DNA from: Lacinutrix sp. MedPE-SW
Lineage (GTDB): Bacteria; Bacteroidota; Bacteroidia; Flavobacteriales; Flavobacteriaceae
DNA length: 64,000 nucleotides
Reading direction: 5' to 3'
Assembly (NCBI RefSeq): GCF_001874145.1
Contig: NZ_MPCX01000001.1
Span: forward strand, 248,001-312,000
The notes under the pieces were generated by a model. It made no database searches. It saw nothing but the letters and a program-made list of their open reading frames with translations, and was not told the origin of the DNA. A program made the position numbers and the translations under genes. This document shows, one piece after another, positions 1-64,000 of this stretch. How positions within the stretch are numbered: the stretch's first letter is position 1; the number at the start of each line of letters is the position of its first letter.

Positions 1-228
1 ACTGGTTCTTCCTCTGTATTAGTAGGTAAACCAATAATTAAATTTATAGGAATTACTAAAGAAAACTTAAATATATTTGTATACTGGGTTTTATATATTA
101 TCATTGGGCTTATTTTCTATCAAATATTACTAGTAACTATTGGTTGGCTTTTAGGTCAAGGCAAATTTTTCTGGGAGTTTGAGAAAAAAATGTTACGCCG
201 TTTTGGTTTAGGACGCTTTTTAGATTAA
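1..228 (+). CDS. C-terminal part of a small membrane protein, DUF6787-like (partial)
   Basis: The reading frame is open from base 1 and ends at the TAA at 226-228, giving 75 residues of a protein whose start lies outside the window. It contains a hydrophobic stretch of about 25 residues (roughly residues 27-53 of the fragment) and then the segment KFFWEFEKKMLRRFGLGRFL. That FW-x-FEKKML-R pattern after a membrane helix is what I remember of the short Bacteroidota membrane family DUF6787; the assignment is from memory. The stop codon overlaps the next start (TAATG), so the two genes are probably cotranscribed. Function unknown. Confidence 0.6.
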   Translation, partial: TGSSSVLVGKPIIKFIGITKENLNIFVYWVLYIIIGLIFYQILLVTIGWLLGQGKFFWEFEKKMLRRFGLGRFLD

Positions 229-566
229 TGCAAAAAATTAAAAATCATATAATTATTAAATGTGCTTCACTTTTATTAGTGTTAGCTGTTGCATTACCTA
301 CGGTTGTAAAAGCATTTCATGTATTTGAATCTCACGAACACGTTGTTTGTGTTGATAAATCTACAACTCACATTCATGCTACAGATTTTGAATGTGAATT
401 TTATAAATTTAAATTAAATAATGCTTACGCTTTAGTTTTTAACAAAATAACTATACTTAAGCAAGAATATAAGAATAAACGTATTTATTCTTTTTACAAG
501 TCCATAGTCAGTCAAAATTATTTTGACATAAAACAACGTGGTCCACCACACTATATTTTCTCATAA
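228..566 (+). CDS. Small exported His/Cys-rich protein upstream of a TonB receptor
   Basis: This is a 112-residue protein with a signal-peptide-like N-terminus (hydrophobic residues about 8-28). The mature part starts with a His/Cys-rich block, with His pairs at FHVFESHEH and TTHIHATDFEC and three Cys in total, consistent with metal binding. The tail ends in a QRGPPHYIF-type sequence. It overlaps the preceding stop (TAATG) and lies about 150 bases before a TonB-dependent receptor on the same strand. I infer a periplasmic metal-binding accessory to that receptor; the metal is not determinable from sequence. It could instead be an unrelated small exported protein. Confidence 0.6.
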   Translation: MQKIKNHIIIKCASLLLVLAVALPTVVKAFHVFESHEHVVCVDKSTTHIHATDFECEFYKFKLNNAYALVFNKITILKQEYKNKRIYSFYKSIVSQNYFDIKQRGPPHYIFS

Positions 567-603
567 AGAGAAATTCTCTCTCAACATATTTAAAACACAA
601 TTT

Positions 604-647
604 ATAACATGATTTACAGCAATTTAACGCTGTTATATCATGATTAT
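604..647. promoter_or_regulatory. Imperfect inverted repeat between the His-rich gene and the TonB receptor
   Basis: The left arm (604-620) and right arm (629-647) form a long, slightly imperfect hairpin or palindrome around an 8-base AT loop. Each arm contains TATAACA or its complement TGTTATA (603-609 and 631-637). This could be a terminator-like structure, an attenuator or a dimeric repressor site ahead of the receptor. There is no T-tract directly after it, so a simple terminator is less likely. The regulator is unknown; TGTTATA resembles half of a Zur box, but that is weak evidence. Confidence 0.35.
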
Positions 648-712
648 ATATTTATTCTTTATTAATTATTTCTAAACTAATAATTAATAAAATTCAATTA
701 CACATAAAACAT

Positions 713-3115
713 ATGCGCTTTTTAACGCTAATATTATTTTTTATAGGATGTTTTGCAGGTATTTCACAAAACTGCAATAATACATTCTCTGGAAAAATTA
801 TAGACAGTCACGACAACACAGCTTTGGTTGATGCTAAGGTTGAAATAATTGAAACAAACCAAACTGTTTTAGCTAATGCAGATGGTACTTTTTCTATTAC
901 TAATTTATGTGATAGCAAATATACAATTCAAATATCTCATCCATTTTGCATAACACAAACTCACTATATTGATATCTCTAAAGATTTAAATAAAGTGTTT
1001 TGGCTAGAGCATCATCTAGAAGAGTTAAATGAAATTATAATAAAAGGAAATCATTATAATAACAAGACAAATACAACTTTAGAAAGTAAAATTTCAAAAG
1101 ATGAATTAGAACGTTATAGTAGTTTTTCTTTAGGAGATGCTTTAAATGGTGTCTCTGGTGTTTCATCTTTAAATACAGGAAATGCAATTGTAAAACCATT
1201 AATTAATGGTTTACACAGTAGCCGTGTTGTTATGATGAATAATGGCGTTAGAATGGAAGATCAAGATTGGGGAGCAGAACATGCTCCAAATGTTGATATT
1301 AATGCTGTAGATAATATTACAGTAATTAAAGGTGCAAGCGCATTACAATATAGCGGTAATGCTATTGGTGGTATTATTATAACCGAAACTGCAAAAGCAC
1401 CGGTAAAAGATACTTTATATGGTAAAACCATTATTACAGGAGCATCAAATGGACGTGGAGGAACAATAACCTCACAACTTACCAAAAGCTTTCAAAGTGG
1501 TTGGTTTGCAAAAGCTCAAGGTACTTTAAAAAGGTTTGGTGATTTTGAAGCTCCAAATTACAATTTAAGTAATACAGGTGTTTTTGAGCGTAATTTTTCT
1601 TTAAGTGGTGGCTTAAATAAATTTAATTACGGTATCGAGGCTTATTACTCGTTATATAAAAGTGAAATTGGAATATTAAGAGCATCGCACTTAGGTGGCG
1701 CACAAGATCAAGTTAGAGCAATTAACAATCCTCAACCTTTATTTGTAAGTGATTTTTCTTACGATATAGACGCACCAAAACAGGATGTTGAACATCATTT
1801 AGCAACTTTAAAAGGTTTTAAAAAATTAGAAAACCTTGGTAGATTAAGTTTTCAATATGATTATCAACAAAATAAAAGGTTAGAATTTGATATTAGACGT
1901 GGCGATGATAAAGACAAACCATCTTTAGATTTAAATTTACAAACACACACTTTACTTTTTGATTTAGACTCAAAATTATCTAATAAATCTAACTTAAAAA
2001 CAGGTGTGATGGCTAAGTATCAAAACAATTTTGCAGATCCAAATACTGGTGTTCGTAGGTTAATACCAGACTACGATAAGTACGATTTAGGCGCTTATGC
2101 AGTTTATAATAGTGAAATTAATAACAAGGTTTTACTAGAACTTGGAGCCAGGTTTGATTATACGCATGTAGACGCTTTAAAGTTTTATAGAACATCGTTT
2201 TGGGAAAGCAGAAATTACGATACAATTTTTCAAGATATTGTTATTGAAGGAGATTTTGGAGACCAAGTTTTAGCGAATCCAAAATTAAATTTTTACAATC
2301 CATCTGCAACAGCAGGTTTTACATATAAATTTAACAATACATATAAGTTATTGTTTAACTACTCTTTAGCTTCACGAGCACCAAATCCTTCAGAGCTTTT
2401 TAGCGAAGGACTGCACCACTCTGCTTCAAGAATAGAATATGGAGATTTGCAATTTAAATCTGAAACAGCAAACAAAATTTCATTAACGCTACAACGAGAA
2501 AGTAATGTTTTTAACTTTTCTATAAATCCTTATATTAATTTTATAAACGATTTTATTGTTATAGAGCCAACTGGAGTTTCTCAAACCATTAGAGGTAATT
2601 TTCAAGTTTGGGAATATAGGCAAACAAATGCGCAACTTATAGGTTTAGATATTGATGCCGCTTATAATTTTGCAAATAATTTTCAATATAATCACCAGTT
2701 TTCTTTAGTAAAAGGTTACGATAAAACAAGAGATGAAGCTTTAATAAATATTCCTCCAGTAAATATTAAAAATGAGGTTATTTACAAAAATTCAAAACTT
2801 AATAATCTGAGATTAAAATTACAAAGTGATTATGTTTTTGAACAAAACGAATACCCTAATAATAATTTTGAAGTCTTTGTTCCCGAAACCGGAACAATGG
2901 AAACTGTAGATGTAAGTACACCACCAGATGCTTACCATTTATTAAATTTTAGTTCTAGTATAGATTTTAAAATTAACAAAGGAACAGCAATAACGGTAGG
3001 TTTTGATGTTTCTAATATTTTTAATAAATCCTACCGAAATTACTTAAATCGCTTACGTTATTATGCAGACGATTTAGGTAGAAATTTTTTAATAAATCTT
3101 AAAATTAACTATTAA
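713..3115 (+). CDS. TonB-dependent outer-membrane receptor
   Basis: This 800-residue protein imports a substrate across the outer membrane using TonB/ExbBD energy. A signal peptide (1-19) is followed by a carboxypeptidase-regulatory-like beta domain (about 24-100), typical of Bacteroidota receptors. Next come a plug domain (about 110-230, with the NG..SSRVVMMNNGVRMED and GASALQYSGNAIGG segments) and a 22-strand-type barrel to the end, closing on an aromatic residue (Y800). It is followed 10 bases later by a lipoprotein gene and preceded by a His-rich exported protein. This three-gene arrangement suggests uptake of a metal or small cofactor rather than a glycan: no SusD is present. Substrate unproven. 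Confidence 0.88.
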   Translation: MRFLTLILFFIGCFAGISQNCNNTFSGKIIDSHDNTALVDAKVEIIETNQTVLANADGTFSITNLCDSKYTIQISHPFCITQTHYIDISKDLNKVFWLEHHLEELNEIIIKGNHYNNKTNTTLESKISKDELERYSSFSLGDALNGVSGVSSLNTGNAIVKPLINGLHSSRVVMMNNGVRMEDQDWGAEHAPNVDINAVDNITVIKGASALQYSGNAIGGIIITETAKAPVKDTLYGKTIITGASNGRGGTITSQLTKSFQSGWFAKAQGTLKRFGDFEAPNYNLSNTGVFERNFSLSGGLNKFNYGIEAYYSLYKSEIGILRASHLGGAQDQVRAINNPQPLFVSDFSYDIDAPKQDVEHHLATLKGFKKLENLGRLSFQYDYQQNKRLEFDIRRGDDKDKPSLDLNLQTHTLLFDLDSKLSNKSNLKTGVMAKYQNNFADPNTGVRRLIPDYDKYDLGAYAVYNSEINNKVLLELGARFDYTHVDALKFYRTSFWESRNYDTIFQDIVIEGDFGDQVLANPKLNFYNPSATAGFTYKFNNTYKLLFNYSLASRAPNPSELFSEGLHHSASRIEYGDLQFKSETANKISLTLQRESNVFNFSINPYINFINDFIVIEPTGVSQTIRGNFQVWEYRQTNAQLIGLDIDAAYNFANNFQYNHQFSLVKGYDKTRDEALINIPPVNIKNEVIYKNSKLNNLRLKLQSDYVFEQNEYPNNNFEVFVPETGTMETVDVSTPPDAYHLLNFSSSIDFKINKGTAITVGFDVSNIFNKSYRNYLNRLRYYADDLGRNFLINLKINY

Positions 3116-3125
3116 CACAAAACAA

Positions 3126-3686
3126 ATGAAAAAAATACAAATTTTAGCAGCAATCTTATTTACTTCTTTATTAACTGTTTCATGTTCAGATGATGATGAT
3201 GCTATAGCAATAGTTCCTGTTAACGAAGAAGAATTAATTACAACAATTAATGTAACATTAACACCTGTTGGTGGAGGAACTGTAGTTGAGTATTCTAGCC
3301 AAGATTTAGATGGTGATGGACCAAATTTACCAACGGTAACTGTTTCTGGAAATTTAACTGCAGGAACAACTTATAATGGTACAATTGAATTATTAAACGA
3401 AACTGAAGATCCTGCAGAAGTTATTACAGAAGAAGTTGAAGAAGAAAGCGTTGAACACCAATTTTTCTATACTGTTGGCGGAAACCTTGACATAAGTACA
3501 ACGTATACAAGTTTTGATACAGATGGCAACCCTTTAGGTACAACGTTTGATTTAGAAGCTTTAACTGCTAGTGCTGGAACCTTAACATTTACATTACGTC
3601 ACGAACCAACAAAACCTAACACAGGAGCTAGTGACGCTGGTGGAGAAACAGATATTGAAGTTACTTTTGATGTTACAGTAGAGTAA
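3126..3686 (+). CDS. Acidic surface/periplasmic lipoprotein paired with the TonB receptor
   Basis: This is a 186-residue lipoprotein: a signal sequence with lipobox LLTVSC puts the lipidated Cys at residue 20, followed by the SDDDD acidic linker common in Bacteroidota lipoproteins. The rest is beta-rich and Thr/Glu-rich, ending in a conserved-looking segment around HEPTKPNTGASDAGGETDIE. I remember this C-terminal pattern from flavobacterial proteins labelled type 1 periplasmic binding fold, but cannot verify that here. It starts 10 bases after the receptor and is followed by a strong terminator, so it is the last gene of that operon. It probably binds the receptor's substrate. Confidence 0.65.
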   Translation: MKKIQILAAILFTSLLTVSCSDDDDAIAIVPVNEEELITTINVTLTPVGGGTVVEYSSQDLDGDGPNLPTVTVSGNLTAGTTYNGTIELLNETEDPAEVITEEVEEESVEHQFFYTVGGNLDISTTYTSFDTDGNPLGTTFDLEALTASAGTLTFTLRHEPTKPNTGASDAGGETDIEVTFDVTVE

Positions 3687-3702
3687 TATTTATAGTATTA
3701 AT

Positions 3703-3745
3703 AGATAAAAAAAAGAGAAGTCAATGACTTCTCTTTTTTTTATCT
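3703..3745. terminator. Bidirectional intrinsic terminator
   Basis: A near-perfect hairpin: arms 3703-3723 and 3725-3745, with a GAGAAGTCA / TGACTTCTC core and A8/T8 tracts on either side. It lies between the lipoprotein gene and the convergent SDR gene, so it can serve both. Confidence 0.85.
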
Positions 3746-3760
3746 ATTTATTGAAGCTAA

Positions 3761-4393
3761 TTATACAGCAACTGGCTCTAATGCTTTACCAATAAGTGTA
3801 TCGCCTTTTATAATTTCAAAAGTTGCATGGCTTGAAATATCATCTTTTAGAGTTCTCACTAAAGTTTGTGCCACATCTGCCCTACTAATTTCACCGCTTT
3901 TATTTAATTTTTCTTGAAGCTCAATCTTATCTGTTGCTTTATCGTTTGTTAAAGTTCCTGGTCTAACAATAGTATAATCTAAACCACTATTTTTTAAATA
4001 AACGTCTGCATTATGTTTTGCTTTTAAATACTCTTGAAGATCTTCTGCTTGTTCTGGATTATCTGCACCCATAGAACTTAACATAACAAACTTTCTTACG
4101 TTTGTGTTTTTTGAAGCATCAATCATTTTTTTAGCACCATTTTCATCAACTTCTTTAACTTTTTTACCTCCAGATCCTGCTGCAAATATTACTTTATCTA
4201 CATTATTAAAAGCATGGTCTACATTCTTTTCTAAATCGGCTAAAACGGTGTCAATATTTTTAGCTTTAAATTGTTCTTGTTGCTCTTCTTTTCTAACCAT
4301 TGCAATAGGATTAAAGTATTGCGATTCGTTTAAAAGATTTACTATTTGTTTTCCTGTGGTGCCGTTTGCACCTGCTACTAATATATTTTCCAT
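3761..4393 (-). CDS. NAD(P)-binding atypical SDR (NmrA/YwnB-like)
   Basis: This is a 210-residue Rossmann protein with an N-terminal glycine motif GANGTTGKQI (residues 8-17), the acidic ADLEKN segment near residue 52, and MLSSMGADNPEQ and YTIVRPGTLTND motifs characteristic of atypical short-chain dehydrogenases. The usual SDR catalytic YxxxK is represented by an EYLKAKHNAD segment. Such proteins bind NAD(P)H and act as small oxidoreductases or redox sensors; the substrate is unknown. It is divergent from the PhzF gene and ends at a shared terminator. Confidence 0.8.
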   Translation of the reverse strand: MENILVAGANGTTGKQIVNLLNESQYFNPIAMVRKEEQQEQFKAKNIDTVLADLEKNVDHAFNNVDKVIFAAGSGGKKVKEVDENGAKKMIDASKNTNVRKFVMLSSMGADNPEQAEDLQEYLKAKHNADVYLKNSGLDYTIVRPGTLTNDKATDKIELQEKLNKSGEISRADVAQTLVRTLKDDISSHATFEIIKGDTLIGKALEPVAV

Positions 4394-4414
4394 ATTCTAA
4401 AAGTAATTATAATA

Positions 4415-4467
4415 AAACCTGTAACAGTAATATTTTAAAGTGTTTAACTCCATTTTAATACAGGTTT
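4415..4467. promoter_or_regulatory. Inverted repeat in the divergent SDR/PhzF promoter region
   Basis: AAACCTGTA (4415-4423) and TACAGGTTT (4459-4467) are perfect 9-base complementary arms separated by 35 bases. They lie in the 159-base gap between two divergent starts. The arrangement fits two operator half-sites for one regulator, or chance in AT-rich DNA. No regulator gene is adjacent. Confidence 0.3.
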
Positions 4468-4552
4468 AACGCGCTTTTAATATATAATTATAGTAATTTT
4501 AAGAATGCACTTAAATATATCTATAAAGCAATATTTTATATATTTAAAGTGT

Positions 4553-5341
4553 ATGAAATTAGAACTTTACCAAATAGATGCTTTTACTAATACCATTTTT
4601 GGAGGTAATCCTGCTTGTGTAGTACCTTTAGATTATTGGTTACCAGATAAAACATTGTTTAATATCACTAAAGAAAATGCTGTTGCAGAAACTGCTTTTT
4701 TTGTAAAAACAGATAACATATTTCATTTGCGTTGGTTTACACCTGAAATTGAAATGGATTTGTGTGGTCATGCAACACTTGCTACTGCACATTGCATAAA
4801 AACTATTTTAAAATATCCTGAAAATAAAATTACATTTAAAACTTTAAGTGGAGAATTAACGGTATTAATAAATAATGATACTTACGCTTTAAATTTACCA
4901 TCTAGAATGCCTGTTAAAGCAACTTTACCAAGTATAATAAAAGATGCTATAAACATTCAACCTAAAGCTATATATAAATCAAGAGATTATGTTTTAGTAT
5001 ACGACTCACAAAAAGCTATTGAAAATATTAAAGTAAATCGCGCTGTTTTCGATAAAATTAATTTAGATCCTGGTGGTGTTATTGTTACTGCAAAAGGAAA
5101 TACTTGCGATTTTGTTTCACGCTTTTTTACACCACAAGCTTCTATTTTAGAAGATCCTGTTACAGGTTCTGCGCATTGCTCTTTAGTACCATTTTGGGCT
5201 AAATATTTACAAAAAAATAGTTTAGAAGCAATACAGCTCTCTAAACGCGGCGGACACTTATCATGTATAAATAAAGAAAACCGCGTTATAATTTCTGGTA
5301 ATGCTAAAACCTATTCCTGTGGCTATTTATGGACAGAATAA
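4553..5341 (+). CDS. PhzF-family isomerase
   Basis: PhzF-fold enzymes catalyse proton shifts or isomerisations on small metabolites; most members outside phenazine clusters have unknown substrates. From the ATG at 4553 the protein has 262 residues and begins MKLELYQIDAFTNTIFGGNP, the canonical family start. An upstream in-frame ATG at 4505 would add 16 non-conserved residues. The catalytic Glu is E46 in NAVAETAF. Other family signatures are RWFTPEIEMDLCGHATLA, the FVSRFFTP segment and EDPVTGSAHCSL, which line the dyad-related active site. No phenazine genes are nearby, so a phenazine role is not implied. Confidence 0.85.
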   Translation: MKLELYQIDAFTNTIFGGNPACVVPLDYWLPDKTLFNITKENAVAETAFFVKTDNIFHLRWFTPEIEMDLCGHATLATAHCIKTILKYPENKITFKTLSGELTVLINNDTYALNLPSRMPVKATLPSIIKDAINIQPKAIYKSRDYVLVYDSQKAIENIKVNRAVFDKINLDPGGVIVTAKGNTCDFVSRFFTPQASILEDPVTGSAHCSLVPFWAKYLQKNSLEAIQLSKRGGHLSCINKENRVIISGNAKTYSCGYLWTE

Positions 5342-5352
5342 TAACTTTATTT

Positions 5353-6984
5353 TTAATCTAATTTAGGTAGTTTAAAATCGTCTAAAGCACTTTTCTTTTT
5401 CATTAGTTTTTCTATTTCATCTGCCTTTCTTGGTGCTTCAGCCGAAAGGTTAACGGGTCCTTTTTCGGTAATTAAAATATCATCTTCAATTCTAACTGCA
5501 ATACGCCACCATTTTGGGTCGCAATCACTTCCTTCTGGTATATAAATACCTGGTTCTACCGTTATTACTTGATTTGCTGCTAAAGGTCCATAAGTGCCTG
5601 GATCATGAACATCTAAACCTATATGGTGTGATGTACCGTGAGGTAAATAATTATGCTTTACATTTTCATTTTCTATAATACCTAACCTAGCTAAACCTTT
5701 ATTAATTACTTGTTGTGCAGCTTGATTACTAGCCCAAAACACTTCTCCTACTTGACATTTTTCTATCCCTGCATTTTGTGCTTCTAAGACAATATCATAA
5801 ATAGCGCGTTGCTCTTTACTAAAAGTTCCATTGGCAGGAATTGTTCTTGTAACATCTGCTGTGTAACCGTGATACTCTGCTCCTAAATCCATAAGCACTA
5901 AATCGTCTTCAACTTTCATTTTTGTATTCTCTATATAGTGTAGAACACAACCATTGTTTCCTGCGCCAACAATACTTGGGTAACCTTCGTACTCACTACC
6001 ATATTTTTTATACACAAATTCGTGAACACCTTGTATTTCGGTTTCAGACATGCCTGGATGCATGGCTTTCATAACTTCAATTTGACCTTGAGCAGAAATA
6101 CGAATCGCTTTGGTTAATAATACTAATTCTTCGGCTGTTTTAATTTCTCTCAACTCTGCCATATATGTAGATAAACTTCTGGTATCGTAATTTTTTTCTT
6201 CTGGCTTAGCATCAATTTTAATAAGTTGTTTTTTTATTTCATCTCTAATGCTATTACTTTCGGCTTCTACATATTGCATTATTTCTTCATCTTCTTTAAC
6301 CTCTGGAAATTGCGTTATTACTTCACCTATTCTTTGTGCTACATTCGCACTGTTTTCTATTTCTGTAGCTTTAATAATAGTTTTTATTTGCTTCACCATT
6401 GGTGACTCTTTATCTTTTTCAAAATTCACTTGTGTTTTAAATGTATTTATCAAGTTGTATAAATCTGCTTTATTTCTTGAAGAATCACGGTAATCATCAT
6501 TAAAATTATGAAAAAACACTTTGTCGAATTTAGAATAGTCTATATCCAAATCTAAAAAGTCTTTACTTGTTAAAACGTTTTTAAATCCAAGTTTTTGTTT
6601 AGCTCCTTCTACTCCCAATCTAGAGCCTGTCCACATTTCGGCTTGTTTATTTTTTTCTTGTACAAATAAAATTTCATTTACTTGTTTTCCATCACTATCT
6701 GTTTGGTTTTGAGAAAAAACAATTAAAGCAGTATGAGGTTCTTTATAACCCGTTAGGTAATAAAAATCTGGATCTTGATGGTAAATATAGTCTACATCGT
6801 TAGCTCGATTTCTTACAGGATTTGCAAAAAATACAGCGACACTGTTTTTTGGCATTTTTGCTCTTAAAGCATCTCGTCTTCCTTTGTGAAATTCTGGTTT
6901 TAAATAATCTGTAGGATTGCCATCTTGAGCGAAAATTATATTAACTGCAAGAAGTATAAAAAAGAGTAAACGTTTAGTTTTCAT
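5353..6984 (-). CDS. pepP: Secreted Xaa-Pro aminopeptidase (M24B)
   Basis: This 543-residue enzyme releases N-terminal residues preceding proline. A signal peptide (residues 1-19, ending FAQ) indicates export, unlike the cytoplasmic enterobacterial PepP. An aminopeptidase P N-terminal domain (about 25-190) is followed by a pita-bread catalytic domain. Metal ligands are visible in order: the two Asp of MDLGAEYHGYTADVTRT, the His of PHGTSHHIGLDVHD, the Glu of VEPGIYIPEG, and the Glu of RIEDDILIT. The N-terminal inserted region (about 190-260) is rich in charged residues. It is convergent with the PhzF gene with only 11 bases between stops. Confidence 0.88.
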   Translation of the reverse strand: MKTKRLLFFILLAVNIIFAQDGNPTDYLKPEFHKGRRDALRAKMPKNSVAVFFANPVRNRANDVDYIYHQDPDFYYLTGYKEPHTALIVFSQNQTDSDGKQVNEILFVQEKNKQAEMWTGSRLGVEGAKQKLGFKNVLTSKDFLDLDIDYSKFDKVFFHNFNDDYRDSSRNKADLYNLINTFKTQVNFEKDKESPMVKQIKTIIKATEIENSANVAQRIGEVITQFPEVKEDEEIMQYVEAESNSIRDEIKKQLIKIDAKPEEKNYDTRSLSTYMAELREIKTAEELVLLTKAIRISAQGQIEVMKAMHPGMSETEIQGVHEFVYKKYGSEYEGYPSIVGAGNNGCVLHYIENTKMKVEDDLVLMDLGAEYHGYTADVTRTIPANGTFSKEQRAIYDIVLEAQNAGIEKCQVGEVFWASNQAAQQVINKGLARLGIIENENVKHNYLPHGTSHHIGLDVHDPGTYGPLAANQVITVEPGIYIPEGSDCDPKWWRIAVRIEDDILITEKGPVNLSAEAPRKADEIEKLMKKKSALDDFKLPKLD

Positions 6985-7105
6985 TTATATATAGTTTTTT
7001 CGATGTTGAAAATTAATCATTTATAAGTATATATACTTAAAAGCGTTAAAGAAATTAACACTTTTTTTATCGATTTATAGTGAAAGTCAAATCGATATTT
7101 TTCAA

Positions 7106-7113
7106 TACTTTTG
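7106..7113 (+). promoter_or_regulatory. Bacteroidota -7 promoter element upstream of gcvT
   Basis: TACTTTTG matches the TAnnTTTG -7 consensus, 59 bases before the gcvT ATG. No clear TTG -33 element sits at the usual distance, so support rests on the -7 box and its position at the head of the run. Confidence 0.5.
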
Positions 7114-7171
7114 CTTTTCAAAATCAATCTAAAATAGAATACGCACTTGCGGAATAATAAAATACAAGACT

Positions 7172-8245
7172 ATGAAAAATACTGCCTTAACAAAAACACA
7201 CGAAGCCTTAAATGCTAAAATGGTACCATTTGCTGGTTATAATATGCCTGTACAATACGATGGTGTTAATGTAGAACATGAAGCTGTACGTAAGGATTGT
7301 GGTGTTTTTGATGTATCTCACATGGGAGAATTTTTAATTGAAGGACCAAATGCGCTTGCTTTAATACAAAAAGTTTGTAGTAACGATGCTTCTAAACTAA
7401 CTGTTGGTAAAGCACAATATTCTTGTATGCCAAATGATGATGGTGGTATTGTAGACGATTTAATTGTATATAAGTTAAAAGAAGAAACCTATTTACTAGT
7501 TGTTAATGCTAGTAATATTGAAAAAGATTGGAACTGGATTTCATCTAAAAATGATGTAAATGCAGATATGCGAGATTTAAGTGAAGATTATTCTTTATTA
7601 GCAATTCAAGGTCCCAACGCAGTAGAAAAAATGCAACCTTTATCTAGCCATGATTTAGCTGAAATTAAATTTTACAATTTTATAGTTGGTGATTTTGCTG
7701 GTATAGAAAATGTAATTATTTCTGCAACTGGATATACTGGTAGTGGCGGTTTTGAAATATACTGTAAAAATGATGAAGTAAAACAAATTTGGGATAAAGT
7801 TACACAAGCTGGTGCAAAACCAATTGGTTTAGCTGCCAGAGATACTTTACGTCTAGAAATGGGATATTGCCTTTACGGTAATGATATTACAGATACTACA
7901 TCACCTTTAGAAGCTGGTTTAGGTTGGATTACAAAATTTACAAAAGATTTTACAAACTCTGATGCTTTAGAAGAGCAAAAACGCCAAGGTGTAGACCGTA
8001 AACTTATTGCTTTTAAATTAGACGAGCGTGGTATTCCAAGACAAGGATATGATATTGTAGATAACCAAGGTAAAAAAATAGGTGAAGTAACATCTGGCAC
8101 AATGTCTCCAAGCTTAGGTCAAGGTATTGGTTTAGGTTATGTGCCAATTATTTTTACAGACGTTAATAGTAAAATTAATATTCAAATTCGTAAAAAAGCA
8201 GTGCCTGCAACAGTTGTAAAACTACCTTTTTACAAACAACAATAG
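7172..8245 (+). CDS. gcvT: Aminomethyltransferase (glycine cleavage T protein)
   Basis: T protein of the glycine cleavage system transfers the aminomethyl carbon from lipoylated H protein to tetrahydrofolate, releasing ammonia. The 357-residue length is normal for the family. Signatures are the N-terminal [13 protein letters not shown], the [10 protein letters not shown] segment with its Asp/His pair, GPNAVEKMQ, the [12 protein letters not shown] folate-site motif, and the LEAGLGW / [14 protein letters not shown]-terminal barrel. The gcvH and gcvP partners are not in the window. It heads a tight run: glsA starts 3 bases after its stop. Confidence 0.95.
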
Positions 8246-8248
8246 TTA

Positions 8249-9163
8249 ATGATAGATTTTCAAGAAGTTATAAATGAGATTTATAGTGATTTAAAAACCA
8301 CTAAAGACAAAGGTACTGTAGCTTCTTACATTCCAGAACTAGAAAAACAAAGTGCTTCTAATTTTGGTATATACTTAAAACATTTAGGCGGTAAAGATTA
8401 CCACGCTGGAGATTGGGATGTACCATTTTCTATACAAAGTATTTCGAAAGTATTAGCTCTATCTAAAGCTATTACTTTCGAAAATAAAAATCTATGGCAA
8501 CGTGTAGATGTAGAACCATCTGGAAACCCGTTTAATCACTTATCGCTTTTAGAACAGGAAAACGGCATACCTAGAAACCCACTTATAAATGCTGGTGCTA
8601 TTGTTATTGCAGATATTTTAGTAACACATTTAAAAAATCCCAAAGAAGACTTTTTAAATTATGTTAGAGAAATTACAGGCGATCAAACTATAGATTTTAA
8701 TTTAAAAGTTGCCGCGTCTGAGAAGCGTACTGGTTTTAATAACTATGCAGCTGCAAATCTTTTAAAAGCATACAATAATCTCGACAATGATGTAGAAGAG
8801 GTTTTAGACTTTTACTTTCACCAATGCGCAATAGAAATGAGTTGCAAGCAACTGGCTAATGCTTTCTATTTATTTACTCACAGAGGAGAATGTATAAATA
8901 AAACAAAGCACCTTACATTAAATCAAGTAAAACGTATTAACGCAATTATGCTTACCTGTGGTTTTTATGATGAAGCTGGAGAATTTGCTTTCGAGGTTGG
9001 TTTACCTGGGAAAAGTGGTGTTGGTGGCGGTATTGTTGCTCTTTTACCTAACGATTTTGTAATTGTTACTTGGGCACCAGGATTAAATGAAAAAGGAAAT
9101 TCTTTAATAGGAATGCAAGCTTTAGAACAATTCACTACAAAAACAAAACGTTCTATTTTTTAA
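8249..9163 (+). CDS. glsA: Glutaminase A
   Basis: Hydrolyses L-glutamine to glutamate and ammonia. The 304-residue protein has the serine beta-lactamase-like fold of the family, with the S-x-x-K catalytic pair at S64 and K67 (PFSIQSISKV). It also has EPSGNPFN, NPLINAGAI and the C-terminal GLPGKSGVGGGI loop. It starts 3 bases after gcvT, so translational coupling is likely. Both enzymes release ammonia, which may be the reason for pairing, but this is inference. Confidence 0.95.
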   Translation: MIDFQEVINEIYSDLKTTKDKGTVASYIPELEKQSASNFGIYLKHLGGKDYHAGDWDVPFSIQSISKVLALSKAITFENKNLWQRVDVEPSGNPFNHLSLLEQENGIPRNPLINAGAIVIADILVTHLKNPKEDFLNYVREITGDQTIDFNLKVAASEKRTGFNNYAAANLLKAYNNLDNDVEEVLDFYFHQCAIEMSCKQLANAFYLFTHRGECINKTKHLTLNQVKRINAIMLTCGFYDEAGEFAFEVGLPGKSGVGGGIVALLPNDFVIVTWAPGLNEKGNSLIGMQALEQFTTKTKRSIF

Positions 9164-9178
9164 TAGTAAATAGTATTA

Positions 9179-10012
9179 ATGAAGCACGAAATAGATAAGA
9201 AACATAGAATTTTAATAATTGGAGCCAGTGGTTTTATTGGCGAAGCAATTTATAAAGAACTATGCTCCTATTTTAGAACATTTGGCACTTATAGAACAGA
9301 CAATTATAGCTTTGATAAAAACCAGCATTACTTTCAATATAATGTTGAAGAAGATGATATTTTCGAAATTTTAGAAGCCTTAAAACCAACTGTAATTATT
9401 TCGGCACTACGCGGAAATTTTTCAGCACAAGTATTAGCACATTCGCATATTATAGAATATATAGTAGCAAATAATGCACGACTTTTGTTTCTATCTTCAG
9501 CAAATGTATTTGATGCCTATAGCAAATTCCCAAGCTACGAAAACGACAAAACATTAAGCCATAGCATGTACGGCCATTTTAAAATTAAAATTGAAAACAT
9601 GCTGCTTAGACTACCAAAAGAATATACAACCATACTTAGATTACCAATGGTTTTTGGTGCACAATCACCAAGAATTAAAGAAATAAAAGCCTTTATAAAA
9701 GAAGGTTTACCAATAGAGGTATTTCCTAATCTGGTAATGAATGTTACTACAGATACTAAAGTAACACAACAAATACATTACATTATTAATCGCAATAAAC
9801 ATGGTATTTTTCATTTAGGAAGTAATGACCTTGTACATCACGACGATTTTTTTAAAGAAATTATACAAAGTTTAGGATACAGTAAACCATCGTTAAAAAA
9901 CGTATACACTACAAATAATGAACGCTATTTAGCAGTAATGAGCAAACACAATAAGTTACCAAAACATTTGCAACTATATAGCAACGAAATTTTAAACGAA
10001 TTAGAAGTTTAA
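9179..10012 (+). CDS. RmlD-like sugar-nucleotide reductase/epimerase (extended SDR)
   Basis: This is a 277-residue NAD(P)-dependent protein with the N-terminal motif IIGASGFIGEAIY (about residues 13-25), the LFLSSANVFDAYSKFP segment and YGHFKIKIE, which holds the catalytic Tyr and Lys of extended SDRs. It most resembles dTDP-4-dehydrorhamnose reductase (RmlD) folds in length and order, but the substrate cannot be named. It begins 15 bases after glsA in the gcvT run. No other rhamnose genes are nearby. Confidence 0.75.
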   Translation: MKHEIDKKHRILIIGASGFIGEAIYKELCSYFRTFGTYRTDNYSFDKNQHYFQYNVEEDDIFEILEALKPTVIISALRGNFSAQVLAHSHIIEYIVANNARLLFLSSANVFDAYSKFPSYENDKTLSHSMYGHFKIKIENMLLRLPKEYTTILRLPMVFGAQSPRIKEIKAFIKEGLPIEVFPNLVMNVTTDTKVTQQIHYIINRNKHGIFHLGSNDLVHHDDFFKEIIQSLGYSKPSLKNVYTTNNERYLAVMSKHNKLPKHLQLYSNEILNELEV

Positions 10013-10059
10013 TACTTTTAAATTATTAACTTAGGCTTATAAATTTAAAAAAATTGAAA

Positions 10060-10350
10060 ATGTCTAAGCTTACAGAAACAGAAATAGAAAAACACCTGCA
10101 AAACCTTCCTGGTTGGAATTTTAAAGATAATGCTATCCATACAGAGTTTGAATTTAAAGATTTTAAAGACTGTTTTAGTGTTATGTCTCGTATCGCTTTT
10201 GAGTGCGAAGCATTAAACCATCATCCAGATTGGGCAAACGTTTACAATACATTAAACATCTCATTATCTACACATGACGAGAATGGTGTTACTTTAAAAG
10301 ATATTGAATTAGCAAAAGCAATTGAAGATATTATAGACGAACAAGAGTAA
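10060..10350 (+). CDS. Pterin-4a-carbinolamine dehydratase
   Basis: Dehydrates 4a-hydroxytetrahydrobiopterin, recycling the cofactor of aromatic amino-acid hydroxylases. The family is also called DCoH/PhhB. I use the ATG at 10060 (96 residues); a TTG six bases upstream is less likely. The active-site signature is HHPDW at 54-58 with the preceding Asn and following YNTLNISLSTHD, and the C-terminal GVTLKDIELAKAI helix is conserved. It is 47 bases after the SDR gene in the same run. No aromatic hydroxylase is in the window, so the partner is elsewhere or the role is in another pterin pathway. Confidence 0.92.
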   Translation: MSKLTETEIEKHLQNLPGWNFKDNAIHTEFEFKDFKDCFSVMSRIAFECEALNHHPDWANVYNTLNISLSTHDENGVTLKDIELAKAIEDIIDEQE

Positions 10351-10418
10351 TAAAAAAGACTAAAACTTTATAAATAACTCTTTTTTTGTACTTTACGGTT
10401 TTTACTGTTATCCCTTAA

Positions 10419-12473
10419 ATGATTAAAAAACTAACACTTCTTTTTTTCTTTTTTTGCTCTCTTTTAAGTTTTTCGCAAGACAATTTGCACTTTTGTGAGC
10501 AAATAAATGCACTACAAAACCTAATTAATGCAAAACATTATTCTGCAAAAAGCCTTAATGATAGTACATCTCAAGGTATTTTTAAATTATTTATTAAAAT
10601 TTTAGATCCTGAAAAAGACTATTTTCTAGAAAGTGATATTTTAAAATTTAAAACAGAAGAACTAAAATTCGATAATTATATTTCAAATTCAAATTGCCAA
10701 TTTCTAAATAATTATGCACTAGTTTTAGAAAAAAGAATACATACTTTAAAAAAGAAAATTGAAGCATTAAAAAACGAACCTCTTGATTATTCTGGAAATT
10801 TAACGCTGCAATTTACGCCACGTAAAGACTTTAGCTATAGTAAAACTGAAAGTGCCCAAGAATTAAGATTAAAAAAAAGAATTAGTTATAAAATAATTTC
10901 AAAATTAATTGAGGAGCAAAAAGATATTAATACCATAGAAGCTAATTTTAATACTTTAGAAGCAGAAGCCAAAACTAAAGTTATAAATAACGAATTATGT
11001 TTATTAGAAGAGTTTTTAAATAAAAGTAATGGCATTTTGCGCTTTGCAGAAGAAGCCTTTTTAAATGCAATGGTTCAAGTTAACGATCCTAACTCAACTT
11101 TTTTTAATAATACCGAAAAAACCACTTACGAAAACCAACTATCAAAAAGTATACAATCCTTTGGTATAATAACACAAAAAAATAATACTGGAGATATTGT
11201 AGTTGCACATATAATTCCTGGAAGTTCTGCATTTAAAAATGGTAAAATTGAAGAAAATGATGTTATAAAATCCTTAACTTCAAACAAAAACAGTCTAGAA
11301 ATACTTTGCGTTTCTAATCAAGATGTAAATATGTTTTTAGAAGACGAAAACAATCAAAAAGTCACATTCTCTCTAAAAAAGAAAAATGGAACACTGCAAA
11401 ACATTACACTAGTAAAAAGTAAAATTAATGTTGAAGATAATGCTGTAAGAGGCTTTTTATTAAATTCAAATAAAACAATAGGCTATATAAAAATACCCAG
11501 TTTTTATACAGATAGAGAATCGCCTAACGGTCAAGGTTTAACTAGTGATATTGCAAAAGAACTTTATAAACTTCAAAAAGAAAATATTAGTGCATTAATT
11601 CTTGATTTACGTTTTAATGGTGGTGGATCTATGCAAGAAGCTATAGCATTATCTGGTATGTTTATAGATCGTGGCCCAATTTCAATAATACAATCTAAAG
11701 ACAATAAAAATTTTACAATTAGAGATAATAAAAGAGGCCAATTTTTTAACAAACCATTACTTATAATAGTTAATGAATTTAGTGCATCAGCTTCAGAGCT
11801 TTTTGCAGCTGCAATGCAAGATTATAATCGTGCAATTATAGTTGGTTCTCAAACCTATGGTAAATCTAGCGCACAATTAATTCTTCCGCTTAGCGTCAAT
11901 AAAAATCACGGTTTTAGTAAAATAACAACAGATGTTTTTTATAGACCAACAGGTAAAAGTCATCAATCCATAGGTGTTATACCACATATAACGTTTCCAT
12001 CGCTATATGATAATTTTAAAACTGCCGAAAGTTTTAAACCTTACGCACTAAAAAACGACTCTACAATCATAAAACTTAAGCATAAACCTTTAAAATTAGT
12101 ACGGGTAAAAAGTATTGCAGAAAAAAGTAAAGCGCGTTTAGTTTTAGATAGTAACTTCTCTAAAATAAAAGCAACTAATAAAACATTACACAAACTATTA
12201 TTTAACAAAGGTGAAAAATACCCATTATCCTTAAGAGGTATTGCTCTTGAAAAAGAAAATCGAAAAAAAATAATGGATTATGTGTTTAATAGTGATGCAA
12301 AAGCACCTATTCTTTTTAAAACATTTAATACAACATCTACTCAGGAAATTATAAACTTTAATGAAGAAGATAAAGTAGAAAACGAAAAAATAAAAAAAAT
12401 AATATCTCAGGATATAGTTATAAAAGAATCCCTTAATATATTAATAGATTACCTAACACAAACATCTAACTAA
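10419..12473 (+). CDS. Tail-specific (C-terminal processing) protease, Prc/Tsp-type, S41A
   Basis: An exported 684-residue protease, very close to the length of E. coli Prc (682). A signal peptide (about 1-20) is followed by an N-terminal helical region, a PDZ domain (about 240-325, with the IIPGSSAFKNGKIEENDVI loop), the S41 catalytic domain, and a long C-terminal extension like DUF3340. Ser457 (NEFSASASE) and Lys482 (TYGKSS) form the Ser-Lys dyad; their spacing of 25 matches the E. coli enzyme (452 and 477). It degrades misfolded or tagged periplasmic proteins. A secreted helical protein follows 3 bases later and may be a partner or substrate. Confidence 0.9.
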   Translation: MIKKLTLLFFFFCSLLSFSQDNLHFCEQINALQNLINAKHYSAKSLNDSTSQGIFKLFIKILDPEKDYFLESDILKFKTEELKFDNYISNSNCQFLNNYALVLEKRIHTLKKKIEALKNEPLDYSGNLTLQFTPRKDFSYSKTESAQELRLKKRISYKIISKLIEEQKDINTIEANFNTLEAEAKTKVINNELCLLEEFLNKSNGILRFAEEAFLNAMVQVNDPNSTFFNNTEKTTYENQLSKSIQSFGIITQKNNTGDIVVAHIIPGSSAFKNGKIEENDVIKSLTSNKNSLEILCVSNQDVNMFLEDENNQKVTFSLKKKNGTLQNITLVKSKINVEDNAVRGFLLNSNKTIGYIKIPSFYTDRESPNGQGLTSDIAKELYKLQKENISALILDLRFNGGGSMQEAIALSGMFIDRGPISIIQSKDNKNFTIRDNKRGQFFNKPLLIIVNEFSASASELFAAAMQDYNRAIIVGSQTYGKSSAQLILPLSVNKNHGFSKITTDVFYRPTGKSHQSIGVIPHITFPSLYDNFKTAESFKPYALKNDSTIIKLKHKPLKLVRVKSIAEKSKARLVLDSNFSKIKATNKTLHKLLFNKGEKYPLSLRGIALEKENRKKIMDYVFNSDAKAPILFKTFNTTSTQEIINFNEEDKVENEKIKKIISQDIVIKESLNILIDYLTQTSN

Positions 12474-12476
12474 CAC

Positions 12477-13511
12477 ATGAAAACACTAACAAAATCATGC
12501 ATAATTTTATTATTTTTTATTTCTTTTCAAAGTAATGCGCAACAATTTAATACCGCTGTAGAATATTTAGAATTCTTAGGAGAAGAACTTGAAACTGTAA
12601 CAAAAAGCACTTGGAAATACACAAAAGCGGTTGCACACAGTAAAAGCGACCGTAACATTAATAATAAAAGAAAAACACTTATCAAAACTGTAGAAAAAGC
12701 TATAAGTAAAATTGAAAAAGCTAAAGCTTATAATAATGATGATTATAAGAGCAATGTTTTAAAACACATACGTTTAAATGAGAGTTTGTTAAAACAAGAT
12801 TATGCCAAAATAATTGACATGAAAGCTGTTGCAGAACAATCTTACGATTTAATGGAAGCCTACATTTTAGCTCAAGAATTAGCCGATAAAAAAATGGCAG
12901 ACTCTCAAGCAGAATATGAAGCAAATTTCTATGCATATGCAGCAAAACATAATATCAATATTATTGAAAGTGATAATGATTTAGGAAAGAAAATGACCAT
13001 ATCTAATGCTGTATTTAATCACTCTAATGCACTATATCTAATCTTTTTTAAAGTCTATATAAATGAAGTTTATTTATGGGAGGCTATAAATAAAAACGAC
13101 GTTAGTGGTATACAACAAAATGCAAATGCATTAAACCAAACTGCAAAAGAAGGCTTAGAAATTTTAAAAACAATAGAACCTTATAAAAATGACAAAAGCA
13201 TAATTTTAGCTACAAAAGCAGTTTTTGATTTTTTTATAGATGAAACTGAAAATAAAATTCCTGTAATAGCAGATTTTTTTATTTTACAAGAAGATTTTAA
13301 AACAATAAAAAACACATTAGAAAAAACACCACAGAAAAAAAGAACTAAACCTCAGGTAGATGCTTATAACAAAAAAATTAAAGAAATAAATAAAGCAGGA
13401 ACCACTTACAATAAAACAAATAATCAATTAAATTTAGAACGACAAAAAGTGTTAGAAAAACTTGAAACTACAAAGTCAAAGTTTTTAGAGAGACACATAC
13501 CAAAAGACTAA
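12477..13511 (+). CDS. Secreted helical protein, possibly LIC11966-family surface protein
   Basis: A 344-residue protein with a signal peptide (1-21, cleavage after SNA). The mature protein is almost entirely predicted helix, Lys/Glu/Asn-rich, with a C-terminal coiled-coil-like stretch. I remember similar proteins called LIC11966 family surface proteins; this name is tentative and gives no function. It starts 3 bases after the Prc-type protease stop, so the two are cotranscribed. E. coli Prc works with a helical adaptor (NlpI); whether this protein plays such a role is speculation. Confidence 0.6.
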   Translation: MKTLTKSCIILLFFISFQSNAQQFNTAVEYLEFLGEELETVTKSTWKYTKAVAHSKSDRNINNKRKTLIKTVEKAISKIEKAKAYNNDDYKSNVLKHIRLNESLLKQDYAKIIDMKAVAEQSYDLMEAYILAQELADKKMADSQAEYEANFYAYAAKHNINIIESDNDLGKKMTISNAVFNHSNALYLIFFKVYINEVYLWEAINKNDVSGIQQNANALNQTAKEGLEILKTIEPYKNDKSIILATKAVFDFFIDETENKIPVIADFFILQEDFKTIKNTLEKTPQKKRTKPQVDAYNKKIKEINKAGTTYNKTNNQLNLERQKVLEKLETTKSKFLERHIPKD

Positions 13512-13624
13512 ATTTTAAAGAGATTTTTTTAAATTTGTCAAAATACTATAATTTACTAATAGGTTTTTGTTTTTAAAGCATTTCAAATTAAAATAACAAA
13601 AACTATAAAAATATAAATATTTAA

Positions 13625-14347
13625 ATGGGAAGAGCTTTTGAATTTCGTAAAGCACGAAAAATGAAACGTTGGGCTGCTATGAGTAAAGCCTTTACACGTA
13701 TTGGAAAAGATATTGTAATGGCAGTAAAAGAAGGTGGTCCAGATCCAGATTCTAATTCTAGACTACGTGCAGTAATTCAAAATGCGAAGTCTGTAAATAT
13801 GCCAAAAGACAATATTGAGCGTGCTATAAAAAAAGCAAGTGAAAAAGGTCAAGGTGATTATAAAGAAGTAATTTTTGAAGGTTATGCACCACACGGTATT
13901 GCCATTTTAGTAGAAACAGCTACAGATAACAATACAAGAACAGTAGCAAATGTACGTAGCTATTTTAATAAATGTGATGGTAGTTTAGGTACTTCAGGTT
14001 CTGTAGTTTTTATGTTCGACCATACTTGTAATTTTAGAATTAATGCAGAAGGCTTAGATCCTGAAGAATTAGAACTAGAATTTATAGATTTTGGTGCAGA
14101 AGAAGTTTTTGCCGATGATGACGGTATTTTAATTTATGCTCCATTTGAAAGTTTTGGAGCCATACAAGCAGAATTAGAAAAACGTGAAATAGAAATATTA
14201 TCTTCTGGCTTTGAACGTATACCGCAAGTCACAAAAAAAATTACTCCAGAACAACAAGCAGATGTAGAAAAACTATTAGAGAAAATTGAAGAAGATGATG
14301 ATGTGCAAAACGTGTATCATACCATGGAAGAAAGTACAGAGGCTTAA
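13625..14347 (+). CDS. YebC/PmpR-family DNA-binding or translation factor
   Basis: A 240-residue protein with the invariant family start MGRAFEFRKARKMKRWAAMSK, then RIGKDIVMAVKEGGPDP, MPKDNIERAIKKA and YEGYAPHGIAILVE-type motifs. The three-domain layout and length are typical. Family members were described as transcription regulators (PmpR) and more recently as translation factors relieving ribosome stalling at proline-rich stretches, so either role is possible. It follows a gap of about 110 bases and ends at a strong terminator, so it is probably monocistronic. Confidence 0.93.
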   Translation: MGRAFEFRKARKMKRWAAMSKAFTRIGKDIVMAVKEGGPDPDSNSRLRAVIQNAKSVNMPKDNIERAIKKASEKGQGDYKEVIFEGYAPHGIAILVETATDNNTRTVANVRSYFNKCDGSLGTSGSVVFMFDHTCNFRINAEGLDPEELELEFIDFGAEEVFADDDGILIYAPFESFGAIQAELEKREIEILSSGFERIPQVTKKITPEQQADVEKLLEKIEEDDDVQNVYHTMEESTEA

Positions 14348-14364
14348 TAAAAAATAAAGCACAA

Positions 14365-14399
14365 AAAAAAAGGAACTATTTAAAATAGTTCCTTTTTTT
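14365..14399. terminator. Bidirectional intrinsic terminator
   Basis: A hairpin with arms 14365-14381 and 14383-14399 (core GGAACTATTT / AAATAGTTCC) flanked by A7 and T7 tracts. It lies between convergent yebC-like and bcp genes. Confidence 0.85.
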
Positions 14400-14418
14400 A
14401 TGATTTATAGATTTATAC

Positions 14419-14874
14419 CTATAAACTTAATATTTGTGCCGCATGATCTTTTGTTTTCACTTTATCAATTACATGCTCCACTACTCCATTTTCATCTATT
14501 AAAAAGGTTTTTCTATGGATACCATCGTAGGTTTTACCCATAAATTTCTTTTCTCCCCAAACACCAAAAGCATTAATAACTTCTTTATCTTCATCTGCTA
14601 AAAGTGGAAATGGGAATTTATATTTTTCTTTAAAATTAGTCTGGCGTTTTTGAGAATCTGCACTAACACCTAAAATCTCATAACCTTCATCTTGTAATGC
14701 TTTATAATTATCTGTAAGATTACAAGCTTCTGCTGTACAACCAGGTGTACTTGCTTTAGGATAGAAAAATACTATTAATTTTTTTCCTTTATAATCACTT
14801 AATGAAATAGCATTTCCACTTTGATCGTTAACTGTAAAATCTGGTACTTTATCTCCTTGCTTTAATGTATTCAT
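14419..14874 (-). CDS. bcp: Thioredoxin-dependent thiol peroxidase (atypical 2-Cys peroxiredoxin)
   Basis: Reduces hydrogen peroxide and organic hydroperoxides using thioredoxin. The 151-residue protein has the PrxQ/Bcp motif YPKASTPGCTAEACNL, with peroxidatic Cys46 and resolving Cys51 five residues later, as in the alpha-2 type of the family. LIVFFYP and the VWGEKKFMGKTYDGIHRKTF segment are also diagnostic. It is divergent from nth across 46 bases, so the two DNA/oxidant-damage genes share one intergenic region. Confidence 0.95.
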   Translation of the reverse strand: MNTLKQGDKVPDFTVNDQSGNAISLSDYKGKKLIVFFYPKASTPGCTAEACNLTDNYKALQDEGYEILGVSADSQKRQTNFKEKYKFPFPLLADEDKEVINAFGVWGEKKFMGKTYDGIHRKTFLIDENGVVEHVIDKVKTKDHAAQILSL

Positions 14875-14906
14875 AGTTGTAATTTTGAGTTTTCAATAAT
14901 TTTTAT

Positions 14907-14914
14907 CAAAAATA
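14907..14914 (-). promoter_or_regulatory. -7 promoter element for bcp
   Basis: On the minus strand this reads TATTTTTG, a match to TAnnTTTG, 33 bases before the bcp start. No TTG lies at the standard -33 distance. Confidence 0.45.
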
Positions 14915-14920
14915 CAATTA

Positions 14921-15577
14921 ATGACTAAACAAGAAAAGGTTGATTTCGTTATAAATACGTTAAATGAATTATATCCAGAAATTCCTATTCCGTTAGATCA
15001 CAAAGATCCATACACTTTACTAGTTGCTGTTTTACTTTCTGCGCAATGTACAGATGTAAGAGTAAACCAAATTACGCCTTTATTGTTTGCAAAAGCAGAC
15101 AATCCTTACGATATGATAAAAATGAGTGTTGAAGAAATAAAAGAAATAATAAGACCTTGTGGATTATCGCCAATGAAAAGTAAAGGCATTCATGGATTGT
15201 CTCACATATTAATAGATAAGCATAATGGTGAAGTTCCAGAAAGTTTTGAAGCTCTAGAAGCCTTACCAGCCGTTGGGCATAAAACAGCAAGTGTAGTTAT
15301 GTCTCAAGCTTTTGGAGTACCAGCTTTTCCTGTAGATACGCATATACACAGATTAATGTATAGATGGAATTTAACTAATGGAAAAAGTGTAGCTCAAACC
15401 GAAAAAGATGCCAAGCGTTTATTCCCTAAAGAAACCTGGAACGATTTACACCTTCAAATTATTTGGTATGGTAGAGAATATTCACCAGCTCGTGGTTGGG
15501 ATTTAGAAAAAGATATTATTACTAAAACTATTGGTAGAAGTACAGTTTTAAAAGCATACAAGAAACTTAAAAAATAA
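14921..15577 (+). CDS. nth: Endonuclease III-type DNA glycosylase lacking the iron-sulfur cluster
   Basis: A 218-residue base-excision repair glycosylase/AP lyase. The helix-hairpin-helix LEALPAVGHKTA carries catalytic Lys121, and the second catalytic residue is Asp139 (FPVDTH). LLSAQCTD near residue 40 is also conserved. The protein has only two Cys, C43 and C80; the C-terminal Cys-x6-Cys-x2-Cys-x5-Cys cluster of E. coli Nth is absent, replaced by YGREYSPARGWDLEKDI. Fold and catalytic residues are intact, so it should be active without a [4Fe-4S] cluster. It could belong to an Nth sub-branch with a different lesion range. Confidence 0.88.
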   Translation: MTKQEKVDFVINTLNELYPEIPIPLDHKDPYTLLVAVLLSAQCTDVRVNQITPLLFAKADNPYDMIKMSVEEIKEIIRPCGLSPMKSKGIHGLSHILIDKHNGEVPESFEALEALPAVGHKTASVVMSQAFGVPAFPVDTHIHRLMYRWNLTNGKSVAQTEKDAKRLFPKETWNDLHLQIIWYGREYSPARGWDLEKDIITKTIGRSTVLKAYKKLKK

Positions 15578-15595
15578 TATATTAAGATATAAATA

Positions 15596-15628
15596 AAAAA
15601 ATCCTGATTTATTAAATCAGGATTTTTT
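15596..15628. terminator. Bidirectional intrinsic terminator
   Basis: The hairpin TCCTGATTTA / TAAATCAGGA (15602-15611 and 15613-15622) has A6 before and T6 after. It separates nth from the convergent 47-residue gene. Confidence 0.82.
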
Positions 15629-15631
15629 AGT

Positions 15632-15775
15632 CTAATTCAGAAGCGCTTCAAACTTCATTTTTTTATAATTTATAACACTTAAAGCCTTGGAATAATTAAG
15701 AATGAAACTTACTGTCTCATCTTTTGGGTTCATTTGTTTGTTCGTTTTTGAATTCTTAGAGTAAAGTTTTGCCAT
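15632..15775 (-). CDS. Unlisted 47-residue basic small protein downstream of the ECF sigma gene
   Basis: The minus strand has an ATG at 15775 and a TAG ending at 15632. The product starts MAKLYSKNSKTNKQMNPKDE and continues as a short helix-like segment to LLN. It is Lys-rich at the N-terminus (residues 3-18) and amphipathic after residue 22, with no signal peptide. A -7 box lies 20 bases upstream and a terminator lies just beyond the stop, so it looks like a complete transcription unit. It is 58 bases downstream of the sigma-factor stop on the same strand. Small size and lack of homologue data keep confidence moderate. Function unknown. Confidence 0.6.
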   Translation of the reverse strand: MAKLYSKNSKTNKQMNPKDETVSFILNYSKALSVINYKKMKFEALLN

Positions 15776-15794
15776 GTATTTGTTTGTTTAAAAT

Positions 15795-15802
15795 CAAATA
15801 TA
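15795..15802 (-). promoter_or_regulatory. -7 promoter element for the 47-residue gene
   Basis: On the minus strand it reads TATATTTG, a match to TAnnTTTG, 19 bases before the ATG. This supports independent transcription of the small gene in addition to any readthrough from the sigma gene. Confidence 0.5.
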
Positions 15803-15833
15803 TAACGCAACTTTCTTTCTAATATTGTAAATA

Positions 15834-16418
15834 TTAATTTGTTAAAATAATATTATGTTTTTCTATAATTTTTCGCATGTTAATTAATGCATATCTCATA
15901 CGCCCTAATGCAGTGTTTATACTAACTCCAGTGCGTTCAGAGATTTCTTTAAAACTCATATCTTGATACATACGCATTACTAAAACTTCCTTTTGGTCGC
16001 CTGGTAACTCTTCTATTAAGCGCCTAACATCACTTTCTACTTGATCTTTAATAATTGCTTTTTCTGCGTTTAATGTAGAATCACTTAATACAGAGAAAAT
16101 GCTAAATTCTCCACCGTTATCAAACTTGGGCATACGATTATTTTTTCTAAAATAATCAATAACAAGATTATGAGCTATACGCATAACCCAAGGTAAAAAC
16201 TTACCTTCTTCATTATATTTACCTTTTTTTAAGGTACGTATAACCTTTATAAAAGTATCTTGAAAAACATCTTCAGCGACATCTCTATCAAAAACTTTAG
16301 AGTAAATAAAACTATAAATACGTTGTTTGTGCCTTTTAATTAAAACTTCTAGTGAAGATTCGTCGCCATTAATATAACTACTTACTAAAGTAGCATCAGA
16401 TATAAGTTCTTGTCGCAT
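15834..16418 (-). CDS. ECF (sigma-70 family) RNA polymerase sigma factor
   Basis: A 194-residue group 4 sigma factor. Region 2 spans about 20-90 (DVFQDTFIKVIRTL, LPWVMRIAHNLVIDYFRK). Region 4 spans about 125-180 (LPGDQKEVLVMRMYQDMSFKEISERTGVSINTALGRMRYAL), with the DNA-recognition helix at the end. No FecR-type anti-sigma gene is adjacent, unlike nutrient-responsive ECFs of this phylum, so it is more likely a housekeeping or stress factor. An imperfect hairpin (16434-16453, GCAGAAG / CTTCAGC) lies in its 5' leader. It is divergent from uvrA. Confidence 0.92.
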   Translation of the reverse strand: MRQELISDATLVSSYINGDESSLEVLIKRHKQRIYSFIYSKVFDRDVAEDVFQDTFIKVIRTLKKGKYNEEGKFLPWVMRIAHNLVIDYFRKNNRMPKFDNGGEFSIFSVLSDSTLNAEKAIIKDQVESDVRRLIEELPGDQKEVLVMRMYQDMSFKEISERTGVSINTALGRMRYALINMRKIIEKHNIILTN

Positions 16419-16616
16419 ATTATTACTTTTATTGCAGAAGTTAGGGCTTCAGCTTTGGGTTTGTAAAAAAAAAAGTAATATTATACTATAGGCTTGAGAA
16501 TTAGTTTATTATAATTAGCGTAAATATAACAACAATCATTCCGAAAAAACAAAAAAAAAATAATTTTTAACATTTTATTGCACAATAAACTTTTTTATAA
16601 GATGCTATATAAGTAT

Positions 16617-16624
16617 TACCTTTG
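16617..16624 (+). promoter_or_regulatory. -7 promoter element for uvrA
   Basis: TACCTTTG matches TAnnTTTG, 25 bases before the uvrA ATG. A TTG exists upstream but is too distant to be the partner -33 element. Confidence 0.5.
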
Positions 16625-16648
16625 TTTTTCTTTTAGATTAAAATACCT

Positions 16649-19435
16649 ATGAATATTAAGCTTTCCGAAGTAAATCCTAAACAAAATATTATTATTAAAG
16701 GTGCAAAATTGCACAACTTAAAAAATATTGATGTTGTAATTCCAAGAAATAAATTAGTTGTTATTACCGGTTTATCTGGGTCTGGAAAGTCTAGTTTAGC
16801 ATTCGACACTTTATATGCCGAAGGACAAAGACGCTATGTAGAAAGCCTTTCCAGTTATGCTAGGCAGTTTTTAGGTAGGCTTAATAAACCTAAAGTAGAT
16901 TATATAAAAGGTATTGCTCCCGCTATTGCTATAGAGCAAAAAGTAAATTCTACAAACCCACGCTCTACAGTAGGAACAACAACAGAAATTTACGATTACC
17001 TAAAATTACTTTTTGCAAGAATTGGTAAAACATATTCACCAATTTCTGGTCAAGAAGTAAAAAAAGACACAGTTACAGATGTTTTAAATTATATAAAATC
17101 TATTGTTCCTGGAGAAAAACTACTACTTCTCGCTCCTATTCACTTGGAAGAAGGTCGTGAAATGAGTGACAAACTAAAAGCTTTAAATGCACAAGGTTAT
17201 GCTAGAATTAAAGCTAACGGAGAAGTTTTACGTTTAGATAAAGCAGAAGCTATTACAGAAAATACTAAAGATTTATTTTTAGTTGTAGACAGAATTGTAA
17301 CTAAAAATGATGAAGATTTTTATAACCGCCTAGCTGATGCTATACAAACTGCTTTTTTTGAAGGTAAAGGCGAATGCTTTATCGAAAAATTAAGCGATAA
17401 TACCACGCAGCAATTCTCTAATAAGTTTGAGTTAGATGGTATTACTTTTCTAGAACCAAATGTTCATTTATTTAGTTTTAATAATCCTTACGGCGCTTGT
17501 CCAAAATGCGAAGGCTATGGCGATGTTATTGGTATAGACGATGATTTAGTAATACCAAATACTGCATTATCTGTTTACGACAATGCTATTTTTCCTTGGC
17601 GAGGTGAAAGTATGAGTTGGTACCGTGATCAATTGGTTAATAACTCGCATAAATTCGATTTTCCTATCCACAAACCTTATTTTGAACTTAGTCAAAAAAA
17701 TAAAGATTTAATTTGGAAAGGCAATAAGTATTTTGAAGGCTTAAATTCGTTTTTTGCAGAATTAGAAAGTAAAGCCTACAAAATTCAAAACCGCGTTATG
17801 TTATCCCGTTACAGAGGAAAAACAAAATGTAAAGTTTGCGACGGTAAACGTTTACGACCAGAAGCTAATTACGTGAAAGTTGGTAATGCTACACTTACAG
17901 ATTTGGTTGAAATGCCTCTAGATAAACTTACCAGCTTTTTTAAACAACTGGAGTTAAACGACCACGATACAACTATTGCAAAACGCTTATTAAAAGAAAT
18001 TGAAAACCGATTAGAATTTCTATCTAATGTTGGTTTAGATTATTTAACATTAAACAGAAAATCTAACACACTATCTGGTGGAGAAAGCCAACGTATAAAC
18101 CTTGCAACTTCCCTTGGTAGTAGCTTGGTAGGTTCTATGTATATTTTAGATGAGCCTAGTATTGGTTTACACCCAAAAGATACCGAAAGATTAATTTTAG
18201 TTTTAAAAGCATTACGTGACTTAGGAAACACTGTTATTGTTGTTGAACATGATGAAGATATAATGAAAGAAGCCGACGAGATTATAGATATTGGACCAGA
18301 AGCTGGTACACTTGGAGGTCAAGTTGTTGCAACAGGAACCTTTAAAGATATATTAGCTTCTAACTCTTTAACAGCACAGTATTTAAATGAATCTTTAAAA
18401 ATTAAAGTACCAAAAAAACGAAGAACCTCTAAATACAGTATAGATATTAAAGGTGCTCGCGAAAACAATTTAAAAAATATTGATGTTTCATTTCCATTAG
18501 GAATGCTAACAGTAATTACAGGAGTTTCAGGAAGTGGAAAAAGTACATTAGTTAAAAAAATATTATATCCTGCAATACAAAAGGAACTTACAGGCTTTGG
18601 TGATAAACCAGGACAATTTTCAGAATTAAAAGGGAATTATAGCAACGTAAAACATATAGAATTTGTAGACCAAAACCCTATTGGGCGCTCGTCTAGATCA
18701 AATCCTGTAACTTATATAAAGGCATACGACGATATTAGAGCACTTTACAGCAAACAAAAACTTAGTACTATAAGAAATTATGCAGCCAAGCATTTTAGTT
18801 TTAATGTAGATGGCGGACGTTGTGAAACTTGTAAAGGTGAAGGTGAAGTAACTATAGAAATGCAATTTATGGCCGATGTGCATTTAGAATGCGAAACCTG
18901 TAAAGGTAAACGCTTTAAAAAAGAAGTACTTGAGGTTACTTTTGCCGATAAGAATATTGACGATATTTTAAACATGACAATTGATGATGCCATTGCATTT
19001 TTTGACACCAATCATGTTACTAAAATTAAAAATAAATTACAGCCTTTACAAGACGTAGGTTTAGGTTATGTAACCTTAGGTCAAAGTTCCTCTACACTTT
19101 CTGGTGGTGAAGCACAACGTATTAAATTAGCATCGTTTTTAGGAAAAGGAAACACTAAAGAAACTGCATTATTTATTTTTGATGAACCTACAACAGGATT
19201 ACATTTTCATGACATACAAAAACTACTAAAATCTTTTAATGCTTTAATTGAAAAAGGACATTCTATTATTGTTGTAGAACATAATTTAGAACTAATAAAA
19301 TGTGCAGACCACATTATAGATTTAGGTCCAACTGGTGGAGAAAACGGTGGTAATTTAGTGGCTTTTGGTACACCAGAAGAAATTATAAAAGTAAAAACCT
19401 CTGAAACAGGAAAGTATTTAAAAGAAAAATTATAA
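16649..19435 (+). CDS. uvrA: Excinuclease ABC subunit A
   Basis: DNA-damage recognition ATPase of nucleotide excision repair. The 928-residue protein has two ABC ATPase modules: Walker A motifs GLSGSGKSS and GVSGSGKST, ABC signatures LSGGESQRINLA and LSGGEAQRIKLA, and Walker B motifs ILDEPSIGLHP and IFDEPTTGLHF. The zinc-module cysteines are present in CPKCEGYGDV, CKVCDGKRL and the CETCKGEGEV...CETCKGKRF pair. Slightly shorter than E. coli UvrA (940) but complete. It has its own -7 promoter, and no SOS box is evident. Confidence 0.97.
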   Translation: MNIKLSEVNPKQNIIIKGAKLHNLKNIDVVIPRNKLVVITGLSGSGKSSLAFDTLYAEGQRRYVESLSSYARQFLGRLNKPKVDYIKGIAPAIAIEQKVNSTNPRSTVGTTTEIYDYLKLLFARIGKTYSPISGQEVKKDTVTDVLNYIKSIVPGEKLLLLAPIHLEEGREMSDKLKALNAQGYARIKANGEVLRLDKAEAITENTKDLFLVVDRIVTKNDEDFYNRLADAIQTAFFEGKGECFIEKLSDNTTQQFSNKFELDGITFLEPNVHLFSFNNPYGACPKCEGYGDVIGIDDDLVIPNTALSVYDNAIFPWRGESMSWYRDQLVNNSHKFDFPIHKPYFELSQKNKDLIWKGNKYFEGLNSFFAELESKAYKIQNRVMLSRYRGKTKCKVCDGKRLRPEANYVKVGNATLTDLVEMPLDKLTSFFKQLELNDHDTTIAKRLLKEIENRLEFLSNVGLDYLTLNRKSNTLSGGESQRINLATSLGSSLVGSMYILDEPSIGLHPKDTERLILVLKALRDLGNTVIVVEHDEDIMKEADEIIDIGPEAGTLGGQVVATGTFKDILASNSLTAQYLNESLKIKVPKKRRTSKYSIDIKGARENNLKNIDVSFPLGMLTVITGVSGSGKSTLVKKILYPAIQKELTGFGDKPGQFSELKGNYSNVKHIEFVDQNPIGRSSRSNPVTYIKAYDDIRALYSKQKLSTIRNYAAKHFSFNVDGGRCETCKGEGEVTIEMQFMADVHLECETCKGKRFKKEVLEVTFADKNIDDILNMTIDDAIAFFDTNHVTKIKNKLQPLQDVGLGYVTLGQSSSTLSGGEAQRIKLASFLGKGNTKETALFIFDEPTTGLHFHDIQKLLKSFNALIEKGHSIIVVEHNLELIKCADHIIDLGPTGGENGGNLVAFGTPEEIIKVKTSETGKYLKEKL

Positions 19436-19451
19436 TGTTTTAAATTGCTTT

Positions 19452-20504
19452 TTAGTATAGTAAAAAAGTAATAAAACCAAGTGCTACAAAAGCTATAGGC
19501 ATTACAAATATTAAAAAGAAAAAAGTAATTAAAGAACTTTTTAAATAACTTAAAAACCAACCTTGATTATAAAACTTTTTTAATGCAATTACCAAGTATA
19601 TAAAAGTAGATAGTAATATTAATAAATCTATCCAACCTGGTACTGTAGTTATAAAATCGGCAATTAAAAGAATACTAAATACTACAAACAAATAAGAAAA
19701 AAAGTAAAATGTAAATACTAAATGGTATGCATATTTTCCTTTATTATAATAGAAAATTTTTAATAATAATGCGAATATTGGTAAAAGTATAAATAGAGCT
19801 ATTGGCGTTGCTTTTATCATAGAATTCCAAATGGTTCCTATATTTTGCTCTTGATGAAATTTTAAAACTTGTGGATAGATTATTTTCTCTATCCAGTAAG
19901 GGTTTTCATGCATACCCATTTCTAGATAAATATCATTTTTAGGTGCATTAATATCTAATAAAGAATCTACTTTTTTTACATCGTAACCAAAACTAATTTT
20001 ATTTTTAGATTTACTAAAATCTGTATTTGCAACAATAGAATCTATTACTTTATCATTTTGTCCTGTAAACTGCTGTGTTTTTTTTAAAGTGTTATACAAT
20101 TCTATTCTATTTAAAGAATCACTTTTTTGAGCTTCTAATTCATTTTTAATTTCTGTAGTTGCTTTATTAAATTCTTGATTTAGTTTTAATTCTTGCTTAT
20201 TGGTTACAAACGAGAACATAAAAAAGAAAATAAAAGTTACAAACAAGTACAATTGGGCAGGATGTAAAAAAGACAAACGCTTTCCAGCTATAAATTTATT
20301 AGCCAAAAAACCTGGTTTAAGCATTAATGGTATAAAACTTTTAAAAAACTTAGAGTCGTAAAGTAAATAGTTATTTATTGTATTGTAAAAGAGTACACCT
20401 AAGGTAAGTTCTTCTTTAGATTTCATGCCACACTCTGGACAGTATTTATAACTACTTCTAAAATTAGAATCGCAGTTTTTGCAGCTTTTATATTCTAAAG
20501 ACAT
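19452..20504 (-). CDS. DUF3667-type membrane protein with N-terminal zinc ribbon
   Basis: A 350-residue protein. The N-terminus has a CxxC-x10-CxxC zinc ribbon (C8, C11, C22, C25), followed by a KSFIPLMLKPGFLANKFIAGKR segment and a membrane helix (about 88-106), a charged linker of about 110 residues, and four or so further helices in the C-terminal third. The ribbon plus PGxLANKFIAGKR plus HPAQLYLF order is what I know of DUF3667. Function unknown. It is convergent with uvrA (16 bases between stops). Confidence 0.75.
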   Translation of the reverse strand: MSLEYKSCKNCDSNFRSSYKYCPECGMKSKEELTLGVLFYNTINNYLLYDSKFFKSFIPLMLKPGFLANKFIAGKRLSFLHPAQLYLFVTFIFFFMFSFVTNKQELKLNQEFNKATTEIKNELEAQKSDSLNRIELYNTLKKTQQFTGQNDKVIDSIVANTDFSKSKNKISFGYDVKKVDSLLDINAPKNDIYLEMGMHENPYWIEKIIYPQVLKFHQEQNIGTIWNSMIKATPIALFILLPIFALLLKIFYYNKGKYAYHLVFTFYFFSYLFVVFSILLIADFITTVPGWIDLLILLSTFIYLVIALKKFYNQGWFLSYLKSSLITFFFLIFVMPIAFVALGFITFLLY

Positions 20505-20621
20505 TGGGTTGGTTTCTACATGTAAATATAGTATAAAAAACCAATTTTGAAAAACTTAAACAATAACTAAACTCTATTTAAAATAGGCTGAAACACCTAG
20601 TAAAAATAACACTTTTACAGT

Positions 20622-20639
20622 TTGGCACGTATATTGAAA
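20622..20639 (+). promoter_or_regulatory. Sigma-54-type -24/-12 promoter for the 234-residue repeat protein
   Basis: TTTGGCACGTATATTGAA fits the sigma-54 consensus TTGGCACG-N4-TTGCA except GA instead of GC at -12; GG (20625-20626) and GA (20637-20638) are exactly 10 bases apart. The predicted transcript start is near 20650. The 5' leader then contains a short hairpin, TTTCTGA / TCAGAAA at 20673-20679 and 20685-20691. A second copy of this promoter type precedes the paralogue at 22223, which makes chance unlikely. rpoN and its activator are not in this window. Confidence 0.65.
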
Positions 20640-20718
20640 ACGTATATAACAAATCGCGTAGGCTTTTAAGCTTTTCTGAAACGCTCAGAAATACGCATAA
20701 ATTTAATACCGTAATACT

Positions 20719-21423
20719 ATGAAAAAATTAGTACTATTATTTACAGGATTGTTAATGGGATTAACAACCGTAACAGCAACTGAAAAAAAAGAGAAATCTT
20801 TAAATAAAGTTAAACAATTAGAAAATAGAATTAGTAATAACAATTATAATTTTATAGAACCTATTCAATTTATTGAGCGCGGTGTAGAATTTTTAATTTT
20901 TCTAGATGGCGCATTCGATTTTAATACAAATATAGAATCTAACCATAATAATTATAATGATGGTTATTATAGAAATACAAACACAAAACGTAGTGGTGTT
21001 AATAGAACATTTGGTGCACCAGGAACTCAAGTTACTTACTCTACTCCAAGAAGTCGCGGTGTAATTGTAACGCATGATAACGATGGTAAAGTAAGACGTG
21101 TTGGTAATGTATTTGTAAACTATAACCGTTACAACCAGGTAAAACGTTTAGGCAGTGTTTACATGAAATATAACCGTAAAGGGTGGTTAACACAAGTTGG
21201 TGGTTTACGTATAAAGTATAACCGTTTCGGGCAAATTATTAAAACAACTGGTTTTGTAAATTTTAGAAATAAACATCAGGGTAATTTAATACAAACTAGT
21301 CCTGGTAATCACTCTAATAATCAAGGTAGCAACTGGAATACAAATAACGGTCACTACTATTATAAAAAAGATGGTAAAGTTTTAAAAAAGAAAAAAATTA
21401 AAACAGTAAAACCAAAACAATAG
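20719..21423 (+). CDS. Secreted repeat protein, paralogue A of a sigma-54-associated pair
   Basis: A 234-residue exported protein (signal peptide 1-20). The core (about 120-185) is four copies of a 16-residue repeat with pattern VG-x-V-x3-YNR-x2-Q/G: RRVGNVFVNYNRYNQV, KRLGSVYMKYNRKGWL, TQVGGLRIKYNRFGQI and a degenerate fourth ending TTGFVNF. The C-terminus is Asn/Gly-rich then strongly Lys-rich. The 371-residue protein at 22223 shares the leader region (FIERGVEF versus FNEQGIEF), the repeats and the promoter type. Function unknown; the YN repeat resembles short beta-strand repeats of surface proteins. Confidence 0.7.
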   Translation: MKKLVLLFTGLLMGLTTVTATEKKEKSLNKVKQLENRISNNNYNFIEPIQFIERGVEFLIFLDGAFDFNTNIESNHNNYNDGYYRNTNTKRSGVNRTFGAPGTQVTYSTPRSRGVIVTHDNDGKVRRVGNVFVNYNRYNQVKRLGSVYMKYNRKGWLTQVGGLRIKYNRFGQIIKTTGFVNFRNKHQGNLIQTSPGNHSNNQGSNWNTNNGHYYYKKDGKVLKKKKIKTVKPKQ

Positions 21424-21443
21424 ATATTTAATTATTTAGAATT

Positions 21444-21481
21444 AAAAAATCCCATAAACCTAACGGCTTATGGGATTTTTT
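21444..21481. terminator. Bidirectional intrinsic terminator
   Basis: Arms 21444-21457 and 21468-21481 (core TCCCATAA / TTATGGGA) with A6 and T-rich flanks. It lies between convergent genes. Confidence 0.82.
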
Positions 21482-22093
21482 TTATTGTTTTATTACCTGA
21501 GCTAAAAACATAAAGGTGTCTTCAAAACGCTTTAATCTAGGTGTTAGTTTTTCGGCAAATATTAGGTATTGACATTTGTCTATACTTTCTGGAATACGGT
21601 TTATTGCTGCAAAATAAGCGCCTTTTTCTGCAAATTCTGCATCTTCTAAAATGTACATTTTTAATTGGCTTAAATCTAAACTATTTAATAAATAAAGCTT
21701 GTTTAAGCGTTTTGGCGTAGCTATTAAAATATCTTGACCATAATAAACTTCTTCACGTTGTTGCTCTAAAGTTTGCTCGTCGTAAGCGGTATAAATCCTT
21801 AAATCTGTTCGTCTTGTAAATTTTTCAAATTCTTCTTTTAATTTTAAGGCATCAGCTTTAGTTTCAACTAAAATTAAAGCTCTAGGAGCATCACCTATGG
21901 CTTTACTTTTTAATTTTTGCATTACACTAATAATAATTGCTGTTGTTTTTCCGCAGCCTTTATTTCCAATACAAAAAACATTTGCACCACCTTTTATAAT
22001 AGGTATTACTTTTTTTTGAAAAGGTGTTGGAGCTTCAAAACCATTAGTTTCTAAAGCTTCTAAAATTTCAGGATTCAATTTTTTAAAAGACAT
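21482..22093 (-). CDS. One-domain, degenerate DEAD-box protein
   Basis: A 203-residue protein equal to only the first RecA domain of a DEAD-box helicase. The Q-motif-like PTPFQKKVIP (about 22-31) and a good Walker A, GNKGCGKT (43-50), are followed by a motif Ia-like ALILVETK. ATPKRL at 125-130 matches motif Ib/TPGR. Motif II is EDAE (150-153) instead of DEAD, and the SAT motif is replaced by FAEK. The second RecA domain is absent and no continuation follows, so this is a compact protein rather than a fresh truncation. It probably binds nucleotide and RNA without processive unwinding. It sits between the two sigma-54 paralogues, on the opposite strand. Confidence 0.75.
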   Translation of the reverse strand: MSFKKLNPEILEALETNGFEAPTPFQKKVIPIIKGGANVFCIGNKGCGKTTAIIISVMQKLKSKAIGDAPRALILVETKADALKLKEEFEKFTRRTDLRIYTAYDEQTLEQQREEVYYGQDILIATPKRLNKLYLLNSLDLSQLKMYILEDAEFAEKGAYFAAINRIPESIDKCQYLIFAEKLTPRLKRFEDTFMFLAQVIKQ

Positions 22094-22170
22094 ATTTTAC
22101 TGCTTAATTATAAGTATACTGCGAAACTACGTGTATTTCTTCGGTTTACAAAACATACACCTTTTCGATT

Positions 22171-22188
22171 TTGGCACGATGCTTGTAA
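22171..22188 (+). promoter_or_regulatory. Sigma-54-type -24/-12 promoter for the 371-residue repeat protein
   Basis: TTGGCACGATGCTTGTAA fits TTGGCACG-N4-TTG with GG at 22173-22174 and GT at 22185-22186, 10 bases apart. The predicted start is near 22198, 25 bases before the ATG. It is nearly the same as the element at 20622-20639. Confidence 0.65.
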
Positions 22189-22222
22189 TTTACTTAATAT
22201 TCAATCTTAAAAACGAATTATT

Positions 22223-23338
22223 ATGAAACATTTAATGTACTTTTTTTCAGCATTACTTTTTACGAGTTTTACTGTAAATGCAGACAATACTAACACGCTA
22301 AAATCTATAGAAACCAATACTACAAATGCTTATAGAGGTTATGGTAAATCTTTTATATTTAATGAACAAGGTATAGAATTCTCTGTTTATGCAGATGGTC
22401 AATTTGATTTCTATATGCCTAATTATGGTCCAAATGTTGGTGTTTCGGTTAATACCAATAATGTAAATATTAGTTTTAATACGGGTTACGATTATAGCGC
22501 TTATGTACAGTATGATGAGTTTGGCGCCGTTATTCAAATTGAAAATACTCCAATATTTTACGACCACTATGGTAGAATTGTACAGGCTGGTGATGTTTTT
22601 ATAAACTATAATAACAGAGGTTACATTTCTCGTGTTGGAGGTTTATATGTTCACTATAATACATATAATGTATTTTCTCATTATACTGGTTTTATAAATG
22701 TTTACAACAGAGCTTATGTTTATAGACCTTGGCATAGATTTTATGCTATTCCTCCTGTAAATTACTGTGTAGTATATAATAGACCATACAGACAATATTA
22801 TACACCTATTCGTTATAGATACGATAGACCTTATAGAAATAACTACCGTAGAACTACTGCTGTTGCAAGCAGACGAGGAAATACTGTAGTAAGAAATAGA
22901 AGTTATGCTTCAAGAACCAATGGCCGCGTTAAAGCAAACCATACAAGAAGAAGTAATGCAAATGTTACAAACTCAAGATCTAGAACGCGTAATAATACGG
23001 CTACAGCTCCAAGATCTAGAACAAGAAATAATGCTATTATTAGTGGGCAACGTAATAATAGTAATGCTAAACCTAAAAGGAGTACAACTAGAAAAAGTAA
23101 TACGCGTGGAAATGTAAGAAGCAATACAAAAGCGGCAACACCAATAACGCGTTCTAGTGTTAGAACCAAAAGTACTAGAACTAAAAATGTAAGGCCTAGT
23201 TCTACTAGAACAAAACAAACTAGAAGTGCTGTAAAATCTACACCTAGAAAAAGTAGTAAAGTACAAAGTAAAAGTTCTAGAAGCTCGAGTTCACGTTCTA
23301 AAAGTACGTCTAGAAACTCAAGAAACCGTAGAGGTTAA
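22223..23338 (+). CDS. Secreted repeat protein with Arg/Ser/Thr/Asn-rich tail, paralogue B
   Basis: A 371-residue exported protein (signal peptide 1-20, ending VNA). Residues about 90-165 carry the same YN-type repeats as the protein at 20719 (QAGDVFINYNNRGYIS, RVGGLYVHYNTYNV, then TGFINVYN). A Tyr/Arg/Pro-rich segment follows. From about residue 195 to the end the sequence is low-complexity Arg, Ser, Thr, Asn and Lys, highly basic, with many RNN, RSR and TRTK units. Such a tail could bind polyanions (surface polysaccharide, nucleic acid). The promoter is sigma-54-like. Function unknown. Confidence 0.7.
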   Translation: MKHLMYFFSALLFTSFTVNADNTNTLKSIETNTTNAYRGYGKSFIFNEQGIEFSVYADGQFDFYMPNYGPNVGVSVNTNNVNISFNTGYDYSAYVQYDEFGAVIQIENTPIFYDHYGRIVQAGDVFINYNNRGYISRVGGLYVHYNTYNVFSHYTGFINVYNRAYVYRPWHRFYAIPPVNYCVVYNRPYRQYYTPIRYRYDRPYRNNYRRTTAVASRRGNTVVRNRSYASRTNGRVKANHTRRSNANVTNSRSRTRNNTATAPRSRTRNNAIISGQRNNSNAKPKRSTTRKSNTRGNVRSNTKAATPITRSSVRTKSTRTKNVRPSSTRTKQTRSAVKSTPRKSSKVQSKSSRSSSSRSKSTSRNSRNRRG

Positions 23339-23372
23339 AATATAGAATTTTCTGTATTTACACAGAAAAAAT

Positions 23373-23418
23373 AAAATCCTGTTATAATGTGCTCCCAAAG
23401 CATTTTAGCAGGGTTTTT
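23373..23418. terminator. Possible terminator between convergent genes
   Basis: AAAATCCTG (23373-23381) pairs with CAGGgTTTT (23409-23417), enclosing a weaker internal hairpin (AATGtgCT / AGCATT) and ending in T5. Just upstream, TTTTCTGT / ACAGAAAA (23348-23355 and 23362-23369) forms a perfect 8-base hairpin. Weaker than the other terminators here. Confidence 0.45.
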
Positions 23419-24871
23419 AGCGTTTTATAAGTTTATTTATCAAGCTTGTAACATCTTCTGAAAGATTAAACCTGTACACAATAAAGCCATAACAAATAGC
23501 TAGCAACAGAGATTTTACAGCAATATTTAATAAAGAATGAAACCTAAAATCCCAAAAATAAAATGCTAAAACACATGCAATAATTAAACAAAATGTTTTA
23601 CCTGTTGCTACTGTAAATGGTTGCATTTTCATTTTAAAATGAACAAAGCCTAGTTTTATAATATTATATAAAAATATGGCTAGTGCTGTTGCATAAGAAG
23701 CTCCGTTTATACCATAGTTTGGAATAAAATATACATTTAATAAAACGGTAGCTATTACTAAAAACACGCCCATTAATAATACTACTCTATAATAATCACT
23801 ATAAAATAAAATGGCATTATTATTTCCTAAAATAGTATCAAAAAGTTTTGATATACCTATTACAAAAACAACTATTAAACCCTCGCTATAATCGGTTGGT
23901 AAAAGTTTATAAAGTTGATTTATATTTAAAATAATTAGTAAAAAAATAAAGCCACCAATAATAAAAAGGTTTAATGAGCTTTTTCTATAAAGTAGGCTTA
24001 ACTCTTTATTATTTTTATTATTTAAAAACTTAGCTGTTAATGGGTACGTTATTTGCTGCATTGCTCTAGCTGGCACTCCTATAACTGTTGCAATGTAAAT
24101 AGCAACACCGTAATACGCTACATTTTCTATGGTTACATATTTACCAATCATGAATTTATCTATTTCTAAAATCATATTGGCTACAGAGCCTGCAACAATT
24201 ATTAAGGCTGCATATTTTATTATTTTAATTCCGTTATAAATTTTAAAACTTTTAAAAATAGGAAACCTTAAACTAAAGGCATAAGCACTCATAATTAACA
24301 TTCTAAGTACATAAACGGCAACCATACAAAGTACTAATTCTTCTGCCGTAAGGAGTCCAAAATACAATAGAATTAATAAAATAGTGGTTGTAATTCTATG
24401 AAATACTTCTTTCATAAAATTTCCAAAAACACTTTGCATTTGCACTCTACTCCATGCATAAAAAATTTCGAAATATGCAAAGGCTATTGCACTAATAAAA
24501 ATATACCATGTATAACTTTTTACAATACTATTTTGAGATGACAACCAGTTACTTAAAAAATCGAAAGAAAAATAAGTTATTAAAATCCCAGGAATAATAA
24601 GTAACAACGGCAATAACAACATTAAGCTTAAAAAATTGTTTTGAGATTGCCTTGTTTTAAAAGAAGTATAAAATTTTATAATTGTGTTATGTGCACCAAA
24701 TGCCATGAGTGGCATTAAAATATTTGCCGTAGAAAATATAAATGTTATTAAACCAAAATAGGTATCACTAACAAAATTGGTAAATAAAAACAAGATGTTA
24801 ATTGCACCAATACCAAAACCAATATAAGTGATTATAGTATTTTTAATAGATTGGTTTACAACTACTCCCAT
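23417..24871 (-). CDS. Polysaccharide flippase, Wzx-like (MATE/MOP superfamily)
   Basis: A 484-residue integral membrane protein with about 14 predicted helices spread over the whole length and short charged loops. Layout, length and the early GFGIGAINILFLFTNF and late NYGINGASYATALAIFLYN segments match oligosaccharide flippases that turn lipid-linked sugar units across the inner membrane. It lies directly downstream of a glycosyltransferase (gap 35 bases) and a YfhO gene on the same strand, which fits a surface polysaccharide role. Confidence 0.85.
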   Translation of the reverse strand: MGVVVNQSIKNTIITYIGFGIGAINILFLFTNFVSDTYFGLITFIFSTANILMPLMAFGAHNTIIKFYTSFKTRQSQNNFLSLMLLLPLLLIIPGILITYFSFDFLSNWLSSQNSIVKSYTWYIFISAIAFAYFEIFYAWSRVQMQSVFGNFMKEVFHRITTTILLILLYFGLLTAEELVLCMVAVYVLRMLIMSAYAFSLRFPIFKSFKIYNGIKIIKYAALIIVAGSVANMILEIDKFMIGKYVTIENVAYYGVAIYIATVIGVPARAMQQITYPLTAKFLNNKNNKELSLLYRKSSLNLFIIGGFIFLLIILNINQLYKLLPTDYSEGLIVVFVIGISKLFDTILGNNNAILFYSDYYRVVLLMGVFLVIATVLLNVYFIPNYGINGASYATALAIFLYNIIKLGFVHFKMKMQPFTVATGKTFCLIIACVLAFYFWDFRFHSLLNIAVKSLLLAICYGFIVYRFNLSEDVTSLINKLIKR

Positions 24872-24906
24872 ATATTTTTAAAATTTAAAACCTGAAGAAT
24901 ATGCTA

Positions 24907-26202
24907 CTACGTAACAGGCTTTAATATAACTTTAGATAATTCTCTTGTTAAATTTTTACGACTATATTGCTCTAAACCTATAGCATTAACTTTTAAATTG
25001 TTATGCTTAAAGGCTTCAAAATGTTTTAATATTTCATTTTTTAAATCGTTATCACTATTATAATTAAAATAGCTACCACTATTGGTTGATTTTAAAATAC
25101 GTTCTACATCTGTATCTTTTGGCCCAATGGCAAGAATTGGTCTTTGTGAAGCCATATACTCAAATAACTTTCCAGGTATTATAGCCTTAGTGTCTATTGA
25201 ATCTATTTCTATAAGTAATAATACTTGAGATTTTTTTTGGTATTTAACAGATTCTTTATGAGATACATAGCCTACATTATCTAAAAAATTGGTTAAACCA
25301 TATGCTGCAATAGATTTTAAAATAGTATCACTAACAGAACCTACTAATACTAACTTAAACGCCTTTTTAAATGCTTCGTTTTCATTAATTAATTCTTTAA
25401 ATATCTTCCAAAGATTTTCAGGATTTCTTTTTGAAAGTAAAGACCCAATATGTGAAAATGTAAATGCTTTATCTAAAGGTACACTTTCTATGTTTTCGTT
25501 ATCATAACCATTTGTAATAACAGTTATTGGATTATTGGTAATTGCTTCAAATTCTTTTTTAGTATTATTACTCGTTACTAAAATTTGGTTAGCACAGTTT
25601 AAAACTGCTTTTTCAAGAATTTTATGTTTCTTTTTAGAAGCTTTTGTTAATTTTAGTTGTTTATGATAGCCAATAGTTGTCCATGGATCTCTAAAATCTG
25701 CAATCCAATTTAAATCACTGTATTTTTCTTTTAATTTTAATCCTATTAAGTGTAAACTATGTGGCGGACCAGTAGTTATAATAGTATCTATATCAAAATC
25801 TGAAATATAAGTAGATAGATATTTAAACGATGGTTTAACCCAACCTTTTCGTGCATCAGGTATAAAAAAATTGCCACGAATATAAAGCATTGCTTTTTGC
25901 AACAGTCCTTGTTTTTCGTTTTCTGGAATTATGCCTTTACTAATTGTTTTAGACTGTTTAGAAAAAAAATTAGCTAGCTTGTATGGTTCTCTAATAGGTT
26001 GCTTTAAAATGGTAATATTCTCAGGTACTTCATCTAGAAGACTCTCATCAACCTGAGGATAAATAGGATTATAAGGACAATAAACAATAGGTTCTACGCC
26101 AAATTCTGGCAAATATTTTACAAATTTTAGCCAACGTTGTACGCCTGGTCCTCCAGCTGGTGGCCAATAATATGTAATAATTAAAACCTTTTTATTCTTC
26201 AT
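24907..26202 (-). CDS. Family 4 glycosyltransferase (GT-B)
   Basis: A 431-residue GT-B enzyme. The N-terminal Rossmann domain starts KVLIITYYWPPAGGPGVQRW (residues 4-23), typical of glycosyltransferase family 4. The C-terminal domain has FSHIGSLLSKRNP and the nucleotide-sugar loop IPGKLFEYMASQRPILAIGP, whose Glu is the usual donor-binding residue. It adds a sugar to a lipid-linked or surface glycan; donor unknown. The start overlaps the end of the YfhO gene by 11 bases, indicating coupling. Confidence 0.87.
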   Translation of the reverse strand: MKNKKVLIITYYWPPAGGPGVQRWLKFVKYLPEFGVEPIVYCPYNPIYPQVDESLLDEVPENITILKQPIREPYKLANFFSKQSKTISKGIIPENEKQGLLQKAMLYIRGNFFIPDARKGWVKPSFKYLSTYISDFDIDTIITTGPPHSLHLIGLKLKEKYSDLNWIADFRDPWTTIGYHKQLKLTKASKKKHKILEKAVLNCANQILVTSNNTKKEFEAITNNPITVITNGYDNENIESVPLDKAFTFSHIGSLLSKRNPENLWKIFKELINENEAFKKAFKLVLVGSVSDTILKSIAAYGLTNFLDNVGYVSHKESVKYQKKSQVLLLIEIDSIDTKAIIPGKLFEYMASQRPILAIGPKDTDVERILKSTNSGSYFNYNSDNDLKNEILKHFEAFKHNNLKVNAIGLEQYSRKNLTRELSKVILKPVT

Positions 26203-28609
26203 TTTTTTGTTTCAAACTGTAAAATAATCCGCCTATAATTAAAAGTAACAATACTCCAGAGCTTGCTAGTGAGATTGTAATACCTTGTTGCACAACTTCT
26301 GGTTCAAATTTAAACTCTATAATATGCCTTCCTTTTGGAATTTGCATACCTCTAAGTACATAATTAACACGGTTAAAAGGTGCTTTAGTACCATCTATGT
26401 ATGCATGCCATCCTTCTTTATAATATATTTCTGAAAAAACTGCATAACCATCATTTAGGTTTTTAGATTCGTATTTAATATAGTTAGGCTTATATTCTAA
26501 AACAGAAATTGATGCTAAAGAATCTACTTTATATTTTGAATTTAATGTTTCTTCATTAGTGTAAACCGCTTCTTTTTTAGTATCTAAATTTGCTAAACTT
26601 GTAATTTCTTCATTTGCAGAATTTACTTTCTTTAAATCTTCAATAAACCAAGCATTTCCATTTGCATCTTTATTTAAATATGGATACGGTTTTTGTGATT
26701 CGTCTGGAGCTATAATATACTTAGTATTTAGCATATTTAAAACATTCAAATTATTTTGAGCAATATAAAAATCGAATAACTCATCATAACGTTTTAATTT
26801 TGCTGCATGATATCCTGTTAATGAATTATGGAAAAATGATGCTTTTGCTCCACCAGAAGCAACATCAAACACTCTAAAGTTTTCTTTATCATTTAAAATT
26901 TGGGCATCTGCTGCATTGGCTTGAAACGGTTGTGATACTTGTCTTGCAGATACAAAATTTTCGGTATTAACATAACGCCTATCTACACCAACTAAATCGA
27001 AAATTATAAGTGCTGCAAAAGCAATAATAACTTTTACTTCAGATATTTTTTTATTTATAAACAGGTAAATAATACTTCCAGATAATAAAACTAATATTAA
27101 TGATCTTAATGTATCTGTGGTGAAAATAGATTTTCGGTCTTCAACTATAGCGTTTAAAAAATCTGGACCATAATTTTGTTTAAAACTAGCATCTCTTCCG
27201 CCTTCAAAATCTAAAATTCCAGTATATCTAAATAAAAGAAATATTACAGCTAATCCTGCTGTTATACTAACACTATACAGTAAAGCTTTCTTTTTTTGTT
27301 CTTCTTTTTCAAAATTGTTAAATAATCGAGTTAAACCAAAAATTGCAAGTATTGGTATACATAATTCTAAAATTACTTGTATAGAAGTTACTGCTCTAAA
27401 CTTATCGTAAAAAGGAACATAATCTATAAAAAAGTTGGTTAAAAATTCTAAATTCTTTCCGTAGGATAGTAGTAATGAAATTACTGCGCCTCCAACAATC
27501 CACCATTTTAATCGTCCTTTAATTAAAAATAAAGCAAAAACAAAAAGAAAAAGAACTACTGCTCCTACATACGCTGGAGCTTCAACAATAGGTTGACTTC
27601 CCCAATAAAGCGGTGCCGTTTTTACTGCGTCTTTAGCTTGCAATGGCGATGCTCCTTGAGAAATATAGAAATCGTAAAAAGCAGAATCTTTACCTACATT
27701 TTCACTCATTCCTCCACCTAAAAGTCTTGGAATGTATAAATTAAATGTTTCTAAAAACCCGTAACTATATTCTGTAATCTTTTCTTTTGGTAATCCTGTA
27801 GCTACTGGTTTTGGAGAGCCATCTGGGTTTATGGTTAATTCACTTTTTCCTCTGGTACTTTCTTTCACATATTCTTGTGTGGCTAAAATATTTGTAGCAT
27901 TCATTCCTATAGCAAGAATAACAGCTACAACCATAATACCAACAGATTTAAAATAATGTGGTAATATTTGCTTTTTATAAGCATCTATTAAGTATGCAAT
28001 ACCTAATATAATTACTAGTATTAACAAATAGTAAGTCATTTGAAAATGGTTAGCAACTAACTCTAATCCCATAGCGATAGCAGTGACCAAAAAGCCAAGA
28101 ATATACTTTTTTCTAAAGGTGAGAATAATTCCGCTTAAAACTAGAGGCATATAAGCAATAGCATGTGCTTTACTATTATGGCCTACTCCTAAAATAATTA
28201 CTAAATATGTAGAAAAACCAAAAGCTAAAGCTCCAAGTGCTGCCAATTTAAAATCTACTTTTAAACTTATTAGCAGTATGTAAAATCCTAGAAAATACAG
28301 AAAAAGATAATCTGCAGGTCTTGGTAAAAAACGTAATGCAGAGTCTAATTTTTTAATGTAATTATGAGGGTATCTTGCTCCTAATTGATACGTAGGCATA
28401 CCACCAAAAGCACTATTAGTCCAATAGGTTTCTTGTCCAGTAGCAGCTTTAAAATCACGCTGCTGTTTTGCCATACCGTTATATTGAACGATATCACTTT
28501 GCAAAATTTGTTTTCCTTGTAAAACTGGACTAAAATAAGCCAAAGAAAGGATTATAAAACCAATAAATACTAATAAATGTGGTAGGAGTTTTTTAAACGG
28601 TGGTTGCAT
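26192..28609 (-). CDS. YfhO-family membrane protein
   Basis: An 805-residue protein with about 13 membrane helices. The N-terminal half is GT-C-like (ILQSDIVQYNGMAKQQ after the first helix, an acidic loop as in GT-C enzymes). There is a large extracytoplasmic C-terminal domain (about 560-770) and a last helix near 775-797. In Firmicutes YfhO proteins take part in glycosylation of teichoic acids; in Bacteroidota they usually sit with glycan genes. Transcribed first in a YfhO, GT4, flippase run. Confidence 0.85.
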   Translation of the reverse strand: MQPPFKKLLPHLLVFIGFIILSLAYFSPVLQGKQILQSDIVQYNGMAKQQRDFKAATGQETYWTNSAFGGMPTYQLGARYPHNYIKKLDSALRFLPRPADYLFLYFLGFYILLISLKVDFKLAALGALAFGFSTYLVIILGVGHNSKAHAIAYMPLVLSGIILTFRKKYILGFLVTAIAMGLELVANHFQMTYYLLILVIILGIAYLIDAYKKQILPHYFKSVGIMVVAVILAIGMNATNILATQEYVKESTRGKSELTINPDGSPKPVATGLPKEKITEYSYGFLETFNLYIPRLLGGGMSENVGKDSAFYDFYISQGASPLQAKDAVKTAPLYWGSQPIVEAPAYVGAVVLFLFVFALFLIKGRLKWWIVGGAVISLLLSYGKNLEFLTNFFIDYVPFYDKFRAVTSIQVILELCIPILAIFGLTRLFNNFEKEEQKKKALLYSVSITAGLAVIFLLFRYTGILDFEGGRDASFKQNYGPDFLNAIVEDRKSIFTTDTLRSLILVLLSGSIIYLFINKKISEVKVIIAFAALIIFDLVGVDRRYVNTENFVSARQVSQPFQANAADAQILNDKENFRVFDVASGGAKASFFHNSLTGYHAAKLKRYDELFDFYIAQNNLNVLNMLNTKYIIAPDESQKPYPYLNKDANGNAWFIEDLKKVNSANEEITSLANLDTKKEAVYTNEETLNSKYKVDSLASISVLEYKPNYIKYESKNLNDGYAVFSEIYYKEGWHAYIDGTKAPFNRVNYVLRGMQIPKGRHIIEFKFEPEVVQQGITISLASSGVLLLLIIGGLFYSLKQKNEE

Positions 28610-28687
28610 AAAATAGTTTGAAATTATGAAAGTGAAAATTAATCATAATTTTTTAGAAAAGTGTTGTAAGTAAAATGAAATTACTAC

Positions 28688-28945
28688 TTAATCAATCTCT
28701 TCGTAATCAACATATTCCCCAACTGTAGTATTAGATTCTTTTTTATTTGGCATTTTTTCTATAGAAATCTCACCTTCTTTTTGTCTTGGTGATTGCTGTT
28801 TTTGATTACCAAAATCTCTAAACTGACCTCCAAAACGCTCGGCAGCTTTGTTAGATAAGTATTTAAGTAATACAGGTGCAAAAAGTCTAGAGAGAATTTT
28901 AACACCAAAATAAACAAGTAATATAATTAATAATATTTTTAACAT
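28688..28945 (-). CDS. DUF4834-like small membrane protein
   Basis: An 85-residue protein: an N-terminal helix (about 2-16), then a basic segment and a Gln/Lys/Glu-rich soluble tail (FGNQKQQSPRQKEGEI, ending GEYVDYEEID). This layout is what I recall of DUF4834 from Bacteroidota. A -7 box lies upstream and the gap to YfhO is 78 bases, so it may lead that operon. Function unknown. Confidence 0.7.
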   Translation of the reverse strand: MLKILLIILLVYFGVKILSRLFAPVLLKYLSNKAAERFGGQFRDFGNQKQQSPRQKEGEISIEKMPNKKESNTTVGEYVDYEEID

Positions 28946-28968
28946 AATCTACTTCAATAATTGCTGTA

Positions 28969-28976
28969 CAAAAATA
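28969..28976 (-). promoter_or_regulatory. -7 promoter element for the DUF4834 gene
   Basis: On the minus strand it reads TATTTTTG, 24 bases before the start of the 85-residue gene. It may drive the following polysaccharide genes too. Confidence 0.45.
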
Positions 28977-29030
28977 CAATAGTTAGGCTTTAATTTTAAT
29001 TATTAATACCTAAAAAAAATATAAAATCTC

Positions 29031-29038
29031 TATATTTG
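29031..29038 (+). promoter_or_regulatory. -7 promoter element for the outer-membrane transporter-like gene
   Basis: TATATTTG matches TAnnTTTG exactly, 17 bases before the ATG at 29056, giving a very short leader. No -33 TTG is apparent. Confidence 0.5.
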
Positions 29039-29055
29039 AGGCAAACCTATCACTT

Positions 29056-30132
29056 ATGCGTCTAAGACAAATTTATCTTTTAATATTTCTGTTTGCTTTT
29101 GTTTATATGGCTAATGCCCAATATACCGAAGTTATAAATTCTAATAGACCTGGAGTATCTAGATCGGCTTTTTCTGTAGGTACAAATGTTGTACAGTTTG
29201 AAGCTGGACCTTATACAGTTAACGAAGAACACACACCTTTAAAGAGAGAAGATAAAGGTTTTGGTATTGACTTTGCTGCTAGATATGGCTTGTTATTACC
29301 ACAATTAGAAATTAATTTAGAAGGTTCTTACCAAAACGATACCAGAACAGATTATCGCTCATTTATAACTACAGAACAAAAACGTGCAAATTTTAAAACA
29401 CTTACTTTAGGTGCAAAATATTTAGTTTATGATCCTTATAAAAACAAAGGAGAAGAAAAACCAAATCTATATAGCTACCATGCGAATAAACGCTTTAAAT
29501 GGGGAGATTTAATTCCTGCTGTTGCAGTTTATGTTGGCGGTAATTATGATACAGAAGACAACCCATATACGCCACCAGGAGTTAGTGGTTTTAGTCCTAA
29601 AATCATGATAGCTACTCAAAACAATTTTTCTAGTGGTTGGGTTTTTGTAATGAATTTTATTGGAAATAGACCGTTTACAAAAACAAAATCTGATACTGGA
29701 GGTGAAGTATTTGTAAATGGCGAACCAGTAAACCCTTTCGAATTTCAATATATATTAACACTTACCAAGTCTATAAGTGATCAATGGGTTTTATTTGGAG
29801 AAACTCAAGGTATAAAAAGTGATTTTTATGCAGATAATTTATTTAGATTTGGAGGCGCATATTTATGGAATAAAAACTTTCAATTAGATACTGCACTAAC
29901 CTTTAATACTAAAGATACTCCATCAGTTTTTAGTGTAAACTTTGGTGTATCTTACCGTTTAGATTTCCATAAAGATCCAGGTCTTGACAATGGTACTTCT
30001 GCCGAAGAAGAAGCAGAACGTAGAGCCAATAAAAGAAGAAATAAGAAGAAAAATAAAGACAAAGATGGTTCTGGTGGCGATAAAAAACGTAAAAAAGAAT
30101 TACAAGACATCGATTTTGATGATGAAGATTAA
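29056..30132 (+). CDS. Outer-membrane beta-barrel protein (MetA-pathway/transporter-like) with charged tail
   Basis: A 358-residue exported protein (signal peptide 1-21). It begins NSNRPGVSRSAFSVGTNVVQ, a start shared by Bacteroidota proteins assigned to the MetA-pathway-of-phenol-degradation family, in practice outer-membrane barrels of unknown substrate. Alternating beta strands run to about residue 305. The last 45 residues (from EEEAERRANKRRNKKKN) are a highly charged Lys/Arg/Glu/Asp extension, likely periplasmic, an unusual addition to a barrel. The next gene starts 3 bases later. Confidence 0.72.
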   Translation: MRLRQIYLLIFLFAFVYMANAQYTEVINSNRPGVSRSAFSVGTNVVQFEAGPYTVNEEHTPLKREDKGFGIDFAARYGLLLPQLEINLEGSYQNDTRTDYRSFITTEQKRANFKTLTLGAKYLVYDPYKNKGEEKPNLYSYHANKRFKWGDLIPAVAVYVGGNYDTEDNPYTPPGVSGFSPKIMIATQNNFSSGWVFVMNFIGNRPFTKTKSDTGGEVFVNGEPVNPFEFQYILTLTKSISDQWVLFGETQGIKSDFYADNLFRFGGAYLWNKNFQLDTALTFNTKDTPSVFSVNFGVSYRLDFHKDPGLDNGTSAEEEAERRANKRRNKKKNKDKDGSGGDKKRKKELQDIDFDDED

Positions 30133-30135
30133 TAT

Positions 30136-31260
30136 ATGATTACAGTAAAACCAGCTAAAACTAAAAAAGAGCTTAAAGCTTTTGTAACTTTTCCTTTTTC
30201 GCTTTATAAAGATTCTAAATATTGGGTTCCTCCTATTATAAATCAAGAATTAGAAACTTTTAGTAAGGATAAAAACCCAATTTTTAATGATGCTGAAGCT
30301 ACTTTCTTTTTAGCATATAAAAACGGAAAAATTGTAGGTCGAGTTGCAGCTATAATTAATTGGCTAGAAGTAAAAAATCAAAACCAAAAGAAAATGCGAT
30401 TTGGTTGGTTTGATTTTATTGATGATTTAGAAGTATCTAAAGCACTTTTAGAACAAGTAGTTTCTATAGGAAAACAACATAATTTAGAGTATACAGAAGG
30501 TCCTGTAGGTTTTTCTAACTTAGATAAAGTTGGAGTAATGACCGAAGGTTTTGAAGAGATAAGTAATATGATTACTTGGTACAACCATGAATATTATGTA
30601 AAACATTATGAAGCTCTAGGCTATACTGTTGAAAAATCTTATTCTGAAAGTAGATTCCCGTTTAAAAATGTTAAACCTGAATTCTTTAAAAAAGCTCAGG
30701 AATTAATAAAAAGGCGCTATAAATTAAAAGCTTTAAAGTTTACAAAAACTGAAGAAGTTATGCCTTATGCAGATAAGATGTTCGATTTATTTAATAGCTC
30801 TTACGCGTCTTTATCCTCTTTTGTTGAAATTACTGATATACAAAAAGCCTATTTTAAGAAAAAATTTATTTCATTTATAAATCCTGAATACATTAAATTT
30901 GTAGTAGACGAGCATGATGAGATGGTTGCCTTTGCTATTGTAATGCCTAGATTTGCTCATGCTTTACAAAAAATGAAAGGTAAACTTTTTCCTTTTGGTT
31001 TTTTAAAACTATTAAACGCTAAAAAAAATAGTAAAGACGTTGTTTTCTATTTAATTGGTGTACATCCAGAATATCAAAACAAAGGTATTCATGCTGTTAT
31101 TTTTAATGAATATTATGAAATATTTACTGAAAAAGGAATTATAAACTGCTATAGAACTCCAGAATTAGAAGATAATGAAGCCATACATAAAATTTGGAAG
31201 CATTTTGATCCTGTTGTTGTAAAGCGTAGAAAAACTTTTAGAAAAGATATAACTTACTAA
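30136..31260 (+). CDS. GNAT-fold N-acyltransferase (YghO-like)
   Basis: A 374-residue protein with an N-terminal acyltransferase-like region (FVTFPFSLYKDSKYWVPP, then ATFFLAYKNGKIVGRVAAI) and a C-terminal GNAT acetyl-CoA motif LIGVHPEYQNKGIHAVIF at about 310-327. Long proteins of this family are sometimes mislabelled GTP cyclohydrolase in databases; there is no cyclohydrolase motif here. The acceptor is unknown. It is coupled to the barrel gene (3-base gap) and ends at a terminator. Confidence 0.75.
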   Translation: MITVKPAKTKKELKAFVTFPFSLYKDSKYWVPPIINQELETFSKDKNPIFNDAEATFFLAYKNGKIVGRVAAIINWLEVKNQNQKKMRFGWFDFIDDLEVSKALLEQVVSIGKQHNLEYTEGPVGFSNLDKVGVMTEGFEEISNMITWYNHEYYVKHYEALGYTVEKSYSESRFPFKNVKPEFFKKAQELIKRRYKLKALKFTKTEEVMPYADKMFDLFNSSYASLSSFVEITDIQKAYFKKKFISFINPEYIKFVVDEHDEMVAFAIVMPRFAHALQKMKGKLFPFGFLKLLNAKKNSKDVVFYLIGVHPEYQNKGIHAVIFNEYYEIFTEKGIINCYRTPELEDNEAIHKIWKHFDPVVVKRRKTFRKDITY

Positions 31261-31269
31261 ACGTATTAA

Positions 31270-31305
31270 AAAAAAAATCCGATTCTAACGAATCGGATTT
31301 TTTTT
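31270..31305. terminator. Bidirectional intrinsic terminator
   Basis: The hairpin ATCCGATTC-TAAC-GAATCGGAT with A8 before and T8 after. It lies between the GNAT gene and the convergent acyltransferase gene. Confidence 0.87.
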
Positions 31306-31323
31306 ATTGTATTCTTAAATATA

Positions 31324-32583
31324 TTATTCACCCATTGCTTTCATTAAAGCAGCAGACATTCTTTTATAAGTACCATTTTCTAAACGCGATCTAATAGCAT
31401 CAAAAGCATCTAGAGTTTCATTTACATCTTCAATAGTATGTGTAGCTGTAGGTATCATACGTAATAAAATTAATCCTTTAGGAATAACTGGATACACTAC
31501 TATAGAACAAAATATACCATAGTTTTCTCTTAAATCTTTTACTAAAGCCATTGCTTCAGGAATACTACCATTAAGGTATACTGGTGTTACACAACTTTGT
31601 GTGGTTCCAATATCAAAACCTCTTTCTGTTAATCCAGATTGTAATGCGTTTACAATTTTCCATAAGTTTTCTTTTAACTCTGGCATTGTACGCAACATAT
31701 CTAAACGTTTTAAAGCACCTACAACTAATTGCATTTGTAGTGACTTTGCGAACATTTGAGATCTTAAGTTATATTTTAAGTAGTCTATAATCTCTTGATC
31801 GGCAGCTATAAATGCTCCTGTACTTGCTAAAGATTTAGCAAAGGTTGCAAAATAAACATCTATACCATCTTGTACTCCTTGCTCTTCTCCTGCTCCTGCA
31901 CCAGTTTTACCTAAGGTTCCAAAACCGTGAGCATCGTCAACAAATAACCTAAAATTATACTTTTCTTTAAGTGCAACTATTTCTTTTAAACGACCTTGTT
32001 CACCACGCATTCCAAAAACACCTTCAGAAATCACTAAAATTCCTCCACCTGTTTGTTCTGCCATTTTTGTAGCACGCTCTAGATTTTTTTCTAGACTTTC
32101 TACATCATTGTGTTTGTAAGTAAAACGTTTACCCATATGCAAACGAACTCCATCTATAATACATGCGTGAGCGTCTACATCATAAACAATAATATCATCT
32201 TTAGAAACTAATGCATCTACAGTAGAAACCATACCTTGATAACCAAAGTTTAAAAGGTAAGCTGCTTCTTTGCTTACAAACTCTGCTAATTCATTTTGTA
32301 ATTGCTCATGTAACTCTGTGTGACCAGACATCATTCTTGCTCCCATTGGGTAAGCAGAACCATATTCTGCAGCTGCTTCTGCATCTACTTTACGAACTTC
32401 TGGATGATTTGCTAAACCTAAATAATCGTTAATACTCCAAGTAATAACTTCTTTTCCTTGAAATTTCATTCTATTGGAAATTTCACCTTCTAATTTAGGA
32501 AAAACAAAATAACCTTCTGCTTGTTCAGCCCATTTACCTAATGGTCCTTTATCTCTGTATATTTTTTCAAATAAATCTTTCAT
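31324..32583 (-). CDS. AONS-family PLP acyltransferase, probable cysteate C-fatty acyltransferase (sulfonolipid)
   Basis: A 419-residue PLP enzyme of the alpha-oxoamine synthase family, which condenses an amino acid with an acyl thioester (AONS, KBL, SPT). PLP residues: Asp216 and His219 (FVDDAHGFGTLG), and Schiff-base Lys250 (TFAKSLASTGAF). The family is clear; substrate is inferred. Flavobacteria make capnine-type sulfonolipids, and a cysteate acyltransferase of this family has been identified in the group. The next gene upstream on the same strand is cysteine-synthase-like, which fits cysteate supply. Serine palmitoyltransferase or glycine acetyltransferase are the alternatives. Confidence 0.75.
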   Translation of the reverse strand: MKDLFEKIYRDKGPLGKWAEQAEGYFVFPKLEGEISNRMKFQGKEVITWSINDYLGLANHPEVRKVDAEAAAEYGSAYPMGARMMSGHTELHEQLQNELAEFVSKEAAYLLNFGYQGMVSTVDALVSKDDIIVYDVDAHACIIDGVRLHMGKRFTYKHNDVESLEKNLERATKMAEQTGGGILVISEGVFGMRGEQGRLKEIVALKEKYNFRLFVDDAHGFGTLGKTGAGAGEEQGVQDGIDVYFATFAKSLASTGAFIAADQEIIDYLKYNLRSQMFAKSLQMQLVVGALKRLDMLRTMPELKENLWKIVNALQSGLTERGFDIGTTQSCVTPVYLNGSIPEAMALVKDLRENYGIFCSIVVYPVIPKGLILLRMIPTATHTIEDVNETLDAFDAIRSRLENGTYKRMSAALMKAMGE

Positions 32584-32611
32584 TAATGCTATTTCGTTAG
32601 TTCAGAATTTA

Positions 32612-32619
32612 CAAAACTA
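32612..32619 (-). promoter_or_regulatory. -7 promoter element for the AONS-family gene
   Basis: On the minus strand it reads TAGTTTTG, 28 bases before the start codon. Together with the terminator at 32667-32697 it suggests the gene has its own transcript. Confidence 0.5.
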
Positions 32620-32666
32620 CATAATTCTGTGTTTTTTGCCTATTATTTTTATATACTATTGTTAAC

Positions 32667-32697
32667 AAAAAAAAGCTGATACGTAGTGCATCAGCTT
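32667..32697 (-). terminator. Terminator after the cysteine-synthase-like gene
   Basis: On the minus strand AAGCTGAT (32690-32697) and ATCAGCTT (32673-32680) form a hairpin followed by T8. It lies just downstream of the cysteine-synthase-like stop. Confidence 0.75.
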
Positions 32698-32717
32698 ATG
32701 TTACATAATAATATGTA

Positions 32718-33758
32718 TTATTTTATATATTGAATGCTCTGTGCTGCTTCTTCATTTTTACTATCAAAAAAGCCTTGATCACTCATCCATTTATCACTGT
32801 ATACTTTACTCATGTATCGTGAACCGTGATCTGGAAATATAACAACTACTTTGTCTGTTGCTTTAAATTCTCCTGCTTCAACTAATTGTTTTACTGCTTG
32901 CATTGCTGCACCAGAGGTGTAACCTACAAATAAACCTTCGGTTTTAGCAATTTCACGTGCTGTGTGAGCACTTTCTTCGTCTGTTACTTTTATAAATTTA
33001 TCTATTGCATCAAAATCTGTAGCTGTTGGTATTAAGTTTTTACCTAAACCTTCAATACGGTATGGATAAATTTCTTTATCATCAAACTCTCTAGTTTCAT
33101 GATATTTTTTTATTACAGAACCAAAAGCATCTACTCCTATTACTTTAATATTAGGGTTTTGTTCTTTTAAATATTTTGCTGTACCAGAAATGGTTCCTCC
33201 TGTACCACTACAAGCTACCAAATGTGTAATTTCACCATTAGTTTGATTCCAAATCTCTGGACCTGTAGTTGCATAGTGAGCATCTATGTTTAATTGATTG
33301 AAATATTGGTTGATATAAACCGAACCTTTTATTTCATCATGTAAACGTTTTGCTACTTGATAGTAAGATCTTGGGTCATCTGCACTTACATTTGCTGGGC
33401 AAACGTAAACTTTGGCTCCCATGTTTTTAAGCATGTCTATTTTATCTGCCGAAGATTTAGAGCTTACTGCTAATATGCAATCATAACCTTTAATTACACT
33501 AACCATAGCTATACTAAATCCTGTATTACCAGAAGTAGTTTCTATTATAGTGTCACCCGGTTTAATGATGCCTTGCTTTTCAGCCTGCTCAATAATATAA
33601 AGCGCTATTCTATCTTTTGATGAGTGACCTGGATTGAAAGCTTCTACTTTTGCGAAAAAATCAGCTTTGTACTCTGATGTCATTTTATTTAGTTTTATCA
33701 AAGGTGTATTACCAATTAAGTCTAATACATTTTCAAAAACTTGTTTGTTTTGTGCCAT
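32718..33758 (-). CDS. Cysteine-synthase-like PLP enzyme, possible cysteate synthase
   Basis: From the ATG at 33758 the protein has 346 residues starting [20 protein letters not shown], the usual family start. An ATG at 33800 would add 14 residues but lies at the predicted transcript start. Fold-type II PLP features are Lys48 (PGHSSKDR), the phosphate loop TTSGNTG and [10 protein letters not shown]. The loop PGHSSKDR differs from the PxGSVKDR of standard O-acetylserine sulfhydrylases. Its neighbour is an AONS-family acyltransferase. I infer it could make cysteate (or cysteine) for sulfonolipid synthesis; ordinary cysteine synthase remains possible. Confidence 0.75.
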
Positions 33759-33808
33759 AAACAATATTTGATCTGTTACTTTAGTTAGAATTGTAACCAA
33801 AAACCTCG

Positions 33809-33816
33809 CAAAAATA
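33809..33816 (-). promoter_or_regulatory. -7 promoter element for the cysteine-synthase-like gene
   Basis: On the minus strand it reads TATTTTTG. The transcript should start near 33803, so the ATG at 33800 would have almost no leader and the ATG at 33758 is preferred. Confidence 0.5.
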
Positions 33817-33828
33817 AGAAAATTATTT

Positions 33829-35901
33829 TTAATGGGCTATTTCTTCTAAATCTAATAAAAAAGCATATTCTAATGCAACTTCTTTTAAACTTTCAAATCT
33901 TCCAGAAGCACCGCCATGACCCGCTTCCATATCGATATGAAAAATTAATTTATTTTTATCTGTTTTTAATTCTCTTAATTTTGCTACCCATTTTGCTGGT
34001 TCAAAATACTGTACTTGCGAATCATGAAGTCCTGTTGTTACTAAAATATTTGGATAGTTTTTAGCCGCAACATTATCGTATGGTGAATATGATTTCATGT
34101 ATTTATAATACGTTTCTTCATTTGGGTTTCCCCATTCATCATATTCTCCTGTGGTTAATGGTATAGTATCATCTAGCATTGTTGTAACTACATCTACAAA
34201 TGGTACTGCTGCAATTACACCATTATATAGCTCTGGATTTATATTTATAACTGCGCCAATTAATAAACCTCCTGCGCTGCCACCCATTGCGTATAAATGC
34301 TTTGGTGATGTGTATTTATTTTCAATTAAATATTTAGAACAGTCTATAAAATCTGTAAACGTATTTATTTTTTTTAATAGTTTTCCATTTTCGTACCATT
34401 CACGGCCTAAATATTCGCTACCTCGAACATGAGCAATTACATATATAAAACCACGATCTAGTAAACTTAATCTTATGGTTGAAAAATATGGATCTATTGT
34501 AGAACCATAAGAGCCATAAGCATATTGTAATACTGGATTTTCTCCATTTAATTCTATTCCTTTTTTATAAACAATAGACATTGGTATTTTTGTATTATCT
34601 TTTGCTGTAGCCCATACACGTTGTGATGTATAATTATTTTTATCGAAATTCTTATCTAATACTTCTTGTTCTTTTTTTACTTCACTTTTTTTTGTTGAAA
34701 AATTATAATCTATTACAGAGCTTGGTGTTGTTAATGAGTTGTAACTGTACCTAAGTGTATTGCTGTTAAAATCTGGGTTATTACCTAAACTTGCTGTATA
34801 GGTTTCACTGTTAAAATCTAAGTAATAGTCTTCTGTTTTATCCCAACTTATAATTCTTATTTTATTTAAACCATTTTCTCTCTCATTTACAACTAAATAA
34901 TTTTTAAAAATCTCTATATCTTCTAATAATACTTCTTCTCTATGTGGTAATACGTCTACCCAATTTGACTTTTCTGTAGCATGTATAGATGTTTTTTGTA
35001 ATTTGAAATTTGTAGCTTCATTATTATTTGTAATTATATAAAAACTATCATCATAATGGGCTATAGAGTATTCTAACTTACGTTCTCGCTCTTGAAATAT
35101 TTTAAACTCAGCGTCTGGAGTATTAGCGTCTAAAAAACGATATTCTGATGTTAATGTACTTGAACATCCTATTACAATATATTTTTTAGATTTTGTTTTA
35201 TACACAAAGGCATTAAAGGTTTCATCTTCTTCATGAAATACTAATATGTCATCTTCTTCTTTAGTATATAATTTATGTTTATAAATTTTATTTGAGCGTA
35301 AAGTAACAGCATCTTTTTTTGTATAAAACAAAGTTTTATTATCGTTTGCCCAAGTTGAACTTCCTGTGGTATTTTCTATTTTATCTGAAAAAATTTCGCC
35401 TGTCACTAAATTTTTTACTTGTAGAGTATATTGTCTACGACTTACTGTATCTATAGAAAAACTAGCCATTGTATTATCTGGACTAATTGAAATACCTCCA
35501 AGTTTAAAGTAAGCATGACCTTTGGCCATTTCATTACAATCGAAAATTATTTCTTCTTTTGACTCTAAGCTTTCTTTTTTTCTTGTATAAATTGGATAAT
35601 CTTTTCCTTTTTCATATTTAGTTATGTACCAATAACCATTTAATTTATATGGAACTGAAGTATCGTCTTCTTTTATTCTACCCTTCATCTCCTCAAATAA
35701 TTCTTTTTGAAAGGCTTCTGTATGTTTTAAAATAGATTTTGTGTAGTTGTTTTCTGCGTTTAAATGATCGATTACCTCTTGATTTTCTCTATCATTCATC
35801 CAAAAATAATTGTCTATTCTTACATCATTATGACATTCTAATTTTTTTTCTATTTTTTTAGCTTTTGGTTCTTTTATTAAAGCTTCATTATTTAATATCA
35901 T
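33829..35901 (-). CDS. Prolyl oligopeptidase family peptidase, oligopeptidase B-like (S9A)
   Basis: A 690-residue cytoplasmic peptidase (no signal peptide). A seven-bladed beta-propeller (about 75-410) precedes an alpha/beta hydrolase domain with catalytic Ser542 (GGSAGG), Asp627 (GLHDSQV) and His662 ([10 protein letters not shown]). [15 protein letters not shown] and [20 protein letters not shown] are typical of oligopeptidase B, which cleaves short peptides after basic residues. The acidic pair after the active Ser (DEWGNPNEE region) matches the basic-P1 specificity. It is 28 bases upstream of the cysteine-synthase-like promoter region. Confidence 0.9.
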
Positions 35902-35977
35902 GAGTAATTTATTTTTAGAATTTACAAAAGTAAGTTTTATAGAAATAAAAACTCTAAATTTTATAATAGATATGCTA

Positions 35978-36009
35978 TTGGTTATTAACCATTGATTTTA
36001 ATAAATTTG
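35978..36009 (+). promoter_or_regulatory. Promoter for the YbaB gene (-33 TTG, -7 TAAATTTG)
   Basis: TTG at 35978-35980, 21 bases, then TAAATTTG at 36002-36009, 28 bases before the ATG. Both elements and the spacing match the Bacteroidota consensus. Confidence 0.65.
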
Positions 36010-36037
36010 TATTAAAATTAATTTAAAAAAGAAAATT

Positions 36038-36361
36038 ATGTTTGGAGATTTAATGGGAATGATGGGCAAATTAAAAGAAACCCAAAAGAAAGTTGAAGAA
36101 ACAAAAACGCGTTTAGATAGTGTTTTAATTGATGAAAAAAGTAACGATAATTTATTAAATGTTACTATTACTGCCAATAGAAGTATTAAATCTATAGCTA
36201 TAGACGATTCTCTTTTAGAGGATAAAGAACAATTAGAAGATTATTTAATTCTTACACTAAATAAAGCCATTGCTCGTGCTACAGAAGTTAATGAAACTGA
36301 AATTGCTGCGGTAACTAAAGAAGGTATGCCTAATATACCAGGTATGGATATGTTTAAATAA
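36038..36361 (+). CDS. YbaB/EbfC-family nucleoid-associated protein
   Basis: A 107-residue dimeric DNA-binding protein. It starts [20 protein letters not shown], has a long N-terminal helix and the [18 protein letters not shown] beta segment, and ends IPGMDMFK; Met-rich termini are typical. In many bacteria ybaB lies next to recR/dnaX, but here it stands alone with its own promoter and terminator. It shapes the nucleoid and modulates transcription. Confidence 0.9.
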
Positions 36362-36412
36362 AAAAAAACTACACAGATTTTAAACGTAAAAAGTGTAGTT
36401 AAAAATTTAATA

Positions 36413-36442
36413 AAAAAAGGAAACCTTTCGGTTTCCTTTTTT
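36413..36442. terminator. Bidirectional intrinsic terminator
   Basis: GGAAACC-TTTC-GGTTTCC with A7 before and T6 after, between ybaB and the convergent OmpA gene. A second hairpin, AACTACAC / GTGTAGTT (36367-36374 and 36393-36400), precedes it. Confidence 0.87.
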
Positions 36443-36469
36443 ATTATAATGAAATAAGATTACTTTATC

Positions 36470-38701
36470 TTAATTAGCATCAATAACTCTAAATTGAGTT
36501 CTTCTGTTTACTCTATGATCTCTTTCTGTACAAGAAACACCATCTGAACAATTGTTTAATAATCTAGACTCACCAAATCCATTAGAAACAATTCTTGAAG
36601 AATTAATTCCTTTTGAAATTAAGTAGTTAGTTACTGCTTGTGCTCTTCTTTCAGATAAAGAACGGTTAGACGCTTTAGAACCTCTAGAATCTGTGTGAGA
36701 TGCAATTTCTACTGAAACACCATCTGCTAATACAGGTATTAATACTCTATCAATTTCTGCTCTTGCTGCTGGAGTTAATGTAGCAGAACCTAAATCCCAG
36801 TTTATATTAAGACTGTTATACTCTACTAATTTACAATCTACTTCAGCCCAAGTTGTTAAACCACCTTTTGTTTGTAAAACTTCTTTAGTTACAGTTTTGT
36901 TAACAGCAGGTATTGTTACTTCTTCTACTCTAGCATCGTTAGCTAAAACAGTTTTCTTTAAAGTAGCTGTTTTTTGAGGGACTTCAATTACTCTAGTTGT
37001 TGGAGGCGTAACCATTACTGTACGCTTCATTGTTTTAGTTACTGCTGGAATTTCAACTGCTCTTGTAGTTTCTGGAGAAAGAACAGATTTTCTAATTACT
37101 GTTGTTTTTGCAGGAATATCAATTGCTCTAGAAGTTGGAGGCGTTGCCATTACAGTACGCTTCATAGTTTTAGTTGTAGCAGGAATCTCTGTTACTCTTG
37201 TTGTTGCTGGTGTTGCAACTACAGTACGCTTCATTGTTTTAGTTACTGCAGGAATCTCTACTACTCTTGTAGTTGGAGGCGTTACCATAACAGTTCTTTT
37301 AACTTCTTTAGTTACCGCTGGTACATCAATTACTCTTGTTGTTGGAGGAGTTACCATAACTCTTCTTGTAACCTCTTTAGTTACTGCAGGAATATCAATT
37401 ACTCTTGTTGTTGCTGGAGCAACTAAAACAGTTTTTTTAATTGTTTTAGTTACAGCTGGAATTTCTATTACTCTTGTTGTTGGAGGCTGAGTCATAACCG
37501 TTTTTTTAACTGTTTTAGTTACAGCAGGAATTTCTATGACTCTTGTTGTTGCTGGAGTTTGTACAACTCTTCTAGTATAAGTTCCCATACCACAATCTTC
37601 ACCATTATTAGTAGCAGTATCACATCCTGGCTTAGTAATTACTTGAGCATCTGCTGCTAAAGTAGTTGTATTTACAGTTATGTTTTGAGCTGGTACATTT
37701 TTGTAACACCAGTATCTACAATCATTAGGATCACTTGAAGCACAATCTGCAGCAGGTGTATCACTCATACCCCATTTAGCTGTAGCAGGCTTAGTTTCTA
37801 TTACTTGGTAATCTGAAGAAAACTTTGCTGGAACTACAGTTAATGTAGAACCATATTCTCTTTTCTTATAAGATAAAGTTTCTGTTCCCCATTTAGCAGG
37901 AATAACTTCTAAACGTTGGCTAGCTTCGCTAACAACAACTTCAACAGTTTCTGTACCATATTGAGCTGGTACTATTTCTAATCTAGAAGATGCAGGTTGC
38001 ACAACAACTTCAACAGTTTCTGTTCCCCACTTAGCAGGTACTACTTCCATACGCTGTCCAGCTTCTGTAACAACAACAGTTTCTGTTCTTGTTTCATATT
38101 GTGCAGGAATAGATTCTAGTTTTTGGTATGCTTGCTGAACAATTACAGTTTCTGTTCTTGTTTCATATTTAGCAGGTACTACTTCTAATCTCTGACTAGC
38201 TTCTTGTACAACTACTTCAAAGTTTTCAGTTCCTAATTTTGCTGGTATTACAGCTAAAGTTTGTCCTCCTTCAGAAGTTGTTACATCAAAATTTTGAGTT
38301 TCGTACTTTGCTGGTACTACTGTTAATTCTTGATAACCTGGTTGAACAATCATTTCTTCAGTTGTAGTATCTGTAGATCCAGCAACTTTTTCAAGTCTTT
38401 GAGATGGACCTTGTACTTCTACTTCGAAAGTTTGAGTTTCGTATTGAGCTGGTACTACTGATAATTCTTGACCAGCAGACTGAACTACTACTTCTTCATT
38501 TTCTGTTCTATACTGTGCTGGTACAACTTTTAACTTTTTGTACGCTGGCGCAACTTGTATAGTCACATCTTGATTTACCCATACATCAGGCGTCACACAT
38601 CGCTTGTAACATTTTCCCGGATCTGGGTTTGTTGGTAAATCTTGTGCAAATGCAATTGTGCAGACTACAAAAGATAAAATTGTTAGTAATACTTTTTTCA
38701 T
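36470..38701 (-). CDS. OmpA-family protein with two arrays of 23-residue repeats
   Basis: A 743-residue exported protein (signal peptide 1-20). A Cys pair (C31, C35) is followed by array A: 11 units starting at residue 57 with exact 23-residue spacing (L57, L80, ... L287), consensus LEVVPAKYETETVEVVVQ plus five residues. A Cys-rich linker (C320, C328, C332, C360, C370) separates it from array B: 10 units of about 23 residues (P392 to P598), consensus EIPAVTKTMKRTVMVTPPTT. The C-terminal OmpA domain (about 630-743) has ASHTDSRGSKASN and NRRTQFRVI peptidoglycan-binding motifs. Arrays A and B align to each other. Probably a long fibrous outer-membrane or periplasm-spanning element. Confidence 0.85.
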   Translation of the reverse strand: MKKVLLTILSFVVCTIAFAQDLPTNPDPGKCYKRCVTPDVWVNQDVTIQVAPAYKKLKVVPAQYRTENEEVVVQSAGQELSVVPAQYETQTFEVEVQGPSQRLEKVAGSTDTTTEEMIVQPGYQELTVVPAKYETQNFDVTTSEGGQTLAVIPAKLGTENFEVVVQEASQRLEVVPAKYETRTETVIVQQAYQKLESIPAQYETRTETVVVTEAGQRMEVVPAKWGTETVEVVVQPASSRLEIVPAQYGTETVEVVVSEASQRLEVIPAKWGTETLSYKKREYGSTLTVVPAKFSSDYQVIETKPATAKWGMSDTPAADCASSDPNDCRYWCYKNVPAQNITVNTTTLAADAQVITKPGCDTATNNGEDCGMGTYTRRVVQTPATTRVIEIPAVTKTVKKTVMTQPPTTRVIEIPAVTKTIKKTVLVAPATTRVIDIPAVTKEVTRRVMVTPPTTRVIDVPAVTKEVKRTVMVTPPTTRVVEIPAVTKTMKRTVVATPATTRVTEIPATTKTMKRTVMATPPTSRAIDIPAKTTVIRKSVLSPETTRAVEIPAVTKTMKRTVMVTPPTTRVIEVPQKTATLKKTVLANDARVEEVTIPAVNKTVTKEVLQTKGGLTTWAEVDCKLVEYNSLNINWDLGSATLTPAARAEIDRVLIPVLADGVSVEIASHTDSRGSKASNRSLSERRAQAVTNYLISKGINSSRIVSNGFGESRLLNNCSDGVSCTERDHRVNRRTQFRVIDAN
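36866..37564 (-). repeat. Tandem 69-bp coding repeats, array B of the OmpA protein
   Basis: Ten in-frame units encoding the IPAVTKT-type 23-residue repeat. One unit (ending at P552) is a codon shorter. Copies differ at many third positions, so the array is not a recent expansion. Confidence 0.85.
37775..38533 (-). repeat. Tandem 69-bp coding repeats, array A of the OmpA protein
   Basis: Eleven in-frame units encoding the VVPAKYET-type 23-residue repeat, with uniform 69-base spacing. The third unit (from residue 103) is the most diverged. It is related to array B by period and by the conserved PA position. Confidence 0.85.
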
Positions 38702-38905
38702 TTTTGAAAGTTTTATGGTTATTTTAAAGATTAATTAACTAATGTTTACCATCAGCCATGTTTACTAATTTCCGATAAAATTATATGTTATCAAACAGAA
38801 TCTTATTTAATTTGTTAAAGTTTCCTTAATATTTCGACGAAATGCAATAAACCTCGTTAAAATTTTATTTAACTCAATAACCAGATGACAATCAATTATT
38901 TACAA

Positions 38906-39934
38906 CTAACCAACCTTAAGAGTTTTTAATGTTTCTAGCAATTTATCATGCATTTTATCGGTATAATCTAAGTGCGTTACAATTCTCATTTTTCCACTTC
39001 CTAAATTGCTAATTCGAATAGATTTTCGTTCTAGTAATTCTATAAATTTTGTTTCGTCAATTTCTTTAGCTAAACTAAAAATAACAATGTTTGTTTCTAC
39101 TAATTCAACATTATTTATATATGAACAATTTGTTAAAACCGAGGCTATTTCTTTGGCTTTATTATGATCTTTAATTAATCTAGTAAAGTTATTATCTAAA
39201 GCATATATTCCTGCTGCTGCCAAATAACCAATTTGACGCATTCCACCACCAAGAATCTTTCTAATTCTTATAGCGTTTTTCATGAATTTCTCATCACCAA
39301 TAAGTACAGAACCTACTGGACACCCAAGCCCTTTACTTAAACATACAGATATAGTATCAAATACATTTCCAAAATCTTTTGGAGTTTCATTTTTTTCAAC
39401 TAATGCATTCCATAATCTAGCGCCATCTAAATGAAGTCCTAAATTGTTTGTATCACAAACTTCTCTAATTTTTAAAATTTCTGTAAAATCCCAACAAGCA
39501 CCACCACCTTTATTTGTTGTATTTTCAATCTCAACTAATGTTGTTAATGGACTGTGATAAAAATCTGGAGGATTAATGGCTTCTATTACTTGCTCTGCTG
39601 TAAACATACCTCGATTGCCATTTATTAACTTACAAGAAACTCCACTATTAAAAGATGCGCCACCACCTTCGTAATTAAAAATATGTGCATATTTATCGCA
39701 AATAACTTGATCTCCAGGATTTGTATGCAACTTTATCGCTGTTTGGTTTGCCATAGTACCACTTGGAAAAAATAAACCATGGGTTTTCCCAAACATTTTT
39801 GCTATTTTAGTTTCAAGCTCATTAGTTGTTTCATCTTCTTTATAAACATCGTCTCCTACTCTTGCTTCTAACATAACTTCAAGCATTTCTTTTGTAGGTT
39901 TTGTTACCGTATCACTTCTTAAATCTATAATCAT
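38906..39934 (-). CDS. ltaE: Low-specificity L-threonine aldolase
   Basis: A 342-residue PLP enzyme cleaving threonine or allo-threonine to glycine and acetaldehyde. It starts MIIDLRSDTVTKPT, the family hallmark, then GDDVYKEDE, FPSGTMANQ and HLDGARLWNA. The Schiff-base Lys is K201 (VCLSKGLGCPVGS). Length is normal. The 204-base gap to the OmpA gene shows nothing I can name. It is divergent from prfB. Confidence 0.93.
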   Translation of the reverse strand: MIIDLRSDTVTKPTKEMLEVMLEARVGDDVYKEDETTNELETKIAKMFGKTHGLFFPSGTMANQTAIKLHTNPGDQVICDKYAHIFNYEGGGASFNSGVSCKLINGNRGMFTAEQVIEAINPPDFYHSPLTTLVEIENTTNKGGGACWDFTEILKIREVCDTNNLGLHLDGARLWNALVEKNETPKDFGNVFDTISVCLSKGLGCPVGSVLIGDEKFMKNAIRIRKILGGGMRQIGYLAAAGIYALDNNFTRLIKDHNKAKEIASVLTNCSYINNVELVETNIVIFSLAKEIDETKFIELLERKSIRISNLGSGKMRIVTHLDYTDKMHDKLLETLKTLKVG

Positions 39935-40002
39935 TTTTATTTTTTTAATTTATAAAACTATAAAATAAGGAGGTAATAATTTTCATATCATTGTAATAAT
40001 TC

Positions 40003-40010
40003 TATTTTTG
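40003..40010 (+). promoter_or_regulatory. -7 promoter element for prfB
   Basis: TATTTTTG matches TAnnTTTG, 21 bases before the prfB ATG at 40031. It supports the upstream start needed for the frameshifted gene. Confidence 0.5.
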
Positions 40011-40030
40011 TTTTAAAATTTTTAAAAATA

Positions 40031-41141
40031 ATGATAACACAAGATCAAATTAAAGATCTCTCAAACCGCCTAACTTTGTTAAGGCAATATCTTTGACATA
40101 GATGCTAAACTAATAGAAATTAGCAACGAAGAAGAACAAACTTTTAATCCTGATTTTTGGGAAGACTCTAAAGCTGCAGAAACTATAATGAAAAGCTTAA
40201 GAGGTAAAAAAAAATGGATTGAAGACTACAATACTGCAAAAACATTTATAGAAGACTTAGAGGTTATTTATGAGTTCTATAAAGAAGATGAGGCTACTGC
40301 CCAAGATGTAAATAATAGGTTTTTAAAAGCGCAAACTTTAATTGAAGAATTGGAGTTTAAAAATATGCTATCTGAAGAAGGTGATAGTTTAAGTGCAGTT
40401 TTACAAATTACAGCTGGAGCTGGTGGTACAGAAAGTTGTGATTGGGCTCAAATGTTAATGCGTATGTATTTAATGTATGCAGAAAAAAACAACTTTAAAG
40501 TAAAAGAACTTAATTTTCAAGAAGGTGATGTTGCGGGTATTAAAACTGTGACATTAGAAATTGAAGGCGATTATGCCTTTGGATGGTTAAAAGGTGAAAA
40601 TGGTGTACATAGATTAGTACGAATCTCTCCTTTTGATAGTAATGCCAAACGGCATACTAGTTTTGCTTCTGTTTACGTATATCCATTAGTAGATGATTCT
40701 ATAGAAATTGAAATTAATCCAGCTGATATAGAAATTACAACTGCACGCTCAAGTGGCGCTGGCGGACAAAACGTTAATAAAGTTGAAACTAAAGTACAAT
40801 TAACGCACAAACCATCTGGTATACAAATTTCATGTAGCGAAACAAGATCGCAACACGATAATAGAGCCAGAGCATTACAAATGCTTAAATCTCAATTATA
40901 TGAAATTGAATTACAAAAACAATTATCGCAACGCGAAGATATTGAAGCTGCAAAGATGAAAATTGAGTGGGGAAGCCAAATTAGAAACTACGTTATGCAT
41001 CCCTACAAGTTAGTAAAAGATGTTAGAACAGGTTTTGAAACAGGTAATGTTGATAGCGTAATGGATGGAGACATTACTCCATTTTTAAAATCATATTTAA
41101 TGTCTATGGGACAACAGTCATCAGATTCTAACCAATTATAA
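40031..41141 (+). CDS. prfB: Peptide chain release factor 2 with programmed +1 frameshift
   Basis: Recognises UAA and UGA stops. The gene is join(40031..40093, 40095..41141), 369 residues. Frame 1 reads [21 protein letters not shown] and stops at the in-frame TGA at 40094-40096. The slippery sequence CTT TGA C is preceded by AAGG, the Shine-Dalgarno-like stimulator. A +1 shift continues as DIDAKLIE, which matches RF2 sequence. The anticodon-like tripeptide is SPF (199-201) and the catalytic GGQ is at 244-246. A start only at 40188 would lose the N-terminal domain. The autoregulatory frameshift senses RF2 level. Confidence 0.95.
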
Positions 41142-41180
41142 TTTTTTGTAATATCTTTAAAACAATTAAAAAAAATACTA

Positions 41181-41522
41181 ATGATAAAAATTTACCACAA
41201 TCCAAGATGTAGTAAATCTCGACAAGGTTTAGCCGTTTTAGAAACTTCAAATAAAGAATTTGAAGTTGTAAAATATCTTAATGATAATATTGGTGAAAAA
41301 GAACTCACTAGTATTATTAAAAAATTAGGGATAGAGCCTATAGATTTAGTACGAAAAAACGAAAGTATTTGGAAAGAAAACTTTAAAGGCAAAGCCCTAT
41401 CAAATGATGCAATTATTTCTATACTTGTAAAACACCCAAAATTAATAGAAAGACCAATAGTTGTAAATAATGATAAAGCAGTAATTGGAAGACCAACAGA
41501 ACTAATAAATACTATTATATGA
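41181..41522 (+). CDS. ArsC-family arsenate reductase-like protein
   Basis: A 113-residue thioredoxin-fold protein with active-site Cys10 in IYHNPRCSKSRQGL and the C-terminal IERPIVVNNDKAVIGRP motif of the glutaredoxin-dependent ArsC/YfgD group. It could reduce arsenate, or be a general YfgD-type protein of unknown substrate: no arsenic genes (arsB, arsR) are nearby. It follows prfB by 39 bases and is followed by a diverged paralogue. Confidence 0.85.
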   Translation: MIKIYHNPRCSKSRQGLAVLETSNKEFEVVKYLNDNIGEKELTSIIKKLGIEPIDLVRKNESIWKENFKGKALSNDAIISILVKHPKLIERPIVVNNDKAVIGRPTELINTII

Positions 41523-41590
41523 GATAAAACAATGTTACCCTTAACTAACATTATAATAATTGATAGCAATAATTAATCCCTAAAACCAGA

Positions 41591-41950
41591 ATGATAGTAA
41601 TATATCACAATCCAGATTCTAAAAATTCTAATTCATGTTTAGAAATCTTAGAAACTAGTAAACATGATACACAAAAAATAAAATATCAAGACAAACCTCT
41701 TGATGCTATTAAGCTTCAAAAAATAATTAACATCTTAAAAATTTCTCCATTAGAAATTATAAGAACTAACGAGCCACTTTGGAAAGAAAAATTCGAGCAT
41801 TTAATTAAAAGTGGTGTAGAATTTACAGACCAAGAATATATTGAGATTATGATAGAACACCAAGAACTTATAGAGCGTCCTATTGTAATAAATGGCCAAA
41901 AAGCAGTAATAGGAAAACAATCAAAAAAAATTTTTGAAATATCATCTTAA
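41591..41950 (+). CDS. ArsC-like paralogue that has lost the catalytic Cys
   Basis: A 119-residue protein sharing the frame of its neighbour: IYHNP at the start, SPLEIIRTNEPLWKEKF (compare EPIDLVRKNESIWKENF), and LIERPIVINGQKAVIGK. The active-site loop HNPRCSKSR is replaced by HNPDSKNSN, so the Cys is Ser and the flanking Arg is Asp. Its only Cys (C16) lies later in the helix. It arose by tandem duplication and probably no longer reduces arsenate, and may act as a binding or Spx-like regulatory protein. Confidence 0.8.
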   Translation: MIVIYHNPDSKNSNSCLEILETSKHDTQKIKYQDKPLDAIKLQKIINILKISPLEIIRTNEPLWKEKFEHLIKSGVEFTDQEYIEIMIEHQELIERPIVINGQKAVIGKQSKKIFEISS

Positions 41951-41958
41951 CAATAAAC

Positions 41959-41986
41959 AAACCTTGATTATTTCAAGGTTTTTTTA
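41959..41986 (+). terminator. Intrinsic terminator
   Basis: AAACCTTGA-TTATT-TCAAGGTTT followed by a T-tract, just after the ArsC-like paralogue. Confidence 0.8.
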
Positions 41987-42025
41987 TTTAACAAAGTTTT
42001 AACCAAAGGCGGTTAAACCTTGAGG

Positions 42026-42033
42026 TACTTTTG
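42026..42033 (+). promoter_or_regulatory. -7 promoter element for the second TonB-type receptor
   Basis: TACTTTTG matches TAnnTTTG, 40 bases before the ATG at 42074. It lies inside the longest open frame, which argues against the TTG start at 42020. Confidence 0.5.
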
Positions 42034-42073
42034 TAATCTAACTAAAAAAATCACAAAAGAAACTACCAATTTT

Positions 42074-44527
42074 ATGAACAAAATTTTTTATTACACCCTA
42101 TTTATTTTTTTAGGTGTATTTACCTTACATGCCCAAGACGAAGTAAAATTAACGGGTAAAATTCTAGATCAAGCTACAAAAACACCATTAGAATATGCTA
42201 CTGTAGTTATTAAAAGTAATATACCAGGAAAATTAGCAACTGGTGGTATTACCAATGAAAACGGAGAATTTAATGTTGAAGTCGAAACAGGAACTTATTC
42301 TATATCATTTGAATATATTGGGTTTAAATCAAGTACAATTGAAAAGAAAGTAATCTCAAAAGATGAAAATTTTGGAACCATATACTTATCTGAAGATGCT
42401 ACTGCTTTAGCAGAAGTAGAAATTATTGCTGAAAAAACAACAGTTGAAATAAAACTAGATAAAAAAATATACAATGTTGGAAAAGATCTAACGGTTAGAG
42501 GCGGAACTGTTAGTGATGTATTAGACAATGTACCATCTGTATCTGTAGATGTTGAAGGTAATGTAGCTTTAAGAGGAAACGAAAATGTTACCATTTTAAT
42601 TAATGGTAAACCATCTGGTTTAGTAGGTTTAAACTCAACAGATGCTTTAAGACAGTTACCTGCAGAATCTATAGAAAGAGTTGAAGTTATCACTTCACCA
42701 TCAGCAAGATATGATGCCGAAGGTACTGGAGGTATTTTAAATATAATTTTACGCCGTAGTAAATTACAAGGTTTAAATGGTGCAATTACAGCAAATGCAG
42801 GCTATAATCCTTCTGCAGGATTATCTGGAAACATAAACTATAGAACTGGAGATTTAAATATATTTAATACTACAAGTTATAATTACAGAGAAATACCAGG
42901 AAACACTAGCGATTCTAGAACTAATTTTAATAAAGAGTTTGATGATGATGGTAATTTAATAGTAGATAATCCAGATACATTTGTTGAAGAATCTAGTGAG
43001 TTCGACCGTATTAGAAAAGGATTTAACACAAACTTTGGAGTAGAATGGTATATAAATGATTCTGCATCATTAACAACTTCTATTTTATATAGTGAAAGTG
43101 ATAATGAAAGTAATACAGAAAATCTATTAAATCAATTTGATAGTAATAGAAACTTAACCTCTTCTACACTACGTTTAGATCCAGAATTTGAAGATGATAA
43201 AACAATACAATACGCTGTTAATTTTGATAAGCAATTTGATACTAGCGGACATAAATTTACATTTGATTTTCAATATGAAGAAAGCTCTGAAGATGAAAAC
43301 TCTTTAGTTAATGTAAATGGGTTAGACTCAGAAAAAGTTGCAACTCTAGAAGATCAAGAACGTATTTTATTACAAACAGATTACGTATTACCTATAGGAG
43401 AAAAATCTCAATTTGAAATAGGATATCGTGGTAACTTTAATAATCAAAGTACAGATTATACAGTAGAATTTTTAAACGAAACAACAAACCAATTTGAAGT
43501 TGATAATAACTTAAGTAACCTTTTTAATTATAGAGAGTATCTTACAGCTTTTTATACACAATTTGGAAGTAAAATAGGGAAATTCTCATATTTATTAGGA
43601 CTTCGATTTGAGGATACTCAAATTACCTTAGACCAACCAACATCTGGTAGTTTTGTAAAAAATCAATATTCTGGATTTTTCCCAACAGTAAATCTTAGTT
43701 ATGAATTAAGTGATAGCGAAAATGTAACATTAGCATATAACCGTCGTTTAAGAAGACCAAGATCTCGTTTTGTAAATCCTTTCCCATCACGTTCGAGTGT
43801 AACTAGTGTATTTCAAGGTAACCCAAGTTTAACACCAAGTTATTCTGGTACGGTAGATGTTGGATATGTAAAACGTTTTGGAAAATATACTTTAGATGCC
43901 TCAGCTTATTTCTCAAGAGCAACAGATGTTTTTAACTTTGTAAGCTTTGATACTGGGCAAACTGTTATTGTTGACGGAGAAGAACTTCCTGTAATTAATA
44001 GAACACCTATAAACTTAGCAACAGAAGAGCGCTTAGGTTTCGAGTTCACTTTAGGGTATAGACCATCTAGAAAATGGAATATTAATGCTAACTTTAATAT
44101 TTTCCAAAATGAAACTGAAGGTATTACACCAAATGGTTTAAACTTAGGAAACACAAATACATCTTGGTTTGCTAGGTTAAATAACAAATACACTTTACCA
44201 GGACAAATAGATTGGCAAACTCGTTTAGTTTATAGAGGTCCAAGTGCAGATGCCCAAAACGAAAGAGATGGTATATTCTCTGCAAACTTAGCATTTAGTA
44301 AAGATTTATTTAACGAAAAAGCATCTATAGCTTTTAATGTAAGTGATTTATTTAATAGCCGAGTAAGATCTCAAACCACTACTACTCCAACATTTATGAG
44401 CGAGAGTGAGTTTCAATGGAGAGAACGTAGCTTTAACTTATCGTTTACTTATAGATTCAATCAGAAAAAAGACAGAAGACAAAGACAACAAAATAATGAT
44501 GTTGGTGGCGATGAGTTTGAAGGTTAA
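42074..44527 (+). CDS. TonB-dependent receptor-like outer-membrane barrel (OMP_b-brl_3 type)
   Basis: 817 residues from the ATG at 42074 (MNKIFYYTLFIFLGVFTLHA, a good signal peptide). A carboxypeptidase-regulatory-like domain (about 27-115, starting VKLTGKILDQATKTPLEYAT) precedes a plug domain with LDNVPSVSVDVEGNVALRGN and SIERVEVITSPSARYDAEGTGGILNI. The barrel follows and the tail is basic/polar (KKDRRQRQQ, ending EFEG) instead of ending on an aromatic residue, which is seen in the outer membrane beta-barrel family related to TonB receptors. No SusD partner. Substrate unknown. Confidence 0.85.
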   Translation: MNKIFYYTLFIFLGVFTLHAQDEVKLTGKILDQATKTPLEYATVVIKSNIPGKLATGGITNENGEFNVEVETGTYSISFEYIGFKSSTIEKKVISKDENFGTIYLSEDATALAEVEIIAEKTTVEIKLDKKIYNVGKDLTVRGGTVSDVLDNVPSVSVDVEGNVALRGNENVTILINGKPSGLVGLNSTDALRQLPAESIERVEVITSPSARYDAEGTGGILNIILRRSKLQGLNGAITANAGYNPSAGLSGNINYRTGDLNIFNTTSYNYREIPGNTSDSRTNFNKEFDDDGNLIVDNPDTFVEESSEFDRIRKGFNTNFGVEWYINDSASLTTSILYSESDNESNTENLLNQFDSNRNLTSSTLRLDPEFEDDKTIQYAVNFDKQFDTSGHKFTFDFQYEESSEDENSLVNVNGLDSEKVATLEDQERILLQTDYVLPIGEKSQFEIGYRGNFNNQSTDYTVEFLNETTNQFEVDNNLSNLFNYREYLTAFYTQFGSKIGKFSYLLGLRFEDTQITLDQPTSGSFVKNQYSGFFPTVNLSYELSDSENVTLAYNRRLRRPRSRFVNPFPSRSSVTSVFQGNPSLTPSYSGTVDVGYVKRFGKYTLDASAYFSRATDVFNFVSFDTGQTVIVDGEELPVINRTPINLATEERLGFEFTLGYRPSRKWNINANFNIFQNETEGITPNGLNLGNTNTSWFARLNNKYTLPGQIDWQTRLVYRGPSADAQNERDGIFSANLAFSKDLFNEKASIAFNVSDLFNSRVRSQTTTTPTFMSESEFQWRERSFNLSFTYRFNQKKDRRQRQQNNDVGGDEFEG

Positions 44528-44561
44528 TAGCTTTCAAACTTAAGTCCCAACGTTGGGAAAC

Positions 44562-44596
44562 AAAAAAAGGGAAACTTATAAGTTTCCCTTTTTTTT
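44562..44596. terminator. Bidirectional intrinsic terminator
   Basis: GGGAAACTT-AT-AAGTTTCCC with A7 before and T8 after, between the receptor and the convergent small membrane gene. A perfect 12-base palindrome (CCCAACGTTGGG, 44546-44557) lies just upstream. Confidence 0.85.
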
Positions 44597-44612
44597 ATAT
44601 TTTAAAAGCTAA

Positions 44613-44786
44613 TTAAGCTTTTTTCTTTGCGTCTCTTTCTTCTTTAATTTCTTTAAGACGCTCAATTAAACTTCCTCCAATCCAATAAGGAATTACAAAA
44701 GTTAATAAAAAAATCATTAACCAAAATCCTATGGTTAAGATAGTTAAAAATGCTAAAAAGCCTAAATATTGGTCAAATTCGAACAT
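44613..44786 (-). CDS. Small two-helix membrane protein (57 aa)
   Basis: I choose the ATG at 44786 because the longer frame (to 44819) would start inside a well-formed promoter. The product starts MFEFDQYLGFLAFLTILTIG, contains two hydrophobic segments (about 7-25 and 27-38), and ends in a charged amphipathic helix IERLKEIKEERDAKKKA. Function unknown. It has its own promoter and a terminator after the stop. Confidence 0.65.
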   Translation of the reverse strand: MFEFDQYLGFLAFLTILTIGFWLMIFLLTFVIPYWIGGSLIERLKEIKEERDAKKKA

Positions 44787-44816
44787 AATTGATGTGTCTT
44801 GTTTTAAATCTTGCAG

Positions 44817-44847
44817 CAAAGATAAGTTAAACTGTTTTTTTATACAA
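44817..44847 (-). promoter_or_regulatory. Promoter for the 57-residue membrane protein (-33 TTG, -7 TATCTTTG)
   Basis: On the minus strand TTG (44845-44847), 20 bases, then TATCTTTG (44817-44824): a full match to the Bacteroidota consensus, 30 bases before the ATG at 44786. Confidence 0.7.
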
Positions 44848-44960
44848 TATAAACTTTGTAATTATTAACATAGTTGTTAACTATATTCAATTTTATAATA
44901 AAAAATATAAATTTTAATAATTAAATAAAACCACAGTTATTATAAAACCGTAAATAGATT

Positions 44961-45923
44961 ATGAAAAAACTATTTACATTTTTTATAATTACTATCACGT
45001 GCCTTACATTTAGTAATGCTCAAAAAATAGATAATTTAGTTTCTTTTAGAGATATAGATAATGCCTCTTATTTTCGTTTTAATTATGAAAACGATTATTT
45101 TGCAAATGGAGACGAAAACTATACACAAGGTTATAATTTTGAACTCTTCTTAAAAAGCTTAAAAAAAAATCCTATTAATTTTCTTTTCTTCAAACCAAAA
45201 AATTCAATAAAAAAATACGGTTTAGCATTAGAGCATATAGGTTTTACTCCAGATGATTATGTAAGTGAAAACATTCAGTTTGGAGATCGACCATTTGCAT
45301 CTGCAATCATGCTTAAAAGTATGATTATTACTGTTAATACAAATAAAAAACTAAGACTTTTCTCTTCATTTAATTTAGGTATTATTGGTCCTGCAGCTTT
45401 TGGTGAAGATATGCAGGTGGGAATACATAAATGGACTGGCAATAAAATTCCTAAAGGATGGAAAAATCAAATTAAAAACGATATTGTAATAAACTATGAA
45501 ATTGGTTTAGAAAAACAAATCATTACAGTAGCTTCTTTTTTGTCTTTACAAGCTCAATCTAACATTAAAGCTGGTACATTATTTACAAATGCATCTTTAG
45601 GTTTAAATGCTACTTTTGGCATTATAGATAAACCGTTTACAATAAAAAACAGTGCTAAAAAATTTAAATTTTATGGCTTTTTGCAATCTATTGGTACTGC
45701 AGTTGTTTACGATGCTACACTACAAGGTGGTATGTTTAATAATTCTAGCACATACACAATTTCATCTGGCGAAGTTAAACGCTTAACTGGACAATATTCT
45801 TATGGTTTTATATTAAAAACAAGGACTTTGTTTTTTGAGTATTCTCGTTATTTTATAACGAAGGAATTTAATTCTGGTTCATCTGCAAAATGGGGAGGCA
45901 TTAAAATTGGTTTTACCTTTTAA
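44961..45923 (+). CDS. LpxR-type lipid A 3'-O-deacylase
   Basis: A 320-residue outer-membrane protein (signal peptide about 1-20). The family signature YENDYFANGDENYTQGY (N44, D45, and the Tyr-Thr-x-Gly) and the later FGDRPFASA and GPAAFGEDMQVGIHKW segments match LpxR (DUF2219), which removes the 3'-acyloxyacyl chain of lipid A. The His in GIHKW corresponds to the catalytic His position. Alternating beta strands to the C-terminus, ending in Phe (ends KIGFTF), fit a barrel. Its 3' end overlaps the convergent glycosyltransferase by 11 bases. Confidence 0.85.
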   Translation: MKKLFTFFIITITCLTFSNAQKIDNLVSFRDIDNASYFRFNYENDYFANGDENYTQGYNFELFLKSLKKNPINFLFFKPKNSIKKYGLALEHIGFTPDDYVSENIQFGDRPFASAIMLKSMIITVNTNKKLRLFSSFNLGIIGPAAFGEDMQVGIHKWTGNKIPKGWKNQIKNDIVINYEIGLEKQIITVASFLSLQAQSNIKAGTLFTNASLGLNATFGIIDKPFTIKNSAKKFKFYGFLQSIGTAVVYDATLQGGMFNNSSTYTISSGEVKRLTGQYSYGFILKTRTLFFEYSRYFITKEFNSGSSAKWGGIKIGFTF

Positions 45924-46782
45924 TATAAATTTCATATTTATTAGGAAACCAATGTTCAATTTTTGTGTTTAATCGCTTTCTAGTATTTGGTACTTTAATA
46001 TTAACAGGAAGTGCATCAAATTTAAAATCATCAAGTAATTTAATTTGAGATTTTAAAGAGATATTTTTCAATAAATTTTCATTAAAAAAAGCAGATATTT
46101 TCTCATTCCATTGTATTTTATTACCCCAATAATGACCAATAGTATCATCTGCTTCAATAAGCTTGTTTTCTTTATTTAAAGCTAGTGAAAATGCGAATTG
46201 TTCTATTAGTCGTGGTGTTACATTTTGTGCACACATACTATCACAAATATCTAAACTTAATTGTAGTGTTTCTTTAATTTTTGTACCAATAGCAATAACA
46301 CCGGCATTCCACATACATGAGCTTTCATCTACCAAAACATTTGCGTGCACAGTGTTTTTTAGTTGTTTCCACATGCGCTTTTCGGTTTTAGAACTTAGTT
46401 CACTAAGTTTACCTTCATTTAAATGCATAAAGTTATAACCTTGAGCTAAACCTTTTTTTATTTTATTTAAATCATTAAATAAAAAAGTATCTGCATCTAA
46501 ATAAATAAAAGGCTTGCCTCCAAAGTCTTTTTCAACTAACTGAAGTGCTTTAATTTTAATACGCCAAAAAAAGTTGTAATCTCCTTTCCAAGTGTTAAGA
46601 AGTTCTTCATTTAATAATGAAATAGTTATATGCTCTTCAATTACCTTAAAATATTCTGGAGTATCTGTTAAAACTATAATATGGTCTTCTTCTTTCATTT
46701 TAGAAAGAAAAGTTAACATAGAAAATAAAGCTTGTTGGTAATTTTTATAGTCAGTACCAAAAACTAAAAAAACGATATTCAT
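45913..46782 (-). CDS. GT-A-fold nucleotide-sugar transferase-like protein
   Basis: A 289-residue protein with the layout of a nucleotide-diphospho-sugar transferase: N-terminal FLVFGTDYKNYQQALFSML, the metal-binding DxD motif in PFIYLDADTFLF (about residues 91-102), and an internal SCMWNAGVIAIG segment of the acceptor region. No signal peptide. Donor and acceptor unknown. It ends overlapping lpxR-like by 11 bases on the opposite strand; a role in lipopolysaccharide decoration is possible but not shown. Confidence 0.7.
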   Translation of the reverse strand: MNIVFLVFGTDYKNYQQALFSMLTFLSKMKEEDHIIVLTDTPEYFKVIEEHITISLLNEELLNTWKGDYNFFWRIKIKALQLVEKDFGGKPFIYLDADTFLFNDLNKIKKGLAQGYNFMHLNEGKLSELSSKTEKRMWKQLKNTVHANVLVDESSCMWNAGVIAIGTKIKETLQLSLDICDSMCAQNVTPRLIEQFAFSLALNKENKLIEADDTIGHYWGNKIQWNEKISAFFNENLLKNISLKSQIKLLDDFKFDALPVNIKVPNTRKRLNTKIEHWFPNKYEIYIKR

Positions 46783-46812
46783 TGATATAATTTATTAAGC
46801 GAAAATACACTT

Positions 46813-46828
46813 TAATTTTGTAATTTTG
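46813..46828 (+). promoter_or_regulatory. Tandem -7 promoter elements for fumC
   Basis: TAATTTTG occurs twice in immediate tandem (46813-46820, 46821-46828), each a match to TAnnTTTG, 24-32 bases before the fumC ATG. They may give two transcript starts 8 bases apart. Confidence 0.5.
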
Positions 46829-46852
46829 TGTACCTAAAATAAACCAAAAAAC

Positions 46853-48250
46853 ATGGAATTTAGAATAGAGAAAGATACAATGGGCGATGTTAAAGTGCCT
46901 GCAAATAAACTTTGGGGAGCACAAACAGAACGCTCTAGAAATAATTTTAAAATAGGCACTGCTGCTTCTATGCCATTAGAAGTAGTTTATGGTTTTGCTT
47001 ATTTAAAAAAAGCTGCAGCTTATACTAATGCAGAATTAGGTGTTTTAGATAATAATAAGCGTGATTTAATTGCACAAGTTTGCGATGAAATTTTAGAAGG
47101 AAAACATGATGATGAATTTCCGTTGGTAATTTGGCAAACAGGTTCTGGTACACAATCTAACATGAACGTGAACGAAGTTATTGCAAATAGAGCACACCAA
47201 ATAGCAGGAAAAACTATTGGCGAAGGTGAAAAAACTATACAACCAAATGATGATGTAAACAAATCACAATCTTCTAACGATACCTTTCCAACAGGAATGC
47301 ATATTGCCGCTTATAAAAAAGTAGTAGAAAATACTATTCCTGGTGTTATAAAATTACGTAACGCATTAAACGATAAAGCTCAAGCTTTTAAAGATGTTGT
47401 AAAAATTGGTAGAACACACTTAATGGATGCAACACCATTAACATTAGGCCAAGAATTTTCTGGTTACGTATCACAATTAGACCATGGTTTAAAAGCATTA
47501 GAAAATACATTACCACATTTAGCTGAGTTAGCTCTTGGAGGAACTGCTGTTGGTACAGGATTAAACACACCTAAAGGATACGATGTTCTTGTAGCAAAAT
47601 ACATTGCTAAATTTACAAACTTACCTTTTATTACTGCCGAAAATAAATTTGAAGCTTTAGCTGCTCATGATGCTATTGTAGAAACACATGGTGCTTTAAA
47701 ACAAATAGCTGTATCTCTAAATAAAATTGCAAACGATATTAGAATGATGGCTTCTGGACCAAGATCTGGAATTGGTGAAATAATTATACCAGCAAACGAA
47801 CCTGGAAGTTCTATTATGCCAGGAAAAGTAAACCCTACACAATGTGAAGCCTTAACAATGGTTTGTGCACAAGTAATGGGTAACGATGTTGCTGTTACAA
47901 TTGGAGGTACTCAAGGGCATTACGAGTTAAATGTATTTAAACCAATGATGGCTGCTAACATTTTACAAAGTGCGCAACTTATTGGTGATGCTTGTGTGAG
48001 TTTTACAGAGCATTGTGCAAGTGGTATTGAGCCAAACCACGAAGTAATTACACAATTATTAAATAACTCTCTAATGTTAGTTACTGCTTTAAATACTAAA
48101 ATTGGATATTATAAAGCTGCTGAAATTGCAAATACAGCCCATAAAAATGGTACTACATTAAAAACCGAAGCTATAAACTTAGGTTATGTAACTGCCGAGG
48201 AGTATGACGAATGGGTAAGACCAGAAAACATGGTAAGCGGTTTAAAATAG
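46853..48250 (+). CDS. fumC: Class II fumarate hydratase
   Basis: Hydrates fumarate to malate in the TCA cycle. The 465-residue iron-free enzyme has [29 protein letters not shown], the SSNDTFPT segment, the catalytic His in [18 protein letters not shown], and the superfamily signature [15 protein letters not shown]. It has its own promoter and terminator, so probably monocistronic. Confidence 0.97.
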
Positions 48251-48268
48251 AAAAAAACTGTATAATTT

Positions 48269-48303
48269 AAAAAACCAATTGAATTACTTCAATTGGTTTT
48301 TTT
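48269..48303. terminator. Bidirectional intrinsic terminator
   Basis: AACCAATTGAA-TTAC-TTCAATTGGTT with A and T tracts, 18 bases after fumC and before the convergent Crp/Fnr gene. Confidence 0.85.
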
Positions 48304-48397
48304 GGTTTTATTAGTTAGTTATTATAAGGGATAATAATAAATATCAATACACAAGTTTAAAACTTTTTAATTTATCTCACATTAACATAGGTTAAAC

Positions 48398-48991
48398 TTA
48401 GTTAATTATAGTATTAAGTTTAGATCTAATTCTACTTAATTGTACAGCAGTAATTCCTAAACAAGCTGCAATTTCGTATTGTGGCATAATATTATCTAAA
48501 TCAGGAATACGTTCTCTTAATTCTAAATAGCGTTCTTTCGCAGTTTTAGTTGTAACCTGTAAAAAGACTTTTTCTTTTTCTAAAATAAGAAACTCTAAAA
48601 ATTTAGTATATAACATTAAAACTGATACATTTTCTGCACATAAACGTTTGAAAAAATCAAAATCTATTTCAAAAATATGACAATCTGTTATTGCTTCATA
48701 TATTGTATCAGACGGTTTTTTATTTAAAACAGAATTAAAAGAAGCAAAAAACATCTTAGAGTCGTAAAGTGCTTTTGTAACTTCTTTTCCGTTATCAAAA
48801 CTCATATAAGACCTTACAATACCTTTTGTCACAAAGTATATTTTTTGAGATATGTTACCTAAATTTAATAATTTAGTGTTCTTATTAACTTCTCGGTATT
48901 TAGCAGAATCATATAATCTTTCAAATACAGATTCAGATATTGGTGAAAAAGAATTTATAAAATCAAAACTCTCTTGATAGTATGGTTTCAT
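48398..48991 (-). CDS. Crp/Fnr-family transcription regulator
   Basis: A 197-residue protein: cyclic-nucleotide-binding-type beta-roll (about 25-120, with NLGNISQKIYFVTKGIVRSY and the SFDNGKEVTKALY segment), a dimerisation helix (about 120-145), and a winged helix-turn-helix (about 150-195, YEIAACLGITAVQLSRIRSKL). The phosphate-binding cassette residues of true cAMP sites (RxSS) are not evident, and there are no Fnr cysteines at the N-terminus, so the effector is unknown. It is divergent from the membrane/hutI genes and could regulate them. Confidence 0.85.
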   Translation of the reverse strand: MKPYYQESFDFINSFSPISESVFERLYDSAKYREVNKNTKLLNLGNISQKIYFVTKGIVRSYMSFDNGKEVTKALYDSKMFFASFNSVLNKKPSDTIYEAITDCHIFEIDFDFFKRLCAENVSVLMLYTKFLEFLILEKEKVFLQVTTKTAKERYLELRERIPDLDNIMPQYEIAACLGITAVQLSRIRSKLNTIIN

Positions 48992-49167
48992 ACTTTATTT
49001 TTATGAAATATATTAGCAACTTATATTTCTATTACACATTTACTTTATCAATGTAATTATATTATAGACACTAAAAATTATTTTTCGTTGTAAACAATAC
49101 AATAAACGATACAAAACACAAACTGTACAGACGTTCAATTATGTGCATTTTATCTATATTTGATCCT

Positions 49168-49443
49168 ATGAATACACTACTTAATAACCCTAAACATAAT
49201 ATTATCGCTATTATAATTACAGAGATAATTACCTTAACAATTACATTTACAGCTAATTACAACTACACTGGTATAGAAGGAGTATTAGTGAAGTGGACAC
49301 CTGCTTTTATCGGATTATTTACGTTAATTATCTATTTTATATCTCGATTTATTTTTAAAAAATACAATTGGCTAATTAGCTTAGCAGGAATTATTTTTAT
49401 GGTATTTGCTGCAGTAAAAATATATACCTTAAATTTCTCTTAA
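49168..49443 (+). CDS. Small three-helix membrane protein upstream of hutI
   Basis: 91 residues from the ATG at 49168 (MNTLLNNPKHNIIAIIITEI). An ATG at 49141 would add nine residues, but a -7 box (TATATTTG, 49155-49162) lies between the two, so the transcript may begin close to 49168. Three hydrophobic helices (about 10-30, 40-58, 65-85). It is 13 bases upstream of hutI on the same strand, so cotranscribed. Function unknown. Confidence 0.6.
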   Translation: MNTLLNNPKHNIIAIIITEIITLTITFTANYNYTGIEGVLVKWTPAFIGLFTLIIYFISRFIFKKYNWLISLAGIIFMVFAAVKIYTLNFS

Positions 49444-49456
49444 ATTCTAAAAAAAC

Positions 49457-50692
49457 ATGTCAACACTTATAATAAATATTAAAGAACTTTTACAAGTAAG
49501 AGATATAAAGGTTACCAAAGTTAGTGGTGAAGCAATGAAAACGCTGCCAAGTATAAAAAATGCGTTTGTTTTAATAATTGACGATACTATAGTAGATTTT
49601 GGTAAAATGGAAGATTCAATTGGTATTAAGGCTGATAAAGTTATAGATGCCAAAAATAAAATAGTGCTTCCAACATGGTGCGATTCTCATTCACATATTG
49701 TTTATGCTGGAAATCGTGAACAAGAATTTGTAGATAGAATTAATGGCTTAAGCTACGAAGACATTGCAAAACGTGGTGGCGGTATTTTAAATAGTGCTGA
49801 AACACTTAAAAACACTACTGAAGATGAATTGTACAACCAATCTATAGATAGAGTAAACAAAATAATGAAATTAGGCACTGGTGCTTTAGAAATTAAATCT
49901 GGTTACGGTTTATCTACAGAAGCCGAAATTAAAATGCTACGCGTTATTAAAAGAATAAAGCAAAACGCTCCCATTAAAATAAAAGCAACATTTTTAGGTG
50001 CACATGCTGTTCCTAAAATTTATAAAGAAAATAAACAAGATTATATTAATTTAATAATTAATGACATGCTGCCTAAAATAGCTAAACAAAATCTTGCAGA
50101 TTATGTTGATGTTTTTTGTGAAAAAGGCTATTTTTCTTTAGATGATACAACACAAATTTTAAATGCTGCAAAACAATATCACTTGCGTGCTAAAATTCAT
50201 GTTAACCAATTTAATGCTTTTGGTGGTGTTGCTTTAGCTGTAAAACATAATGCTTTAAGTGTAGACCATTTAGAAGAATTAAATAATGAAGACATTAAAG
50301 CTTTAAAAAACAGTGAAACTATGCCAGTGGCTTTACCTTCTTGCTCATATTTTTTAAGTATACCTTACACTCCTGGACGAAAAATAATTGATGCAGGCTT
50401 ACCATTAGCATTGGCTACAGACTATAATCCTGGTTCTACACCATCTGGAAACATGAATTTTGTTGTAAGTACTGCGTGCATAAAAATGAAATTAACTCCA
50501 GAAGAAGCCATTAATGCAGCAACAATAAATGGAGCTTATGCAATGGGAATTGCTAACAATTATGGTAGTATTACAAAAGGTAAAAAAGCAAACTTAATTA
50601 TAACTAAACCTGTTCCTAGTTATAACTATTTACCATATTCTTTTGGCGAAAATAATATAGATCAAGTAATAATAAATGGATCACTTATTTAA
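49457..50692 (+). CDS. hutI: Imidazolonepropionase
   Basis: Third step of histidine degradation: hydrolyses imidazolonepropionate to N-formimino-glutamate. The 411-residue amidohydrolase has the metal motif DSHSHIVYAG (about 75-84), TGALEIKSGYGLS, FLGAHAVP, KIHVNQFNAFGG, SVDHLEE and ATDYNPGSTPSGN. hutH and hutU are not in the window. Overlapped at its 3' end by the next gene (17 bases). A formiminoglutamase gene lies 1.6 kb downstream. Confidence 0.93.
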   Translation: MSTLIINIKELLQVRDIKVTKVSGEAMKTLPSIKNAFVLIIDDTIVDFGKMEDSIGIKADKVIDAKNKIVLPTWCDSHSHIVYAGNREQEFVDRINGLSYEDIAKRGGGILNSAETLKNTTEDELYNQSIDRVNKIMKLGTGALEIKSGYGLSTEAEIKMLRVIKRIKQNAPIKIKATFLGAHAVPKIYKENKQDYINLIINDMLPKIAKQNLADYVDVFCEKGYFSLDDTTQILNAAKQYHLRAKIHVNQFNAFGGVALAVKHNALSVDHLEELNNEDIKALKNSETMPVALPSCSYFLSIPYTPGRKIIDAGLPLALATDYNPGSTPSGNMNFVVSTACIKMKLTPEEAINAATINGAYAMGIANNYGSITKGKKANLIITKPVPSYNYLPYSFGENNIDQVIINGSLI

Positions 50693-51245
50693 TTTTAACA
50701 TTAAAAGTAATGCCACCTGTTCACTTTTAAGCAAATCAATTGGGCTTACAGATTTTAATTCATTATCTAATGCTATTAAAGCTTTACCGTATGGTAGAAC
50801 TAAAAACCGAAGTGATTATCAAGCGATTTTAAAAGAAAATAAAGGAACTTGCTCAACAAAACATGCGTTTTTAAAGGCCGTAGCTTTAGAAAACAACCAA
50901 GACAGCGTAAAACTCTTTATTGGCATTTATAAAATGAATGAAAATAACACCAAAGGCATTGGTTCTATTTTAAATACTTTTAATCTAGACTACATACCAG
51001 AAGCGCATACCTATTTAAAAGTTAATAATAATATTTTAGATATTACAAGTACTCAAACATCTAATACATCATTTAAAAAAGATTTAATTAAAGAAATAGA
51101 AATAAGTCCTAATCAAATTGGAACTTATAAAGTAACATTACATAAAGATTTTATAAGCAAATGGCAGAAAATAAATAATAAGTCATTGTCTTTTGAAACC
51201 TTATGGAAAATTAGAGAAGCTTGTATTAAGCAATTATCAAAATAA
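50676..51245 (+). CDS. Unknown protein with a transglutaminase-like Cys-His-Asp triad, coupled to hutI
   Basis: A 189-residue protein, no signal peptide. Conserved-looking motifs are KGTCSTKHAFLKAVA (Cys59), PEAHTYLKV (His111) and NILDITST (Asp122), in the order and approximate spacing of a papain/transglutaminase-like catalytic triad. Family not recalled by name. It overlaps hutI by 17 bases and ends at a terminator. Possible roles: an amidase or transglutaminase-like hydrolase acting on a histidine-pathway product, or an unrelated cysteine enzyme. Inference from motifs only. Confidence 0.6.
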   Translation: MDHLFNFNIKSNATCSLLSKSIGLTDFNSLSNAIKALPYGRTKNRSDYQAILKENKGTCSTKHAFLKAVALENNQDSVKLFIGIYKMNENNTKGIGSILNTFNLDYIPEAHTYLKVNNNILDITSTQTSNTSFKKDLIKEIEISPNQIGTYKVTLHKDFISKWQKINNKSLSFETLWKIREACIKQLSK

Positions 51246-51279
51246 AAAAAAACTGAAACTATTAAGTTTCAGTTTTTTT
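51246..51279. terminator. Bidirectional intrinsic terminator
   Basis: ACTGAAACT-ATTA-AGTTTCAGT with A7 before and T7 after. It lies between convergent genes. Confidence 0.85.
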
Positions 51280-51301
51280 AAGTAAAAATATGCGACTAAA
51301 T

Positions 51302-52186
51302 CTACTTTAAAGAAAATTGTGAATTTGCGACTAATTCTTTTCCGTTAAAAACATTTACTTTATAAACACCTGATTCAAAATCTGTGTCCTCATCTGTCTT
51401 TGCAATAAATTCGCAAATATCTATGCTGTTATTTTCGTAATTAAATTTACTAATTAAACTATAGTTTAAAGATTCTTCGCCAAAATTAACCTGACTATTT
51501 AAACCTAAAATATTATTTTTTGGGTCTATAACTTGTACAAATAATTCTTTATCTCCAGCCTCTACTAATCTATTTTTAGCAACTGTAAAACAAACTCTTA
51601 TTTTATCACTTCTTCTTGCTCTTTCTGTAGGAATTTGTTTTCCAGATGAACGTTCTATAACTCCATTTACCTTCATACTATTTGCTGTTAAAACTGCTGC
51701 ACTTTCAACAACATCTGCTAAAGCTGTGTTTTGCACTAATAAAGAATCTGTAAAAGTTGTACGCTCTTCTAATTGTATTTTTAAACTGTCAGACGCAGTT
51801 GCTAGTAATTGATTTTCAACTTTTAGCTTATCGTTTTCCGTTAAAATAACAGTCATTTCATCTTGTAAAGCAAGATATTTATTTTTGTATTTCCATAAGC
51901 TTTTTAAGTTCGTTTCAGAAACTTTTAATGAGTCTATTAATCCTTCAATACGCTCTTTTGCTTCAACCAAATTTTGGTTTGCCACTGTATTTTCGCTCAT
52001 TGCAACATCATAGCGATTTGCCATTTCATTAAGTTCTTTTATAACTTTATTTTTTTCTTGAGCTAATACTTTTTCATTTTCTTGTTTTTCCTTGTATAAA
52101 GAAGATGAAAATACGCCAACGCCAATAAATAATGCAATTGCAATACCTAAAGCTACTTTTAATCCTGTGTTTCCTGAATTTGCCAT
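51302..52186 (-). CDS. Membrane-anchored coiled-coil protein with C-terminal beta domain
   Basis: A 294-residue protein: one N-terminal helix (about 9-29), a long heptad-rich coiled coil (about 32-165, e.g. KENEKVLAQEKNKVIKELNE), and a C-terminal beta-rich domain (about 180-294, VNGVIERSSGKQIPTERARR, ending NSQFSLK). Probably an inner-membrane anchored periplasmic or cytoplasmic scaffold. Not a hut enzyme, though it lies between hutI and hutG on the opposite strand. Not recognised further. Confidence 0.65.
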   Translation of the reverse strand: MANSGNTGLKVALGIAIALFIGVGVFSSSLYKEKQENEKVLAQEKNKVIKELNEMANRYDVAMSENTVANQNLVEAKERIEGLIDSLKVSETNLKSLWKYKNKYLALQDEMTVILTENDKLKVENQLLATASDSLKIQLEERTTFTDSLLVQNTALADVVESAAVLTANSMKVNGVIERSSGKQIPTERARRSDKIRVCFTVAKNRLVEAGDKELFVQVIDPKNNILGLNSQVNFGEESLNYSLISKFNYENNSIDICEFIAKTDEDTDFESGVYKVNVFNGKELVANSQFSLK

Positions 52187-52278
52187 AATTTAAATGTTTA
52201 AGAATAATCTTTGATTCTTTTAATTATTAATTATATTTCTATTTTTAAAATACTTTAATTTCTCAAAACAATTATTAA

Positions 52279-53301
52279 ATGAGTAAACTTGTTTTATATA
52301 AAGCAAACAAAGCTAAAAACATTATTAATAAACGCAATGGCGAAATTAAATTTGGTGAACGCATAAAATATTTATCCACGTATGATAACATATACGGTGA
52401 GTTAAAAAATTTAGACGTTAAATATGTAATATTAGGTTTACCAGAAGACATTGGAGTATTTGCAAACCAAGGAAATACGGGTACTAATAAGGCATGGGAA
52501 GCAACAATTAAAATTTTGTTAAATACTCAATTTAACCAAGAAAATAATGCCGAAAAAGTGCTTTTGTTAGGTTATTTAGATTTTTCAAAAGAGTTAAAAT
52601 TAATTTCTAATTTAAAAAATACAAATAGTTCAGATTTAAAAAAAGCAGCAAAAATAACAGAAGAAATAGATAAAGATGTAACAGATATAATTTGTAAAAT
52701 TATTAAAGCAGGCAAAAAACCTATAATAATTGGTGGCGGTCATAATAACGCATATGGAAACATAAAAGGCACATCGTTAGCATTAAACAAAAAAATAAAT
52801 GTTATTAATTTTGATGCGCATACAGATTTTAGAGCATTAGAAGGCAGACATAGCGGAAATGGTTTTAGTTACGCTTTCGCAGAAGGCTTTTTAAATAGGT
52901 ATTTTATTTTTGGCTTACATAAAAACTATACTTCACAAGCTATTTTTGATACAGCTTTAAATGCCGAAAAAAGAATTAAATACAATACTTTTGAAGAATT
53001 AGAAGTAGAAAAAACACTTAAATTTAAGCCGCAAATGAAAAAAGCTTTAAAATTTATTTCTAAAAGTAGTTTTGGTATTGAAATAGATTGCGATGCTATA
53101 ATTAATATACCAAGTAGTGCTAAAACACCTTCTGGTTTTTCTGTTAACAAAACACGACAATTTGTTCATTTTTTTGGTAGTGATAAAAACGCCAAATATT
53201 TGCATATTTGTGAAGCTGCACCAACCAATAAAACAGCAACTCAAGTTGGAAAATTAATTTCTTACTTAATAACCGATTTTATTAGAGCTAATGGACGTTA
53301 A
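52279..53301 (+). CDS. hutG: Formimidoylglutamase (arginase/ureohydrolase family)
   Basis: Cleaves N-formimino-glutamate to glutamate and formamide, completing histidine degradation. The 340-residue protein has the manganese-site motifs of the ureohydrolase family: GGGHNNAYG, NFDAHTDFR (D-x-H-x-D) and EIDCDAI (D-x-D). An agmatinase or arginase identity is less likely given hutI close by. It is followed by a GNAT gene overlapping 11 bases. Confidence 0.85.
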   Translation: MSKLVLYKANKAKNIINKRNGEIKFGERIKYLSTYDNIYGELKNLDVKYVILGLPEDIGVFANQGNTGTNKAWEATIKILLNTQFNQENNAEKVLLLGYLDFSKELKLISNLKNTNSSDLKKAAKITEEIDKDVTDIICKIIKAGKKPIIIGGGHNNAYGNIKGTSLALNKKINVINFDAHTDFRALEGRHSGNGFSYAFAEGFLNRYFIFGLHKNYTSQAIFDTALNAEKRIKYNTFEELEVEKTLKFKPQMKKALKFISKSSFGIEIDCDAIINIPSSAKTPSGFSVNKTRQFVHFFGSDKNAKYLHICEAAPTNKTATQVGKLISYLITDFIRANGR

Positions 53302-53758
53302 TATTATTCCTTTTAACAAAAACTATTCAAAAGATTTCTATGCCTTAAATATAGAGTGGTTAGAAACTTTTTTTTATGTCGAACCTTTTGATAGAGAAGT
53401 ACTCACAAATCCAGACCAGTATATAATTAACAAAGGTGGTTTTATTTTTTTCGCTAAAATAGAAGATACAATTGTTGGTACATTTGCTTTAATGCCTTTA
53501 AAAGAAGATAATGCTTATGAGCTAACAAAAATGGCTGTTTCTCCTAAACATAGAGGTTTTAAAATTGGGCAAAAGCTATTACAATATGGTATTGATTTTG
53601 CTAAAAACAATAATTTTAACAGACTCCTTCTCTACTCTAACACAAAGCTTGAAAATGCGATCTATTTATATAGAAAATTTGGCTTTAAAGATATTGATGT
53701 AGAAAAAGATTGCCCGTACGAACGTTGTAATATAAAGATGGAATATTTCGATTTATAA
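53291..53758 (+). CDS. GNAT-family N-acetyltransferase
   Basis: A 155-residue GNAT enzyme with the acetyl-CoA loop MAVSPKHRGFKIGQKLL (motif A) and a C-terminal LYRKFGFKDIDV segment (motif B). It overlaps the end of hutG by 11 bases, so translationally coupled. Substrate unknown; possibly glutamate or a related amino compound from histidine breakdown. Its stop is one base from the stop of the convergent 57-residue gene. Confidence 0.85.
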   Translation: MDVNIIPFNKNYSKDFYALNIEWLETFFYVEPFDREVLTNPDQYIINKGGFIFFAKIEDTIVGTFALMPLKEDNAYELTKMAVSPKHRGFKIGQKLLQYGIDFAKNNNFNRLLLYSNTKLENAIYLYRKFGFKDIDVEKDCPYERCNIKMEYFDL

Positions 53759-53759
53759 A

Positions 53760-53933
53760 TTAATCCTCTGATGCATTTTGAGAACGTATAGTAAATATCA
53801 TAGCTACAATTAATAAAACACTAGAAACGGTGCGAAGCCAGAATTGTTTATCGAAGGCTTCAGAGTCTAAAATATTTACAAATATTAACCCAATACTTGC
53901 TAAAATTACTATAAATGGTAAAGCTTTTTTCAT
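53760..53933 (-). CDS. Unlisted 57-residue two-helix protein, last gene of the AAA+ operon
   Basis: The minus strand has an ATG at 53933 and a TAA ending at 53760. The product begins MKKALPFIVILASIGLIFVN and has a second helix around RTVSSVLLIVAMIFTI, with a short polar loop and tail. It begins three bases after the stop of the 581-residue gene, so it is almost certainly cotranscribed. It is too short for automated long-frame lists. Function unknown; probably a small membrane accessory of its upstream neighbour. Confidence 0.65.
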   Translation of the reverse strand: MKKALPFIVILASIGLIFVNILDSEAFDKQFWLRTVSSVLLIVAMIFTIRSQNASED

Positions 53934-53936
53934 AAT

Positions 53937-55682
53937 TTAAATACCTTTTAAAGAGTCTAATTCTTTTTTTAAACGCTTTATTTCTTCTTCTTTTTTTAGT
54001 TTTTTAATAGAATCTACTTTACGTTGTAAGGACTCAACAGTTTCTTCTGTATTGTCTTCGTTTAAATTTTCTATAGTAATTGATTCTAATTCATCTCCAA
54101 CAACATCAATAATCTTAGTGTCTTCAACAAAATATTCTTCAATACCTTCGCTTGATCTCCAAGCTTCATTTAATTGGTTATAAACTTCTTTTTCCCAACC
54201 GCTTGGATGTTTAACATCTATCCATACAACATCACGATATTCGCTATCTATTAAGGCTAAATCTGGTGTTGCAGAACCATCAAAATTATCTGATCCTTCA
54301 CGAATAGCGGCTATTGTTCCTAGAAAAAACAATCGCTTTCTTCCTGCAATATTCTTAATATAAGGTCTAAACTCTACCGGTTTATTTACTGTCCAATCAA
54401 ATTCTTTACGAGATTCTATAACCTTTAATGGCATTGCAGACACTCCTGCATAACCTTGTTTTTTTGCTGCGTGATCATAATAAAACAGTTTATCTGTACC
54501 ATCGGCAGGAATAAAAACACTGTATGTTAAACTTGTGCGCTCATCGCCTACTGGCTCTAAACCGAACCAATGGTATAAACCGCTATAAGCGTCTATTTTG
54601 GTATCTTCAAAATTAAAATCGGTTACAAATGGTTGTTGGTTTTGGTCGTCTGCTAAATCTGGAATTTTAACTGCAGTTTCCATATTCCATGGTAATGGGT
54701 CGCTAAAACCACCTAAAAATTTAAGCGATTCTGCTTGAAGTCTTGATACTTTTTCTGCTAATGTATTTTGTTTTGTTAGGTATGGATAATTTTTCATTTC
54801 ATTTGGTGCAATGTATTGTCCTTTACCTATTGTTATACGTTCAATATAATCGTTTACATCATGCTCACCGTTTTCAATAACCATAACACCACCAAAACTT
54901 GGATAAGGAAAAAAGAAACCTTTCCATTTTATTAAACTTACAACTTCAACCCATTGACCTGTATCGTTTTTCATGTAATACGTATCGCTTGGTTCATAAT
55001 TTATAAGCATCCAAGGATTAAAACGTTGCACAACTGCATTGTAAGTGTTTCTACTAAATTTTAACGATTCGCCAATAGAAAATGTTACTGGTATTCTATT
55101 CTCGTTAGAAAAACGCGGAAATGGCGTTGTACTTGAAACGGCAAAAACCTCTTCGGTATTATCACGCATACCTTGCCAGTAATACTTCTCGGTTGGTTGT
55201 ATGGCCATGGTCCATTTATTTTGTCCATCTACTCTAACTAAATGTGGTAAAGAAACATCTTTAGTTTCACCAACACTTTCGTTTCCCATAGAATGGATAT
55301 TTTTTAATGGTTGTATGCGTTCGTTTTGTGTTAATGGTAAATCATGTATTTCAATTTTATTTAAGTCGTTAAACACGTTATAGGTTTTCATATAATCGTA
55401 TAACTGCATACTCCAACCTACAAAATATAACGCACCAAAAAATACAGCCAAAATAGCTAGTATTAAAATACGCTTTCCTGTTTCGGCTTGCTTTCTAAAT
55501 GTTTTTAACCCAAAAAACAACACGATAGCACAAAGTAATATGATGAAAATAAATTTTCTAATAAATAATAATGCTGGTTGGTAATCATCACGCATAAAGA
55601 ATAATAATGCTACAATTATTAGACTTAGTACAATGACTATTCGCTTTTGTTTTCCGCCTTTATTCCAGTAATTTTTTATCAT
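53937..55682 (-). CDS. Unknown membrane-anchored protein (581 aa), AAA+ operon
   Basis: Three N-terminal membrane helices (about 14-30, 37-59, 71-90) are followed by a large soluble domain (about 110-530) rich in aromatic residues, with segments EKYYWQGMRDNTEEVFAVSS, LYHWFGLEPVGDERTSL and RRKRLFF-like FLGTIAAI. A Lys/Glu coiled-coil tail (about 545-581) ends it. No signal peptide; the soluble domain is probably cytoplasmic or periplasmic depending on topology. No family recognised. It lies downstream of the 174-residue gene in the minus-strand block. Confidence 0.7.
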   Translation of the reverse strand: MIKNYWNKGGKQKRIVIVLSLIIVALLFFMRDDYQPALLFIRKFIFIILLCAIVLFFGLKTFRKQAETGKRILILAILAVFFGALYFVGWSMQLYDYMKTYNVFNDLNKIEIHDLPLTQNERIQPLKNIHSMGNESVGETKDVSLPHLVRVDGQNKWTMAIQPTEKYYWQGMRDNTEEVFAVSSTTPFPRFSNENRIPVTFSIGESLKFSRNTYNAVVQRFNPWMLINYEPSDTYYMKNDTGQWVEVVSLIKWKGFFFPYPSFGGVMVIENGEHDVNDYIERITIGKGQYIAPNEMKNYPYLTKQNTLAEKVSRLQAESLKFLGGFSDPLPWNMETAVKIPDLADDQNQQPFVTDFNFEDTKIDAYSGLYHWFGLEPVGDERTSLTYSVFIPADGTDKLFYYDHAAKKQGYAGVSAMPLKVIESRKEFDWTVNKPVEFRPYIKNIAGRKRLFFLGTIAAIREGSDNFDGSATPDLALIDSEYRDVVWIDVKHPSGWEKEVYNQLNEAWRSSEGIEEYFVEDTKIIDVVGDELESITIENLNEDNTEETVESLQRKVDSIKKLKKEEEIKRLKKELDSLKGI

Positions 55683-55686
55683 AATA

Positions 55687-55709
55687 TTTCCCTGCGTAAG
55701 CAGGAATCT
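55687..55709. repeat. Short REP-like palindrome
   Basis: CCTGC-GTAA-GCAGG (55691-55695, 55700-55704) flanked by ATTTC before and AATCT after. It sits just upstream of the 581-residue gene start. Very similar in layout to 57601-57621. Confidence 0.6.
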
Positions 55710-55755
55710 GTTTAGTTGTTATTTAATTTCTATAGGTTCAGAATCAAGTACAGAA

Positions 55756-56280
55756 TTACAAATGTCCTTTATCTTTTAATCGTTGTCTTGCACTTTTTTT
55801 AGGAGTTTTTGGTTCTTCCTTAATTTCTTTTTTTGCTTCTTGCACTGCTTTTGTGTCTTTAGTTTCAAGATCTTTAATAAAGTCTTTACCTTTATCTACA
55901 GTGTCTTTTACTGCATCGAAAAGTGAATCTCCTTTTTCATCCATAACTTCTGAAGATTTAAAGACAAAATTAGCTAAATACGTACCGATTAATGTTCCAG
56001 ATATACTAGCAATAAATAGTTGAATGGTGTACATATCTATTGGAATTATTAATCTTAAAACTAATACACCAATTAAAAACAAAACACCAATATAAACCAA
56101 TCGCATTAAAAAGGACTGCTGATATAAAAAGCCTTTTTTACTATCGTCTTTCATTTGTAGCTCTTTAGAATAAAACAGCTTATTGAAAAATTTATAAATT
56201 TTATTACTCTTAGATTCTCTCCAATATAGTAGTATTCCAAAAAGAATTGATGCGATGAATATTATAATTTCTATTGTCAT
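55756..56280 (-). CDS. Membrane protein (174 aa), AAA+ operon
   Basis: Three hydrophobic segments (about 4-20, 57-80, 84-105) then a Lys/Glu/Asp-rich C-terminal half (about 120-174, with DTVDKGKDFIKDLETKDTK), soluble and probably helical. The second and third helices form a hairpin. No recognised family. It could anchor the operon's cytoplasmic proteins at the membrane. Confidence 0.65.
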   Translation of the reverse strand: MTIEIIIFIASILFGILLYWRESKSNKIYKFFNKLFYSKELQMKDDSKKGFLYQQSFLMRLVYIGVLFLIGVLVLRLIIPIDMYTIQLFIASISGTLIGTYLANFVFKSSEVMDEKGDSLFDAVKDTVDKGKDFIKDLETKDTKAVQEAKKEIKEEPKTPKKSARQRLKDKGHL

Positions 56281-56310
56281 TTGAGTAGTTTTTTTATGAT
56301 ATTATGTTTT

Positions 56311-56337
56311 GTTATTCTGCGCTATGACGTAAAATCT
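56311..56337. repeat. Diverged REP-like sequence
   Basis: The sequence GTTATTCTGCGCTATGACGT and the AAAATCT after it resemble the GTCATTCTG..(palindrome)..AATCT elements I remember from flavobacterial intergenic regions, but the palindrome is imperfect. Weak, listed because two clearer copies lie in neighbouring gaps of the same operon. Confidence 0.35.
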
Positions 56338-56360
56338 ATTTACTTATAAGTAGCAAAACA

Positions 56361-57596
56361 TTAAATATTGTTACTAATTTCTTCTATTACCCAATCTTTT
56401 AAAGAGTCGTTCCAAGTCTCGTATGTTTTATAAAATTGTTCTTTATCATACCAATATAAAAATAAAACATCTTTAGCAGAAACATTTATTAATAGCTTCC
56501 ATATTAAGTCTTGATGCTTTGCGTGTAAAGATGAGTGTGGTTTATGTAAAGCCTCAAAAAACTTAACATCTACAATATCTGCAATTTTAAATTCGTTACT
56601 TACTTCTAATTTTTCCAGATAACGTTCTACGCTCATTACACGTTTTCTACTTTCTATATTAAGCTTATTTAAATAGCTTTTATATAACACTTTATCGTTT
56701 AAAATATTAGTAAATGGATGTTGTGCTTCTTTTATAGCTTCGGCAAAAACAAACTTTTTTATACGCTCATATCTTGGTGTTTTAATCTCTTTTTCTAAAT
56801 CATATTCTATAATTATATGATCTCGTAATTTATCCATTAATTCTGGTTGCGAGATATGGTATATTAACACATCATGAGTTGTATCTTTTATTGCTTCTTT
56901 ATGCCATTTTTTATCTTCAAAAACTACAATTTCTTTTATAAAATCTCGTAATACATAAACACCGCCAAAAGCTTTTGTGTAGAATGAACTTGTTGTAAAC
57001 TGAATTTCATGCAACTTTAAATCTCGTGTTCTTAAATCGCCATATTTTTTAGCTGATTCTAGTAATTGCGCATGAATGTCTTCGTCTATAAAATTATTAC
57101 CGTGCTTAAATTTTGCTACAAGCTCTAATTGGTCTTTTTGTATGGTATCTAAATTATCTATTAAATGAAAATTTATAGTAACAACATCGTATTTTAAAAC
57201 ATCTAACGGTTCGTAAAACGCGTCTATATTTTGATCAAAATCTAAACAAATTGCACTGTCTCGAGTTATATTATTAATTTTAGCTTCGTGTGTTCTAAAT
57301 ACATGTTGCATCATTTCACGATCAAACGTGTGAAATGGTACGTAAACGGGTTTGCCTTTTTGTAATGGTGAAATTATAATAGCGTGCATATTTGCCTCAC
57401 CATTATTAAGATAATGCAAATTTTGTTTTTCTTCTGCTATTTCTGGACTCCAACCTTTTCCATCTATAGAAAATGTAGTGAGTTTTGTTGGTAAAAAACC
57501 AAGTTTTACTAAGCACTTATTATAACGTTCTACTAGCTTACCGCTAATAGGAATAAGTTCGCTTCTATAAAGATTTGCTTGTTTTAATTTATCCAT
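56361..57596 (-). CDS. Unknown protein (411 aa), DUF6638-like, AAA+ operon
   Basis: A soluble protein without membrane helices or signal peptide. It starts MDKLKQANLYRSELIPISGK. Recognisable segments are FSIDGKGWSPEIAEEKQN, ANMHAIIISPLQKGKPVYVP and FKHGNNFIDEDIHAQLLE. The C-terminal third is helical with charged faces. I recall DUF6638 for proteins of this kind but cannot confirm; function unknown in either case. It lies between the Nudix gene and the 174-residue gene. Confidence 0.6.
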   Translation of the reverse strand: MDKLKQANLYRSELIPISGKLVERYNKCLVKLGFLPTKLTTFSIDGKGWSPEIAEEKQNLHYLNNGEANMHAIIISPLQKGKPVYVPFHTFDREMMQHVFRTHEAKINNITRDSAICLDFDQNIDAFYEPLDVLKYDVVTINFHLIDNLDTIQKDQLELVAKFKHGNNFIDEDIHAQLLESAKKYGDLRTRDLKLHEIQFTTSSFYTKAFGGVYVLRDFIKEIVVFEDKKWHKEAIKDTTHDVLIYHISQPELMDKLRDHIIIEYDLEKEIKTPRYERIKKFVFAEAIKEAQHPFTNILNDKVLYKSYLNKLNIESRKRVMSVERYLEKLEVSNEFKIADIVDVKFFEALHKPHSSLHAKHQDLIWKLLINVSAKDVLFLYWYDKEQFYKTYETWNDSLKDWVIEEISNNI

Positions 57597-57600
57597 TTTA

Positions 57601-57621
57601 TTTCCGCGAAAGCGGTAATCT
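57601..57621. repeat. Short REP-like palindrome
   Basis: CCGC-GAAA-GCGG (57604-57607, 57612-57615) flanked by TTT before and AATCT after. It lies between the Nudix gene and the 411-residue gene, 5-25 bases from the latter's start. Confidence 0.6.
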
Positions 57622-57679
57622 TAATTTAATTACTCAAAGTTTAATTTGCACAAAGGATTTATTTTATATTAAATACAAA

Positions 57680-58282
57680 CTATAACAAATTATTTATTTG
57701 TAAATACTGTAATAAAATAATGGTTTTAGCATCTGCTATTTCTCCAGTTTCAATGCTTTTTAAAGCTGTTTTAAAAGGCATCTCTATAATTTCGATATCT
57801 TCCTGTTCACTTTCAACGCCACCACCAGAGCTCACTTTCATATCACTGGAATATTCTCCAACAAAATAGTGAAGTTTCTCGGTTAATGCGCCTGGTGATG
57901 AATAGGCATCAAAAATCTTGGTGACTTTAGGTAATTTATAACCCGTTTCTTCTTCTACTTCTCTAATTATGCAGGTTTCTGGTGTATCGTCATCTAACAT
58001 CCCTGCACAAGTTTCTAGTATAAAACCAGTTTTATGTTGGTTTAAATATGCCGAAACTCTAAACTGTTTTACCAAAATTACAGTTTGCTTTTCTTTATTA
58101 TATAATAAAATTGTTGCGCCATCACCACGATTGTAAGATTCTCTCCGTTTATGCGTCCATTCGCCAGAACTCATTTTATAATCGAAAAAAATTTCGCTTA
58201 AAGTTGCCCAACCTTTATGTAAGGTTCTTGTTGTTATATTTTTTATTCTATTTCCCAAACTGTTCTCTTGCTTTGGTTTCAA
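57680..58282 (-). CDS. Nudix hydrolase, NudK-like
   Basis: A 200-residue Nudix protein. The Nudix box is GMLDDDTPETCIIREVEEETGY (about 103-124), which has the longer spacing between Gly and REV seen in E. coli NudK (GDP-mannose pyrophosphatase). GDGATILLYNKEKQTVILVKQFR and YSSPGALTEKLHYFVGEY match the same subfamily. Reaction by family: GDP-mannose to GMP and mannose-1-phosphate. Its start overlaps the AAA+ gene stop by 35 bases. Its place inside the operon suggests a nucleotide-sugar or dinucleotide link to the complex, unproven. Confidence 0.85.
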   Translation of the reverse strand: MKPKQENSLGNRIKNITTRTLHKGWATLSEIFFDYKMSSGEWTHKRRESYNRGDGATILLYNKEKQTVILVKQFRVSAYLNQHKTGFILETCAGMLDDDTPETCIIREVEEETGYKLPKVTKIFDAYSSPGALTEKLHYFVGEYSSDMKVSSGGGVESEQEDIEIIEMPFKTALKSIETGEIADAKTIILLQYLQINNLL

Positions 58283-60206
58283 TATTTAATTGATTTACGC
58301 GTGCATCAACTTTTCGTTTAAAATCGGTATCTGCAATGGTTGCCACATTATCTAAATAACGTACAACTTCTTGTCTTCTAATTTCAGAAAAATCTAAACC
58401 TTTCATGTTTTGCTTCATTAATTCCTGAAGCATATTTAACTTGGTATTGTAATCTTTTTTGAAATAAATTTCTGGATTATCAAACCAATCTTGTTCTAAA
58501 TCAAAATCGGTTAAACGTAATGATATTGCCGATTGAATATTTCTAACATCTCTTGAAGAAAAGAATGGAAATATTTTTTGAATCTCTAAATATAAATTAG
58601 CAAAAAATTCATGCTCGTTAACCTTGTTTTGCTTTTCGGCTTTATGGTAAGCTTCTAAAACTCTAGCTTCGGTTGGTTTTTCTATAGTATTTAAAATATC
58701 TCCCATGTTTTTTGCTAAACCTTGCGCTTTTAAATATTCGTAATCACTTGGGCTTTTCATATTTATAAATTCTGGCATGGTTTGCTCAAGTTTTCGCCAC
58801 CATAAGTGGTCTTGGTCTAAGAAATCGTGCTCTGTTCTTGCACCATCAATTTTAAATCGACCTTGTACACGAGAAATTACCGCTTTATCTAACATTTCTG
58901 GTAAATTGGTGAATAAGCCAATTGAGCTATTACCATAATTTACAGCGTAAGCGCCTTCTGTATAACGCAGAAAAACACCAATAACTTCTTTTACACCTGC
59001 CGAAACACCTTGTGCTGTTCTTTCTTGTAAATTATTTTCGGCATCATCAATTGGTGCAAAAATTAATTTTGAAGGATCTTGCATTGGTTTCATCCATTCT
59101 ACCATTTTCTCTGCACTTCCACCTTGAAATGTACTTATTAAAGTATCTGGCATTGGATGAAATAAAAACGGAATATCTAAATTATCGCAATGTTCTTTTA
59201 ATCGTGTTGCAATGGCTGCAATAAGCATACTTTTTCCTGTTCCAGGAATACCGTAACCCATAAACACTGGCATAAAACCACCAAGCTCTTGAAACGGATT
59301 CTTTTTAGCCTCGAAATCGTAGCTTAGCATACGTTCTGTTAAACGTCTTGCAAAGTGCTTTGCATCTCTGTTTCCTACTATTTGTTCGAATTGTATTTTA
59401 TTAAATTCAACGCTTTTTGCTGTTCCTGCAAATACGTTGTCCCAACCTGAAATGGCAAAATCGCTATTTTCTAATTTATAGGTTCTATCGACAATGGTTT
59501 CAGTATACTCTAAGCTGCTTTTACGTAGTTGAATTTCATCTATTAATGCCTCGAAATAAACCACTGTAAAATCTACTACATCTTTATCGGTTTTTATTAT
59601 TTCTGGATGTCCTAAATATTTATCGTAGTAAAATAAACTACACGCAATACCTTTTAATGGTGACATAAACGAAACTTCTGGAAGTCCAGCAAATTTTTGT
59701 TTCATTACAGATAAATCGTCTGATGCATGTGGTTTTAAATTATGAAGCACATTGTAAGCCATAGAAAACAGCATAAATGCTGTTGCTGTATGCATTTTAC
59801 TTTCGTATTCTCGTTTTCCGTTACTATCTAAAGCACTTCTACGCTCATGCAAACCAGATAAACCTGAAGCATCGTAATAACTATCTTTCACCCAAATACC
59901 TAATGCTATACCTTCTTGAACTGCGTATAATGTTTGATTTAAATGCACAGGAATGGCAATAGAATCTGGTAATAATCGCTTTTTTAAAGCTAATATGGTT
60001 TTTGACACCGAAGTTACCTGAGTCGCTCCACTTCCATTATTGGCACGAGATAAATACAATAAAATAGATTCATCTTTTGCGTCTTTATCTTTATTTTTAG
60101 CTCTTGCGCCTTGTTCCCATTGTATACTTTTTAGGTAACCACTAGCTTCGTCTCGAAGCATGTTTAATTCGTTTTGTTTTATAGGGAAAGTAGAGTTATG
60201 CTCCAT
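58248..60206 (-). CDS. AAA+ ATPase of the uncharacterised operon
   Basis: 652 residues from the ATG at 60206 (MEHNSTFPIKQNELNML); an ATG at 60230 would overlap the previous gene. A long N-terminal helical domain (about 1-290) precedes one AAA+ module. Walker A is GIPGTGKS (319-326); Walker B is LIFAPIDDAEN (381-391), with Asp-Asp instead of the usual Asp-Glu. A sensor-1-like Asn follows in GLFTNLPEML, and a candidate arginine finger is R446 (KAVISRVQGR). A helical C-terminus (about 500-652) follows. The N-domain is unusually long, suggesting substrate or partner binding. Probably a hexameric protein-remodelling ATPase. Not matched to a named clade. Confidence 0.85.
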   Translation of the reverse strand: MEHNSTFPIKQNELNMLRDEASGYLKSIQWEQGARAKNKDKDAKDESILLYLSRANNGSGATQVTSVSKTILALKKRLLPDSIAIPVHLNQTLYAVQEGIALGIWVKDSYYDASGLSGLHERRSALDSNGKREYESKMHTATAFMLFSMAYNVLHNLKPHASDDLSVMKQKFAGLPEVSFMSPLKGIACSLFYYDKYLGHPEIIKTDKDVVDFTVVYFEALIDEIQLRKSSLEYTETIVDRTYKLENSDFAISGWDNVFAGTAKSVEFNKIQFEQIVGNRDAKHFARRLTERMLSYDFEAKKNPFQELGGFMPVFMGYGIPGTGKSMLIAAIATRLKEHCDNLDIPFLFHPMPDTLISTFQGGSAEKMVEWMKPMQDPSKLIFAPIDDAENNLQERTAQGVSAGVKEVIGVFLRYTEGAYAVNYGNSSIGLFTNLPEMLDKAVISRVQGRFKIDGARTEHDFLDQDHLWWRKLEQTMPEFINMKSPSDYEYLKAQGLAKNMGDILNTIEKPTEARVLEAYHKAEKQNKVNEHEFFANLYLEIQKIFPFFSSRDVRNIQSAISLRLTDFDLEQDWFDNPEIYFKKDYNTKLNMLQELMKQNMKGLDFSEIRRQEVVRYLDNVATIADTDFKRKVDARVNQLNIETKAREQFGK

Positions 60207-60216
60207 GTTTTTTAAA

Positions 60217-60564
60217 TTATATGAAAGCAAGAATTAAGATGATAATAATTGTAATGCATAGCACCATTAAACATCCTTTGTCCTTTTTTTCTTGATTATC
60301 TTTTAGTTTCTTTATTAATTTATTAGCATTTCTTTCTTTTAAGAAGTAACCTCTCCACGCATTATCTGGACTTGATAAACACCAAATAACATCACACTTT
60401 GTACACTTATATATGTAATCTGAAACTAATTTGCGATGCTCTCTTAGACCTAATACAACTAATATTTTTGCTTCTAACTTTTTATTTAACAATAAATCAA
60501 ATTCGACAAAATCTATTTGTGTTGCAAATTTTTCATATTCTATATTAAAGCAGAAGTTACACAT
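60217..60564 (-). CDS. Zinc-ribbon tail-anchored small protein (115 aa)
   Basis: Two Cys pairs, C2/C5 (CNFC) and C54/C57 (CTKC), suggest a split zinc ribbon; C62 follows in DVIWC. The C-terminus is a single hydrophobic helix (about 97-115) preceded by a Lys-rich stretch, typical of a tail-anchored protein. It sits 10 bases before the AAA+ start. Possible recruiter of the AAA+ ATPase to the membrane. Function unknown. Confidence 0.6.
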   Translation of the reverse strand: MCNFCFNIEYEKFATQIDFVEFDLLLNKKLEAKILVVLGLREHRKLVSDYIYKCTKCDVIWCLSSPDNAWRGYFLKERNANKLIKKLKDNQEKKDKGCLMVLCITIIIILILAFI

Positions 60565-60572
60565 AAACTTTT

Positions 60573-61628
60573 TTATTTCATCTTAAGATCTGCTACTTGA
60601 AAAGGTGGTTTTGCCAACTTGTTCATAATTTCAGGATTTTTGTTGTATAATAATTGAATGATACGATGTGGTGCAAACACGTAGTTTTGCTTTATTACAT
60701 CGCTCCATTTCTGTAAGGTTTGTTTACTAAAATAGCCACCTTCTTTAAATTCACTACCAGATAAAACCTCATCTATTTTTAGAGATAATGCATAGGATTC
60801 TAATGGTATTTCTTTTTTAGCTATGCTTTCTAAAATACTGTGCGTTAAAATATTTTCGTCTTTTGCAAAAATGTTATGGAATGGCCCTAAATCTATACGT
60901 TTTATGTGTTTAGGTTTTACGTCTTTTAATCGTCTGTCTATACCATAAGCCATAGTGTCTAACGGCATTTTTCTGTCTGCAACGTTTTTTAGTGTATCGT
61001 AAAGTTCTTCTTTTATACTTTCTGGGTTTTTACCATCGTAATAGAAATACATAAAACAGATAAATGGTCTGTTTAATGCCACGTCGTAAAAACTCCAACT
61101 TACCATATATTCTGCTTGACTTCCTGCTTCTGCTTCTATTATTTTACCTTGTACAAAACGATTGAATATATATTTTTGTTCTACAGAAGTGTAATAAACA
61201 ATGGATGCTGCTTGAAAGAGTTTGTCGCGTCTTACAGGTTCCTTTTTATGCATTAATTGCGTTAAAAACTCTTCTTGTAATTCGCTTACGTCTTTTAATT
61301 TATTTAAGTAATTATCGCGTAGCGATAAATCGTTGTACAGATAACGAAACTCTAAGTAGTTTGGGAAACCAGAATCTGTTAAATCTACCTTCATATTATC
61401 TTCATCGTCGTACATGTATTTTACACGCATGGCTTCGATAGAATATAATAGTAGGTCGCAGTATTGTTTAAAATACGTCATTTCTTGTACTGTGCATAAT
61501 GTGTTGAATTGCACACTTGTAATGAGTTCTTTTAATGCAAAATCTACTTTTTTATGATAGAACACGTATTGTTCTTTACTGTCTAAAACAGCTGAGTCTA
61601 ATGGTGTTACTATGTGGTTTATTGACAT
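60573..61628 (-). CDS. Unknown cytoplasmic protein (351 aa), AAA+ operon
   Basis: No membrane helix or signal peptide. Mainly helical with several aromatic-rich stretches (PFICFMYFYYDGKNPESI, YVFAPHRIIQLLYNKNPEIM). A charged middle (about 215-265) includes RRLKDVKPKHIKRIDLGPFH. No motif or family recognised. It begins after a repeat-containing gap of 176 bases and is separated from the zinc-ribbon gene by 8 bases. Confidence 0.65.
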   Translation of the reverse strand: MSINHIVTPLDSAVLDSKEQYVFYHKKVDFALKELITSVQFNTLCTVQEMTYFKQYCDLLLYSIEAMRVKYMYDDEDNMKVDLTDSGFPNYLEFRYLYNDLSLRDNYLNKLKDVSELQEEFLTQLMHKKEPVRRDKLFQAASIVYYTSVEQKYIFNRFVQGKIIEAEAGSQAEYMVSWSFYDVALNRPFICFMYFYYDGKNPESIKEELYDTLKNVADRKMPLDTMAYGIDRRLKDVKPKHIKRIDLGPFHNIFAKDENILTHSILESIAKKEIPLESYALSLKIDEVLSGSEFKEGGYFSKQTLQKWSDVIKQNYVFAPHRIIQLLYNKNPEIMNKLAKPPFQVADLKMK

Positions 61629-61679
61629 TTCTTTTAGTGAAAAGTTAATAGTTAGAAGTAAAAAGTCCTTACTTGTTTC

Positions 61680-61800
61680 CTTACACTTAATCGCATATGC
61701 GTTAAGGATTGAACGGCTTGTTTGAGCTCCTCACAGAGAGCGAGTAGTGAAAGCCTGACCTACTTTTGCCATTAAAAGCAAAAGTAGGTAACGCCATCAT
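61680..61800. repeat. Composite palindromic (REP/MITE-like) element between operon genes
   Basis: Three stem-loops in a row: CTTAA-T-CGCATATGCG-TTAAG (61686-61706, one bulged T), GGCTT / AAGCC (61715-61719, 61751-61755) enclosing GCTC / GAGC, and CCTACTTTTGC / GCAAAAGTAGG (61759-61769, 61778-61788) with an 8-base loop. The stretch is clearly richer in G and C than surrounding intergenic DNA. I remember similar sequences in other flavobacterial genomes, but have not verified that here. It lies between the coiled-coil gene and the 351-residue gene. Confidence 0.6.
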
Positions 61801-61804
61801 TATT

Positions 61805-63148
61805 TTATCCTAGCAAATCGTCGTTGCTTGTGTCTTCCTTTTTTGGTGCTGGAGCATTATCTCCATCGCCTGAAGGTGCGTTTGCATCTGCTGCGTAATA
61901 GTCTTCGAAAATTTCTTTCATGTCTATACCGTAACGTTCTGCAAAGTTCTTTTGGATGTCTACATCTTTTGCACGAATCTCGCTTAAAGCTTCTGCATAA
62001 CTACCGTAAACGCCTTGCATTACTTTTTCGTGAACTGGAATGTTGTCCATCATTTCTTGTCTTGCTTTTGCACTTGCGGTATGCATAGATGCTAGTGTTT
62101 CTCCAATATGCTCATCGGTTTTAACACCTAAATGTTCTAAAATTGCTGCGAATTCTTGGTCTGTTCTTGCTTTTAAAGCCACTACATAACCATCGTAATA
62201 TTTTAAACGCTCGTCTGTATCACTTTTTAATTTTGCACGATGCGTTTGTAAATTACTACGTAAAGATGTTAATACTTTAATGGTTAAATTATGTTTATGC
62301 ACGAAACTGTCTTTTGAAGCGGCTAGTGTTGTGTAAGCGTTTTTAAGTCCTTCTAACTCTTCTACTTTTTGCTCTAAAGTGGTAACTTTTGATAAGGCTT
62401 CTGAGTATTCGGCAGATTGTTTATCTACTATTTCTTCTAGTGCTTGACGTGCTTGTTTAAGTAAAGCGTATTGCTCTTCTAGCTTCGCTTCGGTTTCTTT
62501 CTTTTTCTCTAAGGCTTTTGTATGGTTTTTAGATGCTTCTACAATAGCGTCTTTAAGTTTTTCTTCTACTTCTTTAATCTCTACTTCACGGTTTTTTAAA
62601 CGCGTTACTGCTGCTTGAGATTTGTATGATAACTCGCTTAATAATGTTTGTACATCTGCGCTTTCTATACGCTCTTGAAACATTGCTTTTGCCTTATTGT
62701 CTGCTCCTGCTCTAACTTTCTCTGCATCTTTTAATGCTTGTTCTGCTTTTGCGATTTTGCTTTTACGTCCCCAAAGGTTATTCCACCAGGTGTCTGGTTT
62801 GTTTTGTGCGTCTTCAAGTTCAACCTTTGCTCGTTCTAATGCTTTTTGTGCATCGTCTATTACTTTTTGTTCGGTTTCGTTTAAAGAAGAAAAACGCTCG
62901 AACAATATACCAACCTCATCTTGATAATCTGTTAAGTCTTTAATCGCATCTAAAAGTGTGGTGCGATCTTTTTCTGCCATGTTTACAACATCGTCTAATG
63001 TTGCGTTAAGAATTTTTTGACGGCTTTCTGGATCGTCTTCTTGAGCAAGCTTAGACTTCATGGTATCTATAGCTTTTCCCCAATTAACATCTACTTTTTC
63101 TGTTTTTTCGTTTGAATTTGTTTCTAGTAAGTCAAAATCGTCAGACAT
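61805..63148 (-). CDS. Long coiled-coil protein (447 aa), first gene of the AAA+ operon
   Basis: A soluble protein dominated by heptad-rich helix (about 85-310, including KVELEDAQNK, AKAEQALKDAEK and SEYSEALSKVTTLEQKVEEL). A more compact C-terminal region (about 315-420, SLRSNLQTHRAKLKSDTDER and GVKTDEHIGETLASMH) and an acidic/proline tail end it. Similar proteins are sometimes labelled microtubule-binding because of the coiled coil, which says nothing about function; a distant relation to TelA-type proteins is possible but not visible in motifs. Probably a filament or scaffold for the AAA+ protein. Confidence 0.7.
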   Translation of the reverse strand: MSDDFDLLETNSNEKTEKVDVNWGKAIDTMKSKLAQEDDPESRQKILNATLDDVVNMAEKDRTTLLDAIKDLTDYQDEVGILFERFSSLNETEQKVIDDAQKALERAKVELEDAQNKPDTWWNNLWGRKSKIAKAEQALKDAEKVRAGADNKAKAMFQERIESADVQTLLSELSYKSQAAVTRLKNREVEIKEVEEKLKDAIVEASKNHTKALEKKKETEAKLEEQYALLKQARQALEEIVDKQSAEYSEALSKVTTLEQKVEELEGLKNAYTTLAASKDSFVHKHNLTIKVLTSLRSNLQTHRAKLKSDTDERLKYYDGYVVALKARTDQEFAAILEHLGVKTDEHIGETLASMHTASAKARQEMMDNIPVHEKVMQGVYGSYAEALSEIRAKDVDIQKNFAERYGIDMKEIFEDYYAADANAPSGDGDNAPAPKKEDTSNDDLLG

Positions 63149-63325
63149 AAGGTATTTTTAGTTTTAAGGTTGTACATTTTATGCTAAGCAATTTCGTTAA
63201 AAAAATCTATTTTTAAAATAAAATTGCATACTTATATGTATTAACTTTAATTTAAATGTTACAATTTTACTTTCTGAAATAAAGAAATTATCTTTAACAA
63301 ATCTAATAACTCTTATATATACAAA

Positions 63326-64000
63326 ATGAAAAACTACCTAATTCTTGTTTTAGCCATTTGTTTGATGGCTTGTAAAAATGATGCAAAAACAAATAATAAA
63401 GATATTGATGTTGAAGAGATACCTGAATTAAAAATTTCTCCAATAGAACACGCAACAATGGTTTTAGAGTATGACAACAAAACAATATACATTGATCCTA
63501 CTGGTGGAAAGGACGCTTTTGAAACATTTAAGAAGCCAGATTATGTTGTTATTACAGATATTCACAGCGATCACTTACATTTAAACACTCTTGAATCTTT
63601 AGATTTAGGTGATGCCAAAGTAATTGCTCCTGAAGCTGTTTATGAAAATTTGCCAGAACATATAAAAGCTATCACAACTACCATGATTAATGGTGCTAAA
63701 GAAAAATTTGAAACTTTTAATATTGAGGCTATACCTATGTATAATTTAAGGGAAGAAGCTTTACAATTTCACCCAAAAGGTAGAGGAAACGGTTATGTTT
63801 TTACTTTTGGTAAAGAACGTGTTTATATTTCTGGAGATACTGAAGATATTCCTGAAATGCGTGCTTTACAAAATATAGATAAAGCATTTATTTGTATGAA
63901 TTTACCATATACAATGACTGTAGAAAGTGCTGCGGATGCAGTTTTAAGCTTTAAGCCTCTAGAGGTCTTTCCTTACCATTATAGAGGAACAGAAGGCTAT
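63326..64000 (+). CDS. MBL-fold metallo-hydrolase lipoprotein, UlaG-like (partial, 3' end outside)
   Basis: The start ATG at 63326 gives a lipoprotein signal (LMAC, lipidated Cys16), then an MBL fold: VMLEYDNKTIYIDPTG-like strand, TDIHSDHLH (His80, Asp82, His83, His85), and YISGDTED with the second metal Asp. 225 residues are visible and the frame is open at the window edge. The first metal-binding His of the classical HxHxDH is replaced by Asp78. UlaG-like hydrolases act on lactones or phosphodiesters; substrate unknown. The 177-base gap before it shows nothing I can identify. Confidence 0.8.
   Translation, partial: MKNYLILVLAICLMACKNDAKTNNKDIDVEEIPELKISPIEHATMVLEYDNKTIYIDPTGGKDAFETFKKPDYVVITDIHSDHLHLNTLESLDLGDAKVIAPEAVYENLPEHIKAITTTMINGAKEKFETFNIEAIPMYNLREEALQFHPKGRGNGYVFTFGKERVYISGDTEDIPEMRALQNIDKAFICMNLPYTMTVESAADAVLSFKPLEVFPYHYRGTEGY

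Follow-up and report, generated by a model that had tools for sequence, protein, structure and literature searches.

Do nine adjacent genes of Lacinutrix sp. MedPE-SW that share one strand encode a single molecular system, and is that system one that has already been described? The genes fill positions 53,760 to 63,148 of the window, the whole stretch of 64,000 nucleotides that was analysed, and an earlier note had read them as one operon for an AAA+ system at the membrane. All nine minus-strand open reading frames were confirmed at the place, on the strand and with the lengths claimed, as were the tight junctions: four of the eight overlap or measure less than 15 bases (M57/M581, 3 bp; Nudix/AAA, overlapping; AAA/Zn115, 10 bp measured from the AAA ATG at 60206; Zn115/U351, 8 bp), and the remaining four span 73 to 176 bp. 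Since Pfam names only AAA, NUDIX and the uncharacterised family DUF6638 above cut-off (3/9 proteins), the statement that six of the nine lack a recognisable family also stands. Hydropathy predicts two membrane helices in M174, three in M581, two in M57 and one, at the C-terminal end, in Zn115, and an Rfam search of positions 53000-64000 gave nothing above the gathering scores.

Comparison with related loci showed that the order of six of the nine genes is far beyond chance. The coiled-coil protein CC447 (61805..63148), U351 (60573..61628), the classical-AAA ATPase (58248..60206), the DUF6638 protein (56361..57596), M174 (55756..56280; two predicted membrane helices and a charged tail) and M581 (53937..55682; a large domain preceded by three predicted membrane helices at the N-terminus), all encoded on the minus strand here, follow one another on the same strand in 81 of the 87 loci examined in Flavobacteriaceae. 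Among 126 loci examined in two phyla, all 119 that hold the first four genes have them in the order CC, U, AAA, DUF6638 on one strand, with the CC relative standing first in every case, at mean cross-phylum identities of 19 to 25%. The seven loci without one or more core genes comprise four that end at contig ends (L105, L125, L131, L155) and three with ample flank (L062, L063, L117). In a search seeded with DUF6638, the four-gene order was present in 26/26 Pseudomonadota matches (398 genomes; one of the 26, G798, was reached via the AAA scan), and the same order was seen in all five of the 395 Bacteroidota genomes that encode a DUF6638 protein. Scattering of the genes in relatives, which the earlier note had named as evidence against a common system, was thus not what we found, and judged from gene order the core genes almost certainly form one functional unit. 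Within the Flavobacteriaceae, CC (mean identity about 83%) and AAA (about 78%) are the most conserved pair, compared with 60% for U and 57% for DUF6638, a pattern that could be expected if the two proteins touch each other. The core AAA gene is present in all three same-genus genomes listed, and phage records contained no such protein at E 1e-5. At the level of titles and the openings of abstracts, no description of this six-gene AAA-based set was found; searches by family name gave no literature on DUF6638, one paper for DUF2333 and four for DUF1523.

As a nine-gene system, the operon did not survive the comparison: the six-gene block is kept in relatives, but the Nudix, Zn115 and M57 genes are unstable, and their presence in 39/87, 1/87 and 2/87 Flavobacteriaceae loci, respectively, rules out a nine-gene unit. 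Zn115 (60217..60564, minus strand), a small Cys-rich protein, occurs in the window only, while M57 (53760..53933, minus strand), a small two-helix membrane protein, occurs in the window and in one same-genus locus. For Zn115, previously called a zinc-ribbon tail-anchored protein, the Cys pairs and the single C-terminal helix were recovered, but the ribbon is read from the Cys pairs only, with a Pfam match that falls short of significance (E 0.12). The NudK/YffH-like Nudix hydrolase (57680..58282, minus strand), located between AAA and DUF6638, scores 170.1 bits against TIGR00052 (YffH/AdpP subfamily; cut-off 79.55) and 215 bits, under the cut-off of 234, against NF011585, the NudK GDP-mannose pyrophosphatase equivalog; its true start is probably within the end of the AAA gene. 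The gap between CC447 and U351 holds a dispersed repeat element (61690..61800, minus strand) with eight further sites in the same genome; it contains an inverted repeat and partially matches itself on the opposite strand.

The AAA domain is assigned by PF00004 (36.4 bits, cut-off 21.2), and its P-loop, sensor-1 Asn and two Arg residues are invariant in 122/122 AAA sequences. The Asp-Asp Walker B motif pointed out earlier is equally constant: the catalytic Glu of the canonical Asp-Glu of classical AAA proteins is absent from all 122 sequences, and the Asp replacing it could render ATP hydrolysis slow or abolish it. The nearest PDB sequences are p97-like, Rpt, PEX6 and Vps4 proteins, and the nearest solved relatives act as threading or disassembling machines; the N-domain had no solved sequence relative in the PDB search. 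CC447 is modelled by AlphaFold2 as almost all helix, with low-confidence helices of up to 122 residues (mean pLDDT 62), and its matches, those of a Foldseek comparison included, were generic coiled coils only. U351 belongs to no known Pfam family, and its PDB sequence search gave two insignificant nanobody matches. The DUF6638 protein is a clear member of PF20343 (107.8 bits, cut-off 27) without matches in a PDB sequence search. Its AlphaFold2 model (pLDDT 85.2) had no Foldseek match in the PDB or BFVD at E <= 0.001, and the best VIA-align Z score was 4.0 over 41 residues; weak or absent matches are no proof of a new fold.

What might such a set of proteins do? Tentatively, and with somewhat less than even confidence, we favour a reading in which CC447 is a coiled-coil scaffold at the inner membrane that the AAA ATPase remodels. 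A ring of the classical-AAA ATPase would pull on or disassemble CC447, U351 and DUF6638 would serve as adaptors or regulators, and lineage-specific membrane proteins would hold the machine at the inner membrane, where it would probably maintain or reshape part of the envelope. Accessory genes occupy the interval between AAA and DUF6638, here and in many Flavobacteriaceae a Nudix hydrolase gene. The membrane complex and the stress or envelope role originally proposed are likewise inferred. Predicted membrane proteins follow DUF6638 in Flavobacteriaceae (M174, M581) and in two alphaproteobacterial arrangements, in which the genes directly 3' of DUF6638 are s88 and DUF1523, or DUF2333. Because M174 and M581 are not homologous to DUF1523 and s88 by hhalign (nothing above 8%), a shared anchor role would rest on position.

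The same AAA features may be read in terms of an assembly or rescue chaperone, in which the AAA protein would remodel a particular enzyme or membrane-protein complex, much like Rubisco activase, with CC447, U351 and DUF6638 as substrate adaptors. The large conserved N-domain is compatible with such a function, as are the two soluble, adaptor-like proteins, for which no solved relatives were found, and the Asp-Asp Walker B recalls Rubisco activase, which has Asp at this position. However, no constant client complex was found nearby, and the flanking genes vary between the loci examined. We consider a chaperone of this kind unlikely, and retain remodelling of the coiled-coil scaffold as the preferred reading.

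Accessory genes are exchanged at the junction between AAA and DUF6638, and in Alphaproteobacteria (mainly Ruegeria) the content of this slot differs even between near-identical operons: an insert family is common to 4 of 57 locus pairs with AAA identity of at least 95%. These pairs are not independent, since no more than 19 loci, including 12 from Ruegeria, supply all of them. Sharing is commoner at lower identity (10/37 pairs at 90-95%, 15/48 at 85-90%, 19/114 at 80-85%), partly because the Flavobacteriaceae have the Nudix gene in common. Slot cargo includes nucleases (Mrr, DUF559), PIN with Phd antitoxin, DUF2971, AbiJ_NTD4 and many membrane proteins. Membrane helices are predicted in 46/70 slot proteins versus 125/494 flanking ORFs, and in 68/239 when only flanking ORFs with relatives at other loci are counted; the insert ORFs of high-GC loci include some spurious frames, by which the flanking-ORF controls are likewise affected. 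Because of these frames, sense and antisense strands of the slot were compared, and a single ORF covers more than 85% of the slot in 28/63 and 35/50 cases in sense orientation, but in 2/63 and 0/50 in antisense. Exactly 4 nt within the AAA end is a possible start for 24/63 proteobacterial slot genes. The slot is shorter than 250 bp in 31/81 Flavobacteriaceae and 19/80 proteobacterial loci, and the CC-U junction reaches at least 250 bp in 30/80 proteobacterial loci.

Exchange of this kind would also fit a modular anti-phage or conflict system, in which the core would sense or gate and the slot gene (membrane protein, nuclease, AbiJ-like, PIN or Nudix) would be an exchangeable effector. Consistent with this are the turnover between near-identical operons, the Mrr, DUF559, PIN/Phd, DUF2971 and AbiJ_NTD4 cargo, the abundance of membrane helices, the 4-nt overlap and PADLOC matches of slot proteins as strong as 5e-33 and 1.2e-23, compared with a best match of 3.1e-6 among 77 flanking ORFs. 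The PADLOC families touched are, however, near equal in number (19 for the slot proteins and 15 for the flanking ORFs, with 77 sequences in each set), much of the slot cargo carries no defence annotation, and no slot gene is needed, because the slot is below 250 bp in many loci. The core proteins match no PADLOC system model beyond weak or generic similarity to IetA (AAA, 2.1e-5) and JetC (coiled coil, 5.4e-5), and the strong conservation of CC and AAA, together with the presence of the AAA gene in every same-genus genome listed, likewise argues against a defence function. We regard a defence system as quite unlikely, and give as little credence to a new kind of two-layer machine, an invariant remodelling core at the membrane with a built-in slot that plugs in alternative effector or client genes (nucleases, Abi-like proteins, small membrane proteins, Nudix) which would be co-expressed with the core and work via it.

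Very unlikely is a true bacterial ESCRT-III/Vps4-like pair, in which the AAA protein would be the disassembly ATPase of CC447, itself a distant homologue of PspA/Snf7. Weak sequence matches link the AAA protein to CdvC and Vps4, among others, hhalign aligned CC with PspA at 36% probability over 150 columns (reversed PspA, 0.4%), and the Foldseek list holds a Vipp1 chain (rank 30, E 0.2). Splitting either profile nevertheless lowered the PspA probability to 0.1 to 20%, and the controls (RmuC, the SerRS arm and reversed profiles) reach 11%, the value for the unrelated coiled coil RmuC, with reversed RmuC at 8%. Also at odds with this pairing are the CC447 helices of up to 122 residues in the low-confidence model and the Pfam scan, which listed no MIT domain at E <= 1, a threshold that a divergent one could escape. 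PF04012 (PspA_IM30) matched neither CC447 nor any other protein of the same genome at E <= 0.001.

That unrelated genes lie together by accident has next to no chance of explaining the locus: gaps reach 176 bp and non-conserved genes lie within it, but the identical order in 119/119 and 26/26 cases across two phyla refutes chance for the conserved genes, and accident still holds for Zn115 and M57.

The gene order ties three families of undescribed function (CC447, U351 and DUF6638) to an AAA motor in two phyla, with several membrane families likewise linked to it, and offers the AAA-remodeller field a bacterial test case with named partners. The slot provides a short, gene-bounded place for finding new accessory genes; if these act via the core, they would represent a new modular design, and otherwise a clean case of gene exchange inside an operon.

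Among known systems, Ter loci contain coiled-coil and membrane proteins, and the TelA/Ter stress loci resemble the present locus in this combination. However, no Ter-type Pfam family occurs among the nine proteins, TelA (PF05816) has no match in the same genome at E <= 0.001 and hhalign gave 0.4%; TelA/Ter identity, which the earlier note had kept in view as a described operon, is ruled out. The ESCRT-III/Vps4, Cdv and PspA systems likewise pair a coiled-coil protein with a classical AAA gene and have membrane partners, and PspA is reported to adjoin AAA proteins in a Psp survey (PMC11237479), in whose consulted passages U351 and DUF6638 have no counterpart; CC447 differs from PspA in not being a detectable PspA_IM30 member (hhalign 36% in full, 0.1 to 20% split). 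Defence hotspots of the Pseudomonas aeruginosa type, as far as the accessible text of PMC10250203 describes them, likewise hold exchangeable, partly defence-like genes between fixed flanks, whereas here mostly one or a few genes are exchanged within a single operon and, in Proteobacteria, are often coupled to a neighbour by a short overlap. With the classical AAA remodellers (p97/CDC48, Vps4, katanin, PEX6, Rpt) the core ATPase shares the P-loop, the sensor-1 Asn, the paired Arg and PF00004, but it is set apart from them by Asp-Asp in place of Asp-Glu (122/122), by an N-domain without a solved sequence relative in the PDB search and by its uncharacterised operon partners.

Nine consecutive minus-strand ORFs, running from position 63148 down to 53760, are present in the window as the earlier note claimed. 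In order of transcription they encode a coiled-coil protein (CC447), a protein without known family (U351), a small Cys-rich protein (Zn115), a classical-AAA ATPase (AAA, minus strand, ATG start at 60206), a Nudix protein, the 411-aa protein previously listed as unknown, the predicted membrane proteins M174 and M581, and the 57-aa two-helix protein M57. Three of the nine scored above the Pfam cut-off, as AAA, NUDIX and, for the 411-aa protein, DUF6638 (PF20343, 107.8 bits). The Nudix protein was assigned by NCBIfam to the YffH/AdpP subfamily and fell below the NudK equivalog cut-off (215 vs 234 bits), while a PADLOC scan of the operon proteins returned weak, generic matches and none stronger.

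The gap between CC447 and U351 contains a dispersed repeat element (61690-61800), parts of which matched eight further places in the same genome at 71 to 94% identity. A 12-base perfect palindrome, CCGCTTTCGCGG, lies directly ahead of the DUF6638 start (57604-57615); allowing up to two mismatches, it has 2 matches in the window vs 0.48 expected. Downstream of the operon (49457-53758) are what we take, by our own reading, to be histidine-degradation-like genes and a GNAT-like gene; several Flavobacteriaceae loci likewise have relatives of the ORFs at 52279-53301, 53291-53758 and 51302-52186 on the downstream side.

AAA relatives were detected in 87 of 299 Flavobacteriaceae genomes (E 1e-20). 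Setting the window's own aside, their identity ranged from 68 to 99%, and all were full length but for one located at the end of a contig. Up to 20 kb was examined at each of 87 loci, comprising the window, 85 of the AAA-relative genomes and one further genome. CC447, U351, AAA, DUF6638, M174 and M581 were all found in 81 of these loci, every one of which kept the six-gene order on a single strand. Incomplete loci lay close to contig ends (L066, L305, L308), lacked the last three (L062) or first two (L063) of the six genes despite ample flank, or were without M174 and M581 (L085). The Nudix gene occurred in 39/87 loci, each time between AAA and DUF6638, M57 in a single same-genus locus besides the window, and Zn115 in the window only. 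The earlier reading of all nine genes as one system holds for the six genes and fails for Nudix, Zn115 and M57. Mean identity within the family was highest for CC447 (about 83%) and AAA (about 78%), and lower for U351 (60%) and DUF6638 (57%).

The first four of these six genes form a core shared across two phyla. When plasmid records were searched in translation, AAA gave ten matches (Vibrio, Sinorhizobium, Shinella, Rhizobium), six with a DUF6638 match nearby; in the Vibrio record, missed by the DUF6638 search, the annotation shows DUF6638 after AAA. Flavobacteriaceae profiles recognized the genes ahead of AAA in all five fetched plasmid loci, U351 at E 4e-15 to 5e-22 and CC447 weakly (E 4e-3 to 7e-9). 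A scan of genome contigs confirmed at least 567 AAA relatives among 591 candidates listed; the best 80 were kept, all bearing names that we know as those of Alphaproteobacteria. Across 126 loci (40 Flavobacteriaceae, the five plasmid loci, these 80 and the window), all four core genes were present in 119, invariably in the order CC-U-AAA-DUF6638 on one strand. A search by DUF6638 only, run to reduce the bias that an AAA seed introduces, found it in 26 of 398 genomes of Pseudomonadota, the phylum of Aestuariispira (L113), and all 26, one being L113's own genome, carried the four core genes in the same order. Five of 395 sampled Bacteroidota genomes, all in the window's family, had DUF6638, each with the core. 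In one of these five, G717, the core at first seemed absent because about 9.5 kb occupies the variable AAA-DUF6638 junction, hereafter the slot.

This junction measured at least 250 bp in 61/80 proteobacterial loci; the CC-U and U-AAA junctions did so in 30/80 and 9/80, and the junction after DUF6638 in 0/76. The corresponding Flavobacteriaceae count was 50 of 81, with 16, 17, 17 and 5 of 81 for the other four junctions. Slot contents are genes oriented with the operon: one sense ORF spanned >85% of the slot length in 28/63 proteobacterial and 35/50 Flavobacteriaceae cases, an antisense ORF in 2/63 and 0/50. A possible start lay inside AAA, exactly 4 nt from its end, in 24/63 proteobacterial and 0/50 Flavobacteriaceae slot genes, and at -20 to +40 nt in 42/50 of the latter; overlaps of 1 or 4 nt with the DUF6638 start were seen in 31/63 and 8/50. 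Slot genes are optional, since the slot is short (<250 bp) in 31/81 Flavobacteriaceae and 19/80 proteobacterial loci; the most fitting view of them is as accessories open to exchange.

At AAA identities of at least 95%, an insert family was common to 4 of 57 locus pairs (BLAST E 1e-5), pairs drawn from 19 loci of which 12 were Ruegeria; lower identity bands gave 10/37, 15/48 and 19/114. Cargo was mixed, including DUF559, PIN with a Phd antitoxin, Mrr, DUF2971, AbiJ_NTD4, SnoaL, amidohydrolase, chemotaxis-type proteins and duplicate AAA copies. Membrane helices were predicted in 46/70 alphaproteobacterial slot proteins vs 125/494 flanking ORFs of similar size, and in 68/239 when the flanking ORFs were limited to those having a relative at some other locus. 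The best PADLOC match was 5e-33 in the slot vs 3.1e-6 in 77 flanking ORFs, a difference that is no more than suggestive, as the families touched numbered 19 and 15, respectively. Two same-genus loci (L080 in G072, L336 in G717) have slots of about 11 and 9.5 kb, both with a Nudix gene; L080 additionally carries a 1490-aa ORF and an extra copy of AAA. Second AAA copies also lie inside the slots of L074 and L112, and in L100 (Sinorhizobium meliloti pSymB) the slot contains genes for an endonuclease-domain protein and an ISRm16 transposase.

The core genes have stayed linked as one unit, and the ATPase site is kept as well. The P-loop (GxGxPGTGK[ST]), the Walker B Asp-Asp, the sensor-1 Asn and two Arg at the classical-AAA arginine-finger position were invariant in 122 aligned AAA sequences from both phyla. 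The closest solved sequence relatives were p97-like, Rpt, PEX6, Vps4 and katanin chains, whose alignments ended with the AAA domain or ran at most some residues past it; none of the best covered the N-domain of about 270 residues. DUF6638 was modeled confidently (pLDDT 85.2, pTM 0.82), and Foldseek against solved structures and viral models gave no match with E <= 0.001; VIA-align reached Z 4.0 over 41 residues at best, and such weak matches are no proof of a new fold. The CC447 model was nearly all-helical, of low confidence (pLDDT 62.3), and matched generic coiled coils.

The membrane genes 3' of DUF6638 differ by lineage: M174 and M581 in Flavobacteriaceae, and s88 with DUF1523, DUF1523 alone, or DUF2333 in Alphaproteobacteria (Pfam names checked for three proteins with DUF1523 and two with DUF2333). 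A recognized membrane gene followed DUF6638 in 37/39 Flavobacteriaceae and 76/80 proteobacterial full-core loci, and none was recognized there in the Vibrio locus. Homology to M174 or M581 was not detectable in a comparison covering DUF1523 and s88. In the inferred mechanism, an AAA ring would act on CC447 as a scaffold, U351 and DUF6638 would serve it as adaptors or as regulators, and the membrane proteins encoded after DUF6638 may anchor or sense.

TelA and Ter loci, which the earlier note had named as examples of a described operon that would refute its reading, were searched for and are ruled out as families by family scans and profile comparison. For a relationship of CC447 to PspA/ESCRT-III, profile comparison gave mixed signals: a probability of 36% with full PspA profiles, 0.1 to 20% with split ones, and up to 11% for coiled-coil controls. 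Bacterial PspA occurs with AAA proteins in a survey of Psp systems, the consulted part of which describes no gene set like the CC-U-AAA-DUF6638 operon (PMC11237479). The set, a description of which was not found in the literature searched for DUF6638, DUF1523, DUF2333 and the gene combination, makes up an AAA operon that is strongly conserved and has a slot for gene exchange within it.
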